Under the pieces are notes generated by a model. The model saw only the letters and a list, made by a program, of their open reading frames with translations. It was not told where the DNA came from and did not search any database. Positions 1 to 64,000 of a stretch of 64,000 nucleotides of DNA are shown here, in pieces. How positions within the stretch are numbered: the stretch's first letter is position 1; each line of letters opens with the position of its first letter. Source of the stretch: Norana najaformis (taxonomy: Eukaryota > Annelida > Clitellata > Crassiclitellata > Hormogastridae); contig OZ029927.1 in NCBI GenBank assembly GCA_964023275.1, forward strand, positions 1,434,817-1,498,816, written 5' to 3'. Made by a program: the position numbers and the translations under genes.

Positions 1-924
1 TGCTATGGTTCCCTCTGCTGCTTTCGTTCTAAATAAACCAGTTGGCTGCAACTCTAGCGAAGAGACCTGCGATCGTTCATAGTTTATTTATGAAAATCTG
101 GGAGTCAACTGAAACTATGGCAAACCTAACGCTTAAATTAGTTTCTGGGGCTCAGGCCAAGCGTACTTATTGAAGTTTACGCCTATCAAAACATCGGTGT
201 CATGCCAAATATCTATGGGAGGTCATTTACAGAGAGGCATCCCTTCTTCATAATTTGGGAGACACGTATCACTGTCCTCTAGGAGTTCGCGTATGTAAGC
301 TTGCTTCGTCTGCGTGTAAATGATAGGCGCAGAAAGCTTTTACGCATTTTTTCAATTTTCGTAAAAGCGCTATAAAATATTCCTGCTCGAAATAAACTGC
401 ACGAGACGAAATCCGTCTGGCAGATGAAACTGGTGCATAAAATGAACGGACGTTTGATCCGTGTTAAATATTTCAGATCGAGACGAAGAATCACCGAATG
501 AAATCCACAAACCAGGTCCCTTGAGAAACTTGAACGACGGTCTAATCTGAACGCTTCTGTTGTAATGTATTATGCTACAACGTACTGTAAATGTAAACGT
601 AAATGTAAATGTCACGAATCATAAGTAGGCCCCCATATGAGGCAGTAATACAGATTTTTTAGACTGTGATGATATACAGTTAAAAATATTTTAATACCAA
701 ATTTGAAAGCTTAAATAAGTAGGCTTATAAGAAAAGTATTCGGGACCAATGGCTGAGCTGTTTCCCATCCTGCTGAAGTTGACTGAGCCTAGAGTTGGGA
801 TGAAACGTTGCACTCTGGTCCAGCGATGAGGAAGATAAGTGACAACATCAAAGTGCCCGCAGCGAAAACACCACTGCTGATTTTAAACATTATGCCTAGG
901 GTAGAGTAAAGTAAAAGTAAAGTA

Positions 925-1195
925 TCCCATATCCCACAAGTGAGACGTAGAGTAGGCGCTCATTTTATTTTCTTGAGGCCCTTGAGCCGGCAATGGACGA
1001 ATCCCAAGGTCCTAAACACGGGGCCAGTGCATCGCAGGACTTGCCTTTTACTTTCCAGTTCCAAACCTACACAAAATTACAGTGTGTGGTGACAGAGACA
1101 TGTTTGCGCCAAAAATTAGCCCATGGTCGTTACACGGAGTCGAACCAGCAACCGCATGATCATTGACTAAACTCGTTACTGATATACCACCGTGT
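925..1195 (-). repeat. tRNA-derived SINE, family B
   Basis: Read on the minus strand, the unit begins with a tRNA-like head: a CACGGTGG start, an A-box-like stretch and a B-box-like GGTTCGACTCCG. It then runs into a body ending near a TATCCCATATCCCAC motif. Similar copies lie at 8548-8850, 20610-20897 and 45770-45995 of this window, which supports an interspersed SINE rather than a functional tRNA. Confidence 0.75.
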
Positions 1196-1454
1196 GCGAC
1201 CTGGGGTTTCTTCACTACAAATCCACAGTAATAGGGTCAGACAGAGACAAGCAGACAGACAAGCAGAAAGATAGATAGATAGACAGGTACACACACAGGC
1301 ACAGCAGAAGTACATAGTAAAACGACAGGAAATGACCCAAATCGATGGCCTCCAACCCCTATAGCCTTAAAGCACTCAAACTGAGTGTTTGTTGCCCAAA
1401 TGTGATTTGGAAAGTGACCTGCCATCGTCTATGGAGTCGGCGAAACATTTCTGA

Positions 1455-1845
1455 GAGAGATGGATGGATGCATGTTTGTATGTGTGTATGTATGTATGTA
1501 TGTATGTGTGTATGTGTGTGTAGTATAAATGTATGTATGTATGTATATATGTATGTAAATGTGTATGCATGTAAATATGCATGTGTTTGTATGTGTGTAT
1601 GTGGATATGTATGTGTGTATGTATGTGTGCAATATGTAAATGTATTTACGAATGTATGTATGTATGTATGTATGCAAATATGTATGTAAGTTTGTTTGTT
1701 TGTATGTATGTGTGTATGTATGTGTGCAATATGTATGTAAATGTATGTACGTATGTATGTATTATGTATGTATGCAAATATGTATGTATGTTTGTTTGTA
1801 TGTATGAGTGTATGTATGTGTGTTCGTGTCCATACATGTACTGTA
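1455..1845. repeat. (TATG)n microsatellite
   Basis: About 390 bp of imperfect TATG/TGTATG repeats. Several frames stay open on both strands only because the repeat lacks stop codons; no coding function is supported. Confidence 0.9.
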
Positions 1846-2194
1846 CGTTTCTGATTGTTTATATATAGCGCCCCTTCTTAAGAAATTCCCAAAAGGCGAT
1901 GAACCAGCAGTCGTTGACCATGAAAAGACTTCGACAGATCAACAGATCCGTCGAGGGCGTCCAAACCAATTGCAGAGTCCTTGAGAAGGCCGTGTTGGTT
2001 CACGAGGCCATTGAACTAGCGCGTGACCCACATCTCCTTGGCAGTAATTCCTGTTTAAGTGTTCGTAAACAGCCTTGTGCTCGTTCCGAATGGTAGCACC
2101 AGCCTGACCTCTTTCCCACAGGGTCAAACTACCTCAATTTACCTAGTCGCATGGAAATGTAAACAAGGGGAAATCGTGACGGACAAGTAAGTGC

Positions 2195-2430
2195 AAATGT
2201 ACACGGTCTTCTATAGCGACCTTATGGCCCTTGACCCTGCTTATTTTTCAATGAATTTATCGGGTGAGATCCTTCACCACCGCTGCCCGTTTGAATGGGC
2301 GCCACGCCATTTAAGGCCCCCGTGTACGGACCGTGCTAGCCCGAGATTTAAATCTCTGAAATGAGCCTCGACCGGGACGCGAACCGGCATCCTCACGTAC
2401 AGAGGCACCTTGACCCGGTAACTAACCAGG
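2195..2430 (-). repeat. tRNA-derived SINE, family D
   Basis: On the minus strand the head resembles a tRNA (GACCTGGTTAGTTACCGGG, then a B-box-like GGTTCGCGTCC). It is followed by a body containing ATCGGGTGAGATCC in reverse sense. Further copies are at 41510-41715 (same strand), 11400-11630 and 56440-56590 (opposite strand). The flanks 1860-2190 and 2430-2740 hold nothing recognisable. Confidence 0.7.
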
Positions 2431-2744
2431 TCAGTAATGCACAAAGACATTATAATCATGATTATCTTCGTCAGCGTTGCGTTTGTCAGATTTTCATAGG
2501 TTTCTGTTTATTTTACTTAGACTTGTATCGTCTGGCTGTCCACCTGCACTACTGGACTTTGGTTCTCGTTGGTCTTGGTCTCGTGACGGGTCTCTTCAAC
2601 AGCGCCGAGACCTTCCTAAGGCAACACCGTCTTCCGGTCAGATGTGGAAAACTTACTCTCATTCTCCTCGCCACAGCAAGTACGTTTCACGATGATTTAT
2701 GTAATTAAATACACAGTGAACATTTTTAATCCGACAGCATACAG

Positions 2745-3110
2745 AGACACATACATACATACATACATACAGACACACCGATACACAGACTCGCAGACAA
2801 ACAAAGATATAAACAGGCAGGCAGACAGACGGACGGACGAAGTGAAGCAAAAGAGAGACGTATTGTCGGAGAGATTCAGAAGCTGATAAGATGATAAGCA
2901 GAGGATTAGAGAGACATGGGATGGAATGAGAAGTAGAGATAGGCCAACGGATGTATGCAGTCTTTCGTAGTCCGAAGAAGAAGGATAGCAGAGGACAAAG
3001 ATAGAGAAATAGTGAAAAAGTTCTCGGAGGTTATAACAGACAGACAAACAAACGCACACAGACAGGCAGACAGGCACAAACACAGACAGACAGACCAAAA
3101 AGTGGTAGGT
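2745..3110. repeat. CATA and CAGA simple repeats
   Basis: Short (CATA)n at 2750-2772 grades into CAGA-rich DNA at 2800-2835 and 3035-3105. Open frames here are repeat artefacts. Confidence 0.8.
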
Positions 3111-3136
3111 TATCGCATTATGCCAAAACACGTATT

Positions 3137-3320
3137 TGTGGGGCACGGTGGCCGATTGGATAGGGCGCTCGGCTTGTAACGCGGAGAGTACGAGTTCGAG
3201 CCTCCCCTGAGACGCTTACTATGTAGGAACCTTGAGCAAGTCCTTAACTCACAGTTGCTCAGCGCCATCAGCTGATGCTAAGTCATTAGATAGCGGCGTT
3301 TAATAAATGCAGAAATAATG
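3137..3320 (+). repeat. tRNA-derived SINE, family A
   Basis: Starts GGGGCACGGTGGCCG with an A-box-like segment, has a B-box-like GAGTTCGAGCC, then a body with TCAGCGCCATCAG and a TTAATAAATGCAG tail. Copies or fragments occur at 15155-15325, 18735-18902, 25795-25895, 26565-26735, 29105-29185 and 42728-42890. It is the most frequent SINE in the window. Confidence 0.8.
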
Positions 3321-3389
3321 AAAAAGGACAAGATGAAAGAGGAAAGGAGCGATGAAGTACGGACAGACGGCCAGAGGCGAATGCACGGC

Positions 3390-3545
3390 TGGTAATCGTA
3401 CTCGTAAACTAGAAATTTCTAAAGCATTACTAAGAAGCTAAACGCAGGGCACGAGCGCTGCGCCAAGTCAGTGGGGTTGTCCAAAGATGCCATGTCAAGA
3501 ACCAAGTCCGGTTGCCAGAAGGTGGTAGGAGATATGGTAGATCTC
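3390..3545 (+). repeat. Interspersed repeat family E
   Basis: Shares the motifs AGTGGGGYTGTCCAAAGATG and CCATGTCAAGAACCAAGTCC with 25640-25790, 50290-50500 and 60825-60955. The class is unclear; it is probably a SINE body or a LINE tail. The stretch 3545-4075 holds nothing else I recognise. Confidence 0.6.
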
Positions 3546-4074
3546 CATTACTGACGGAATACTAAAGATAGGTTGCTCTTCCCATTTCCAGTACGCTGGG
3601 CCTGAGCGACGAACAGTGCCTGGTTCCAGAGCAGACAGACAGGTTGGCACGACCACTTGAGGACACTGATGATTTCGGAAGGCTTCGGATGAAAAGCACC
3701 TCATGTCAACTTTTTGGACTGATGGCCCCACGATGCAGAACGGAGCATCGCAGATGCCTTCGACTAATAATGGAACTATGGCTTCCTTCAGACGAATACC
3801 GCATTCGAAATTAGCCATGTTTTTCACTCGTCACGCACCACTGAACTCAGTCATTCTTCACTCAAGCGATTCAATTATTTTTCATTGAAGTGAAGACGCA
3901 GGGCACCCATACATCAAATCAAGCTATCTTTTTGATGACACCAGTCTAATTCTTTCAATATTAAAGTTTGACCTATATGTATCTCTGTTTTCACGTAAAA
4001 TTCGTTCGCTTTTCATAGTATTTAACCAGAGAGGATATGTGATGTTCTGAAAAACCGTTATATAAACGCTTTGA

Positions 4075-4185
4075 TACATAAATACATACATGCATGCATG
4101 CACGTATACACACAAATACTTGCATACACACATACATGCATACATACATATATACATGCACATATGCATACAAGCATACATACAG
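4075..4185. repeat. (CATA)n microsatellite
   Basis: Imperfect CATA/CATG tetranucleotide repeat. No gene signal nearby. Confidence 0.85.
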
Positions 4186-4604
4186 ATCTACTTGTTTTTC
4201 CTCATTCTTTATCTGACTTGATTTGATATAGCGCCGGTGAAGGAGCTGGCTTTTCTGACGCGCTTTAATGTAGCGCTGAGAAATTTCTAAGGTTTACATT
4301 TAGGTATGTTTATATATTACAGTACTGTCTTTTACCTCTCGATTCCATGCATTACGAACGTCATAAATTAGACGTATGATAAAAGCACCTCTGTCTCTGT
4401 CTTTCTCTGCCCGTGCCGGTGTCTTTCTCTGTTCGTGCCGGTGTCTTTCTCTCTGTTCGTGTCTTTTGACATTAGCCTAGCAACAAAATGTGTATAAAGC
4501 GGACGATTAAGACCCTCAGAAAGACAAGAACAGACAGCGTAGACAGAAAGGAAGGAAGGATGAAGGAGGGGAAGAGGGTAGATGAACGCACGTGGACAAG
4601 ATCG

Positions 4605-4735
4605 TAATCGTAATCTCGAGATTTCTACAGCGCCCAACGAAAGCTAAGTCGCGGGAATCGGCTGAGTCAAAACAAAATCGATAGGCAGTAAGGATTTCTG
4701 TCCAGGTCAAGATCCACAAGTCAGGCAGGCAGACA
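4605..4735 (-). repeat. LINE 3' tail fragment (family C)
   Basis: Carries, in reverse, the tail seen at 5220-5490: CGTAATCTCGAGATTTCTAC followed by an AGCGCCCAACGAAAGC block. This is a short 5'-truncated retrocopy. Upstream, 4380-4465 contains about three tandem units built on GTGCCGGTGTCTTTCTCT. Confidence 0.65.
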
Positions 4736-4869
4736 GCCAACTTTTTGGACTGATGGCATATTCTCTAGAGTGCCGTATTTATCACTTGGTTAGTCACGTG
4801 CAGATTTTTCTCCATAATTGTATTTCGTTCGGACTTGTAATGCGACCTATTATGCGTTCTTGGAGTTAT

Positions 4870-5490
4870 TTATCTCTTTCGCCGGCGTTTTTGAGTGTTT
4901 TGGACGGTGTTCAGACCTTCTTTATCGAAGTCTCGTGTGTCGGCAGTTGACTCGTCCGCCACGAGGGGTCTCAGGTTACTAGCTGGACAATGTCATGCTC
5001 CATTTGGAAAGGCAGAGAGAGTTCTTTGGTTGATGCTGACCATTCTGTTGCTGGGAAACTCTACGATCAATTGGCCGGCTGGTGAAGACTCGTTATCCAT
5101 AAACCCGGTGGCTGAGGGACGTCCAGATTCAGTGCCTTGTACCATCTGCATGGTACTGCATCTGATCCATCATACGAACTCGCCAACACTTCACTTCTTT
5201 CAGTTTCTGCTCTGGTCTTTCACTCAAGACTGAAAACATTTCTTTTCCAAAAATCTTACCCTGATTCTTCCTTTTCCCCTTATCTCTCTTCTCGCTTCAA
5301 TTTCAAACACCATCCACCGTAGCCGTCCGACTGTCTGACTGCCTGACTCTTGAATCTTGACATGGAACCGAATCCTTTTGCCTGTCGATTTTGTTTTGAC
5401 TGAGCGCCTGTGAATAAGCTGGTTCCCGCTGCTTAGCTTTCGTTGGACGCTGTAGAAATCTCGAGATTACGATTACGACTTCTTGGCGTT
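4870..5490 (+). mobile_element. Decayed CR1/L2-type LINE 3' end
   Basis: Near 5200-5310 the plus strand encodes a peptide with the pattern SRLKTFLFQKSY, typical of the end of CR1/L2-type reverse-transcriptase ORFs. It is followed by a 3' UTR ending in AAATCTCGAGATTACGATTA. Upstream frames are broken. The same tail recurs at 29680-29915 and, reversed, at 30738-30945. It is non-functional. Confidence 0.65.
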
Positions 5491-5744
5491 GGGGTTCATG
5501 TGTTGCGAGCCTCGTCTCCTGGCGTTGCTCGTCTTCTTCGATGCTGCGTAGTTCGGGAACTCTGAGCATAGTGGTGTCTACTGTGAGCTCTGGATGGGAA
5601 TCCATCGGTTGGGCTCAGCGTGTCCGAGGGAGCTTGCCAGTGGTGACTCTTCCACTTATCTGAACACTGTTTGATTACTGATTACTTTTTTTGTTAACTA
5701 CTTTAATTGAACATCACAGGCCTACTTGAAAGCGCTATAGTAAT

Positions 5745-5870
<126 letters not shown>

Positions 5871-6322
5871 CAGTCATGCATACATACATTTTATATAGGT
5901 ACACATAGATAGATACACAGAAATAAATAAATAAATTCATACATACATACATACATACATACTAGAAGAAGATTGGTAGATAGAGAAACGCAGAAATAGA
6001 GGCAGAGAAAGACAGATAATATCAGAGATAGAAATGAAGGAAGGAAGGAGATAGAAAGGTACCAGAGGTGAGACGGTAGAGACAGTGAGAGGGAATGGGA
6101 TGTATACAGAGACACTGAGAAAGAGACAAACACAGAGACAAGAGAGAGCAGGAATAGCGTCGAGAGCAGGGCGCCCCTCTTGCTTATATACTGGCGCCCC
6201 TCAGACCAGACCCGTGCACGGTGGACTACCAGAACGTGGCGCCCCTCTGGAAATACCCTTGCCTCTCGCCTTTCCTCCCCAAGCAACAATCCTGGATCCG
6301 TCACTGGCGGAGTAAAGAAAGG

Positions 6323-6346
6323 GAGTGTGTGTGTGTGTATGTGTGT

Positions 6347-6421
<75 letters not shown>
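6323..6421. repeat. (GT)n microsatellite
   Basis: Nearly 100 bp of almost pure GT. The HTHTHT and VCVCVC open frames across it are artefacts. Positions 6430-7090 hold nothing recognisable except a GAAA-rich patch at 7015-7065. Confidence 0.95.
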
Positions 6422-6422
<1 letters not shown>

Positions 6423-7094
6423 TCTAGATAAATACAGCGATAGAGATAGAGAGCGGAGTGGATGAGGGAGGGAGAGAATGGACGGGACAGGAAGCAAGAC
6501 AAGTAGGCAGACAAAACAAATATTAATTCTTGTCATCTGAGGTTGCGCTTTTAATGGATGGCTTTCTGTGTTTGTTTTGCTAATGCTGTTTGGATGAACC
6601 TTAAATCTATCCGACAGTCTGTATCTGTGCCTGTATGTGCGCATACGTCTCCCTGTATGCGTGAATTGCATCGTATTATATTCTATGGGATTTTCTATGT
6701 CGTGTCTTACACCAGTCACGTGTTAGGTCCTCAATCTCCTTTTCATCTTTCGCTGCCGACGCCAACGGATCGATTCACTGAACAGCGTTACGACTCAATA
6801 GCAGTCGAACATCCATTACAAGCCTGACTTGAAAACAATAAACCGATCAATACATACGTGCCCCACGGCCGTCCATTCGGTAACGCGCTGGGTTCATACT
6901 CCAACGATTAAAGTCTGCTGGGTTGTCTGCGTGTAACAACCCTGGATAAATTGTTTGCGCGCACTTGCCTCGAGCCTCATTCAGATTTAGTGACTGCGCG
7001 TAATAATTGCAATTAAGAAAGAAAGGAAGAAAGAAAGAAGGAATGAAGGAATGAAAGAAAGAAAAATCTATAAGATAGATAGGCAGATAGATAG

Positions 7095-7450
7095 ATAGTT
7101 TTGGTGACAGCACGAGCGACAGCATTCTGGATAGCTTGAAGGCGGTTTATTTGGGCGGAGTCTATATGCAAGAAGTGAATTGCAGTAGTCTAGTTTAGCA
7201 TGGACTACGAATGTGGCGATAGATTTGGGTTTGAAGTCAAGCACTGAGCACAGAGGGGGAAATGAGTGACATGATAGGAGAACCTGAGGCTTTGGTCGAA
7301 GATTACACGTGAAATGGAAACAAATGTGCGGGTAAATGCAGAGTCCAGGGAAATGGTCTGAGGGAGATAGAGAAGTTGGAAATTGTCTTGTGATGGTCAC
7401 GCAGGCAATATAAGTATGAATTAGGCTTAAGGTGGATTCAAGCAAAATAG
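7095..7450 (-). mobile_element. Decayed LINE reverse-transcriptase fragment
   Basis: The minus-strand translation contains a KLDYCNSLLAYRL-like peptide followed by a proline-rich NKPPS segment. This is the region after the catalytic core in CR1/L2-type LINE polymerases. Frames are interrupted, so this is a fossil copy. Confidence 0.6.
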
Positions 7451-7644
7451 ATTAGATGTCGTTTAGGAGGAGATTTAGGTAACCACATGATCTACAGAGG
7501 CGGTTGAATAGTTCAGAGAGAAAGCGCCAACCGTCCCTTCCCATGCCTACAGTTAAATCCGCCACCGATAGTATATTGTACTATTCTGATATAATTATTG
7601 CAGTTGTATCTGTGCAGTTTTCTGTTAGTTTTCTCTTTTTGTAG

Positions 7645-8048
7645 GTTTTCTGTCAATAGTCGTGGTTGGCGTCGTCGGCCTTAAGTCGAACCAGGACTCT
7701 CCTCCGTTGTTCTCCTCTTTCCCTTCGTTATCCTCTTTGTCCTCCTCCTTCTCTTCCTCTTCCGCCGCCTCCGCCTCCTCCTCCCAAGGCGAAGACGACG
7801 ACGACGACGACATCGAACTCAGCCTCGGCTGGCCCTACGTCGCTCGTCTGCTAAGCATCAGCTTACTCGTTCTCGCCTCTTCGATCGTTGCATACAGATT
7901 GTGTCGGAGAGCCGAGGCCGTACAAGTTGCGGCGGCGGCTTCAGCGGGGGCTACTGCAGGGTCACTCGACTGCATCATAGATGTGAACTCAGTTCGTGAC
8001 GTCTACGACGATTCCGTGGATGAAGTGGAGAACGGATCCCTGCTTTGA
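7645..8048 (+). CDS. Last exon of an unrecognised Ser-rich membrane protein
   Basis: A pyrimidine-rich tract and TAG acceptor (7642-7644) lead into an open frame of about 133 codons ending in TGA at 8046. Two AATAAA polyadenylation signals follow at 8077 and 8089, as expected of a terminal exon. The peptide has a short hydrophobic start (FLSIVVVGVVGL), then a run of about 35 mostly Ser/Pro residues, an acidic EDDDDDDIE patch, one clear membrane segment (WPYVARLLSISLLVLASSIV) followed by Arg/Cys, and a polar tail of about 50 residues. Base composition is GC-richer than the surroundings, consistent with coding DNA. No family was recognised and no upstream exon was found, so the N-terminus is missing from this model. 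Confidence 0.45.
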
Positions 8049-8409
8049 ATAATTATCTGCCTATCTTAGACTTTAAAATAAAGCCTAAAATAAACACGCC
8101 TAAGCCACCGAGCCACCGACCTGCTTAGCTACTGAAGTTCCAGATTTGATATTCAGGAAGCAGTCTGTTTTAATTTACTCCTTATACAGTATGAAGGATA
8201 CAGAAGACTAAAAACTTTCCTTCCCTTCATATATTTTGACCGGACTCACACGGAATTTAGCATGCATGATTTTGCTTATCAGCGACTGATGTCTTGAGCA
8301 TTTATTGCAGTGGCGCTATAGAAGTTCTCAGACTATTCTATTATATAAGAACTCGGTTTACATTAAAAGCAACCACTCATCGCAGCAACCACAGGAGTTC
8401 TTCATTCAA

Positions 8410-8545
8410 TACACAGATGCTTGCCCATACATACGTGTATGCATGCATGCATACAAAAATACATACATACATATCCTTGCAGATTCAGACAGACGGGCAG
8501 ACAGACACAGATATAATACATATAATTCATGTATCCAGGCATACA
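8410..8545. repeat. CATA/CAGA microsatellite
   Basis: Short impure tetranucleotide repeats directly before a SINE copy. Confidence 0.7.
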
Positions 8546-8547
8546 TA

Positions 8548-8850
8548 GTAAAGTATCATATATAGCCCACAAGTGAAACGTAGGGGAGGCGCTAGTTCCC
8601 TTTGCTTTAGGCCTTTGAGTCCACAATGAACGGACCCCAAAGTCCTAGATACGGGTCCAGTGCATCGTAGGATTTGCTGATTACTTCCCAGCTTAGGCCG
8701 TTACCAAATTATAGGGGGGGGGGGGGCTACCGCTTGGTGACAGAGGCACGGTGTGCGCAAGAAACTTGTCCATCGTCGTTACACGGAGTCGAACCCTCAA
8801 CCGCTTGATCATTGACCAAACGCGTTAACGATAGACCACCGTGTCTCACT
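8548..8850 (-). repeat. tRNA-derived SINE, family B
   Basis: Same layout as 925-1195, ending with ATAGACCACCGTG, the complement of the tRNA-like head. A run of about 14 G at 8714-8727 interrupts the body. Confidence 0.75.
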
Positions 8851-9940
8851 GGCCCGCACAGGCATACCTAGAAACATGCATAGAAACATACATATTGCAT
8901 ACTTACACGCGTACATTCATATATACATACATACATACTCCGCGCATGCTCGGAGCAAACGTGGACCAGCCACTTAGATCAATTACGGTTTTGCATCATC
9001 CTTTCGCGGCTATGTGATCATTAACATTAACCCACCTTCGAGTTTGCAACACATACGATGCGTGTACACATGTATAGCAACGTACACGGCCCTTGCGTGC
9101 TTGAAGCTCTTTGATTTGCGCTTCATGAATTTCACACATAAATAATAAAAATTCCCACGGCTTATTAAATTTCTTAAAACTTCAAAAAAACAGTTGTCCC
9201 TGATTTCTTAGCGTCCTCAGTTGTGACATTAAACAATAGCGATTTATAAATTTATTAAATGAATGGACGTGAGAAACATGCATTTACATTCGCTAGGTGG
9301 CAGACCAGTTTCTATAAATGTACGTTAAATGTCCAAATTACATTCGCTAGATGGCGATGGTGAGAAATAAAATGTCCATAAACGACAAAATCCGTTCTAA
9401 GTCAATTTTACGCTGCACGTGTTTTTCACGATTTCGACAAATTTCATAGAAAATAACACTCGATATGGACTTACGGCTTACGGAAGACATCCAGCGTCAT
9501 CAGAGAACAATAATCCATGACATGATAGGAGAACGACGTTTACACGATACATTGACCGACTGTTAAGCTATCTCTACACGTGTCTAAGCTCGACTGCCAA
9601 ACACGTCGAAATATCTCGCCGAAAACGACTTCAAACATTTGACATTTTCGGAAGTTTCGATCTTTGCGTTGTAACTTGGTGGAACTGATCCAGGACTCGA
9701 AACTACGTCCGCTTTAGAAAACCGAGTATACCTTACACCAACGTTTTACATTTTCATCTGCCCTTAGTGGAATAATGTTTTGGAACCGGACTTTGCTCGT
9801 CATATGGCATCTTTGACAACTCCTCTGACATACGGTCGCTATATAAAACCGATACATTTACATTTACCCTGCGCTTAGCTTCCACGTGGCGCTTTAGAAA
9901 CTTTCAACATTACGATTCAGCCTTTTGCAGATATATTTAT

Positions 9941-9954
9941 GTCGCCATGGCAAC
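9941..9954 (+). promoter_or_regulatory. RFX / X-box motif upstream of the HEATR4-like gene
   Basis: The sequence GTCGCCATGGCAAC fits the X-box consensus (GTNRCC, short spacer, RGYAAC) perfectly and is nearly a full inverted repeat. It lies about 330 bp upstream of the chosen start codon at 10273, inside otherwise gene-free DNA (8950-10170). X-boxes bind RFX factors that drive ciliary genes in animals. That this copy is used is inference. Confidence 0.6.
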
Positions 9955-10272
9955 ACTCGTGGTGACATTTTAAAATGGCGGACACCTAAACTCTGATTTA
10001 ATTATGTCTAATTGTCTACATTTGGTGCCAATGTTTTGAATCTATTTTACATGAAACGGATAAAAAAAAATAATGTCAAGAAGAAGATTATTTGCAGTTT
10101 GTTATAGTCAATTAATTTGCAATGTGCGATTTGCTTTCGGCTTAAGTAGTGTCCAGTAGTTCGCGTATTTGTTGCGGTGTTTTATTATCTTGTTTGGTGC
10201 CAAACGACTTTAGATTTGTTGTCTTTGCTCAAGGATTTTGCCAACTTGATAATAACTAAATCGATTGCTACA

Positions 10273-13200
10273 ATGGGCGAGAGGATAAATTATCCGTTAA
10301 TGTATCGCATTTCTGGACCCATGCCTACGTGTGTCGTCAGTTCCGTTCCGGTGGCCAAACAGTCTACACAGGTCGTTCAGTCGTCGCCATTGTTGGAAAC
10401 CGTCCGCCCTTTATTACGAAAACACCCAGAAGACTACATCCGAGAAGCTGCTAGATTTGGTCTTCAGTTTGATGAAGATGTTTTGCGTGAGCATTGCTTC
10501 CACTTGCTTCCATACGATCCAAAGTATTTGAAGGAAGTCACTGATCCAACCGGATTACTTTGTTTAAAAGGAAGGTCAGGAGCCAGTCGAAATCAAGCTT
10601 CTCTCCGATACAAAGCAATTTTGAGGTCAACTAGACAAGTTCCGGCAAAACTTGATCCAGTAATTACAAAGAAAATTAGACATGCAACAATTGATAATCA
10701 ACTGTTACGGAAAGAAATTCCGAAAAATCAGACAAATCTGCCAAAACCTCTAAAAGAAGATGCCAAGAGTCAAGGAGTGTTTATTACTGAGGATTTATCT
10801 GAAGGTGTGAAAAACTCTTGCTCAAGTATTCAGCCAAGTCGCTGGGATGAGTATGTTATGTCAAGTTTAAGTGAAAACACAGCACACTGGATTGTCCGAG
10901 GCAAGATGTCACCTGGGAATCATCGAGATAGAATGTCAAGGTTTCTCCAGACAAGGTATGGTCCAGTGAATGAAGATGCAGGTAAAGAGCTGGTGGAAGA
11001 CAGCATCAGTGAAGTGGATTTTTCCCTGAAACCAGCTCCGCCATGTGAAAAACACTACAAGAAGAGCAATGAAGTGTAAGCATGTCCCAGGTGACTCTCC
11101 CAGTCACTTTAATGCCTTCCTTTTGCCGACATAATCAGTTGGTGATTGGTTGATTGATTTCGTTTGATTGATGGATTGCTTGATCATTTAATCAGTTGAT
11201 GAAATTGACTGTTTGATTGGTTGATTAGTTAATCAAATTTGCTTAATTAATCGATTGATTGATCTGCTGCTTTGATAAAGACTGATTGTACAGTGATTAA
11301 CTGATTGCTAGATTTTTTCATTTAAATAGTCCTTACTTTCATCTCACCCCTATATGTCCATCTCTCCACAGATAGGAAGATAGATGTTTGAAGACTTACA
11401 AGGTGCTGTAGTATGTACTGGTAACCTGTTCCATCTATAGCCACGTCAAGGTGCCTCTGAGCGTGAGAATGCCGGTTTTTGTCCTGATTGTGACTTATTT
11501 CAGAGATTTTAATCTCAGGCTTGCACAGTCCATGCACGGGAATCTTAAATGGCATGGCGCTCATTCAAATGGGCAGCAATGGTGAAAGATCTCACATGAT
11601 AAATTCTTTGAAAAAATTAATAGGGTTGAGGCCAAACAATCGATATAGAAAAACGATTGTTTTTACATTTAACATTCATCCCAGTGTTTCTCCATCCCTT
11701 CCTCCACTGAAGATCAGTTAGGTGATTAAATTTATTGATTAACTTTCTGACTTGATTGCCTGATTTATGATTGATAAGCTGATTGATTTAATTGAAAACT
11801 TCTTGATTTCTCTGTTTATTGAGTTGTTTACTGACAAAATAATTTACTGTTTCATTATTTGATAGTGTTGATAATCAATTTGAATTATGAAAGGTTTGAT
11901 AGAAACACCATTATGCTTCAATATTTAATACTGAATCAATTAACTGTTGACTTAGGATGACATATTCATTGTGTTTGTGGCATGTTTTTAAGGATGCTTG
12001 AGAAAGTTCAGGAAATCGTTCAGGCCCAAAATCGTCTTGAATCTGCTGCAGAAAGTGAACAAAGCATTGCTTTCTACCATCTTCCCACTGGAAAACTTCA
12101 ATCCAGCAAAACTCAGATTCAGGTGGAAACAGGTCAGTTCAGTGCTTTTTCACTGTCTTTGATTTCTGATCATATAATTTAATGTTAATGTGCCTTTTTT
12201 AGAAAGTAGATTTTGCCAGCGTTGGTTAGCCGATGACGAAGAGATGAAGAGCAGACCCTCAAAGCTAAACCTGAGAGGCAGCCAGGGGCATGAAGTGTTT
12301 GTGACTTTGCTTTCTTAGCTTTGGCACATGAGGTTGGGTAACCCGCCAGAGTTTCTGACCGACAGTGTACAGTGAGTGTGCTCATTTTATAGCCGAGTTT
12401 TAAGGGGGCATAAGGTGTGGCAGAAACATTTCTTCTGGCTTTTTGGGGATGAATCATGCTGTAAACTGACAAAACCTCTTCTCTGAACTGCTTTTTTACT
12501 TAGTGGTAATCGAATTATGACACGGCTGACTATAATAGCTATAGGCCAATGACCAAAATGTTAAATAATTGCTTAACACAACACTTTACTTTCACGCTAT
12601 GTGACAGTTATTTGCTTGCTAAAATTTTGATTCTACTTAGATCAAAGTATATATGGTAAATTGTTTTTGGATTTCCAGACATCGTAAATAAGACGGCTGA
12701 GAATGTTGAAGTTACGCCATATCGAGTACCTTCTCCACCAACCCTGAAAGACATTCTGAACCCAAAAGTTGGTGATAAGTGCTACCACTCATCAAGCCAG
12801 TTTGTGCAAGATTGGCTAACTGGGAAGTATCTTTTAATTGTCACCACCGTCTTATAGGTGAAGACTTTGAAGAAAATTTTGTATTATTATGACAGATAAA
12901 TGTTATATAATATAAAACTCAAAATTTCTAAGTGCCACATCAATCTCATCGACTCTTTTACTGATCCCGAATGCAACTCATCAGGTTTCACAGGTTATGT
13001 ACAATTTGCCGGGATACAAAAGACAAACCCAGAAAAGACCTGAGTCCTGCTTGATTATGGTCATACAAGCTGCATCAGGGGTACCAGCTTATTTACTGGC
13101 CCTGTATCATGTCTAAGTGGCATAGGTAATGTGGTGTTCTTCCAGTTTAGACAAGAGTCTATAAAGTGACCTTTGGGTGGTAATCTTGTGGTAACAAGGT

Positions 13201-16200
13201 AATATATTGAGGTAGTGTTTATAGCTGAATTAAATTTATGGTTTATATAATCTAATATAATGTAACAGAACATTTATATAGCGCCACCCAAAAGGACTGC
13301 TTACACAGCTGTGTGACTGATCTACACAAGTGCTATTAAGGTAGCCAGAGAATGTTTGTTGGGCTGAATCAGTTGAAGTGGTACGTATGTCTGCAATCAC
13401 GTTTCATCCAAATCTCAAATCACTGATCTTGATGTACATTTAGGTGGGAGACCGATTCACCAAAAGGACCCGGTTCGGATAAAGACGGACTCAGACAACA
13501 TCTACATGAAGAAACTGCGAAAAACGCTTCCGTATAAATCAGCAGAGTGGTCAAATGAGGACAGTGAAAATGCTGCAACCAAAAGTTCTGGCACGTCAGC
13601 CACAGTTAAACACAGACGGGGTGTTGAGAGATGGCAAGCCCTCCCAGAGAAGGTTGAGGTATGGACTGGTTTTCTGAGTTATTCTAAGCGGTGGCTTTAG
13701 ATTAAAATTGGAACACATTTTGCTTTTTCGCTCCAGTTCTTTTACCACTGCAGTCTAGCAACCAGCGAATGTTGCATACATTTTCAAACTACCTGAAGTG
13801 CAGTGCACTTGTTTAGTTCAGTTAAATAGTCTTGTGTACAGTGATTTTTGAGAGATACTCCAGAGACTTGTCATAATTGCATGCTTTACTTTTAAGGTTC
13901 AGAACACTGGCCTTCCATCATATCTTAATACTTTGTTGACTCCATATCACCCTCCTAGATTCTTGCATTCTTCTCATACTGGTTTGTTTTAAGAACCTAG
14001 GTTAAGGACAACTGGTTCAGATCACGTGCCTTTCACGTGACAAAAGGTTCAGATCACGTGCCTTTAGCTGCTATGCTCCTCACAGTTGGAATCATCTACC
14101 ACAATAGGCCTGACTTGCAAGTTCACTATCATCTTTTAAATCACTTCTTATGACTAACTACTTCACCCTGGCTTTTGCATGATTCCATCTTGACCCCTAG
14201 TGAAAATACATCTGCACCTAAAATTCAGGTGTACTGACATTGCGCGCATTACAATTGCTTTAAATTAAATAATTAAATAAATAAAATAAATAACGTGCTT
14301 CAGTATAACACAAATTCTGATATAACATGGTCAGGACATGGGTCCGAGTATTCAGCTATAGGAAATAACCTCATCGTAACATGGTTTTGTTAAAAGCAGC
14401 TTTTCTTATGGTCCCAAAGACAGCTTTATAGTGAGTTCCTGGTGTACTTTAAAGGTGCTACATTAAGTAATACATACATACACACATTCAAACAGACATA
14501 CAAATGTACATGTACACATACACATAGACGTGCATACATGTATATGCAAATACATTCATCCATACTGCAACAAATATATATATTTGAATCTTTGAAGTTG
14601 TTCCATTAATAACTAGTTAAAGCTGATGAGCTTTAATTGATTAGAAATGGGGTTGGCTTTTGACTGAACCACAGAAAAGAGAACAATAACAGTTCAACAA
14701 CTTACAAATGCCTCTAATTGGATCGATTTTAAACAGTCAGTACCGTTTATTGAGCATCCGATGCTAGCAGATTCATTACTCATAGTGAAATGATCGAATG
14801 ACATTGGAAATATTTTTCAGGAAACCAACGGGTCTCAGTTGAAACCCATTCTGCCTGCTACCAGTCGCAAACTCAGCGTTGGTCAGAACGTCGTTCTGCA
14901 TGAGTCAGTGATGACTAACATTTGTAAGTGTTTCATAATTCTCCTAAAAACAGTAACAAGCAATTAGTGTGGCTGTCAATCATTACAACATTGCTGATTG
15001 GAATTTTCTGAGTAAGTGGAAAAGATAAAGCAATTACATTACTATTATTATTATTGATACTGTTATTATTATTAATATTACTACTGCTACATCTGCTACC
15101 ACCACCGCCAGCACCACCACCACTATTATTATTATTATTATTATTATTAGTGTTTTTGCATTTATGATGCGTGCAAGGTCATTAAATCTCAATCTGAGAC
15201 GCGACTCAATTGTGAGTGAAGGACTTGATCAAGGTCCCTACAGAGTGACTGTCTAAGGAGAGGCTCGAACCCATGCTTTCTGTATTACAAGCCGAGTGCT
15301 CTATCCAGTCGGATACCATGCCTTGAACATTAGTTTCCTGTGTTACTATTTAATTTATTCAACATTGCAACATTAACTCCATTTACCCAAGTAATTTTCC
15401 AAAATGATTAAGATTCTTCTCAGATTAAGCAATTACATTGATGGTAAACTGCTTTTGAAGTGATTCAAAAGGCATTTTATGTGTCAGAACCAGATGTTTC
15501 CTGTGATAATATTTAATTTATTCAACGTTGCAGTATTAACTCAACTTACCCAAATACTTTTCCAAAATGGCTCCTCTAACTGCTTGCAATATGACAAGAT
15601 GGTGCACCCAATACTAGTGTCTACTGATGACTGTTCTAACGTTTCCCACATCCCATAAAGGACGTGGGGCTGGTGCTATTTCCTCTTTGTATACTCTAGA
15701 GCCAGCAATGGGTGAATCCCAAAGTACTGCATCGTGTACTTAATAGTCAGTATTTTTGTTTATTTTTATTGCGCATATATATGCAAGGTCTACAACCCTT
15801 TCCCATTCTTTGGTTCTCTTTTGCTCAGTCTGCTCGATGCTCTTTGTTGCTAGCGGTTGTGCATTGAAGACTGTTCCCAGGCCTTGCACAGTATGCTTTA
15901 CAGACCAAAGAGAGACTCGAACTTGCGCATGCCCAGCTACAGATCAGCACTCAACCAGTCAACCACCGTATCGTGCTTGCAGAGGTTTTGAGAGGTTCTG
16001 AATAGGTTCTATAGTAAGTGTGTTGATACATATATACATGCATACTTATATACATATGCACATACAGACAGACGTACGTGCATACATACATTCGTACATA
16101 CACTGAAATACATACGTGCATGCATACAGGATATATGTACATATGTGCATACCTACAGATATGCACATATGCATGCATGCATGCAGTACATACATTCATA

Positions 16201-19200
16201 CATACAGGACCCATAGGTGGCCTGCGCTGTGCCACTAGTGGCAGCTTTTGGCTAGTTACAGGTCGGCGTGGTCTCAATGAACCTGACTGTGAGGATTATA
16301 TTTAGTCATTGCATTATTTCTGTGTTGAATCAGTGAGTGAATGGAGGTCACAGTGGCGCCTGGAAATGCACGACACAGAAATGAGCGTCGAGGATCTTGT
16401 ACGAGAAATGGGCGACTTGCACGTCAACGTCCGGATAAAGGCCATCGTCACTTGTTCGAGGGCAGCCGAGTATCGAAGGGTGGACAAAAAGTTGAGGACA
16501 GAGAGTCAGAGACTTCTGCCAGAGGAACTTTTTGTAGCCCTTGAGCTGTGTCTGAGCGATGAGAACGAGAGAGTGCGTACAGCGGCCGCGATAGTTTTGT
16601 ACTCGTTGGAAAGACCTCTTCCTGAGGTGGGTTATTCTGCTCACAGGTTGGTCAGTAGATATTTGTTCTTGTGTCTTTGGCAAATTACTGCCACCCTCAG
16701 CCAAACTTATGTGGTCTGACTGCAAACAGCTTTAACTTTTAACTTGACTAGAACATCAAAATTATCATCTTAGTTGATGGTGTAGTCATTAGCATTGTAC
16801 TCTTTTCAAGAATGGTTATTATTACTGTTTATGAGAGCAAGGAAATAAATAAACACAAACTTGGTGTGTATGAATGATTGTATAAGGCCTCCATGACCTC
16901 CATGGCACTGGTATCTAACACATTTGGCATCAGTATTTATATATGTATGTATGTATTTATATATTTTTGTGGTATGTATGTATGTATGCTGTATGTATGT
17001 ATGTGTGATGTATGTATGCATGTATGTATGTATGCATGTATGCTGTATAATGTATGCATCCATGTGTTTATGTATGATGTATGTATGTATGTGTATGTTT
17101 CTGAACATTTATATAGTGCCTTTTAAGGATGTCTCAGATGCACTGTGGGTATGAGTGTCTGAGGATACACTCCTATACTGACTGCATCTTGTTGTCTCTT
17201 TCTATGCTGGAGACATAAGATTATGCACTTACACTGGTGACTTGTTTAATTTAATCACTCGTTTTTCTTAAAGGCTGAGGACGTTCTTCGCAAGACCCTG
17301 CAGCAGGACCAATCGCTCAATGGATGGACAGCTGCCCGATGCTTGGCATGTTACGGAGAATGCGATTACCTGGTTGTCGGAGAACTGGTCGGTCAGCTGT
17401 TCAGCAGCAAGGATGAAGAACGAAGAAGGCAGGCCACCGAACACCTTGTGCAACTCAGCCGATTATCTGTATGCTATGCTGTGTTTGGTTGGTTAATGTT
17501 ATTCAGTTGCCCCAAATTTCTTTTTATCCCTTATTTTGGAAGGTAATCAAATCTAAACTATTATAGTGTAATCAGACAGCTGCCCTGATTCTTACTGAGA
17601 GTAAAAATACTTTTCCAACACTCATGCAACCACTACATAACATCACTAAGATAGCGGCTTCTTAGGTGCTCATGCAACATTTTCTTCTGATATTGAATTG
17701 TACCTTTTTAGGTCTATTAGATAGCCATGTTTTAGTGCCATTGTGAGGTTCCTAAAAGGTGCTAAATAAATAGCCATATGCACACATACATACATACAGA
17801 CATATATACATTTATGTATTGCCTATGCCTAAGCTGGTTCTCACGACTTAGCTTTCACTGGGCGCTGTAGAGATTACGATTATGATACACATAGAGGATA
17901 GTAAACTTCTAAAGTACTTCATACATGGTTGTCTAAAAGTCGCAACTCATGATAAATGTCAAATGTTTCTTGAGATGTACAAATGTCCATGGTAAGATTG
18001 TTTCTTAAGGACAGACTCGTCCGCTTCAAAGCACAAGTTGTTTGTACTTACTATTGTAATAGTAAGCTTTTCATTTCTTCAGTTTTAGTCCCCAAAACCA
18101 AATCAAGAGAACATGCTTGTTTGCAGGTCATAACTTATTATTCATTATTTAAATGTCTTGATATGTATATACATACTTATATACCCATAAATATAGGTGC
18201 ATGCAAATTTTAGATACATGCAACCACTACATAACATCACTAAGATAGCGGCTTCTTAGGTGCAACTCAAGAGATGAAGTCTTCTCATACCTGGACTTTA
18301 TGATGACTTCACAATATTGGCAGAAATGGTAGAGGTGCTCTTGCTGTTGTTGGAGGTCATGATGGGCGAGGAAGGAAGAACCTTGGGACTGAAGCTGAAC
18401 TGGGATAAAACTCAAGATTCACACTGCCACACAGTATGTCCTTGAATAAGTGGGTGTCCTGTGCTTAGTTTTTAAGTAGCGCTTTATAAAATTGATGAAG
18501 TTTGTGAAATTGTCTTCAGACACTTGTGCACTCGATGATCGCTGAGAGACTCAACAGTTGCAGCTGGGTCGATCGTCTGACGGCTTGTAGGACCATTTCT
18601 GTTCTTCAGGGTGATATCAACAAGGTGTGCACTTCACTCAGATGTCGTCTAATGTGAAAATTTCAGTGCTACCTTTCATTCATTCCTTCTTTCATCCATC
18701 CATCCATTATCTATTTATCTATGTAGGACTTGGTAAACAATTATTTAGAGCAGGCGGCTTGTAACTCGGAGGGTACGGGTTCAAGCCTCCCCTGAGATGG
18801 TTACTGTGTAGGGAACTGAGCAAGTGCTTCACTCACAATTGCACAACACCTTCAACTGATGATTAGTAATTAAATAGTGACCCTTAATAAATGAAGAAAT
18901 AATATCCATTCATTCATTCATTCATTGTATTTGGCTTGATACACATATTATCAGTAATATTAATGACAGCTTATTGCTAAATACCATAACGCTTATGCAT
19001 AGTTGTCTCGTTGGCTCTGCTCCATCATATCTTAGGGACTTCTGCATTTCGGTCTCCTTGGTTCCAGCCCGTATCACTCTCCGGTCGGCCTCCCTTGGAC
19101 TCCTGACTGTCCCTCGTATGCGCACTGCTACAGCGCAGTCTAGAAGCTTTGCCTATGTTGGACCTAATAGCTGGAATCGCCTTTCCTGAGAGCTCCGGCT

Positions 19201-22200
19201 TGAATTCCTCAGTTTGTCCCTTCCACAGTTTCGCAAGCACCTGAAGTCTGTATTATTTGACAGTGGTCTCACTGGTTCGGATCAGGAGCGCCTCCGACGA
19301 GTCTATTCTTGAAGTGGCGGTTTACAAATGTCAGATTACAATTACAATTGATGATGTTCACTGTCATTGATTTAAGACAAGGTAAGACAAAGATTTGATT
19401 AGGTTTCATTTCAGATGGAGCTTTGGAGGACAGTCCAATATGGGGGATTATGTTGGATAACTGATCTAAAGTTGCCAATTTCAGACACACAATCTGTTAA
19501 TGCATTTTCCTATTTTTTATTACTGCTGCACTTTTATTAAAATTTATGTACTGAAATTCATTAAACTTTATTGAAATTTAATAAAAAATGTTCTTCACAT
19601 CTCCTGCAATGCAAATGTTTTCTAAAGGATCTGGTCAGCAAACTGAGTCATGTGATGTGGAACGATTGGCGCTTGGAGGTGCGAAGGGCTGCTGCGCACA
19701 CTTTGGGACAGACACGTCATGGCGTAGACATCCACAACCAGCTGGTTGAAAAGTTGCAGCATGGCGATGAACGAACCAAATTAGAGGCCATCAGCAAACT
19801 GGGTGACTTGGGTGGGTAATGTCTAATTCTTCTACAATAAAGAAAATAAAGATAAAGAAATTTTTATTTGCTTTACTTTAGTAAAGATTCGTTTTTATCA
19901 GTTGAATCAGTTTGATAGAATACCTACAAATATTTTTTTGTAACTATATCATCTGTGCTGTTTGCAAAGTTTGCAAACAATACCGGAATCAGATGTCAAC
20001 ACAATCTACTCTGGAAACTTATATATCTCTGGTATCGTAATGCACCAGGCATCAATCGATGGTTGGTTTTAAGCAAACCTGCATTCCAAAACCCCAGGCA
20101 GAGATTTCCATGAAACCCATGGGGCAGAGGCCAAGACAAGACCCGAGAAGTTCACCTAGCAGCGTGCGACAAGGTTGCGATTGAGATCTTGGGTCTCCAA
20201 GACGAGACCAAGATCTGTTTAACGTCGCAGAAGCTCTTCTCATTTAACTGATGTTAGAGTTTGAAAAGTTAAGAGTTTGTTCGTTGCAAGTGATTGTTGT
20301 AAAGCTGGAGAAGGTCTGAATTAGCATTGTTATGCAGCTTGTGGAGATCAACCAATAAAATTTCAATCACAGTTGACAGCTGTTGCTTAGTCAGAGTCTC
20401 TAGCCTGGACTGTGCCAAAGATGAAGAATGAAACCAAGCTGAATGTAGCATTCGTAACACATGGTTATGCTGATCAACTGATCATTCCAGGGTTCAAACA
20501 TCCTGAGGGATAGAAGTAGTTTTGCGTTATTGTCTTACATGCTGAATTGTAATAGTCGAAATGCTGTCATCAACTCTGTAATTTATAATATATGAGGTTC
20601 GTAGCTGGCAGTATAAAGTAAAGTATCCCATATCCCACAAATGAGATGTAGGGGAGGTGCTAATTTTCTTTTCTTTAGGTCCTTGAGCTGGCAGTGGATG
20701 AATCCCAAGGTCCTGGACATGGAGCCTGTTTATCGCAGGACTTGCCATTTACATCCCAGCTTATGCCAGTACCAAATTATACTGCTTGGTGACAGAGGCA
20801 CAATGTGCACAAACAACTTACCCAGGATCATTACACAGTCGAAACCGCAACTGCATGATCATTGATCAAACGTGTTACTGATAGACCACCGTGCCACATA
20901 CATATGTACATACATACATGTAATGTATGTATGTACATATGTACACAGAATCATAAAGGCATTGGTTATTTTCTTAGACTGCTTGTTTGTCTTTCTGGTG
21001 CAGGAATCATGACAACCAAACTGTTTCCTGTTTTCCTGAAGTGCTTTGATGACAGCTGTTCTTCTCTGAGGATGGAAGCTTGTGTTGCCTGCATGAATCT
21101 TCGTCTGATTAACGATGCAATTCTGACCAAACTAGTCTCAATGGCTGCCAATGACCGCATCTGGAAAGTCAAAGCACTAGCAATGCAAGGTATGCACACA
21201 CATGCATACATACATACACACATACGTACATACACTTACATACATACATAGTACATATATACACACATACATACTTAGTACATACATATATACACACATA
21301 TGTACATACTTAGTACATACATTCATACATACACAAACACGCATGCATACAGACATACATACACACATACTTAGTACATACATACATACAGGTACATACA
21401 TACATACACTTATGTACACATACGTAATTACATACACAATTTTACACATACATACATGCACACATGCATACTTGCGTAAATACAAGATTTCTGGTGTGCC
21501 ATGAAAGTTCTCTCTAATCTAATCTAATTCAGCCAAAAATGCTCGTGGCCTCTGGTGCCTGTAGAGCTAAGACGTGTTTTAACTGACTGGGTTGTAGTTT
21601 GGTTCAACAAATTTCTATGTAACTCTGTTTTAGCTCTGGGATCCAGTGGAGTTGTAACCGAGGCTGTGAGGAAGACTCTGGTCTGGGCTTTTCGTTATGA
21701 CACAGAGGCAGGCGTTCGAGCAGAGGCATGTCATGCAATCACTGCTCTGCAGCTGAAGGGAGATGACGTTGTTCAGATTCTGCAGGAACGATATCTTGTT
21801 GAAACAAGCGACCTAGTCAAGCAGTAAGGGATTGATGTCTTAATTAAATAGAATCCAATTTTAGTCTGATATCATTGTGCCTGCAACTGACGAGTCTACA
21901 TCTATATGCCAGAGATATGGCAAGTATGTTTGTATGTATGTATGTATGTATATATATATATATATGATGTATGTGTATGATGTATGTATGATGTATGTAT
22001 GTATCTGTGATGTCTGTATGTATGTATATACCAGTATGTATATACATATGTGTATGCATCCTTGTATGTAAGCAGGTATCTGAACACTTGTATAGCACAT
22101 TTTAAGAACCTCACAAAGGTGCTAAAACATTGCTGTGAGGTACCTCAGATGTGTGTATGCCATTAGCTGAACATTAGCAGCCGCTGTATAAATAACCTGA

Positions 22201-24556
22201 TATATGCAGATCTACATGCATACGTGGTCAAGGTTTGTATCTGTCAGAGAAATAATAGTTAGTTCAGCTCAATGGCTTTCCAGTTCATTAGAATGCGTTA
22301 GGTTACAGGGAAAGTCGATTAGGTTAATCGCAAAGTAGGTTCGGTTAATCACAAGGTAAGTTAGGTTTATCAATCACAAAGTAGTTTAGGTTAATTGCAG
22401 AATGGGTTAAGTTAATCACAAAGTAATTACTTTGTGTCAAGCGTCATTGGTTTAAATTCCTGTTGATTGATTTTGAAGGGAGATTGTACGTGCGTTATCC
22501 ATCTGTGGCATATCTCCTAATGAAGATACGCCAATACTGACGCAGATCAAGACGGAGGTCAGACGGCTGGGTACAAACGAAAACATCCAGCTGCACATCT
22601 TGGCCAATGAAGCTGAAGAGAATTATGAAGGCAACAAAAGAAAGCTGATTTACCTGGATCCAAACAAGAAGCAGGTATGGTATCTGTGCTGGAACGCGCA
22701 GGTATGATCTGTCAGTGCAGGAAAGCAAGCGTGTACAATATTTGTGCTGAACTCATGTATAGAATGGGAATGTGCTTCCCGATTTACTTTTGGTTGAAGA
22801 TCTGTCAATGGTGTGCCGTGTTAACCCCCTCTGCAGGTTCAGATTAGGGTCATATGGCAAAATTTGTACACTGACACCACTGTGAATGCCTCTGACCTTA
22901 TCCGTTCTTTATTTTTTGAAATGCTTGGACTACTGCAACACTTTTCTTGCGAAGTTCTAAATTAAGTCAGCTTCAATCTATGGTCGTAGCTACCTTGCAT
23001 AAAGCTCACATATTTTAAACATTGCGAGACACTTGCATGGGCTCCCATTTAAGATCCTCATAATGCATCAGGGAGTCTTTATGTTCCTGTCTCGAGCCAA
23101 CCAAGTCAACAAACATTTTGCTGCATGGCAGGGAGTCATGCGTTTGCACTGAACCATCCTTGTGGGATGATTTTACCACTGGAATTAGTTACAGAAACAA
23201 ATTCAATTTTATACTGTGAAGTTTGAAAGTACTTGCAGGTATGATATACCCAAGGAAAATGTTTGGTGGCAAATTACAGTTTGTAACTCAGATATTAATT
23301 GCCGGAAGTTTAAATGAGGCATTTTTTATTGCAATTTTAAATAACAAAGTTAAAATTCTATTCTCCATGAAATAGCCGTTTGTCTACAGGAAAGGCTGTT
23401 GTTCAGTTGATGTTATTGCTTTTGTGCATCAGCCAAATATCCTTCAACCACAAGATTAATGCCTTGGAAGACTGTTTAATAATAATAATAATAACAATAA
23501 TAATGACAGTTTATATAGCACCTTACCACAGCCGAGGCAGAAGAAAAAGGCGCTGTACATGAGTTCAAAAATCAACAACAGGCATATGATATCATAAAAA
23601 CATGTCTGGAGCCATGACTTGAATGTGTCCAGGGATGGAGGCAAATGTAGGCATGTAAATAGAGGCGTGTAAATAGAGGCGTGTAAATAGAGGCATGTAA
23701 ATAGAGGCTTGTAAATAGAGGCATGTGTAAAATAAGCAGTTGCCTAAATTCAGCTTTTGGTAACTCGTTAGCATGAGCATATTCAGTTGACATGGATTTT
23801 TTCCAGGAAAACTCATCTGCTTCAGAAAAGCGGAGAGAGCTGCAGATGCAGAGGCTAAAAGCCACCTTCAACAGCAGTCGTCATCCCTCATCTGCCCATC
23901 TTTCTGATCATGACTCAGGTGAAGGCCCAAGTTTCAAGACTGAGGCAGAGGATGATGAAAATGACATCATGACTTCTCACATCCAGGCCTCTACTCCGTC
24001 GTTCCTGAAGGATTATCTGGCACAGAGGGAAAAATCATCCGACGGTCCTTTCTCCATCCAAAGGGAATCCAGCAGCACTTCTGTCTTACACTGGACGAGG
24101 TCTGGAAAAAATATCTTACCAACTGAAGTCAATGCTGAAAAAGATTGGAAGTCAGTGGCTGCTGAAGCAGATGGAGACACTTCTGATGATGATAAAGGTA
24201 AAACAGGTGGCAGTTTCAGAAGTGGTGATAATGGGAATTCCAGCAATAATGATGTGAGCAGCCCATGTGGTACTACTGATGAGAACAACAATAGTGGCAA
24301 GGATAATATTATGAGGGAAAGTAAAACCAGTATCTGCAACGAAAACAGCGTCGCCGAAGGACTACCAGCCATCGACGTGAACTCGTCTTCCAAGACGGTA
24401 GAAGTGTATTTTGACAGAGATGATGAAGACAATGAAGAAGAGATGCAGAAATCGCCAGTGGACATTAAGAACAAGCCTGACGAGACCAAAACAGTCAAAG
24501 ATGAATTGGACGACTTGTCTGAATTAGGTTCCGATGACGATTCATTCATCTACTGA
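10273..24556 (+). CDS. HEATR4: HEAT-repeat protein, HEATR4-like (13 exons)
   Basis: Coding exons: 10273-11075, 11993-12132, 12679-12826, 13451-13658, 14821-14923, 16334-16626, 17274-17468, 18520-18624, 19628-19811, 21004-21189, 21634-21823, 22479-22674, 23807-24556. All introns are GT/AG and the frame is kept throughout, giving 1166 residues. The first methionine of the open frame, in the context ACAATGG at 10273, is used as start. The first five exons (about 460 residues) form a basic, non-repeat N-terminal half. Exons 6-12 encode amphipathic helix pairs typical of HEAT/ARM repeats, for example VRTAAAIVLYSLERPLPE, EVRRAAAHTLGQ and VRAEACHAITALQ. The last exon is a low-complexity acidic/Ser/Asn-rich tail ending in LGSDDDSFIY. 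This order matches what I recall of vertebrate HEATR4, a poorly understood protein. The upstream X-box hints at a ciliary role. The gene structure is firm; the family name is moderately sure. Confidence 0.75.
11130..11310. repeat. Degenerate TGAT-rich repeat in HEATR4-like intron 1
   Basis: Repeated TGATTGAT/TTGATTGG words, with a second patch at 11715-11830. Confidence 0.65.
11400..11630 (+). repeat. tRNA-derived SINE, family D
   Basis: Opposite orientation to 2195-2430: the AAGGTGCCTCTGAGCGTGAG head with a B-box-like stretch, then ATTTTAATCTCAGGCTTGCA and the GGCATGGCGCTCATTC block. Confidence 0.65.
13880..14160 (+). mobile_element. Decayed LINE 3' end in HEATR4-like intron 4
   Basis: The frame reads GLPSYLNTLLTPYHPPR, a hallmark of the C-terminal part of CR1/L2 ORF2, followed by interrupted frames. 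A direct repeat (GGTTCAGATCACGTGCCTTT at about 14016 and 14047) lies inside it. Confidence 0.6.
14465..14580. repeat. CATA microsatellite
   Basis: Impure CATA/CACA repeats in intron 4, just upstream of exon 5. Confidence 0.7.
15155..15325 (-). repeat. tRNA-derived SINE, family A
   Basis: Reverse copy of the 3137-3320 element, ending TCGGATACCATGCC. It is preceded by an (ATT)n microsatellite at 15120-15150. Confidence 0.7.
15640..15965 (-). repeat. Disrupted SINE B copy
   Basis: The TTTCCCACATCCCATAAAG end (about 15640) and AATGGGTGAATCCCAAAG body match family B. The head appears, broken, at about 15900-15965. Confidence 0.5.
16020..16210. repeat. (CATA)n microsatellite in HEATR4-like intron 5
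   Basis: About 190 bp of CATA/CATG tetranucleotides ending about 125 bp before exon 6. Confidence 0.85.
16932..17105. repeat. (TATG)n microsatellite in HEATR4-like intron 6
   Basis: About 175 bp of TATG repeats between exons 6 and 7. Confidence 0.85.
17623..17669 (+). repeat. 47-bp direct repeat, copy 1
   Basis: Identical over 47 bp to 18217-18263 in the same intron; begins CATGCAACCACTAC and ends TTCTTAGGTGC. Confidence 0.85.
18217..18263 (+). repeat. 47-bp direct repeat, copy 2
   Basis: Second exact copy of the unit at 17623-17669, 594 bp further on and about 260 bp before exon 8. Confidence 0.85.
18735..18902 (+). repeat. SINE A fragment
   Basis: Contains GAGCAGGCGGCTTGTAAC, the B-box-like GGTTCAAGCC, and a TTAATAAATGAAGAAAT tail. 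The first part of the head is lost. Confidence 0.65.
18955..19355 (+). mobile_element. Decayed LINE 3' end in HEATR4-like intron 8
   Basis: Encodes GSAPSYLRDFCISVS, SASLGLLTVPRMRT, QSRSFAYVGPNSWNRLS and then a stop, closely parallel to the end of the LINE at 46690-48830. It ends ACAAATGTCAGATTACAA. A 5'-truncated, dead copy. Confidence 0.75.
20605..20900 (-). repeat. tRNA-derived SINE, family B
   Basis: Full-length reverse copy, from AAGTATCCCATATCCCAC through the body to GATAGACCACCGTG, in intron 9. Confidence 0.75.
21190..21480. repeat. (CATA)n microsatellite next to HEATR4-like exon 10
   Basis: Nearly 290 bp of CATA/CACA repeats starting right after the exon 10 donor site. Confidence 0.9.
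21925..22080. repeat. (TATG)n microsatellite
   Basis: TATG with a short TA tract at 21950-21965, in intron 11. Confidence 0.85.
22298..22440. repeat. Minisatellite, about 22-bp unit
   Basis: Five to six imperfect units built on TTAATCACAAAGTAGGTTAGG in intron 11, close to exon 12. Confidence 0.7.
22915..23080 (+). mobile_element. Highly decayed LINE remnant
   Basis: The frame reads LDYCNTFLAKF, then stops, then a CTTGCATGGGCTCCCATTTA stretch. This fits the LDYCN...LHWLP pattern downstream of the CR1/L2 catalytic core. Confidence 0.5.
23638..23728. repeat. 14-15 bp minisatellite (about 6 units)
   Basis: Tandem AGAGGCRTGTAAAT units ending about 80 bp before the last HEATR4-like exon. An (AAT)n run lies at 23477-23502. 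Confidence 0.85.
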
Positions 24557-25639
24557 AATCGCACGTGGAATTTACACAACAAAAATAATTTAATTCAAAT
24601 TGTGGTATTGATTTATTAATATTTTCTGTGTTAGTGTGCAAATCCTAATGCATTGTTTCACTTAGGATGATCATTTTCAGACTAATCAATTACAGCACCA
24701 CATACTGTGTAAGGCACTAAAGGGTGCTATACTAAGTGCATTGATAATGAAAGGCTGTGCAATGCTTGGATTGCTGGTCCTGTTTGTGCTGCAACTAAAA
24801 ATTCTTCTAGTGCAGGACTGTGCCTCTGGGCCCAACAGTTGAAAGAGCAAAATCAAGAGCACAAATCTTTCTTGAAAGTTTCAATGATGCACCACTGATT
24901 CAACTCCAGATTACAACAGTGACATGTATCTGCACATTTATATAGTGCCTTTTAAATGCCTTACGATGGTGCTATATAAATGTCCAGATATATGATGCCC
25001 TTCAAGGTATCTTACAAATATGATGAAATTGCTTTGTATTAGCACTGATGAGGACGATGAGGAGGAGGAAGAGGAGGAGAAAGAGAAGGAGGGGTAGAAT
25101 ATCTGAAGTAGGTATAGAAGGAACCTGGTGTTAACAGTATTACTGTTGTCATAAAATATTTTTGTTCATGTTTTTGCTACGAGTGCTAGCATTCATATCA
25201 TGTAGCAATCCATATAGTATTGCAATTAAATCGTTCAAGTCGCTTATTAGTGATTTCTGTTCAAAACCAGATGTGAATGTGAGGTAGCCTACTTCTGACT
25301 GGATTATTATTTATTAAGGAATATTTTGAAATTCTTTTTAAAATATAAATGTCTATCATTATTGGAATAGTTACATTTAGTGTAGTCAGTGCACCATTTT
25401 CAGACATATTTTTGATATTAACATTAAAGACAGTAAAATAACTGATGATAATGATCTCCACCTGTGACTGCTGCTGTTCCCTCAGCTTAAAGCCCTTAAT
25501 GCAGATATTGAAACCATTGGCCCTGGCTATTTTGCAAGTGAATGCAATCGTTTATGTTAATGGATGTATGTATGTGTGTATGTATCAGGATACTGAATTT
25601 AGCGCATTTTAAGTACCTCACTTGACTACCTAACTGATC

Positions 25640-25895
25640 AAAACAAGTCATTGGGGCTGTCCAAAGATGCCATGTCAAGAACCAAGTCCGGTTGCCAGAA
25701 GACCAGAGAGACAAGGGGGAAAAGAACTGTAGGGTGGGTTGTGGTTAAGCTGAGAGAAATGGGAAAGCAGCGGATTGGATGGATCAGGGTAGCATTCGAG
25801 CCTCTCCTGAGATGCTTACTGTGTAGGGACCTTAAGCAAGTCCTTCACTCACAACTGCTCATCGTTGTGGCGTTTACTAAATACAGAAATAATAA
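25640..25895 (+). repeat. Family E repeat joined to a SINE A fragment
   Basis: Family E (GGGGCTGTCCAAAGATGCC...) covers 25640-25790. A family A body (GAGCCTCTCCTGAGATGC) follows without a gap. The same kind of E unit at 50290-50500 shares the ACCAGAGAGA and GATGGATCAGGGT blocks. The intergenic flanks 24557-25640 and 25900-26560 hold only a GA-rich patch (25045-25095). Confidence 0.6.
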
Positions 25896-26564
25896 TGTAT
25901 CAGCTGTCTTCGTACAGTCCGCTATGGAATCGATGTCGCATCACACCTGCCAACGAGAAGCTCTCCGAAACGGAGAGTAGTTTTCCAAAAGTGCTTTGCT
26001 GCAGAAGACACGTGTGGTACACGTAGGCTCTGATGTACATTGACCGGTCTGTGCGTCTGAATCGATGGAAATAAGAGAGCTCCGAATATTGACGAAAACC
26101 GCACAAACTGTGCGTAGGCTCAAAGACTAACTCCGGAACCTAAGACGCAGAACACAGGTGAACTTGTAGATGCCTTAGACAAATCTAGATGCACTGCGTG
26201 TAAGGTCCTCCGTCGTACGGCTTCTCGTAACTACTCAGAAACTCAAACACATTTGTCATTCATATCATCTTTGTCAAACGTGTCTGCTCTGCCATGACCT
26301 ATCGTGGAATCTGTTGTGCACACAGTCCACTACCAGCGATCGTTGCATGCAGCGGTTTAAACCAGACCGTATAAATCAGGCCGTATGCCTTCATCGATAG
26401 GTAGACCTGTCGCTTAAAGGCGTATAAGCAGTAGGCCTATTTAACTGCATGCCCTGTGTATATAATGTATTTAAATATTATAACGTGTAGGACTGTTTGT
26501 GTCAGAATGTTTGTATTTGTGTTTGCGTGCACGAAGTCTTTGTATGTTATTATTTCTGCATTTA

Positions 26565-26735
26565 TTAAGAGCCACTACCTAATGGCTAAGTATCAATCGA
26601 TGGCGCTGAGCAATTGTGAGTGAAGGACTTACTCAAGGTCTGTATACAGTGACCGCTTAAGGGAAGGCTCGAACCCGTACTCTCCGCGTTGCAAGCCGAG
26701 CGCTCACCAATAATCGGCCACCGTGCCCCACAAAT
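26565..26735 (-). repeat. tRNA-derived SINE, family A
   Basis: Full-length reverse copy ending TCGGCCACCGTGCCCC. Confidence 0.75.
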
Positions 26736-27299
26736 GTATGTGTTTTGGCCTAATGCGACTACCTGCCTCTTTGGCCTGCCTGCCAGCCTGTCTGTCTGTT
26801 GCAGTCGGAATGACTAACCCACGCAAACACCGACGGACACACAATGTTTAGACATACACACGCGCTGATATGCAGCAACACGAAGTAGACTCAATAATAC
26901 ATTTAAACTCCTCGTTACTGATTAATTTTCTGTAAGATCCCTAAGCCTGTAAGCCTAGCCTAATGCTTCAGCCAATCAGCAGATCGACTAACATAATTTA
27001 TGCAAATTTCGCTTTCGTTTTTCAGGAAACATACTGATACGCATTAGGCCTACGCGCCTTACTGGCACAAGTTCAGGAACGTATGATTTCTTATGATATG
27101 GTCTAAGCTAAAAGTATGATTTCACATATCGCCTCATTGTGTGTGCCAAATAGAATATGAGAAGGCACTATTGTGACGTAGGCTTCTATAATGTAGTGAG
27201 GTAAGTCCATAAGTAAATAATGGTTTTTATAATGTCATCTATGGCGTTTTGCCGTGTTGAGTCCTCAGCTTCCTAGTATTACGTTGTCTTTCGTCTTAA

Positions 27300-27951
27300 C
27301 CCCTTTAGCGTGGATCCCGAGTATACTCGGGGTGGGGAATCCGTTCCCATAGCGTGGATCCCGAGTTAACTCGGGTAGGGATAGTATTCACCACCCAGTA
27401 GGCGTAGAGCCCGGATAAACTCAGAATAACGTCAGAAGGCCATGGCTGTTGTGCAGGGGAAGTCACAGAATATGCTGTAGTAGCCCTATAGCAGCCTGGA
27501 CCTAGTTACATCATCACTGGCGGCTGCTAGCCGGCTGCCCTCGGTGCCGTATTGTAGGTCAAAATGGCAGGTCGCTTGATGTTGGACTGTGTCCTGTCCC
27601 ACGCTTTGAAATTTATCACACCAAGTTCATTTATTGACATACATTGCGACTGTTACTTTCCTATCATAAGTCTATATTCTGTCTGGTGCTGGCCAAAAAT
27701 TTTGACATGCTTGGTGCTTGACGGGTGTTCTTCTTCTATTGTATGCCTGCCGAAAATGTGAGGAAAATTTCTATTCAAGTGAAAAAAGCAAAACAAAAAT
27801 TTTTTTTTGATGACGGTAAAATGCACGAAAACTTATAAGATTATTTCCAGAAAAATCATAGTATCATTATAACAACAATATCTGGAAATTTTTTTGGAAA
27901 AAAATTCCACCCTGGCAGAGAGTTAAAAAAAATAATTCCACGCTAAAGGGG
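27300..27951. mobile_element. piggyBac-type MITE with TTAA target duplication
   Basis: A 652-bp unit is bounded by perfect 15-bp inverted ends: CCCCTTTAGCGTGGA on the left and its complement on the right. TTAA flanks both sides at 27296-27299 and 27952-27955, the target-site duplication of piggyBac transposases. Just inside the left end the motif GTGGATCCCGAG occurs twice, each time as part of a palindrome (CCCGAGTATACTCGGG at about 27328 and CCCGAGTTAACTCGGG at about 27370). There is no transposase frame, so it is non-autonomous. Confidence 0.85.
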
Positions 27952-28804
27952 TTAAAATATCTGCTGGTTTGCATTCCGAGCAGATAACTGTAGAGTGAAT
28001 CTGTTTACTTCCAATTTGCTGTTGTTTGACTTGCAGTTCGCACGAATTCTAGCTTTGATTTTGAGTTTGATTTTGAAATCGTTAGCCGGCCATTGAGAAG
28101 ACGCCATGTCAGACGGTATTCATGATGTTGCAGCTACCATCATATGTGCTTTGCATCGATTTCTTTCGTAAGATGCTAGTCTAGTCCCAGTCTGTGGATG
28201 TAGGATTAATTGTTTCTTTAAGTGATCAGAACAAAAAACCATCACAGGCATGTGAATAGTAGCCTTCTTTTAGCTACTAGCTCTAGCTTACTTTGTTGGC
28301 CTATTTTTCAGCTTCGACATCAACGAATACAACGGCAGTGGCAGAAGTAGTATCCCTACCAGACAACATTTCTACCAGCAGAAGAGTTCAGCGGTAGCAG
28401 GCTAGCAAGCAGGTTTCTTTTGGTCTACAGAACATTCACAGGAACCAGTCAGTATAGGTATGCTATGTGCTGAAACCTGTTTTGCCAATGCTGGACCAGT
28501 AGGCTTATTTGCCAAAAATGTCATTAGGCCTACAACTATTTTGTAATATTATTTTCGTTAGGCCTATCTTTGATATATTGTAAGTCATTAAGTCATAAGA
28601 AAGCAGAAGTATCTTGCTAAGAGGCAGATGCTCGGCTGGCGCCCAACGAAAACGTGGTTGGTGGAGGCAAATCCCAGTGAAGCGGACGCTTAGACCTTTG
28701 AGAGGCATGATGCAGTATTCCAATTATCTGGAGGCGTTTGTGTATTGATGAAGGCGGAGTGAAATGTATTAAAGCAGTTCGTCTAGTTTTATTTGGGCTA
28801 TGAC

Positions 28805-28895
28805 TGAGGAATTTCTTAGTGTTTTTCTCAGTCTCTACATTGAGTCTCTATTATTGAGGAAATTCTTAGTGTTTTTCTCAAACTAGTAAGGCGAT
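28805..28895 (+). repeat. Short direct repeat
   Basis: Two copies of a unit of about 28 bp containing TTCTTAGTGTTTTTCTCA, about 50 bp apart. The surrounding 27956-29100 shows no gene. Confidence 0.7.
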
Positions 28896-29104
28896 ACCCC
28901 ACATCCACTGGGCAGGTTTGCTAGAGGGGAAGCAAATTTCCTCTGCATGAAATTTCAGGTATCTAGTCTCGTCTTCCTAACACAGAAATGCCTTCGCTAT
29001 CAAATGTTTCTGCCTCTGCCTTTCTCTCCCTTTCAGTTCCTTAGTCTACGTCTTTTTCACAAATTTATTTATATTATCATGCGATTATATTATTGTTTAA
29101 GCAT

Positions 29105-29185
29105 TTATTAAGCGCCACTATATAATGAATAAGCATCAGTTGATGGCGCTGAGCAATTGTGATTGAAGGACTTGCTCAAGATCCA
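29105..29185 (-). repeat. SINE A tail fragment
   Basis: Contains GCATTTATTAAGCGCC and TGATGGCGCTGAGCAATTG, the reverse of the family A body. Confidence 0.6.
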
Positions 29186-29257
29186 AACATAAGCTATTAT
29201 CTGCGCAATACGCGTAGATTTCGGTCTCTAATGGCGTTATGCCATTACGAGCAATGA

Positions 29258-29352
29258 TAAAAATTATAGCCCCATGCACTTAAATTCACACAAAAATTAT
29301 AAACCCATGCATTTAAATTCATACATAAAAATTGTAGTCCCATGCACTTGCA
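29258..29352. repeat. Tandem repeat, about 32-bp unit x3
   Basis: Three diverged units with AAAATTRTARYCCCATGCA and a TTAAATTCA part. Confidence 0.75.
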
Positions 29353-29574
29353 TGCATACAGGTTAAGGTAGCAATCGTGTTCACACGCCTCTTTAGAAAC
29401 TCTTCAAAAGCTAGGCTCAGAGTTCGATGGACCTTGTAACAAGCACATACACGACCACAGCAAAGAGGCTGATACGGGCATATACCAACGTAAGGTCGTA
29501 TTAATGCATATGCATGTATGAGCAGCTAAGCATTCTAGACGTAGACCCTATGTTAGTGTGCGACATGTATAGAT

Positions 29575-30270
29575 GTTTGTAAAACGCGCAACTCGTCTTA
29601 TCGGCTTTACAAGATAGAAATATAGGCAGAAGCGTCGGCATGGTTTTGAAAGTGGTGGGCAAGCCAGAAGTTCCAAACAGTCCTCTTTCACAGATCCTAT
29701 CCTGCACCCTTCTTCCTCTTATCCCTCTTTCCGCTCCAATGCCAAACATTACCCACCGTAGCTGCCACGCTGTCTTTGCCTGACTCTTAGATCTTGACCT
29801 GGAACCGAACACTTTCGCCTATCGATTTTGTGTTGACTGAGCGTCTGTGATATAATCTGGTCCCCGTGACTTGGCTTTCGTTGGGCGCTGTAGAAATCTC
29901 GGGATTACGATTACGATTCTTTGAACCAGTAGGCCTAGGCTAGTGGAGCAGAATCGGGATGATTCACCAATCAGAACTGGCACTTAAATGTATCCACAGT
30001 ATTCAGATTTGCTCCCAAAATGCATAAAAACTGCTGGCGTACAAGGCTTTAAAAAATCTCCGCAAATCTAAATTCACTCCGCTGTCGCGGTGACTCTAAA
30101 CAGGTCAACTAAACACCTCACTAAAACAGTTAACTTAATATCAGAAAAGACTTAAGATTGCCTTAAAAAGTCAGGTTGGTATGTGGTCCTGGAAAGTTAC
30201 ATGGTTCATTTTAAGCGTAACGGTGTTTTCTATCTTGTGAAGCCGATAAGACGATATGTGCTTTTTATTA
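29575..30270. repeat. Inverted-repeat element with nested LINE tail
   Basis: Arms of about 45 bp at 29579-29625 and 30222-30268 are complementary around CGTCTTATCGGCTT. A LINE tail of family C, plus strand, is nested at 29680-29915. Possibly an old foldback or MITE element. Confidence 0.5.
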
Positions 30271-30737
30271 TAAAGATAACATTTAATAAAGTACCAATAC
30301 AACGTTACTTAGCATAGCAAGGGTTTCAAGTGATTCAGAAGACCTTTGATCTTTGTTAGAACCACAAAAATTACCGGGATTGCTTGATCAGTAGCCAGTC
30401 CTTCCTAGCTTCCTCTTCAAAGCTTTTATAAAGTCTACTGAGACACCCAAACCATTTCACAAGTACCCAGCACTTGCGTTGAGGAATTTCCACGCTTGTG
30501 AAGCATGTAGGTCATGCGAAGCCCAATGGAAATTGTTAAGTAGGCTTCGTGTAGGCCTATCCTACATGCGATATTGCTGTTAATGGCGTCAATAGTTATT
30601 ACGTTATTATCATTTGTCAGCTTGGCGTATTATACTCGTATGCGAAGAGCCTTTCATTTTAAATACAGGCCTACATATCCGTTAGCCAAGATAACGTCTT
30701 CCTGGTTGCATGCTTGAGTACAAACTATTTTGCCAAC

Positions 30738-30945
30738 TCGTAATCTCGAGATTTCTACAGCGCCCAATAAAAGCTAAGTCGCGGGAACCAGCTTATTCAC
30801 AGGCGCTCAGACAAAATAAAATCGATAGGCAAAAGGGTTCGGTTCCGAGTTAAGATCCAGCAGACAGTCGGACGGTGCTTGAAATTGAAGCGATAAGAGA
30901 GATAAGGGGCAGAACAATAATCAGGATAAGATTTTTGGAAAAGTA
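30738..30945 (-). repeat. LINE 3' tail fragment (family C)
   Basis: Reverse copy of the 5220-5490 tail, starting CGTAATCTCGAGATTTCTAC and ending at an AAGATTTTTGGAAAAG block. Confidence 0.7.
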
Positions 30946-31130
30946 ATGTAGATAATGGGATAATTGTTTTAACTGATAATCTGTTTCAATTCAAACCCAA
31001 TAATCCTCTAAGATCAAATTATCTCATGGTATTTCTTCACAGTTATTCTTTCAGTTATATTCTAAAATCATGCATGGTGCTTGCAATCTTGTGTTGTCGT
31101 TCCAGCTAACATCGAATTACCCCGTGAACT

Positions 31131-34100
31131 ATGAAGCGTGCTAACAGTGAAACTTTCGACGAAGGTTCCTCGCAGCCCTGGTTCTCTGGTCAAGTCAAAA
31201 CTATTCTGCATGCGAAGCGTTTCGGATTTATTCGGCCTGATTGCCAACTGCCAAGCGATTTTGTCCAGAAGGATGTTCATTTCTATCTAAACAAGGCGGA
31301 TAGTGAACTGCAGGAAGGGGATAATGTAATTTTTAAATTGAAAGAAGAACGCAAGGACTCTCCATCGGCGCTGACCGTCAGAAAGGTCGTTAACGATACA
31401 GCAATTGAACAAATCACGCATGAAGGAAAGCGACGAGCGAGGTCTGAAGTTAGACAAAGAATGGAATCCTCTCACAGAAGCTTAACACGTCAAAATGTTC
31501 TTGAAAACTTTGGGAGGCTAAGCATTGCCCAGACTTCATCGATGGATGACGGCAATGACAGCAGATCAGATATCAGTGACGATCACAGTATCAGATCCAT
31601 CGAAACGGATAAGAAAAATTTGGCCAGTGGAAGCCATCAGCCCCAAACTCCACAACGACGGACGAAAGTTTCAAAAGAGGAATTCATGAATCAGTTTGGA
31701 CAGATAACAGGAAGAATAGTGAAGATTACTGGACCCTCTGTCGTAATTACGCCAAAAACTAACTCACGCTCTTCGGCAAAAAGTGACATGCTGTACAATG
31801 CCCCTCACGCAGCCATCTCTTCTGGGCATCTCCCACTTGAAGTCGGGGATGAGGTTACTTTTGCAAGAAGTCAAAGGAAAACGGAACAAGCAATAAACCC
31901 AACCCTGACAAAATGTTCCAGGACAGTAGACAAACTTGAATGTTACTTAGGCGACCTTTTATCTCGGGTGCAGGAAATGAATGATTCCCGATCGCGAAAT
32001 TTTGTGGTGTCAGCTGTGACTTGTTTACCTGTCTGGGACTGCATTGGACGATGCGAAGAACTAAGCAACGACGCAATTGCGATGCTTAACAGCATTCTCG
32101 TGGGGTTAGAGGAACGATTCACAATGACAGAGAATGTCACTTCAGTTGTAGAAACGTTGTGGAAAACTCCTCTGTTTACTCAGCGCAGTAGTCGATTCAG
32201 CAGATACATACAAGACGTCTTGGATCAGAATAGAACTGAGAAAGCTGAAGTCATTTACAAAGTAATGTTGATGATGGCAAAGCAGGTTCCAGCTAAACTG
32301 AAATGCATCGTCAGAAATCTAGAACCACTAGCCACCAGTGGAGTAACAAGCTTCCTCTACAAAATGCTGAAACAGAGTGCCAAGTCTGAAGGCGGAGACA
32401 TCGAAGATTTCGCGTGGGATGAATTGCCGCTGGTTCCAACAGTCAACGAATTACTGGAAGGATCGTTGGAATCAGAGTTGCAGTTAAGAAGTGTTAACGA
32501 AATCGGAGCCTATGCGTCACCCCATGACTACGTTGACATATATTTTCGATTGCTTCGTTCAGATTGTTTCTCAGCCTTGTCCAAGGGAGCCAGGGACTTG
32601 TTGAACGGAACACTAGACAAGAGAGATATGAACGTCTACACCAGAGTTAGCATGGCTGGGTTTCAGGTGACTCAAAATGGAAATGGCATGGCGATTGGAC
32701 TTTCGTTCACGCCGATTCGTCAGGTGAGCAACTGGGATCAGTCTTCTTGCCTCATGTACGGTAATTTGTTGTGTATCTCTGTGTCGGGTACTTTTCGTGA
32801 TCCGATTTGGGCGACGGTGGTCAATCGAGAACTTTTGCAGAGTCATAAGATCGTTGTTGTTGAACTCTGCAGCGAGTGCAGTTCGTTGCCAGATAGTGAA
32901 GCGATCCTTTCTCTATATCTCTCCGGCAAAAGGGCGATCATGGTGGAGTCTCCGACATACTACAAAGCTTATCAGCCGATACTGAAATCATTACAATCTA
33001 TAGATCCAGCTGATTTACCATTCCAAGAAGAACTAGTACAGTGTAAAACAGGCGGTCCCCCGGAACTCATACATGATTACAGTACTTTTAATGCCAACAT
33101 TATCTACAAATGCCATATTAACGAGCCCCTTGACATCGCAACATATGATAGAATAAGTAAGCTACAGGAGACGGGGTTGGTTGGAAACGAGATCTTGGAT
33201 CGTAGCCAGGAAACGGCGATTCGCGAATGTTTGAAAAACAGAATAGCAATCGTTCAAGGTCCCCCGGGAACAGGTAAAACCTTTATCGGTATCAAACTCA
33301 TTCAGATTCTTTTGTCTCTTTCGACACCTCCAACGTCACCAATTTTAGTGTTGACGTACAAGAACCATTCTCTTGATGAATTCTTGAAAGAGCTCGTTCA
33401 GATTTTTCCAAATGGAGTAGCGAGGGTGGGTGGAAGATCGCAAGATGAGACCCTAGCTGAATGCAATCTGAGTGAACTGAGGAAAACATTCAAACTGCAC
33501 AAGGACGTGTACGAACAAGTGTTAAGTTTTAAAGCAGAAATAAGTACTTTGCAAAGCCAAATAAATGTCATGTTCGATGAACTTAATGCAAATCGTTATT
33601 TTTATCCTGAGACACTTATTGATCTTCTTTCCGAAGACCAGATCAAGGAATTTCTGCTAAAATGCCCATGGCATAAATGTGACAAAGTTAACCTTAAAAA
33701 TCATGCTGCTGATACCGATTGGAAAGAAGTTTCTAAAACAGTGTCACTTAAAGCCGTGACTGATTTACTTACAAAATGCGGCGATACCCCAATCGCGAAG
33801 CTCTTACAGCACACAGAACAAGATTTGGGTAGCAATATATACCGATTGCTTCAGGCAGCTGTTAAATGCTGGCAACCATCTTTATCTATATTCCAGAGTC
33901 TAAGTTCCGCATTCTCGACCCCAGCCATTAATCCCGTGATTGTTGGAGTAAGTGATGCAGCTAGTAAGATAGAACCTAATCCATCAACTGAAGTTGAAAT
34001 GGATGAAAAAGATGCAGAGGAAACACAGAAAGAAAGAATAGCTGCCGCCGGTCATCGCATTAAGGGTAAAGCAGAACTGTTAACGGAAATGAAAATGTTT

Positions 34101-37052
34101 GCTCCTATGAAAGAGAATGAAAACTCAAAACGGATTTGTTTGATGGAAAATGCAAAAGAAATTTCCAAACAGATGTCACCCGCCATGATGCTTGGTATCA
34201 GGAACATATGGGAACTAGATGTAACTGATCGAGCAAAACTGATTCAATGTCTCCTGTACAAGCAGTATCAGGAGGCAGGGGAGAAATTTGAGAAATTACT
34301 GGAAATCCAACAAAAGCTAATTAAATCAAAAGAAGAGCTCGAATCCCAACACAGAGCATCCATTCTCCAAAACAGAAAGATTGTTGGAATGACAATAACT
34401 GGAGCAAATATCAACCAACAACTCGTCTGGCAGATTAAACCGGAAATCGTTATAGTTGAAGAGGCAGCCGAGGTACTTGAACCTCAGATTATGGCACTCC
34501 TAGGAAGCTGGACAAAGCATCTCATAATGATCGGGGATCATAAACAACTAAGGCCATCTGTTGAGAATTACAATCTGTGTAAAAATTATCACCTCGACTT
34601 ATCAATGATGGAGAGGCTAATCAATAACAAACTTCCTTTCGCCACACTAAATCTTCAGAACCGAATGCGCCCGGAGTTTGCCGATCTCCTCTTTGATATT
34701 TATCCGACTCTCAATAGCAACCTTTCCAGGGTTAGAAAAAATTTCGCAGCCAACTGTATAGCCTCATCGATGTTTTTCTGGAGCCACAGTGACCCGGAGA
34801 CTTCTGGAAGAAGTTACATTAATGATAAGGAGGCTGATCGTGCCATTAAGCTGGCGATTTTCTTGATTCACCAGGGGTATAAGCCAGAACAAATCACGAT
34901 TCTGTCACCCTATCTCGGGCAAGTGAGACTGCTGAGGCGTAAAATGAAGAAAGAAGAAGAAACACATCCAGATCTCTTCCCAAAGCAAACGAGTTCTTCG
35001 GATGCAAAAGACAAGCCCACTGAGAAGAAATCAGTTCGCATTCATACAATTGACATGTATCAAGGAGACGAGAACGATTTTGTTATAATATCTCTGGTGA
35101 GGTCGAACGAGAAAGGCAGAGTCGGATTCGTCGGTGTTCTTAACAGGCGGTGTGTTGCTCAGTCGAGATCCAAGTGTGGTCTTTACTTCATCGGAAATAA
35201 GGATACTTTATCAAAAAGTCATAATTGGCTTTACGTTTTGAAGAAATTAGAGATTGATAACTACATTGGTGATGCATTTCAACTTCACTGTTCACAGCAT
35301 CCAACGTCCAAAGCTTTTGCCAAAACGGCTGAAGAAATCCCAACCGATGGAACATTTTGTAAAGTTCCTTGCAACCGGTTGATGCACTGTGAAAAGCACA
35401 AATGCGAAAAGTTGTTCCATTCAAGACATGGGCACTATCCCTGCAAAGTCCGTGTGAGTTTTACTTTCCCCCGATGTCTACACAGTGGCGAGAAGGAATG
35501 CAGTGCAGACGAAAATAAGGAGAAATGTCAGCAACAGGTTCCATTCGTATTTAAAAACTGCGGCCACTTTCGTAATCGCAATTGTTACGAGGAGGAAGAA
35601 AGTCTTGAATGTGCTAAGCCTTGTGAGAGGTTACTGGAAGAATGTAAGCATCCGTGTAAACTACCATGTGGGAAATCCTGCACTTCTATGCCATGTGCTG
35701 TGTGCAAACAAATTGCAGAGGAATTGGAAAAGGCAATGGCGCTGGCAGCGGAGCAGCGCAGGAACGAGTTCCGAAAACAGATAGATGAAGAAATCAAAGA
35801 AAAAAGCCGAGAGGCAGTCAAAGATATGGCTAGAACCGATCTGTCTAAAGACGGAGATACGGCGGCTGAGTACTTCAACATCGAGGATAAAGTCATAAAA
35901 TATATCCGACCTGAGCACAACTGGTTTCCACGAGTAACAAGAATTGAGAAGGTAACAAATCCAGCCCTAGAAATAAGATGGCTGAAGGCGCGAAGAAAGC
36001 TAATCGAACCGACTCATACTGAGCTCAAATTTCATGGCACAAGCCTACATGCAGTGGAAGGGATAATAAAAAATGGTTTCAAGATACCTGTAACAGGTAA
36101 ACAGATGTACGGGAAGGGAATTTACTTTGCCAGTGACTCGTCTAAAAGTGCACAGAAGTGCTACACCCAAGACTCACAGATGCTCCTCGTTTGTGAAGTT
36201 CTTCTCGGAAAGTGCAAGACAGAGAATCGCAGTAGGCCGGATATGACATTAGAGAGTCTGCGTCTATCCGGATATGATTCACTGTTCGCCAAAAGAGGCA
36301 CACAGTTCGAAGGCGGAGTCCACAACGACGAATTCGTTGTCTACGATCCGGACCAAGCTATTCCAAGATACATCGTTCACTACGAAGAAACCGATTATCG
36401 CACAGTGAACTTGGCCTCTGCACTCAAACCAACTTTAGGATCAGCCGGTCAACCTGTCACTACAAAATTTCACATTCCTCCTCCAACTCGGGGAGTAAAA
36501 GACGACGATCCCTTGGAAGGACATTTTCGATTAGCCGAATCCCAATTTCTTAGGCTCATGGGTCGACTGAATAGAGGAGGGGGTGCGGAGGTTCAGAGTG
36601 TGGATTATTACATTAATCCAACACTGGAAGATAAATTCAACAATATGCATGCAAACATGAAGACAAAATACCCGAAAAAGGAGCAGTCAGAATATATTCT
36701 TGCGTTTCACGGGACAAAACCGGAGAACATAGATTCCATCATTCAGCAAAACTTCGACATAAGAAAATTGGCTTCTGGTTCTGGAGATCGTGGTTATTAT
36801 GGCGCTGGAATATACTTCTCGGAATTTTCTTGTGTTAGTATAGATTATGCAGGTTGTGGCAAGCTACTACTTTGCAAAGTCCTTCCTGGAAAAACCTTTA
36901 TCTGTTCAGATCGGATGGTAGGAGCTTCTCTTCAAAGCGGCTATGAATCGCACGGCGTCAACCCGGATTCAGATGGAAGATGCGAAGAATTGGTCATATT
37001 CAATCCCGATCAGATTCTCCCATGCTATGTTATTTCTTATAAAATCCTATAA
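31131..37052 (+). CDS. ZNFX1-like RNA helicase with two C-terminal PARP domains
   Basis: A single uninterrupted frame of 1973 codons. A TTCCAG acceptor about 25 bp upstream suggests one 5' UTR intron. Residues about 15-88 resemble a cold-shock RNA-binding fold (HAKRFGFIRPD, DVHFY). A related segment may lie near 182-265. The SF1/UPF1-like helicase core has Walker A GPPGTGKT at 710-717, motif II VEEAAE at 1109, GDHKQLRP at 1135, QNRMRPEF at 1176 and MYQGDENDFV from 1309, with a region of about 390 residues between motifs I and II. Residues 1387-1525 are Cys/His-rich, like NFX1-type fingers. PARP domain 1 has H1635 (FHGT), Y1665 (GKGIYFA) and E1734 (NDEFVVYDPDQ). PARP domain 2 has H1860, Y1895 (GAGIYFSE) and E1953. 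Known family facts: ZNFX1 senses viral dsRNA in mammals and acts in small-RNA inheritance in worms, and lacks PARP domains. A role in RNA-triggered ADP-ribosylation is inference. Confidence 0.92.
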   Translation: MKRANSETFDEGSSQPWFSGQVKTILHAKRFGFIRPDCQLPSDFVQKDVHFYLNKADSELQEGDNVIFKLKEERKDSPSALTVRKVVNDTAIEQITHEGKRRARSEVRQRMESSHRSLTRQNVLENFGRLSIAQTSSMDDGNDSRSDISDDHSIRSIETDKKNLASGSHQPQTPQRRTKVSKEEFMNQFGQITGRIVKITGPSVVITPKTNSRSSAKSDMLYNAPHAAISSGHLPLEVGDEVTFARSQRKTEQAINPTLTKCSRTVDKLECYLGDLLSRVQEMNDSRSRNFVVSAVTCLPVWDCIGRCEELSNDAIAMLNSILVGLEERFTMTENVTSVVETLWKTPLFTQRSSRFSRYIQDVLDQNRTEKAEVIYKVMLMMAKQVPAKLKCIVRNLEPLATSGVTSFLYKMLKQSAKSEGGDIEDFAWDELPLVPTVNELLEGSLESELQLRSVNEIGAYASPHDYVDIYFRLLRSDCFSALSKGARDLLNGTLDKRDMNVYTRVSMAGFQVTQNGNGMAIGLSFTPIRQVSNWDQSSCLMYGNLLCISVSGTFRDPIWATVVNRELLQSHKIVVVELCSECSSLPDSEAILSLYLSGKRAIMVESPTYYKAYQPILKSLQSIDPADLPFQEELVQCKTGGPPELIHDYSTFNANIIYKCHINEPLDIATYDRISKLQETGLVGNEILDRSQETAIRECLKNRIAIVQGPPGTGKTFIGIKLIQILLSLSTPPTSPILVLTYKNHSLDEFLKELVQIFPNGVARVGGRSQDETLAECNLSELRKTFKLHKDVYEQVLSFKAEISTLQSQINVMFDELNANRYFYPETLIDLLSEDQIKEFLLKCPWHKCDKVNLKNHAADTDWKEVSKTVSLKAVTDLLTKCGDTPIAKLLQHTEQDLGSNIYRLLQAAVKCWQPSLSIFQSLSSAFSTPAINPVIVGVSDAASKIEPNPSTEVEMDEKDAEETQKERIAAAGHRIKGKAELLTEMKMFAPMKENENSKRICLMENAKEISKQMSPAMMLGIRNIWELDVTDRAKLIQCLLYKQYQEAGEKFEKLLEIQQKLIKSKEELESQHRASILQNRKIVGMTITGANINQQLVWQIKPEIVIVEEAAEVLEPQIMALLGSWTKHLIMIGDHKQLRPSVENYNLCKNYHLDLSMMERLINNKLPFATLNLQNRMRPEFADLLFDIYPTLNSNLSRVRKNFAANCIASSMFFWSHSDPETSGRSYINDKEADRAIKLAIFLIHQGYKPEQITILSPYLGQVRLLRRKMKKEEETHPDLFPKQTSSSDAKDKPTEKKSVRIHTIDMYQGDENDFVIISLVRSNEKGRVGFVGVLNRRCVAQSRSKCGLYFIGNKDTLSKSHNWLYVLKKLEIDNYIGDAFQLHCSQHPTSKAFAKTAEEIPTDGTFCKVPCNRLMHCEKHKCEKLFHSRHGHYPCKVRVSFTFPRCLHSGEKECSADENKEKCQQQVPFVFKNCGHFRNRNCYEEEESLECAKPCERLLEECKHPCKLPCGKSCTSMPCAVCKQIAEELEKAMALAAEQRRNEFRKQIDEEIKEKSREAVKDMARTDLSKDGDTAAEYFNIEDKVIKYIRPEHNWFPRVTRIEKVTNPALEIRWLKARRKLIEPTHTELKFHGTSLHAVEGIIKNGFKIPVTGKQMYGKGIYFASDSSKSAQKCYTQDSQMLLVCEVLLGKCKTENRSRPDMTLESLRLSGYDSLFAKRGTQFEGGVHNDEFVVYDPDQAIPRYIVHYEETDYRTVNLASALKPTLGSAGQPVTTKFHIPPPTRGVKDDDPLEGHFRLAESQFLRLMGRLNRGGGAEVQSVDYYINPTLEDKFNNMHANMKTKYPKKEQSEYILAFHGTKPENIDSIIQQNFDIRKLASGSGDRGYYGAGIYFSEFSCVSIDYAGCGKLLLCKVLPGKTFICSDRMVGASLQSGYESHGVNPDSDGRCEELVIFNPDQILPCYVISYKIL

Positions 37053-37329
37053 AAAGGATATCTTTGACCTGTGTTTGAAGAAAGTGGTAAACATATTTCT
37101 AAATCTTGCGACTTGGAAATTCAGATCAAGAGGGAAGCCTGTCTACATTCGCACAAATATCTACCTTAGCGCCCTGTTACTATTCTGTTGCATCCTAATC
37201 AGCTAAGCTCCAGATAGCGCATAGGTCTACTGGGTCACATAATGAGACTAGGAGCTACGATAAACTAAGAGGAGTACATTGACATTTGAAACATATTTAT
37301 ATTATAACAGTATTAATAATGATATAGGC

Positions 37330-37400
37330 CCCTAATAATAATAATAACAACAATAATAACAACAACAATAATGTACCTAGGACAAAACAAATTGAAAAAT
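37330..37400. repeat. (AAT)/(AAC) microsatellite
   Basis: Trinucleotide repeats in the region after the helicase gene. Downstream, 37600-38480 has several overlapping open frames up to 108 codons on both strands but none is recognisable. Confidence 0.8.
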
Positions 37401-38543
37401 GAAAAAATAATATCTTCATGTTTCTCTAGCTTGTGGACTTTGATCAATTAGTCGGCTACATGCGGAATAAGTCAACTCGAGAGAGCCTTTAGTACTAAAC
37501 TAGTACTAGTATTACACACCTCAGTTTGTCTTGGATGCTCAGGTGTGCAGGATAGCCTAGTGGTGATCGTACTGGACTGTCACCATAGGGGCCCAGGGTT
37601 CGGAAAAGAAAGATATTTCAACTTTTTGTTTCACTAGCACCCCACGGTGAAATCAGCTGTGAAATGAGTATGCTGACTGACTGTGGGAAGTCAGTGGGAA
37701 GGTGAGGCCACCCGTTCTTATAAGCCAAGGCTAAGAAAATGAAGTCGCTAGCATTTAGTACTAAGGGCTGTCTCTCGGGCTGGCTTAAAGATTGCTCTTC
37801 ATTGTGCAGTGGTGGACGATATTCGCATCTTATCCATTCCATCAATTCAACAGCTATTTTGGCTGGATTCGACTAATAGACCAATACAAGTTGCACCGAA
37901 TATGTTACGTCCTCTGCATACTTGCCCGTTTAGCCAATGCGAAATCAGAAGTTTCCCAGCTGCATGCCATGCCCCTGGCATACAACCGGAAAAGCGTGGA
38001 TTCCAGGGCGCAAATGAAAGTCAAGATTTTCCAAGCCGCATCTGAGAGCTTTTTTGTTCGACCACAGCCCCATAAGATGCTGCATAGCTGCACTGCAACC
38101 CAGCTGGCTTACTGTTAACGGACAAAGTGAAGGCTGCCCTGCCAGGCCCAGGCTTGCGAATTCTCAGATCGGCGCACAGCTAAAACGTGAGGGAAAAGCC
38201 AAATGTGGCTCGCTGAACTCTCATCTCGGAGAAGACCAGTCAATGGATGAGCTGTGAGCATTTCATCGGCTCGTTGGCATGATCCATCCTCAGTACATAT
38301 GCATTCATGCATACATGTATGTATGTGCGTATGCATCAGTCGATGGTCTCTTCAAGACAAAATCGCCATCCAAAATCGTAAACCTTTGGAGAAGCCGGGT
38401 CGAATTCCAATAGATCAGAGAAACCAGAAGCCACGGTGGGTAAGAAAGGTGGAAGAGACGTGTCTTAAGTTTACGTAGACCGGAATGACATCAAAGAATT
38501 GGCAGAACTGGGCAGTGAATTCGAAGATAATAATGGAGATCTA

Positions 38544-38854
38544 ATCCAGTTAGTTGAGTATCGTTTAACTATAGACTGCCTTTCCAATCTACCCGAAGTT
38601 TCACGTCTTCAATAGGACAGGGAGAGAAGTGCTCGTTGTTTCAAAGGGGAACATTGTTCACGTACACACATAGACTATGAATTATAAAATATAGGCCTAA
38701 AATGTGTGCGTGCGTGTATGTCGTTTATATATTCGTATGTGATTGTGTTAGACAGGCTTTTAAATGGATTTTCATTCAAGAAGAAGCTCTGTTTTTCGAA
38801 TTCCCTTCCTAATTGAAAACAAGCCTTTCTTGAAGTGTATTACACCTAGGCATC
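38544..38854 (+). repeat. 311-bp duplicated segment, copy 1
   Basis: About 97% identical to 44058-44364 in the same orientation. Both begin ATCCAGTTAGTTGAG and end CACCTAGGCATC. Differences are a few small indels near 38590-38615 and one substitution near 38748. The copies flank ADMP exon 1. The ends do not have the TG...CA of LTRs. Confidence 0.9.
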
Positions 38855-38867
38855 TCACCTCAGGCAT

Positions 38868-39110
38868 GCGGTCTGTCCGTCTGTCCGTCCGTCCGTCCGT
38901 TTGTCTGTCCGTCCATGTGTCCGTCCGTCCGTCCGTCTGCCTATCTGTCTGCCTGTCTGTCTCTCCGTCCGTCAGTCAGTCCATCTGTTTGTCTTTCTGT
39001 CTGTCTGTTCGTGTGTCTGTCCGCCAGTGTGTCTGTCCGTCTGTCTGTCTGTCCGTTCGGTCTGATTGTCTGTCTGTATGTCTGCCTGTCTGTCTGTCTG
39101 TCTGTCTAAG
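38868..39110. repeat. (CTGT/CCGT)n pyrimidine-rich microsatellite
   Basis: About 240 bp of GTCTGTCC-type repeats 720-960 bp upstream of the ADMP start codon. Leu/Ser/Val frames across it are artefacts. Confidence 0.9.
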
Positions 39111-39828
39111 TGGATAAGCCGTCTGTCTGCAATCACTGCCTGGATTCCACCGCATGCATCTCTAGCATAGTCCGATGGGTGCTAGAGAGCGGAGACTGAA
39201 AAGGGGAGGGGAATCGACGTGCTTTTGTGCTCTTGGCTCTCCTCAGCAGCTGAGCGCAGCATAGCGGCTGCCTTCCAAGCGGATGAATTAATGCTTCGGC
39301 ACGCTGATTCGAGACGCCCAGATGCATTCCGAGATACGTCGTTTTTCACCAGCACTCCCCATCTTGAACCGACCAGGATTTCTCGAAAGCGTATTATTCA
39401 CCCTGCGGTCCTTCCCTACCTCGCGTCGTTTCATTCTCCCTCCCTCGCTGCCTCCCGCCATTCAAGCCACTCCCCCCTCACTGCCTCTGCCCGTCTGTCC
39501 GTCCGTCACACTTGCGCTTCGAGCAGCGGCCGGCGCTCATAGATGCGATTGCAGGTGACGGTCGATCACGATGAAATGATTGGCAACACCTGGTCGAAAA
39601 GGCAGCGTCTAAAGAACACCTGTGCAGGTGGTCGACGGCAGAGGAGGAGGAGGGGGCTCGACAGCTACACCAGTGCCTGCTCAATTAACGCCCCGAGCAA
39701 GCGAGCGGAACAGTGGGATACCGGCTTCGGTGCGAGCGACCATAGGCCGACGACTAATCAGCGCAGTGCAATCGATGATAACGACGCAGACGATTGAAGC
39801 GGCCACACATCAGAGAAATCGGAACAAC

Positions 39829-42800
39829 ATGACCTGTCGCGACATCTCCATCAACGTTATCTCATCTCGATCGTCCCTGCTGCTGCTGCTGATCATCATC
39901 TCCCTCGTCTCATCCTCGGCACTGTCCTCCGGGCCTCGAAGGACTGCCACGGCCGGGAACGATGCCGCCATCAAACAGCTGACGAAGGTCTTTGGAATCG
40001 AGAAGGTTCCCGAGCCGACACGACATCTGAGACACAGATCGCCGCCCGAGTACATGACGGAGCTCTACCAGATGGTCGCCTACCAGGACGGGATCAGCAA
40101 AGTGGCCAGTCCCTATGACGCTGACGTCGTCCGCGGAATCCCAGACAAAGGCAAGTCGCTACTATCCGGTGGTGACAGGTTACCGTTCTCACCTGGACAA
40201 AGGAGGGAACTTATTAGCGGTAGATTAGTCAAGGAGGTGAGTGAATTAGCAATAGATTAGTCAGGGTCTTTAGAACGATTGGTCGCGACAATGAACTGCC
40301 TGCATTTGGAGACCAAGGTGAGTCACTGTTGCGATTATAAGTTGTTGGAGCGTGGGAGAATGTTTCCGACGAACACATGTGACTTAATTGAAGTAAATTA
40401 CCGAGGAATTTTCCATATTCACAACTAACGCAGACGGATTCAGATTAAGGGCGAATCCAAGGGCACTCCTCCGGTCCTCCCATGGTCCATCTGAGATTAG
40501 AGGTTGGGCCCTTGGTCCCGCCCTTGCACACTTGCTCTTGTTTCTTTTCACTGGCTTCCTAAACTCAGATGGGTCGACCAAGGCCAGAGTAGTCTGCATT
40601 CAAGTGAATTCCGGAGCAGCTGCTGTCGTCTTTCAACTCCAGCTGGGAATCTGTAGGTATGGCTCCGCGTGTGCGTGACAGCTTGCTACCGGTAACTCTT
40701 CTAGTTATCAGCGCAATATTTGCTAACGAACTAATGTTCTGCTCTTAATAGCTGTAACATCGTAACAGCTAGCGGAAAGAAAGCCCGTTTTTTCTGAAGA
40801 TGCGCTATACAAATTTCTCACTGAAATTACAATCACAATTTCAATTGTGAGTCAGTGTATAGTATCAATACCTTGGTTCAAAATGAAGAATAGGATGAAA
40901 GTACAAAAATTGAGTCCAAAGTTAATGTGAGTCCGTAGCGTACACAGGCCTACATGATCTCAGCATCACAAGTAGACTGAATTTCCATAATGAATGCAGG
41001 CATCGTGTGAGAAATCTATGACCCAGGCATCTTTTATAACTGACCAACGTCATTGTTAATATTATTCCTCGTCTCGTCGTCGTCATCATCATCATCATCT
41101 TCATCATCATCATCATCGCCATCATCAACATCATCACCACCACCACCACCATCACCACCACCACCACCATCATCATCATCAGTATCATTCTCCTCCTCCT
41201 CATCCTGCTACCATTGCTGCTGCTACACTGCTGCAGCAGTAGCAGCAGCAGTGGTAAGCATCTTTACCCCTATCGCCGTTTTTCTAAAAACTGAAACTGA
41301 TCCAATGGATCTGGTCGCTTTTGTCTTTTTGGGGCGGGCTTGATTTGATTGACTTGTTCTTCCCTAGGTTTTATCTTGACTGTGAGCATGTAGATAAAAT
41401 AAACTGGTTTCCGCATGTTAGCTCGTTTTTGCTTTTAAGAAATGCAGTTTACGATTTTGATATAATTTTTATTCCAGCATTACCGAAGGAATTTTAAAGT
41501 TACATGAAAATGTACACGCTTTTCTATAGCGATCATATTGTCTCGACCCTGCTCATTTTTCTATGAATTTATCGGGTGAGATCCTTCATCACCACTGCCT
41601 ATTTGAATGTGTGTCACGCCAGTTAAGGCCCCCATGCACGGACCGTGCTAGCCCGAGATTAAAATCTTTGAAATAAGCCACGATCAGTATGCGAACCGGC
41701 ATCCTCACGCCCATAGGAATCTAGCCGCTCGCTGTAACCAATGTAGCTAGCTCGGCGGGTAGCAGTTAACTATAACTGTGTGTTTCTTGAGAAAACACTC
41801 GAGAGCTGAACTTAAGCGATGATTGAGAAATATCATCAAATAAAATGTTAAATACTGAAAACAAAAACCAATAAGAAATAAAAATAAAATTAAATAAATA
41901 ATATCATCAAATAAAATTTTAAATAAGGAAAATAAAAACAAATAAATATATGTGTGTATATATATATATGTCTGCGCGTCGATAGATGCTTTGTTCTGCA
42001 AATATAGCAGCGCTAAACAGCAGTCTCCAGATTGGACTGGATCAGAGGGTCACTCTGGGCTACACAGATAATCAATTTCACACGCGATACACGGATTCGA
42101 ATCCGAGATCTAGACTGAACTGTTTTCACACGCCCACCAACACTCAGTAACCAAAATATTAATTCGCATAAAGCCTTCAACTTCCAGACAAAAACAACAG
42201 CCATGTTTAAATGCACACAGAGTCATACTGGCATGCACGCATACAGCTATACACACAAGCCTACGCGAACGTATGTGTTGCATGTGTGCGTGTATGCTTA
42301 TATGTATGTGTAGATAATCTCATGTCTAAGAGACGCCATCTTGTGTCAGTTTTCATAAGCGACGAGTGTATTACGGTCGATTCCATTAGATGCTAAACGC
42401 CAGGATAACAGGGTCGCTAATCCTCAAGCCACGCCGCTGCTGCTGCTGCTGCTGGTGTTTTCGATGCAGAGCTGCGCATTTGGAGAGCAGTGGGAGCTGC
42501 AGATGTGAAAGCGGAATGCACTCATCCAACATAAAGCATCTTATCGGCGATAATCCCAGACCATTCGGTCCGCAAAGCCAACAGAGAATTGGAAGGGAGG
42601 GTGGTGGGTGGACTGAGTGGGACTAGGATTAAGTGGAACGAGGATTCAATTATAGGAGGAGGATTCAGTGGATGGGTGGCTTCGGTGGGAGGAGGAATCC
42701 GCTGGAACAAGCTTTTGTGGTGAGGCACACAAGCTGCCTGGATAGAGCGCGCGGCTTATAACGCAAGGAGTACGGGTTCGAGCTTCCTCTGAGAGGATTA

Positions 42801-45800
42801 CTGTGTATGGACTTTGAGAAAGCCCTTCCCTTACAATTGTTCAGCGCCATTAGATAATGGCGCTTAATAAATGCAGAAGCAATGAAAATCATTCAGTGGA
42901 GGATTCACTGGAAGGAGGATTAGGTGGGCGAGTGGACTAAGTGACAAGAGAAGGATTGAGAGGGATATACCCTATAGAGTTAAACCCCGGAACAATCCAA
43001 TTAGTCTCCGTGAGTGAAAGAAACAGGTGTATAGCGGGGAAAACTGCCTACGCGGAACGAGGATCAGCTGGAGGGTTGGTACAACTGGAGCCTTTTTCTT
43101 GAAAATTGTTCACCAAACTCTGCGCTACAAGACTCGCAAGATTCGAATACAGGGACATAATATATGCATTTGAGTTACTTTATGAAAAATTGACAGTTTT
43201 TCTTCAAGCTACGTAAACCGCAGGGAAAGATTGTCCATGGTGTTGTTACTGCCTTACTGTTGTTACTCCCTTACTGTTGTTACTGCCTTGCTGTTGTTGT
43301 TGCCTTGGTGTTGTTGTTGCCTTGGTGTTGTTGTTGCCTTGGTGTTGTTGCCTTGCTGTTGTTGTTGCCTTGCTGTTGTTATTGCCTTGTTGTTGTTGCC
43401 TTGCTGTTGTTGTTGCCTTGCTGTTGTTGTTGCCTTGCTGTTGTTGTTGCCTTGCTGTTGTTGTTGCCTTGCTGTTGTTGTTGCCTTGCTGTTGTTGTTG
43501 CCTTGCTGTTGTTGTTGCCTTGTTGTTGTTGTTGCCTTGCTGTTGTTGCTGCCTTGCTGTTGTTATTGCCTTGCTGTTGTTGTTGCCTTGCTGTTGTTGT
43601 TGTTGCCTTGCTGTTGTTGTTGTTGCCTTGCTGTTGTTGTTGTTGCCTTGCTGTTGTTGCCTTGCTGTTGTTGTTGCCTTGTTGTTGTTGTTGCCTTGTT
43701 GTTGTTGCCTTGTTGTTGTTGTTGCCTTGCTGTTGTTGTTGCCTTGCTGTTGTTGTTGCCTTGCTGTTGTTGTTGCCTTGTTGTTGTTGTTGCCTTGCTG
43801 TTGTTACTGCCTTGCTGTTGTTGTTGCCTTGCTGTTGTTGTTGCCTTGCTGTTGTTGTTGCCTTGCTGTTGTTGTTGCCTTGCTGTTGTTATTGCCTGGT
43901 TGTTGTTGCCTTGCTGTTGTTGTTGCCTTGCTATTGTTGCCTTGCTGTTGCCGTGCCGAAATATTCTTGCACCCAGTAACTCACCTCTGAGGAGTTATGT
44001 GCAACATAGGAGAGATGACTTTACCTACCTTCCTTACCTTACCTTACCTAAAGAAGCATCCAGTTAGTTGAGTATCGTTTAACTATAGACTGCCTTTGCA
44101 ATCTACCCGGTTTCACGTCTTCTAGGACAGGGAGAGAAGTGCTCGTTGTTTCAAAGGGGAACATTGTTCACGTACACACATAGACTATGAATTATAAAAT
44201 ATAGGCCTAAAATGTGTGCGTGCGTGTATGTCGTTTATATATTCGTATGTGATTGAGTTAGACAGGCTTTTAAATGGATTTTCATTCAAGAAGAAGCTCT
44301 GTTTTTCGAATTCCCTTCCTAATTGAAAACAAGCCTTTCTTGAAGTGTATTACACCTAGGCATCCTAGCGATAAGGCGCTATATAAGAATTCTTTATTCT
44401 TTATAAATATAAATTTTTATCCTAGACTGTGGTATATTCGGTAGCGCTGCTGCTGTAATCCAACGATGGGTTCGAGACTGCACAGCGGACTCCGTGTAAC
44501 GACGCTGAACAAGTTCAATAAATAAAATAAATAAGTAAACAGTCGATAAAAAGGAGATAAACAGGATGAGCAGGGAATACGAGGTAATTATAAAGAGGCG
44601 TTTACGAAATTACCGACCCTGGAATTTCATGCATAAGGGGCACCTGCATCCAATGCCCCTCTCCAAGGATCCTGCCAGTGAAGTGGGACAGTGCAGTCGG
44701 CATTTCGACTGATGCGCCCTTTGTGCTGAAGGCACATCTGACGGACACCTGTTCTAATTATTCCATCACGCCGTCCGCTAGGTGTCGCTGTTGAGTGCTC
44801 TTGTAAATCAGCCGTTTCAACGGGTTTCCCTATTAACGCCTCGTTATGCGAGCCAGTGTCAGGCTGCGGTCCCCACACAGACAACTACGCATGTGTCGCT
44901 TGTACGACAGACGACGAGTTTGACGATCAACGGCCGCCAAGTGCAAAACGTAAACACGAAACACCCCAGACAAGTCTATCACCTCAACGACCCCTAACAA
45001 TAATTGCGCATCAGGAACTACAATGGGAAGAATGGTACCGCAACAATCGATTGAACATACAACATTAGACGTGCGAATATGAAAATGTGGACTACAATAC
45101 ACACATTATCGTCTTCTTTCATACGCACAGAGGGCTATACGCGACGCGGAGTAGGTCTATTCTATTGAGAAAAATGTTAGGTCTATTTTATATTCACGCA
45201 ATAAGAACTGAGCTTGAATTTGCACGTGCGCTGTAGTGAATGATTGATAGCATAATTTTTGTTCTCAAAGGTGTCCTGTTTTGGCTTCATTTCTCCGCAG
45301 TGTACACATTTAAGAGAAGAAGAAGCAACAGACACTAGTGTAGTCAAAGCACTCATTGACATAATTGTCTGGCAGTCGCTGTGGCCTATAGCCAGACAGT
45401 AGTGTGGCCTTTTGAGTAATCAAACAGAATTGCCTAGCCTAGTCACTGAATGTGCTTTGACACCAGACATCTGATGTCTATGAACGTTTTAGCCACGCTA
45501 TAATGTCTGTTAGTAGACTACTTTTAAGAGATTATTCAGTATGATACTCGTTTACAATTGTTGTGTACTTGCCGTTAAATTAGTTTTATTATTAACCTTA
45601 CATAAAATTAGTTAATTAAATAATTAATTAAAATAATTTAACAGTTTACTAGTGACTTTGCATCTACAACTAATAGGCCCTATTAATCGACGACAATTAT
45701 TTTAATTCACATTAGTTGTAGAAATTCCTAAATTCTATAAAAGTGAAACCACTGCAGCACGGCGGTCTATCATATAGCGCTGTTGGTCTATAATCCAACG

Positions 45801-48800
45801 ATTGTGGGTTTGAGCTTATTCAGTGAACTGACTGTAAGCATGCTGTAAATGCACAGGTGCCTCTGTTATACCAAGCAATTATTGGTAGATGGAGATAGAG
45901 TGAGCTCGTACCCCTGACCTTGGGATTCGTCCACTGCCGGCCCAAAGACCTATGAAAAGGAAGCGAGCTTCTTCCCCACGTCCAAGTACGAGATATAGGA
46001 GACTTTACTTACTCACTAAATTTATGCTACATGCAGACTTTACTTACTTATAAAACTTATGTTCCAGCTGTTTGTATATTGATATAGCGCCCATGCAGCA
46101 GATCTTCTATTTGTTCAACTTATCTCACGTCAGTCGTGTGGAGAGCATCCTCGAAGCCGAGTTCCATCTCTTCAAGCTCCGTCCGGCTGGTACAGCATCA
46201 CAGTCTCCTCCAGCATCATCAGCAACCTCCTCAGCCGACGACAGAACTCATCGAAGGACGACCAGAGATGTGCACGTAATCGATGTAAGATCCAGCTGAA
46301 GAAGACCCAAATTTTATTAGGCCTATATTAAAAGCCCACACAACATATATAACTGAACTCCACCACTACTGTACCCTGGTAGTGCCAGTCCCAAACCTGG
46401 ATAAAGGAGGAGGGCGACGTAAACGGCCTTTGATGCCGTAAGATGTCGTTACTCATTGGAACTACTACCATATAAATACTTTTGTATATCTTCGTGTATA
46501 TATATGTGTGTTTATATATGTATGAAGATTGTGGGTATCCTTGAATCTATGTTCATCATGAAATATTAGCAAGCGTGTGTCCGCATAGGCCTAACGATAT
46601 GTATTTATATACACACAGTTGTATGTCTCTATGTGTATATATAGGTGTATATCCTATGCACAAGAGTATATATATATAATGTTAGGCTTATCTCTCCTCC
46701 TTAAGTGAGCGCTCAACCGAGGATCTCTTCGCTCTATTCAACTCATCGGTTCTTCCTCTCATTGATGCCCTCCTTCCTCTCCGTCCTCATCGGATTCGCT
46801 CGAGACCACTACGACCTTGGCTTGACAGCCAATGCCGCGCTTTACATCGGAACACCAGACGTCTAGAGCGCCGACATCGTCGTACTCGTGATCCTGCTGA
46901 TCGCCTTACCTGGACCCATCACCTTCGAGATATGTATTCCGTTTTCCGAACCAAAGAAACTTCGTATTGGGAGTCGCTGATTGACAGAGAAAAAGGAAAC
47001 CCACGTCGCCTCTGGTCATCACTTGCTGACGTCCTAGGTCGTTCCTCACCTTCCTCCTCCCACTCTCAGCATCCGTTCTCTGCAGACGACTACTTGGACT
47101 TTATGCGATCCAAGATTGACTCGATCCGTCGATCTACTGAGGATTCATCCCTACCGTCCTTCCCTACCACAACTGCCAACCTCTCGTGCTGGGAAACCCT
47201 TCAACCGGATGTCCTTCGTCGACTTATACTGGACTCTTCCTCGGCCATGCGAACTTGACCTACTTCCTCCATTTCTAATTAAGGAATTTGTTGATGACTT
47301 TCTTCCTTTTCTACATTTATTATGTAATTCGTCAATGAGTCAGGGTTTCATTCCAGCGTCACATAGAAGGGCAGTTGTTTTTCCCTCCCTCAAGCGCCAA
47401 GGCCTGGACCCTAACTCTCCTTCTAACTATCGTCCTATTTCTAACCTTACCTTCCTCTCGAAGCTCCTTGAAAGGTGTATCTCTTTTCAACTGGTTGAGT
47501 ACCTTGAATCTAATTCTCTCATGCCTCCCCTTCAATCTGGTTTTAGAAAATTCCATTCGACAGAATCACTCATCACCCGCCTTCTAGCTGACTTCTTTCA
47601 TGCCTTTGACCATGGCCATGTCACACTTCTTGCTCTCTATGACGTCAGTGCTGCCTTTGACACTGTTGATCATTCCATTCTTCTAGAACGACTATCTAAA
47701 TCCTTTGGCCTTACTGACTCTGCTCTTCTTTGGTTTCGCTCAATTCTCTCTGATCGCTCTCTTTCTGTTATTTTTGGCCCCACTCGCTCTGCCTGGACTC
47801 ACATTCCCTATGATCTTCCTCAGGGCTTGGTACTTGCACCGCTTCTATATATCCTATATACTGCTGACCTCGCCAGTATACTTCTCCCCTTGGGTGTTTC
47901 GTCTCACCAATATGCTGATGACAATCTTTTACTCATGGCCCGGCTGCCTCAGACACTCTGATGGTTGAGCGGATCCTTGAGGCCACCTCTGTTCTAGATC
48001 TCTGGATGTCTTCTAACCGCCTCTGTCTTAATCCTGATAAGACTCAATATATCTGGCTATAGGTGGCCGTGTCCAGCTTGCCAAAATTGACTTTAGTTCT
48101 CTTTCCTCTAATTTCCCTCATATCCATTTATCTTCCTCAGTCCGTGACCTCGGAATCATCCTGGATCAAACTCTTTCTCTGACTGACCATGTAAATAATA
48201 TCTCCCCCTCTTGTCTTTACCACCTACGACAACTCCGCTCTATTCGTCACTCGCTTCCTCTTCACGCGATCACTACCTTGGTCCATGCCCTGATCTGCAC
48301 TAGGATTGACTTTGGCAATGATGCCTATATTGGACTTTCTGCAATTAACACCTCCAAGCATCAGTCTATACTTAATGCTGCTGCACGCCTTATCGGTGGT
48401 CTTCCAAGGTCTGCCCATATATCTACTTTTATTCGTGACTCACTTCATTGGCTTCATGTCAGTCAACGCATCCAGTTTAAGATTCTAATCCTTATGCGCA
48501 ACTGCCTTCTAGGCTCTGCTCCGTCCTACTTAACTTCTTTTTGTATTCCGGTTTCCTCGTTGCCTGCCCATGCCTCCCTTCGCTCAGCTACCCGTGGTCT
48601 CTTGGTAGTCCCTCGTGTCCGCACTACAACTGCCCAGTCCAGGAGCTTTGCCTTTGTTGGCCCTTCCAGCTGGAACTGCCTTCCTCTTGAACTGCGGCTT
48701 CAGTTATTTAGTCTCTCTCCTACCCAGTCTCGCAAACGCCTGAAATCCTTTTTGTTTGTTCAAGTCGGGAGCGCCACTGTTTCCTAAGTGGCGCTTTATA

Positions 48801-50768
48801 AATGTTAGTTTACAATTACAATTACATAAACACACGCGTGTCAGTGTGCTACAACAGCTACGGATAGGTATAAATATTATGAATGACTAGGTAATCGTTA
48901 AGCGCAGCAATGGTGGGACTGAGGCAATAATTTTGAGACCAAGAGAGTAACATCAAGACCAATGCAATAATCGCAAAGAACAAAACCAAGACAGGTGACC
49001 CTTGGGACCATGTCCAAGACCGAAGCACTTCAGCGGCAAGGAACATGGCCACAACGCAATCAAAAACTACAGATCCGAAAATGTTACTTAAATGAATTAG
49101 GTCTATTTTAGTTTGAAATTGTTTATTTAATTGAATTAATTAACTGAATTACTTAAATGAAATTAATTTTAAAATTTATTTCTGCCTTACTCTGCACTTT
49201 ATCGCCGAAATCTAAATAGCCTAATAGGTCTAAAACTATTTAAATAAATGCAGACATACCGCCATGTTCACAAGTCGGCCGCCTTACTATCTGCTACGCA
49301 CCCTTTTATCTGGCACCACTTTGAAGTCTAAAGAGCAGAAGGTGGTTGTGGTTTGCAGCTCCGCGTGTACCAAGTCCTCACGCGTGAAATAGATTCACTG
49401 ATCCGTGACGGTGGTTCCTCGATGCCGGAGAACGACAGCGAGACGAACGAGAACTTGCGGCTGCTGCACAAGCGACGCATCTCCGGACATTACAAACCCG
49501 GATGGGAAGTCTTCAAAGTCGGAGATACAGTGCGACAGTGGATCAATGACTCCACCACTAACCACGGTCAGTCACGCCCTTGAACGTCATAGGTGGAGGT
49601 CAACAATGGGATAATAATAATAAACTTCTAATGCGCCGGTGTCTAATGCACAAGGCATCAACCGATGGCGCACCAAAGCCAAGCCGCAGTCAGGTCAATA
49701 TCCAGAAGGTCAGTCCACAGGACAGAGAGGCAGCCTATGGTGGATACGCAATTTGAAAAAGGATACGCATAGCACACCCAATTTGCCGTATGGGTAGCGC
49801 GGTATTTATTTTTTTATACACGAGCCAGGGAAGAGAGAGTTTTGACAATTTTACTAATGGCACATAGCTAACGGGTGCAACAGATGATTCTCCAGAAAGG
49901 ACATTTGCCGAACTAGCGCGCAAGAGGCAAGTAATCTGTATTCTGTGCAATATGCGTGATCTTGTTAAGGTTTCTTGGTGACGGTGCGTTCCTCTGATGG
50001 TCATCTGGTCAACGGGACGCACCTTCGATTCGCTCAGCGGATGGAACACCACGACAGCAAACAACCCGTCCTCATCGTCTTCACCGACGACAAGACACGA
50101 CATCGAATAGCACAGGATATCGGTACATTTCTTTGTTATCTAAACATAACCACTCAGATCTAATCTATTGCGGTAGGAGTGTACGCGTTCTCCCACTTTT
50201 TGGACTGAGGGTATCGTACCCCATTTTTTATATCGTGAGTAAGCAGTGCCCTTTAAGTTTTGTATGAGCTTGGCATTCTCCAATGACTTTGTAATCGGAA
50301 ACTCCAAATTTCTAAACCCACTACTTAAAACCCAAGACCAGGACACCAGCTTATTCACGAGCGCTGCGTCAATGTAGTTGGGTTGTCCGGTTGCCAGAAG
50401 ACCAGAGAGAAAAGGGAAAGGCGTTGTCAGGGTGGGTTGTGTCTAAAATGAGAGAAACAGGAAGGCAACTGACTGGATGGATCAGGGTGGGACTTTTCAT
50501 ACTGTTAGTCAAAAAGGAGGGGAAGAAATTGGTATTCGAACTTTCTAGACCAAAGCATGTATTTTTGTATAGATTTCATGGAGGACGAGGCTTACAAACC
50601 ACCGACGGTCGACAGCGACCTTCGAGCGATGCGGCAGACGTACATCAAGTTCTTGAACGAGGGCTACAGAGCACAGCATGGTTCGTTCAAGCGCCGACAG
50701 ACCTACATGAGTCCATTCGTCCACCAGCGTCTCCTCAACTCAACATCACAACATCCCCATCAGCAGCA

Positions 50769-50801
<33 letters not shown>

Positions 50802-51174
50802 GCGCTCGAAACGGTCTCCAGCCGATCAATACAACCGCTACACTCGGCGTCGCAAACGGACCTGTCAGCGCCAGGAGATGTACGTCGACTTCGAGAAGAT
50901 CGGCTGGTCCGGGTGGATCATTTCGCCCAAGGGCTACAACGCCTACCACTGCAAGGGCGTCTGTCCTTTCCCACTCGGGCAGAACCAGAAGCCGTCGAAT
51001 CACGCCACGGTCCAGAGCATCGTGTACGCACTCAAGATCGGATCCGATGTCGACACGCCCTGTTGCGTACCTAACAAACTCTATTCCATTAGTCTGTTGT
51101 ACTTCGATGACGATGAAAACGTCATACTCAAACAGTATGATGAAATGGTCGCCGCCAGTTGTGGATGTCACTGA
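39829..51174 (+). CDS. admp: ADMP-like BMP-family ligand (5 exons)
   Basis: Exons 39829-40236, 46099-46284, 49359-49566, 49970-50122 and 50573-51174 join in frame into 518 residues. The ATG at 39829 is chosen because a signal peptide (SSLLLLLIIISLVSSSAL) follows. The prodomain has the ADMP-type start (IKQLTKVFGIEKV, RSPPEYMTELYQMV), then FNLSHVSRVESILEAEFHLF, LRVYQVLTRE and a VTVRSSDGH segment. Furin-type sites RSKR and RRRKR precede the mature domain, which has seven cysteines (TCQRQ, YHCKGVCPFPL, PCCVPNKL, SCGCH) and one seven-Cys cystine-knot unit. A Gln/His-rich run at about 50758-50805 separates the cleavage region from the prodomain. AATAAA lies at 51283. ADMP is a secreted ligand made on the Chordin side of the embryo and repressed by BMP signalling, signalling through BMP receptors. 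Family assignment rests mainly on the prodomain; the ligand fold itself is certain. Confidence 0.9.
41065..41240. repeat. (ATC/ACC)n trinucleotide microsatellite
   Basis: About 170 bp of CATCAT/CACCAC/CTGCTG triplets in ADMP intron 1. Poly-Ser/Pro and poly-Met frames here are artefacts. Confidence 0.9.
41510..41715 (-). repeat. tRNA-derived SINE, family D
   Basis: Same strand and layout as 2195-2430 (ATCGGGTGAGATCCTTCA, GGACCGTGCTAGCCCGAGAT). Confidence 0.7.
42728..42890 (+). repeat. tRNA-derived SINE, family A
   Basis: Head with GATAGAGCGCGCGGC and B-box-like GGGTTCGAGC, ending CTTAATAAATGCAGAAG. It is shortened by an internal deletion. Confidence 0.7.
43240..43952. repeat. Minisatellite, TTGCCTTGCTGTTGTTG-type unit
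   Basis: About 710 bp of 15-, 18- and 21-bp units in ADMP intron 1. Because all units are multiples of three, three plus-strand frames stay open (Leu/Cys/Val/Ala repeats). No initiation context, splice signal or domain suggests translation. Confidence 0.9.
44058..44364 (+). repeat. 311-bp duplicated segment, copy 2
   Basis: Second copy of 38544-38854 (307 bp here), inside ADMP intron 1. It is followed by CTAGCGATAAGGCGCTATAT, not by the sequence that follows copy 1. Confidence 0.9.
44430..44520 (+). repeat. SINE B head fragment
   Basis: Contains TATTCGGTAGCGCTGC and B-box-like GGGTTCGAG followed by TCCGTGTAACGACGCTG, as in the family B head. Confidence 0.55.
44594..44794 (+). CDS. Orphan Cys-rich terminal exon, possibly Pinhead
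   Basis: The frame opens after a TAA at 44591 and ends in TGA at 44792. It encodes up to 66 residues with six cysteines in a secreted-protein pattern: GISCIRGTCIQCPSP, then an ordered stretch without cysteine (ILPVKWDSAVGISTDAPFVL), DTCSNYSI and a closing ARCRC. The Cys-X-Cys end recalls cystine-knot-like growth factors. The start is uncertain: AG acceptors at 44594-44595 or 44596-44597 are possible but have weak pyrimidine tracts. Known context: Pinhead, a small secreted cysteine-rich protein, is a genomic neighbour of Admp in ascidians and other animals. Calling this Pinhead is inference from position and cysteine pattern, and finding it inside an ADMP intron is odd. No upstream exon was found; a Leu-rich frame at about 42436-42490 lacks a good start and donor. 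Confidence 0.45.
   Translation, partial: RGVYEITDPGISCIRGTCIQCPSPRILPVKWDSAVGISTDAPFVLKAHLTDTCSNYSITPSARCRC
45770..45995 (+). repeat. tRNA-derived SINE, family B
   Basis: Sense copy: AGCACGGCGGTCTATCATAT head, GGGTTTGAGC B-box-like stretch, TTGGGATTCGTCCACTGCCG body. Confidence 0.7.
46690..48830 (+). mobile_element. CR1/L2-type LINE, 5'-truncated and broken
   Basis: Lies in ADMP intron 2, same strand. The reading moves across frames: RRLERRHRR and an SYWESLIDREKGN segment (to about 47258), then the reverse-transcriptase core at about 47275-47961 (NYRPISNLTFLSKLLERC, SAAFDTVDHSILLERL, DLPQGLVLAPLLYILYTADL, QYADDNLLLM with the YADD catalytic motif). After a stop come RIDFGNDAYIGL and the GSAPSYL...SWNCLPLEL end (48278-48787). 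The endonuclease is missing and frames are interrupted, so it is dead. The 3' end is TGTTAGTTTACAATTACAAT. It shares its end with 18955-19355. Confidence 0.88.
50285..50500 (+). repeat. Family E repeat in ADMP intron 4
   Basis: Matches 25640-25790 through CCGGTTGCCAGAAGACCAGA and GACTGGATGGATCAGGGTGG. It ends about 75 bp before the exon 5 acceptor, so the branch-point region may be repeat-derived. Confidence 0.6.
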
Positions 51175-51282
51175 CCAACGAGAAACGCAAACCATTGTAG
51201 CTAGCAGTCGAAACAGGGCTTGAAACTACTCCATTTTGGTTCCTCTATTATCGCTCACCCGAAACCGGGTTCTTCAATAATC

Positions 51283-51288
51283 AATAAA
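51283..51288 (+). terminator. ADMP polyadenylation signal
   Basis: AATAAA 108 bp after the ADMP stop codon, the first canonical signal downstream. Confidence 0.6.
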
Positions 51289-52049
51289 AGCACTAGGCCT
51301 ATATAAATGCTCATAATCACAAATCTATACATGTACACTAACACATACATTCATGCATACATACAAAGAGATAAACCGGTAGGGCCTACAAACATGCGCG
51401 CATACATACCTGTAAATCGTAATCAGTCAGACGTAAGGCATATGTATACTGTTGTGAGAGAAGCGATCAGCCAGTCCAGTAGAAATTTTATACTATTTTA
51501 TACGCGTACAATCGGAAATCTCGTGACCTACTTTATCAGCTACAAGTTAAAAGTTACGCAATGGAACCGCAAGAACCACGGCGGCCTGTACACGCAAACT
51601 AGCACTGATTCAACGTTTCGCGCGAGTCAACAAATTATAAGATAGCGATTTATGTTACGTACGTTGCGTGACGAATTGTATTGTCAAACATCTTCGGATA
51701 CCAATCGGCAGAAAGCTTACAGGAACTCCGCAGTGGAACTGGTTTTGAACGCAAGAGAAATTTTCACAATGTGTTCAGAAACTGTCCAAATATTAAACTT
51801 GCTGTTATTAAGTAGCTCCAGTTCAGATATCAGACAGCCGTGTGTCAAAACCTTTGTTTTTTCGTGTCCGTTAAGTTGGAGCATTCATAATCAATATGCA
51901 TAGTGGATCTCATATTCAGATTCGACGAAATTAATTGCGGTTTCCTCGTGCATTTGTTTATTTTGGCCCTCCAAAGCAATGAAAATTGTGTCACATAATG
52001 AAACACTTTTGTTTCTCCAAAACCACTGTAATATGGCAACTTCAAACAC

Positions 52050-52490
52050 CCAAGCTCTAACTAGTATTCCAGCTCATACGCGCTTTAAAATTCCCCTCTC
52101 CTCGATTACCTTTGCGCAACTGCTACACGCGTAGTCCAAACCCTGACCCTAGTCCTAAAATTGGGAAGTTCAGTGAGGGAATTTCATTGCATGTGTGTTC
52201 TTAGAAACTACATTTATAGTGCTACTAACAAAGGCCCCATTCTGTCATACGTTTCCCAGTACCTGGCCCCCCCATTGCCATTTTGTAACTGCTACATGTA
52301 GTCCATACTCTGCCCTTAATTCTAAAAATTGTGAAGTACTATAAGAAAACATTACTTTTCTCAGTCACTTGCAATCTAACTCTTACAATTTCCCTGTCCT
52401 ATGACATACTGTTTCAAATTACCCACCCAAGTTTATTGCACCATTGCTACATGTAGTCCATATCCTCACCTTCATCTCAATAACTTCAGT
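52050..52490. repeat. Diverged tandem repeat, about 160-bp unit x3
   Basis: The block TGCTACAYGTAGTCCA, preceded by CATAC and C-rich DNA, recurs at about 52119, 52291 and 52442. The rest of 51300-52050 holds nothing recognisable. Confidence 0.6.
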
Positions 52491-52499
52491 TAACTGATA

Positions 52500-52715
52500 A
52501 ATTCATTGAAAAATCAGCAGAGTCGAGGCCATGCGGTTGCTATATAAAAACGTGTACATTTACATGGAGTCGGACAGAGCTTGACATGAATATCCTGCTT
52601 ATTTTGAACCATGGATATACCGAGCTGTTCATGCAAAATGGATATATCGAGCATTAATCATGACTTGGCTTTTGTTGGGTGCTGTAGAATTCTCAAGCTT
52701 ACGATTACAATATAA
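52500..52715. repeat. SINE D and LINE tail fragments
   Basis: GAGTCGAGGCCATGCGGTTG at about 52520 matches family D. CTTTTGTTGGGTGCTGTAG at about 52668 matches the family C tail. Confidence 0.5.
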
Positions 52716-52980
52716 CAAACCTTTACGGTAGTAAATCATTTGGTAAGCTCCCAGAAACACATTCTCTAATTTATTTAACCAATAGATAATGAAAAATCAT
52801 CATCTGTTTACTTTACCTTACCTTATTATACCATCTCATGAAACTGCATAGTAAATAGTAATTGAGACAAACAGCATGAACATTTCTGCAATGTTTAAGA
52901 GACTGAAATTGAGAGGCAGTCAATGGCTTATTTCTGTTAAGAACAAGTACACGGCTAAGACCATCGACGGCGTCCAGTGA

Positions 52981-55900
52981 CTATGAGCTGGCTTCTCCTA
53001 TCATTCCAAAGTCATCTTCCAAAAGGGCATCCAAACCGATACTCACTCCTTTGGCTTTTCTACTCTTGGGCAAGTCAACGACTTTGACGGTGGCCGCCAG
53101 CTCCCTCATCTTTTTATTCATTGTTCTTCTACCATCTACTGCATCAAAACTGCCAACAGCACTGTCATTTTGACCAAATGCAAAAAGATCTTCCTCAGCA
53201 GATTGTTCCTCAGAATTCTTCTTCTTTTTCTTCTTTTTCTCAGTGGAAAGAGGAGCTTCTGCTATTGTAGGATGTTCATCCAGATATCTGTCCTCATCTG
53301 ATGATTTTTTTTCCAGTTTTTTCTTTGTCTTCTTTTCTTTTTTCTCAACTCCAAAAGACTCAGCAGCAGGATGTTCGAATCCAGCCATTTCACCATCACC
53401 ATCGTTATCGTGAAGTGCTTTCTTTGCAGGTGATGTTGATTCCACTTTCTGCTTTTTCCTTTTCTTGGTTGCAACTGAACAGAAGAAGATGAATACAATA
53501 ATAGATGGATGGAAACTTCCTCATGGATGCATGTTAAACAGAATTTTCTAATAATAATAGCATACCTCTTCGAAAGGATGTATGTTAAGCAGAACTTTCT
53601 ATTAAGTATATCAACAAGAATGGCATGATAAAATTTGAACAATCCACACATGCACCACGATACCTTAACAGAAACAAGCCATTGACTGACCATTGTCATC
53701 TTGCAGAGGCCCTATATATGAATTATAGCGGTGAATTTATGTCAGTGACAAAATCGCTCAACCTAACTTGGCTATTATTCTAACTGCCATTTTCTAAGCA
53801 CTATAACAACTCATAACAAAAAACATCATAAATAGGCAAAACAATACTGTTACAATCCACCAATTAATAGCCACAGATGTGCTGACCTTCATCATCATCT
53901 TCTAAATCCGTCTTCTGTTCTGAATCAGACACTGAGACCTTCCTCTTTTTTGATTCCTTTTCATGCTAAAGAAAAATGAAAATAAAAACTCAATACACAT
54001 TCTCTTAAACCTGTTTTTCTACAGTCTTTAAAGCAAGCATGTTAATAATGCCTTTAAGTTAAATAATAAATCAAAATTTGTTTCTTTTTAACCTTTCAGT
54101 TGCTCTTCACCTAACATTCAGATTGTGAAAACATTCAAAACGTTAAAGCAATCACTGTCCAAAATTATCACATAATCACCAAAATATAGCTTTATGGAAA
54201 TTATTATGTAACTAAAACAACCAGAGGTATTGCTAAATTGGGAACAAATATGGCGTATAGTATGTAATGGCATTCTATCCAATTGCGTACCTTGGAAGAA
54301 TTAGATTGTGATAGAATTCGATGCACAGGCTGCGCATCTAGTATCTGCAGATGTGGAAACATCTGCATCATCTGAAATCAGAAAAAAACAAACATTAACA
54401 GCGTTCAGTTGTTCGCATATTTAGAGATCACCACATAAGAACCTTCCCATGCATAACAACTCTATCCAGATGGAATCAGCAAGGGTAATTCTGGAAACTG
54501 CATGGAATGTCAGACAGACTGCATGGCATGAAACGGCATCGATAAAACCCTGAATCATCAAATGCCCCTGAACAATAAAATAGTAAATAGAAACATACAG
54601 GGAAGCACAGACAATTCATTATGCAACCAGATCTAACTCAGAGCAATACCTAAGAATGGGTAAAGTTGAAAAGATGGGTAAGAGAACTCATTATTAATTA
54701 ATTAATGAGTAAAAGTCACGCTCAAAAACCTTAAAGAATGGACGATGCTCAGCTATCAACCTACATAAACTGCATCCAGCAATTCATAATGGATTCAAGA
54801 TTCAATATTGCATTTCTAATATGCCACTTACAACTGCAGTGATTAGCAGGAATTAATATTTAAAATCACAGTCCACTAAAAAATTATATAGCACCAACCC
54901 TTGTTATGGGTTGGTGCTATATTATTTGCTATATAATAACTCTACCTTCTGGATGTAGCTCGTGTGGTTAGTCAGTTCATTTCCTTTTAGGTTTAAGTTA
55001 ATGACCTTTGGCAGGGAACTCAGACATCTTATATGCCTAGGAATAATAAACCCAAAACAACATCTAAGTAAAGAAAATCACAAGTATTTAGACTTATTAG
55101 TGGCAACTTCATAGAAGACGGCCGAGGGCCATGCCCAAAATGAGTCCTTGCTTCCCCCAAAGTGTATCACGAAATTATGGGTCCTTTGAGATTCATAGTA
55201 GCAGAAGTAGCCGTTTAACAACACTGTATCATAACAAAGATGATTAGCGGTGCTCTTCTCCTTCATCCAGGCTTGGGACTGGCACCATCCAAACATGGCA
55301 TTGGCAGAGTTTGAGATTCAGGGGAAAGATATGAAAAAAGTCATTGAAAGTATGGTCAAAATCTGGCGACAACAAATAAAGTCCTCTTAAAGTTTTTCAA
55401 CATCAAAGTAGTCCTAAAATGTTGTCAAAAATTTTGGCGACGCAATCAGACCATTAAAGTTGTGATGACCAAAACCAAGTTGTATGTTTTTTGATGCACA
55501 GTTGGCCCCACAGTTCAGATAACCTAGCACGGCTAGGAAGACTTACACACCTGTCAAACAAAAGTTTAAATAAGTGCAAATACTGTAAGTAATATTACAT
55601 ATGAATCAAACTTCACCTTAACTAACAGCAAATATTAAGTATCAACATCCTTAATAATAGTCCACTGAAGCCCCCTATAACTCTCTTCATTCAAACACAA
55701 ATTCTGATGTAACACAGTCTGAGACGTGGATTCCCAAATTTAGAAGAGATTTAGAAAATCACCTCAATATAACACAAGGTCACTATTATGGCAGATCTTC
55801 GTATGTTTCTCGTATAGCATAAATCACAAAGCAATAAACACAGCAGACTTACTTAAATTTCCGTATTTCATTCTTCCCAAGATCAATCAATTCCAATCTA

Positions 55901-58900
55901 AAATTTCAAACAAAATCAGCTGATCATGTGATTTAAGGTAGATGTGACAAAGATTACAGTAAGCTCTCCACACCTTCGTGGTTGAATGGTAAATAGGTAC
56001 CAACACACGTTACAATGTTAAAAAAACTGTCCTGCAACTGGATTCGCAGTCGCTACGTTCATGCCTCAGCACAATAATCCCTTGGAACCACACTTCTCAA
56101 AAATTTGTGTTATCTTTATTGTTTTGCTATTGCTATATTCCAATCAGCATAACTTGATTGTGAATCTAGACTACTAGGATATGCTCTCCTTACTTCTTGT
56201 TTTCTCCAAAGCTACCTTCTTCAACTCTTGAAATTTGATTCTCATTCAGAAGAAGACTCTTTAATTCTGCATTGAACTGGTTAACAAAACATTTCACATT
56301 AGCAACAATTAAGTACTGCCTCCATCAAAAATCCTAGTTTAATTTTAAAACATTCAAGTTCTAATAATTAATGTATGAAGTATGCATGTATGCAAGCATG
56401 TATGATTCTATGCAAGTTTGTACATAAGTATACCACCTTCTCAGGCTAGCACGGTCCACACACAGCAACCTTAAATGGCATGACACCCATTCAAACAGGC
56501 AGTGGTGGTGAAGGATCTCACCAGATTAATTTGTTAAAAAATGAGTAGGGTCGAGGCCATGCAGTCGCTATAGAAAAACGTGAACATTTCCATTTAAACA
56601 ACCTCTCTAATGCTTTATACAAGGTTTGTCTAACCAATCTAGAATAACTATGTGCACCTTAAAGCAGAGTCGAACATAATGCAACTGCATTAAGCAAAAC
56701 AGTAAATGGTACTTATCTTTGAGGAAGACTGGTCCAGCAGGATTGGTCAACCAAAAATATCCGACTTAAACAATTTTCACCTTCAAATCACTAGTTTATT
56801 AGCAGTAATCATAAATATCCTGAAACTTTAAATTACCCATATGCCAAAAACCTTTAAACATTAATACTGTCTCAATTTCAAATCATCAACCAGTCGAATA
56901 CCTTCACGCTTGGAAAACTTCTCAAGCAGTTGTGGGAGGCCTGTAGTTTGACAAGACTTCTAAGGCAAGTCACATCCACTGACTCCAGATGATTATGACT
57001 AACCACTGCAAAAGAAAGAGTGTTAGCCTTAAGAAGTGATTACCAATGTCATATTCACTTCTGACATGACTAGAATTTCCCTCCATTCGTAAGTACATGT
57101 ACTAGCTCAAACCCATTCTCATTTCTTGAAACTTTCTTTCTCGAAAAGATGACTTAAGTCAACTTTGAACGTGGAAAATGAATGAATACATGAATGTTCA
57201 ATAGATTAGGTAAGATAAAGCAGTGTAGTCCTTCCAAATTAAATGCAAACACATCTTTCGAAACGAAAGACAACTTTTCCTTACATGATTTGACAACAAA
57301 CTGCACACATCGCAGGACACACCTTCAGTCTAACCCCCGATGCAGTAGTGAAACCATCAACACACAGCCATCATGCAATTGAATTTATTGTCACTCACTG
57401 AGAATTAATAACATTCATTACTCTCTGTTTATTTCTTTCAACCAGGAGATCTTAAAACTAAAATGCCAATTGTTGCTATGAAAATACATGTGAACGGTTA
57501 AATTAAAACATATAGTAACAAATTAAATCCATATACCCAAAGTGTTCAAGTGGATAAGCCGATCCAGTTTAGGTAACTGGTTAAGTTCATTGTTATTCAG
57601 TATGAGTGCTTTCAAACCTAAAATCATTAACAGCAAAAAACAACTATACACCAAAAGAAGGTAGTAATACAATGTAATATAATATAAAGTAACACAGTAT
57701 GAACTATGAAGTATGTACAAGAATGTAATGTAACAGAATGTAATGTAATAGAATGTAGGCTGCAGTGTTGAATATATAGCCATTTGTGGTATGTACGTTA
57801 GATGAACCCATGCACATGTCATTGTGGCCGACTACAGTGGCAATAATAGATATTTAAACATAACCCAAAAACAAACAAAATCCATGAATAACTTCAGAAG
57901 CACAGACTCAGACTTAAAGTGACCGAACATACAAAGAAATTTAAGCTAACACTAAAATGTCTGAATCTGTAAGATTTGTTTGAACAAGAAAGAAAATGAC
58001 TGGGAGACATCAGCACACCACCTAGCAAAAAAGTAACAAAATATAGCAATAAAGATAAAGCATCATGCCAAAATATTCTATAGTATAACAAAGGAGTTTA
58101 GTTTAGAATGTGACACACATTTAGGATAACTCTGCACCTACTGGTTAATCTGTTGATCTGAGAAACATCTTGTAATCGGTTATATCCAACATTCAGAACT
58201 ACAACAAAAACATCAAGCAGACAAACATCAATAGCCTACCGTATACATCAGATCAGATTAAATGCCACCACTATATTTATCAATATTCCCAATTATCTGT
58301 TATTTTATCTTTCTCTCATATGAGAGAAAGACAAAATCACAATGACTCAATGCTGCAGCAAAGAACGTTTTCTAGAAAACAGAGTAAGTGAAAAATAAAG
58401 TTTTGCATAAAATGGATAAGAAGGTTAAGTCAAGTTGAAGAATGTTAGTCACCTACCAGTAAGTTGCGTCATCTTTGAGGCAAAATCAATAGAAGTGAGT
58501 GAATTATGAGACAGACTGAGCCAAGAGACCTTGACACAACCACCTAAAGATCACAAGAGATTTCAAATTAATACAAGAAAATTGTTGGACTGAACTAAAA
58601 TCACGATTGCCACAAAATAACTTGTTGCACACCACACAATCTAGTTCTCTTAGAACTCATCAAAACTAAAACTGACTTAACACCTTTCCAAGTCGTTTAT
58701 ATCAAAATGTGATACAGGATCAAAAGATATGATAGTAATAAAGTAATTGTGATAATTACAAGACATTTAGGGAATTCTTGAGAAACAGCCACTTGCAGTC
58801 ACCCTGCTTGTAAGCAATATGGCCACCCCAGATTGTATGAGAAAGCAGAACACTGCACGCTACCAGCAAGACTACTAAATAAATATATAAGTAATTAATC

Positions 58901-60719
58901 AGTAAGTGGTTCCCACAACGATATGCGCAATGCCATAAAACTATTCATGAATGTTGAATTATATCCCATTTCTGAATCGCTCACTGTTTTCAGTACCTTT
59001 AACAGAAATCGTTGCTGCAGTGAGGTTGTTTCATTTCCTTTTTTTGTTGTTTTGAAGAGTTCCTCATAATATTTATGTCACATTTGTATCATGTCACAAA
59101 CGATCATTGTCAATGCAACTTCATAGATCTGAATGATATTGAGGCATACGCAAAACATGTAGAACATGTAGGGGTGTGCCAAACACAAATAACATCTCAC
59201 TCAAATTGAAAAGACAATTTGAAACAAGTGGCACTCTGTTTCATACGTATCAAAAGGAGTTTGCCAGGCAAAGAGTATTTTGTGAGAACCTTTCCTCAAA
59301 CATTCTTATTTACATCACAGAAACTTATCTGGTTTCTTAATTTATTGACACTAATAGAAGTATTTTGAAAAACTTTGTGTTACTCTGTCACATACTGACT
59401 AATTACTTCCTTAATTATTTGATATTCTACTTTCTACTTTTGCAATCTGGAGTGGCCATATTATTTACAATCAGGGTCACTCCAAGCGGCTGTTTCTCGA
59501 GCATTATATGATAAGGTTTATTGCAAGCAGGAACCTGAGCTCAGGGAAGACCCCAGATGACATGGATTGATAACATCAAGTCACGGACTGAATTGTCATT
59601 CAACCAGTTATTACTGGAGACAAGGGGCAGAAGCAGATGGCACAGAATTGTCTGTGGTGCAGCCAATCCTCAACTCCAGGATGACTGAAGGTAAGACAAC
59701 ACAAGACAACACATCAGAAGGTTCATCAAACATAGTTCTTAGAGGTCCCCCCACCAAACAATTCTACTTCAAAAAAGCTAATTAATAAAACAATATCTCA
59801 CCCAAGCCATTAGCATCATTGATTTCATTCCTCGACAGATCAATTCTCTCCAGATTGAAGCAATCACTAAAGAAATAATGAAAGAAGTATAGTAATTCTT
59901 TTCATTTTGACCTTACTTGCTTCACTATAGTTGACATTATAGTTTCTTTTGGCTCAGACTGTATATTATACTTCATTGACTGGGTGATTATCTGGTGCTT
60001 TATCCAAGATTTCTGCACCATTCTCAACAGTCCTCTTATAACAGAAAAATGTTCAAGACTTAAGCACAGAGGCGTACAACCTTAGAGCAGGATCAGCAGA
60101 ATTTTCTTTAAACTGGAATAATCTTTGCTTAAAATATAATGACCTCACGACTGACAGGTCAGGGCAAAACCAAGGCAAAGCACTAGCTGCCAATCCAGTT
60201 ATTTATAGAGCATACAACAAGTTTTAACAATTGTTTTAAAAATTTTAAAGTAAACCTGCACCGATGATCATGATGCAATCATATGTTTGTAATCTGTGGC
60301 AACGACTTTACATAATATCTTACATTTCCAAAGATAATACATGAATCACCGTGCTGGTCACACTGATTTTTAGAAAACAGATTTAGAAATTTCATATTAC
60401 AATACATTATTATCGCAAAATGAAAACCGGAACGTATTTAAACTTTATGAAGTCGTCTGGGTAAAGCGACAGCACCTGAAAAACCGGGATAATCCCGGAA
60501 AACTGGGATGTCTTCCCAGATTACATTATAAGGCTGGCCACACAGCCCATCAAATTCGAGGCTATAATTTTATACTCAATTTAGCAAAGCACATTAAGAC
60601 TTTTACCTTAAATTGTTCACAATTTTAATATTCTGCTGAATCAATGAAACTCGTTTAACAGAATCAGGACTTGTTTCTTTCGTTTCTTTACAAACACGTT
60701 TTACATCGAGGGCCGCCAT
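52981..60719 (-). CDS. Leucine-rich-repeat protein with lysine-rich tail (12 exons)
   Basis: Exons, 5' to 3' on the minus strand: 60719-60607, 59866-59802, 58543-58457, 58198-58142, 57617-57537, 57005-56902, 56276-56194, 55897-55853, 55036-54946, 54371-54291, 53965-53887, 53474-52981. All junctions are GT/AG and the frame closes to 459 residues. The start ATG sits in a GGCCGCCATTT context (as read on the plus strand). About ten SDS22-like LRRs follow, roughly one per exon: LERIDLSRNEI, VSWLSLSHNSL, VLNVGYNRL, LKALILNNNELNQLP, KLQASHNCLRSFP, LKSLLLNENQI, LELIDLGKNEI and VINLNLKGNEL, capped by MFPHLQILDA. The C-terminal part of about 200 residues is rich in Lys/Glu with KESKKRKV and KKRKKQKV (nuclear-localisation-like) and KKKKKKK. 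This is a probable nuclear or nucleolar scaffold. The specific orthologue was not recognised. Confidence 0.87.
54886..54922. repeat. Perfect 15-bp hairpin in an LRR-gene intron
   Basis: ATATAGCACCAACCC, a 7-base loop, then the exact complement. It resembles the TATAGCGCC motif shared by several repeats here. It lies 24 bp beyond the donor end of exon 9. Confidence 0.85.
56440..56590 (+). repeat. SINE D fragment
   Basis: GGCTAGCACGGTCCACACAC, GGCATGACACCCATTCA and GGATCTCACC match family D in the sense of 11400-11630. Confidence 0.65.
58309..58330. repeat. 22-bp perfect palindrome
   Basis: CTTTCTCTCA, TA, then TGAGAGAAAG, in the intron between LRR-gene exons 3 and 4. Confidence 0.8.
58773..59505. 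mobile_element. Foldback (long inverted repeat) element
   Basis: The left arm from 58773 (TTGAGAAACAGCCACTTGCA..., GCAATATGGCCACCCCAGAT) is complementary to the right arm ending at 59505 (GGCTGTTTCTCGAGCAT). Similarity is strong for about 65 bp and weaker for about 70 more. The 730-bp unit lies within LRR-gene intron 2 (59801-58544) and has no coding capacity. Confidence 0.7.
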
Positions 60720-60824
60720 TTCTGTTGTTGATTGTCAAACGCTGGTTCCCTGCTACTTTCAGAGCGTTAAAGTTCTGTATTAAACAGCGTTGTTAAGTTT
60801 TAAGTACCTTTAAGATCGTAATCG

Positions 60825-60955
60825 TAAATTCAAAAATTCTAAAGCGCTACTTAAAGTTAAGCGCAGGACATCAGCTTATTCACGAACGCTGCGTCAAGTC
60901 AGTGGGGCTGTACAAAGATGCCATGGCAAGAACCGAGTCCAGACTTTGGCTTGGA
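60825..60955 (+). repeat. Family E repeat between divergent genes
   Basis: AAGCGCTACTTAAAGTTAAG, GTCAGTGGGGCTGTACAAAG and a CCATGGCAAGAACCGAGTCC block. A second unit at 60970-61035 (GTGGCGCTATAGAAGTT) resembles 8280-8340. Confidence 0.6.
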
Positions 60956-61219
60956 CAATGATTTTGTTTAACAGCGACCATCGACTGATGCCTCGAGCAT
61001 TATCACAGTGGCGCTATAGAAGTTTTTAGATTAGATTGCCAGAATAGCATTATATAATAATAATTTAACAATTTTATTTTTGCTCACAAATTTAACACGT
61101 AAATGTTTTATTATTAGGATGTTGTATGCTTATTAAATTTTCTTGTGTTTTTAATTATTTGTAAAACGATGTGCCATTAGCTATTGGTTAATAAAGAATA
61201 TACTTACTTCATCCCGCAG

Positions 61220-61310
61220 GAGACCACCGCAACACCCCACTCGCCAGTACTCTTCAACATATTAATCCTGCTTTCCGGGGACATCCACCCAAATCCTGGC
61301 CCGCAAGGTA
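61220..61310 (+). pseudogene. Exon-like fragment encoding a 2A-like NPGP motif
   Basis: Bounded by a CCCGCAG acceptor and a GTAAGA donor, 91 bp. The open frame reads a short Thr/Pro-rich lead, LFNILILLSGDIHPNPGP and Q. The hydrophobic run followed by GD(I/V)xxNPGP is the pattern of 2A ribosome-skipping peptides, which occur at the N-termini of many non-LTR retrotransposon ORFs in marine invertebrates and fish. Here no reverse transcriptase follows. Most likely a retrotransposon relic; an alternative 5' exon of the downstream gene is possible. Confidence 0.55.
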
Positions 61311-61934
61311 AGACGTGTAGTTACACAAACGGGTAAGAGTGAGGTAAGAGGATGAGCGAGTACATTTGTTCATAGAAAATCTAAACATATTTAAGAGACT
61401 CTTTGTTCTGAAAGCCTCTTTTGACTTGATTTCAGAAGCGTAATCTTTATTTTCTGGAAGAGGAAGAACTTATGAAATCAAAGATGCACGACGGTGAAAA
61501 GTCTCGTCCAGATTTGAAGAGCTAGCTTCTGAAAGTGGTGGAACCAAAATACCTAGCCTAAATTAGTGATCAATCGCTTTGGTTATTATTGTGGTGTGTG
61601 TCACTGCGCCCGTTATCTCGTTATCGTATAAAGGTGTAACCAGGTAAACCAAGATAGTCAATGCAACTATCTACACAAGATTGACACTCATTATTAGAGA
61701 CAAGAGATTATAGCATTTGCCAACAGCCAAACTTTACTAAATCGAATTAACAGAGATTTTAGATTTGTTGTATAATCTACGGCACTATGTTTTACAGAAG
61801 CTGGTTACTCGTGAGTGCTGCGTGTTGAATCAAGGAATTGAAGTTGGCCGTGTATTCGTGTATAATAATGGCAACGGTTTGAGAAAGGATTGTTTTTGTT
61901 TTTCGAAGACGGATTATTTGTCGGATTTGCCAAC

Positions 61935-63490
61935 ATGGAAGTAGACGACGAATTTACGAAGAGACTGAGAGCCGTTTTCGATCTTTGCGACACGGAACAC
62001 AGAGGCTTTATTTCAGTCGATTACTTTGTCGATCTGGCTAAAGAACATTTCGGCTCGGGTGACTGGAACTCGAGTCAGGAGGTGTGTGTCAACTACTAAC
62101 ATATTTTCTCACAACTTCTATAGTATTTATTTTTGCGCCAATTAAAGCTTTCAATGCCAAACTTGCAACCGACTTTAATATGATTTTAGTTAAGTCTGCT
62201 TTACACAGCCATAAAAGCGAATACTGTTTTGATATTGTTGCCATTGACTGTGTTTTGACATTTCGTTCGAATTGTCACGGGTGAAGTAGTAAAACATTAC
62301 GGGGATGATTACAGGGAGATTTTCAAATCTTCAACGAAAGTTACTAGCTGCAATTATTGTTTAGGTTAGGAGGCGGAAGACGTTTTGACTAGGCCATTTG
62401 CAACTGCTCAGAAATCCAATTTTGTGTCATGGCAAAATATGACGTCAGTGGGTGGGGTACGGTATTGATTGGCTGCTTGAATTGTTGAATAAGTGAGTCA
62501 GAGATAATGTTTCTCTTGTGTAGGTTTTCAGTGTTTTTTAGCATATTGCATGTGAATAGCGCATGTTTGTATCTGTGTTTCTGGCTATTTATATAGCGCC
62601 TCTAAGAACATATCAGTGATGCATGGCTTTCCAAAATTCACAGTTTGTTTTCTTATTATGATGTAGTGATTTGTTATTTTTCATGTAAATTTCTCAGATA
62701 TTTAATTGTGAACATTTGACAAACTAGAGCTTGTGATATTTTCACATTAATGCTGAATAGCTTAGCTTTGATCAAATGATTGTCATTTGATTAATTTATA
62801 AATCTAGCATGGATTTTGTGGTTGATTGTTGACTATGGTTTCGCTTTAAGTGACCGTCAAGTGATACCTTGTGTATTATGCTAATGGAACTAAAGAAGTA
62901 ATTGGATTAGATTAGATTTGAATATGTTGACTTATTTTAAGTGACTGATAGGTAACGACTAATTTTTTGGTATTACATTGTCTTTTTGTCAATTTTTAAT
63001 CGTAATCTCGAGATTTCTTAAGCGCCCAATGAAAGCTAAGTCGAGGGAACCAGCTTATTCACAGGTGCGTATTTCAATTTTTAGCACTTTTTTCAGAACA
63101 AACCATCCAGGGTGCTCAACAAACTATTCAAGGCACACAACAAACTACTCAGGAGTGCTTGTGGTTTTATGGATGCCAATAAGTTATTTAATACTAGGGT
63201 GTGGTTGATTTGATATTGATTAAAGTATGGATTTTGTTTTGTATACCTAGCATATAATTTTTAAAATATCCATAAACCATTTGTTATTTCAATCACATTC
63301 ATGAAGCAGCCACACCCTTGTTTTAATGAGCATGTGATCAGTCAGGTATATAGTGCAAGTTCAGCTTACCTGTAAAAATTGTGTTTTTGTATTACCTAGG
63401 CAATTGCAGAGATTGTTTCAATATTGGATTCTGATGGAAGTGGAAAAATTAATTTTCATGACTTTTGTAAAGGTGTTCGGCACATTCAGG
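61935..63490 (+). CDS. RAB11FIP3/4-like EF-hand protein, first two coding exons (partial)
   Basis: Exon 61935-62081 (phase 0) and exon 63400-63490 join in frame; the gene continues past the right edge. The start ATG has the context CAACATGGAA. Together they encode about 79 residues: LRAVFDLCDTEHRGF begins a degenerate first EF-hand, and ILDSDGSGKINFHDFCKGV is a canonical second EF-hand loop with Asp, Asp, Ser, Lys, Asn and a final Asp. The INFxDFCxGV ending closely resembles the N-terminal EF-hands of RAB11FIP3/4 (Nuf/Arfophilin family), recycling-endosome adaptors that bind RAB11 and ARF GTPases through a C-terminal coiled coil, which would lie outside this window. RASEF, another EF-hand GTPase-related protein, is the main alternative. 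The divergent LRR gene starts 1.2 kb upstream. Confidence 0.68.
62998..63065 (-). repeat. LINE 3' tail fragment (family C)
   Basis: CGTAATCTCGAGATTTCTTA followed by AGCGCCCAATGAAAGC and ACCAGCTTATTCACAGG, within the intron between the two EF-hand exons. The rest of 63491-64000 shows no further exon. Confidence 0.65.
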
Positions 63491-64000
63491 GTAAGTGATT
63501 TATGATAATTATAAATATCAATACACATTGTAATAATGATATTTAATTCTGGTAATTTTAATAATAGTAATAAGAAAAAAATTATGGTTAGAGTTATTTT
63601 GGAATTATTATTTCATAATAAAATTATTAATTATTATTCCTACCACTATGTTTTGTTTTTTAGTATATTTATTATTTTTTATTGTTAATTTGATTAAATA
63701 ATTTTAGTGATTTTATAAAGGTCTGTTTTTGGTAAGAACTAACAGATTCAGGGTAACGTTGTGAATATATGACATACAAGTTCAGACATTGGGCAGAAAG
63801 TCTTTTAAATCACCTGCATTATGATCAGGATTTAAATCCAAGACCTTAGCCAGAGAGTGAGAATTTTCGTTACTGGACATCATGTGAACAGTCAGCATCT
63901 TTGCATAGTACTTATCAATTGCCTTATGACTTAGTTATTTGCACAACTCTTCTCTGCTTGCTTTCTTTCCTTATACCTTTGACTTCTACAGTAAGAGAGG

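Follow-up and report, generated by a model that had tools for sequence, protein, structure and literature searches.

Human ZNFX1 (NFX1-type zinc finger-containing protein 1) has recently been reported to be an RNA-activated ubiquitin ligase, which recognises long single-stranded RNA in an ATP-dependent manner, ubiquitinates itself and builds higher-order assemblies. The modification of RNA itself is disputed, one group reporting ubiquitin on RNA 2'-hydroxyls and another the quarantine of RNA in aggregates (both as presented in the excerpted text of PMC13270118). The C-terminal region of the human protein is described as carrying an RZ finger with a Cys/His dyad (PMC12075652). ADP-ribosylation of RNA by PARPs has also been reported in human cells, where ADP-ribose-capped mRNA was shielded from XRN1 and remained untranslated (PMC9458441). 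In the survey by Citarelli et al. 2010 (PMC2964712), animal clade 3 PARPs, finger-bearing ones included, are described as having lost the glutamate of the H-Y-E catalytic triad, which most demonstrated polymerases retain.

The locus considered here lies in a window of 64,000 nucleotides, C15:1434817-1498816, of the Norana najaformis genome (608 Mb, 17 contigs). The longest stop-to-stop frame in the window spans 1974 codons, the runner-up 309, and the protein that it encodes, hereafter the target, has the features collected in Table 1. A first-pass annotation had placed a helicase, a Cys-rich region and two PARPs in one uninterrupted ORF of 1973 residues, and a single open frame was indeed found; the genome-wide search recovered an identical frame, from the same assembly and therefore not as an independent check. 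A TGA lies in frame at 31125, one codon 5' of the ATG, and indicates that the N-terminus is complete within this exon, and the acceptor-like sequence directly before the start codon makes a separate 5'UTR exon ahead of 31131 possible. Third-position GC was 0.42 in the ORF, 0.37 and 0.46 in exons of a neighbouring HEAT-repeat-like gene and 0.69 in a TGF-beta exon, and the ORF looks like a host gene.

Table 1. Features of the target and their positions in the window.
Feature	Residues	Window position	Strand	Basis
Splice-acceptor-like sequence directly before start codon		31094..31105	+	By eye
Coding frame, CSD-ZNFX1-helicase-Cys-rich-PARP-PARP	1973 aa	31131..37052	+	Intronless, ATG start, internal stops 0
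Cold-shock domain (CSD)	19-85	31185..31385	+	Pfam 1.7e-6, 28.2 bits vs cut-off 27 (barely above); FGFI at residue 31
ZNFX1 domain (PF25396)	497-607	32619..32951	+	Pfam 2.2e-13, 50.6 bits vs cut-off 27
SF1 helicase core	~690-1357	33198..35201	+	Pfam AAA_11 3.4e-23 / AAA_12 1.3e-31
Cys-rich stretch	1410-1525	35358..35705	+	18 Cys, one C-x-H-x-C-x3-C unit
PARP-A catalytic domain	1579-1752	35865..36386	+	Pfam, scanned alone 5.6e-29, 101.5 bits vs cut-off 26.7; triad H1635, Y1665, E1734
PARP-B catalytic domain	~1825-1973	36603..37049	+	Pfam, scanned alone 1.8e-13, 50.9 bits vs cut-off 26.7; triad H1860, Y1895, E1953

As the window contains no N and the junction is seamless and in frame, we assign a negligible probability to an assembly artefact that fused two genes. 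That the helicase and PARP parts stem from separate transcripts, whether by internal promoters or by splicing within the frame, is very unlikely: the lack of AATAAA or ATTAAA on the plus strand between 37001 and 39500 would fit such an arrangement, whereas the frame stays open through all parts over its 1974 codons and the paralogues are likewise coded by long uninterrupted frames. Indeed, all nine ZNFX1 loci of the genome lie in frames of 820-2273 codons, so that long open frames are usual for the family here and give no sign of a retrocopy in the target. Blasi's 2022 work on metazoan ZNFX1 is reported to find that copies from invertebrates frequently consist of a single exon or a few.

Directly upstream of the ORF, at 29780-30867, inverted arms 71 and 59 nt long, with a complementarity of 82 and 88%, stand at a distance of 0.8-0.9 kb and are perhaps a foldback-type element. 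A retroelement reverse transcriptase (RVT_1, 3.4e-20 at 47038-47958, within 46686-48784) is flanked on one side by a TGF-beta propeptide match at 39613-40257, weak and below cut-off, and on the other by a clear TGF_beta domain (5.3e-35 at 50509-51171). At 43241-43950 there is a minisatellite whose 17-bp unit recurs about 42 times with 89% matches.

The helicase part was compared with proteins of known structure, and the best PDB match of the target was human ZNFX1 (9q9z, 384-385 bits), aligned over residues 425-847 and again over 1014-1482. The helicase motifs are intact (GPPGTGKT 710, EEAAE 1110, GDHKQLRP 1135, QNRMRP 1176, YQGDE 1310 and AQSR 1343), motif II being EEAAE in the target and human ZNFX1 alike. 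The SF1 motifs listed in the first-pass annotation (GPPGTGKT, VEEAAE, QNRMRPEF, MYQGDE) were present in the translation. Judged by these similarities, the helicase part is a diverged member of the ZNFX1 family. The parts list of the first-pass annotation was right as to the helicase, the Cys-rich region and the two PARPs and had overlooked the N-terminal cold-shock domain. A second OB fold suspected by eye at residues ~183-262 was not supported, Pfam returning just an unrelated weak match there, and structure prediction of residues 1-290 alone gave an unusable model (mean pLDDT 41.1).

The region behind the helicase had been labelled NFX1-like. Residues 1381-1543 contain 19 Cys and a single C-x-H-x-C-x3-C unit, and the Cys-rich stretch can be aligned with human ZNFX1 up to residue 1482, so that the label holds in these respects, while Pfam assigned no family to residues 1381-1543 at E<=10. 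Since no zf-NF-X1 match was obtained in the eight paralogues either (Pfam, E<=0.001), this silence says little. The same C-x-H-x-C-x3-C unit occurs five times in seven of the eight paralogue frames and once in the paralogue frame of 820 aa. Neither the genome search of contig C15 nor Pfam on the target protein returned an RZ finger. Moreover, residues 1526-1676 and 1696-1900 contain no Cys, which leaves no place where an RZ finger would fit on either side of PARP-A, before it up to the Cys-rich stretch or after it up to PARP-B.

The target was then set against its relatives in the same genome by domain searches carried out exon by exon in six frames, the counts of which are lower bounds. The ZNFX1 domain was located at nine loci: the target on C15, five loci on C3, a pair on C5 and a single one on C9, the target being the weakest with 56.7 bits. 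The RZ finger was matched at seven places. Four are on C5, a pair downstream of each ZNFX1 frame; C16 carries two more and C8 the last, and the genome search gave none on C3, C9 or C15. Of 48 PARP places, the target accounts for two; C5 has none, and none lies near the C3 and C9 ZNFX1 copies. The frames of the eight other ZNFX1 loci contained neither PARP nor CSD (Pfam, E<=0.001), and the genome search placed no CSD near them. Over the nine loci, therefore, RZ accompanies two, PARPs one (the target only), and six have neither listed in the frame or nearby. As six other copies are without a listed RZ, its absence is not special to the PARP-bearing copy, and a diverged or split RZ could escape a search made exon by exon in six frames. 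Both C5 ZNFX1 frames reach GQGHWFKCPNGE within ~18 codons of their ends and the downstream RZ matches start at profile position 17, the C5 RZ finger presumably being split between exons.

The C5 locus (C5:2890156-2916491; L024, L025) comprises two near-identical ZNFX1 genes at a distance of ~13 kb; behind each lie two separate RZ matches, and the paired RZ exons could be alternatives. On C3 (C3:46346810-48082927; L026, L028-L031), four ZNFX1 copies lie within ~145 kb and the fifth 1.6 Mb off; two are near-identical in opposite orientation, and the frames hold up to 146 Cys, yet no RZ is listed.

Similarity to human ZNFX1 amounted to 1002 bits for the first C5 copy, 825 for the copy at C3:48.08M and 385 for the target, whose identity to its paralogues is only 30-36% in the aligned part of the helicase. 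A tree with no outgroup was built from nine ZNFX1 rows, which had been cut by hand to 868 of 1090 columns, those of the shared region; it did not include the RZ exons or the second frame of L030, which is 419 aa long and has no Pfam match. The target had a very long branch (4.24), which makes its position in the tree unsure. It may be an old separate lineage, not a rebuilt RZ copy, and on so long a branch it may have drifted to another job.

The C-terminal part was examined for its PARP content. Pfam found PARP in two stretches (1.2e-39 overall), and each was recognised separately by PF00644 with the H-Y-E triad complete and aligned in PARP-A and PARP-B alike, which bears out the two PARP catalytic folds read from the translation by the first annotator. 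The best PDB matches were PARP2 for PARP-A (3.5e-10) and tankyrase for PARP-B (6.8e-8). The two domains are 27% identical to each other over 193 aligned columns (53.9 bits), and PARP-B matches another PARP of the genome (L007) about equally well (52.8 bits); the pair could have originated either by internal duplication or by two acquisitions. Structure prediction of PARP-B with PARP-A gave an unusable model (mean pLDDT 38.1).

Among five other PARPs that were aligned with the target, out of 46 PARP places outside it, the third triad residue was I in four and L in one. A PARP2-like gene, assigned by eye, has E, and in a PARP1-like gene, likewise assigned by eye, the residue falls at an exon edge and was unreadable. 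A cluster of PARP frames at C6:10933318-10974624 (L011-L013), opening shortly before the catalytic domain, has I at this position in the three aligned. The E in both target PARPs, read with the clade 3 rule as given in PMC2964712, suggests that they fall outside the usual class of antiviral mono-transferases and could synthesise chains of ADP-ribose, H-Y-E alone being no guarantee of polymerase activity. Decidedly improbable, in our estimate, is that the PARP domains are inactive, or just scaffolds or ADP-ribose readers, and the protein a purely RNA-binding helicase. PARP-B, the weaker match (1.8e-13), covers profile positions 24-126 of 199, and PARP9 and mammalian PARP13 are described as inactive (PMC8102003, PMC2964712), whereas H, Y and E are retained in both target domains, unlike in PARP9 or the animal clade 3 mono-transferases as described in PMC2964712.

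Taken together, these data suggest, with about an even chance of being right, that the target is a diverged ZNFX1 that lacks the ubiquitin-ligase module, i.e. the long finger array and RZ, has two H-Y-E PARPs in its place and an added N-terminal CSD, and would use NAD+ to mark or trap RNA-protein particles. Our reading is that the RNA-sensing helicase was retained and the C-terminal output enzyme was switched from ubiquitin to ADP-ribose. As standard ZNFX1 already bears a C-terminal RZ ubiquitin ligase, the PARPs are likely to represent a replacement and not a plain addition, and we infer replacement as opposed to independent assembly. The fusion reading of the first-pass annotation was sound as to the architecture, with the helicase part now placed in the ZNFX1 family, and had missed the RZ ubiquitin ligase of the standard protein. 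Coupling of RNA recognition to ADP-ribosylation in one polypeptide is a reasonable expectation by analogy, given that the human protein links the sensing of RNA to ubiquitin transfer and that RNA can be modified by mammalian PARPs.

In the proposed mechanism, RNA would be bound by the cold-shock domain and the helicase, and ATP-driven loading or clustering on long RNA would bring the PARPs of the target together. These would then use NAD+ to place ADP-ribose on the target protein itself, on bound proteins or on RNA, and the ADP-ribose would mark or trap the RNA-protein particle, as ubiquitin reportedly does for human ZNFX1. Beyond the domain content, we infer every one of these steps, namely RNA dependence, activity, substrates and antiviral purpose.

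An antiviral role is suggested by analogy with the ZNFX1 family, and the function might instead be that of an RNA-homeostasis or germline factor, i.e. a granule helicase whose PARPs tune granule assembly by auto-modification, which we consider unlikely. In C. elegans, ZNFX-1 functions in germline RNA inheritance. Both human studies cited in PMC13270118 are presented there as agreeing on a role in RNA homeostasis and in the damping of stress responses during interferon signalling. On the other hand, three ZNFX1 transcripts of Aplysia fall among interferon-response orthologues that form a co-expression module in ageing neurons, some members of which were mapped to oyster virus-response genes (as reported in PMC8195618), and the several ZNFX1 copies of the present genome look like an immune-family expansion; both points concern ZNFX1 relatives, not the target itself. 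A bolder form of the replacement reading, which we offer as tentative and somewhat doubtful, is that in this lineage an ancestral RNA-activated ubiquitin ligase was turned into a poly(ADP-ribose) polymerase, likewise activated by RNA, which would operate alongside RZ-bearing ZNFX1 of the same cells and coat RNA particles, viral or aberrant, with ADP-ribose, ZNFX1 then being a modular RNA alarm with an exchangeable output.

If both ends of the protein work, RNA or its neighbours would be tagged by a different chemistry than ubiquitin, and a single polypeptide would link ZNFX1 with the PARPs, which are separate branches of innate immunity. A natural ZNFX1 relative with another output enzyme would identify the helicase as a general platform triggered by RNA, and would allow a test of whether RNA clustering needs ubiquitin itself or any bulky tag.

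The fusion is known here from one genome. The whole protein, represented by six peptides mostly outside conserved motifs, gave no pattern match in viral contigs and ten in prokaryote genome contigs, none of which was confirmed by tblastn, and the PARP-B/PARP-A alignment, represented by two such peptides, gave 121 pattern matches in viral contigs with none confirmed; with these peptides, all three are weak negatives. In phages, tblastn returned ten records with one place each (one helicase, nine PARP) and no fusion. A ZNFX1/NFX1-PARP fusion is undescribed among the matches listed in the open-licence literature, and the words helicase, NFX1 and UPF1 do not occur in the main text of the PARP survey of 2010 (PMC2964712). 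The fusion may already be known, e.g. in domain databases.

Finally, the target can be compared with the systems described so far. With the bacterial Mokosh defence helicase MkoA, which matches region 684-1362 (PADLOC 3.8e-51), it shares the helicase alone in this match. The oyster TRADD-N/DED-KH-RRM-macro-ART proteins, which are invertebrate and lineage-specific, resemble the target in combining RNA-binding domains with a C-terminal ART, and no SF1 helicase or NFX1 region is described for this architecture in the excerpted text of PMC8195603. Tankyrase and PARP1/2 have the H-Y-E triad in common with the target PARPs, whereas ankyrin, SAM, WGR and PARP regulatory domains are absent from the Pfam matches of the target. 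The antiviral PARP12, PARP13/ZAP and PARP7 also bear fingers and a C-terminal PARP; they differ in having CCCH fingers and WWE and I or V replacing the triad E, and the excerpts of PMC2964712 and PMC8102003 mention no helicase domain in these proteins. More generally, the third triad residue is no longer E in the clade 3 antiviral mono-ART PARPs as described in PMC2964712, and is E in both domains of the target. Human ZNFX1 (9q9z) and the C5 copies share with the target the ZNFX1 domain, the SF1 helicase motifs and the start of the Cys-rich region; in comparison with them, the target is without RZ, apparently also without the long finger array, and adds an N-terminal CSD and two C-terminal PARPs.
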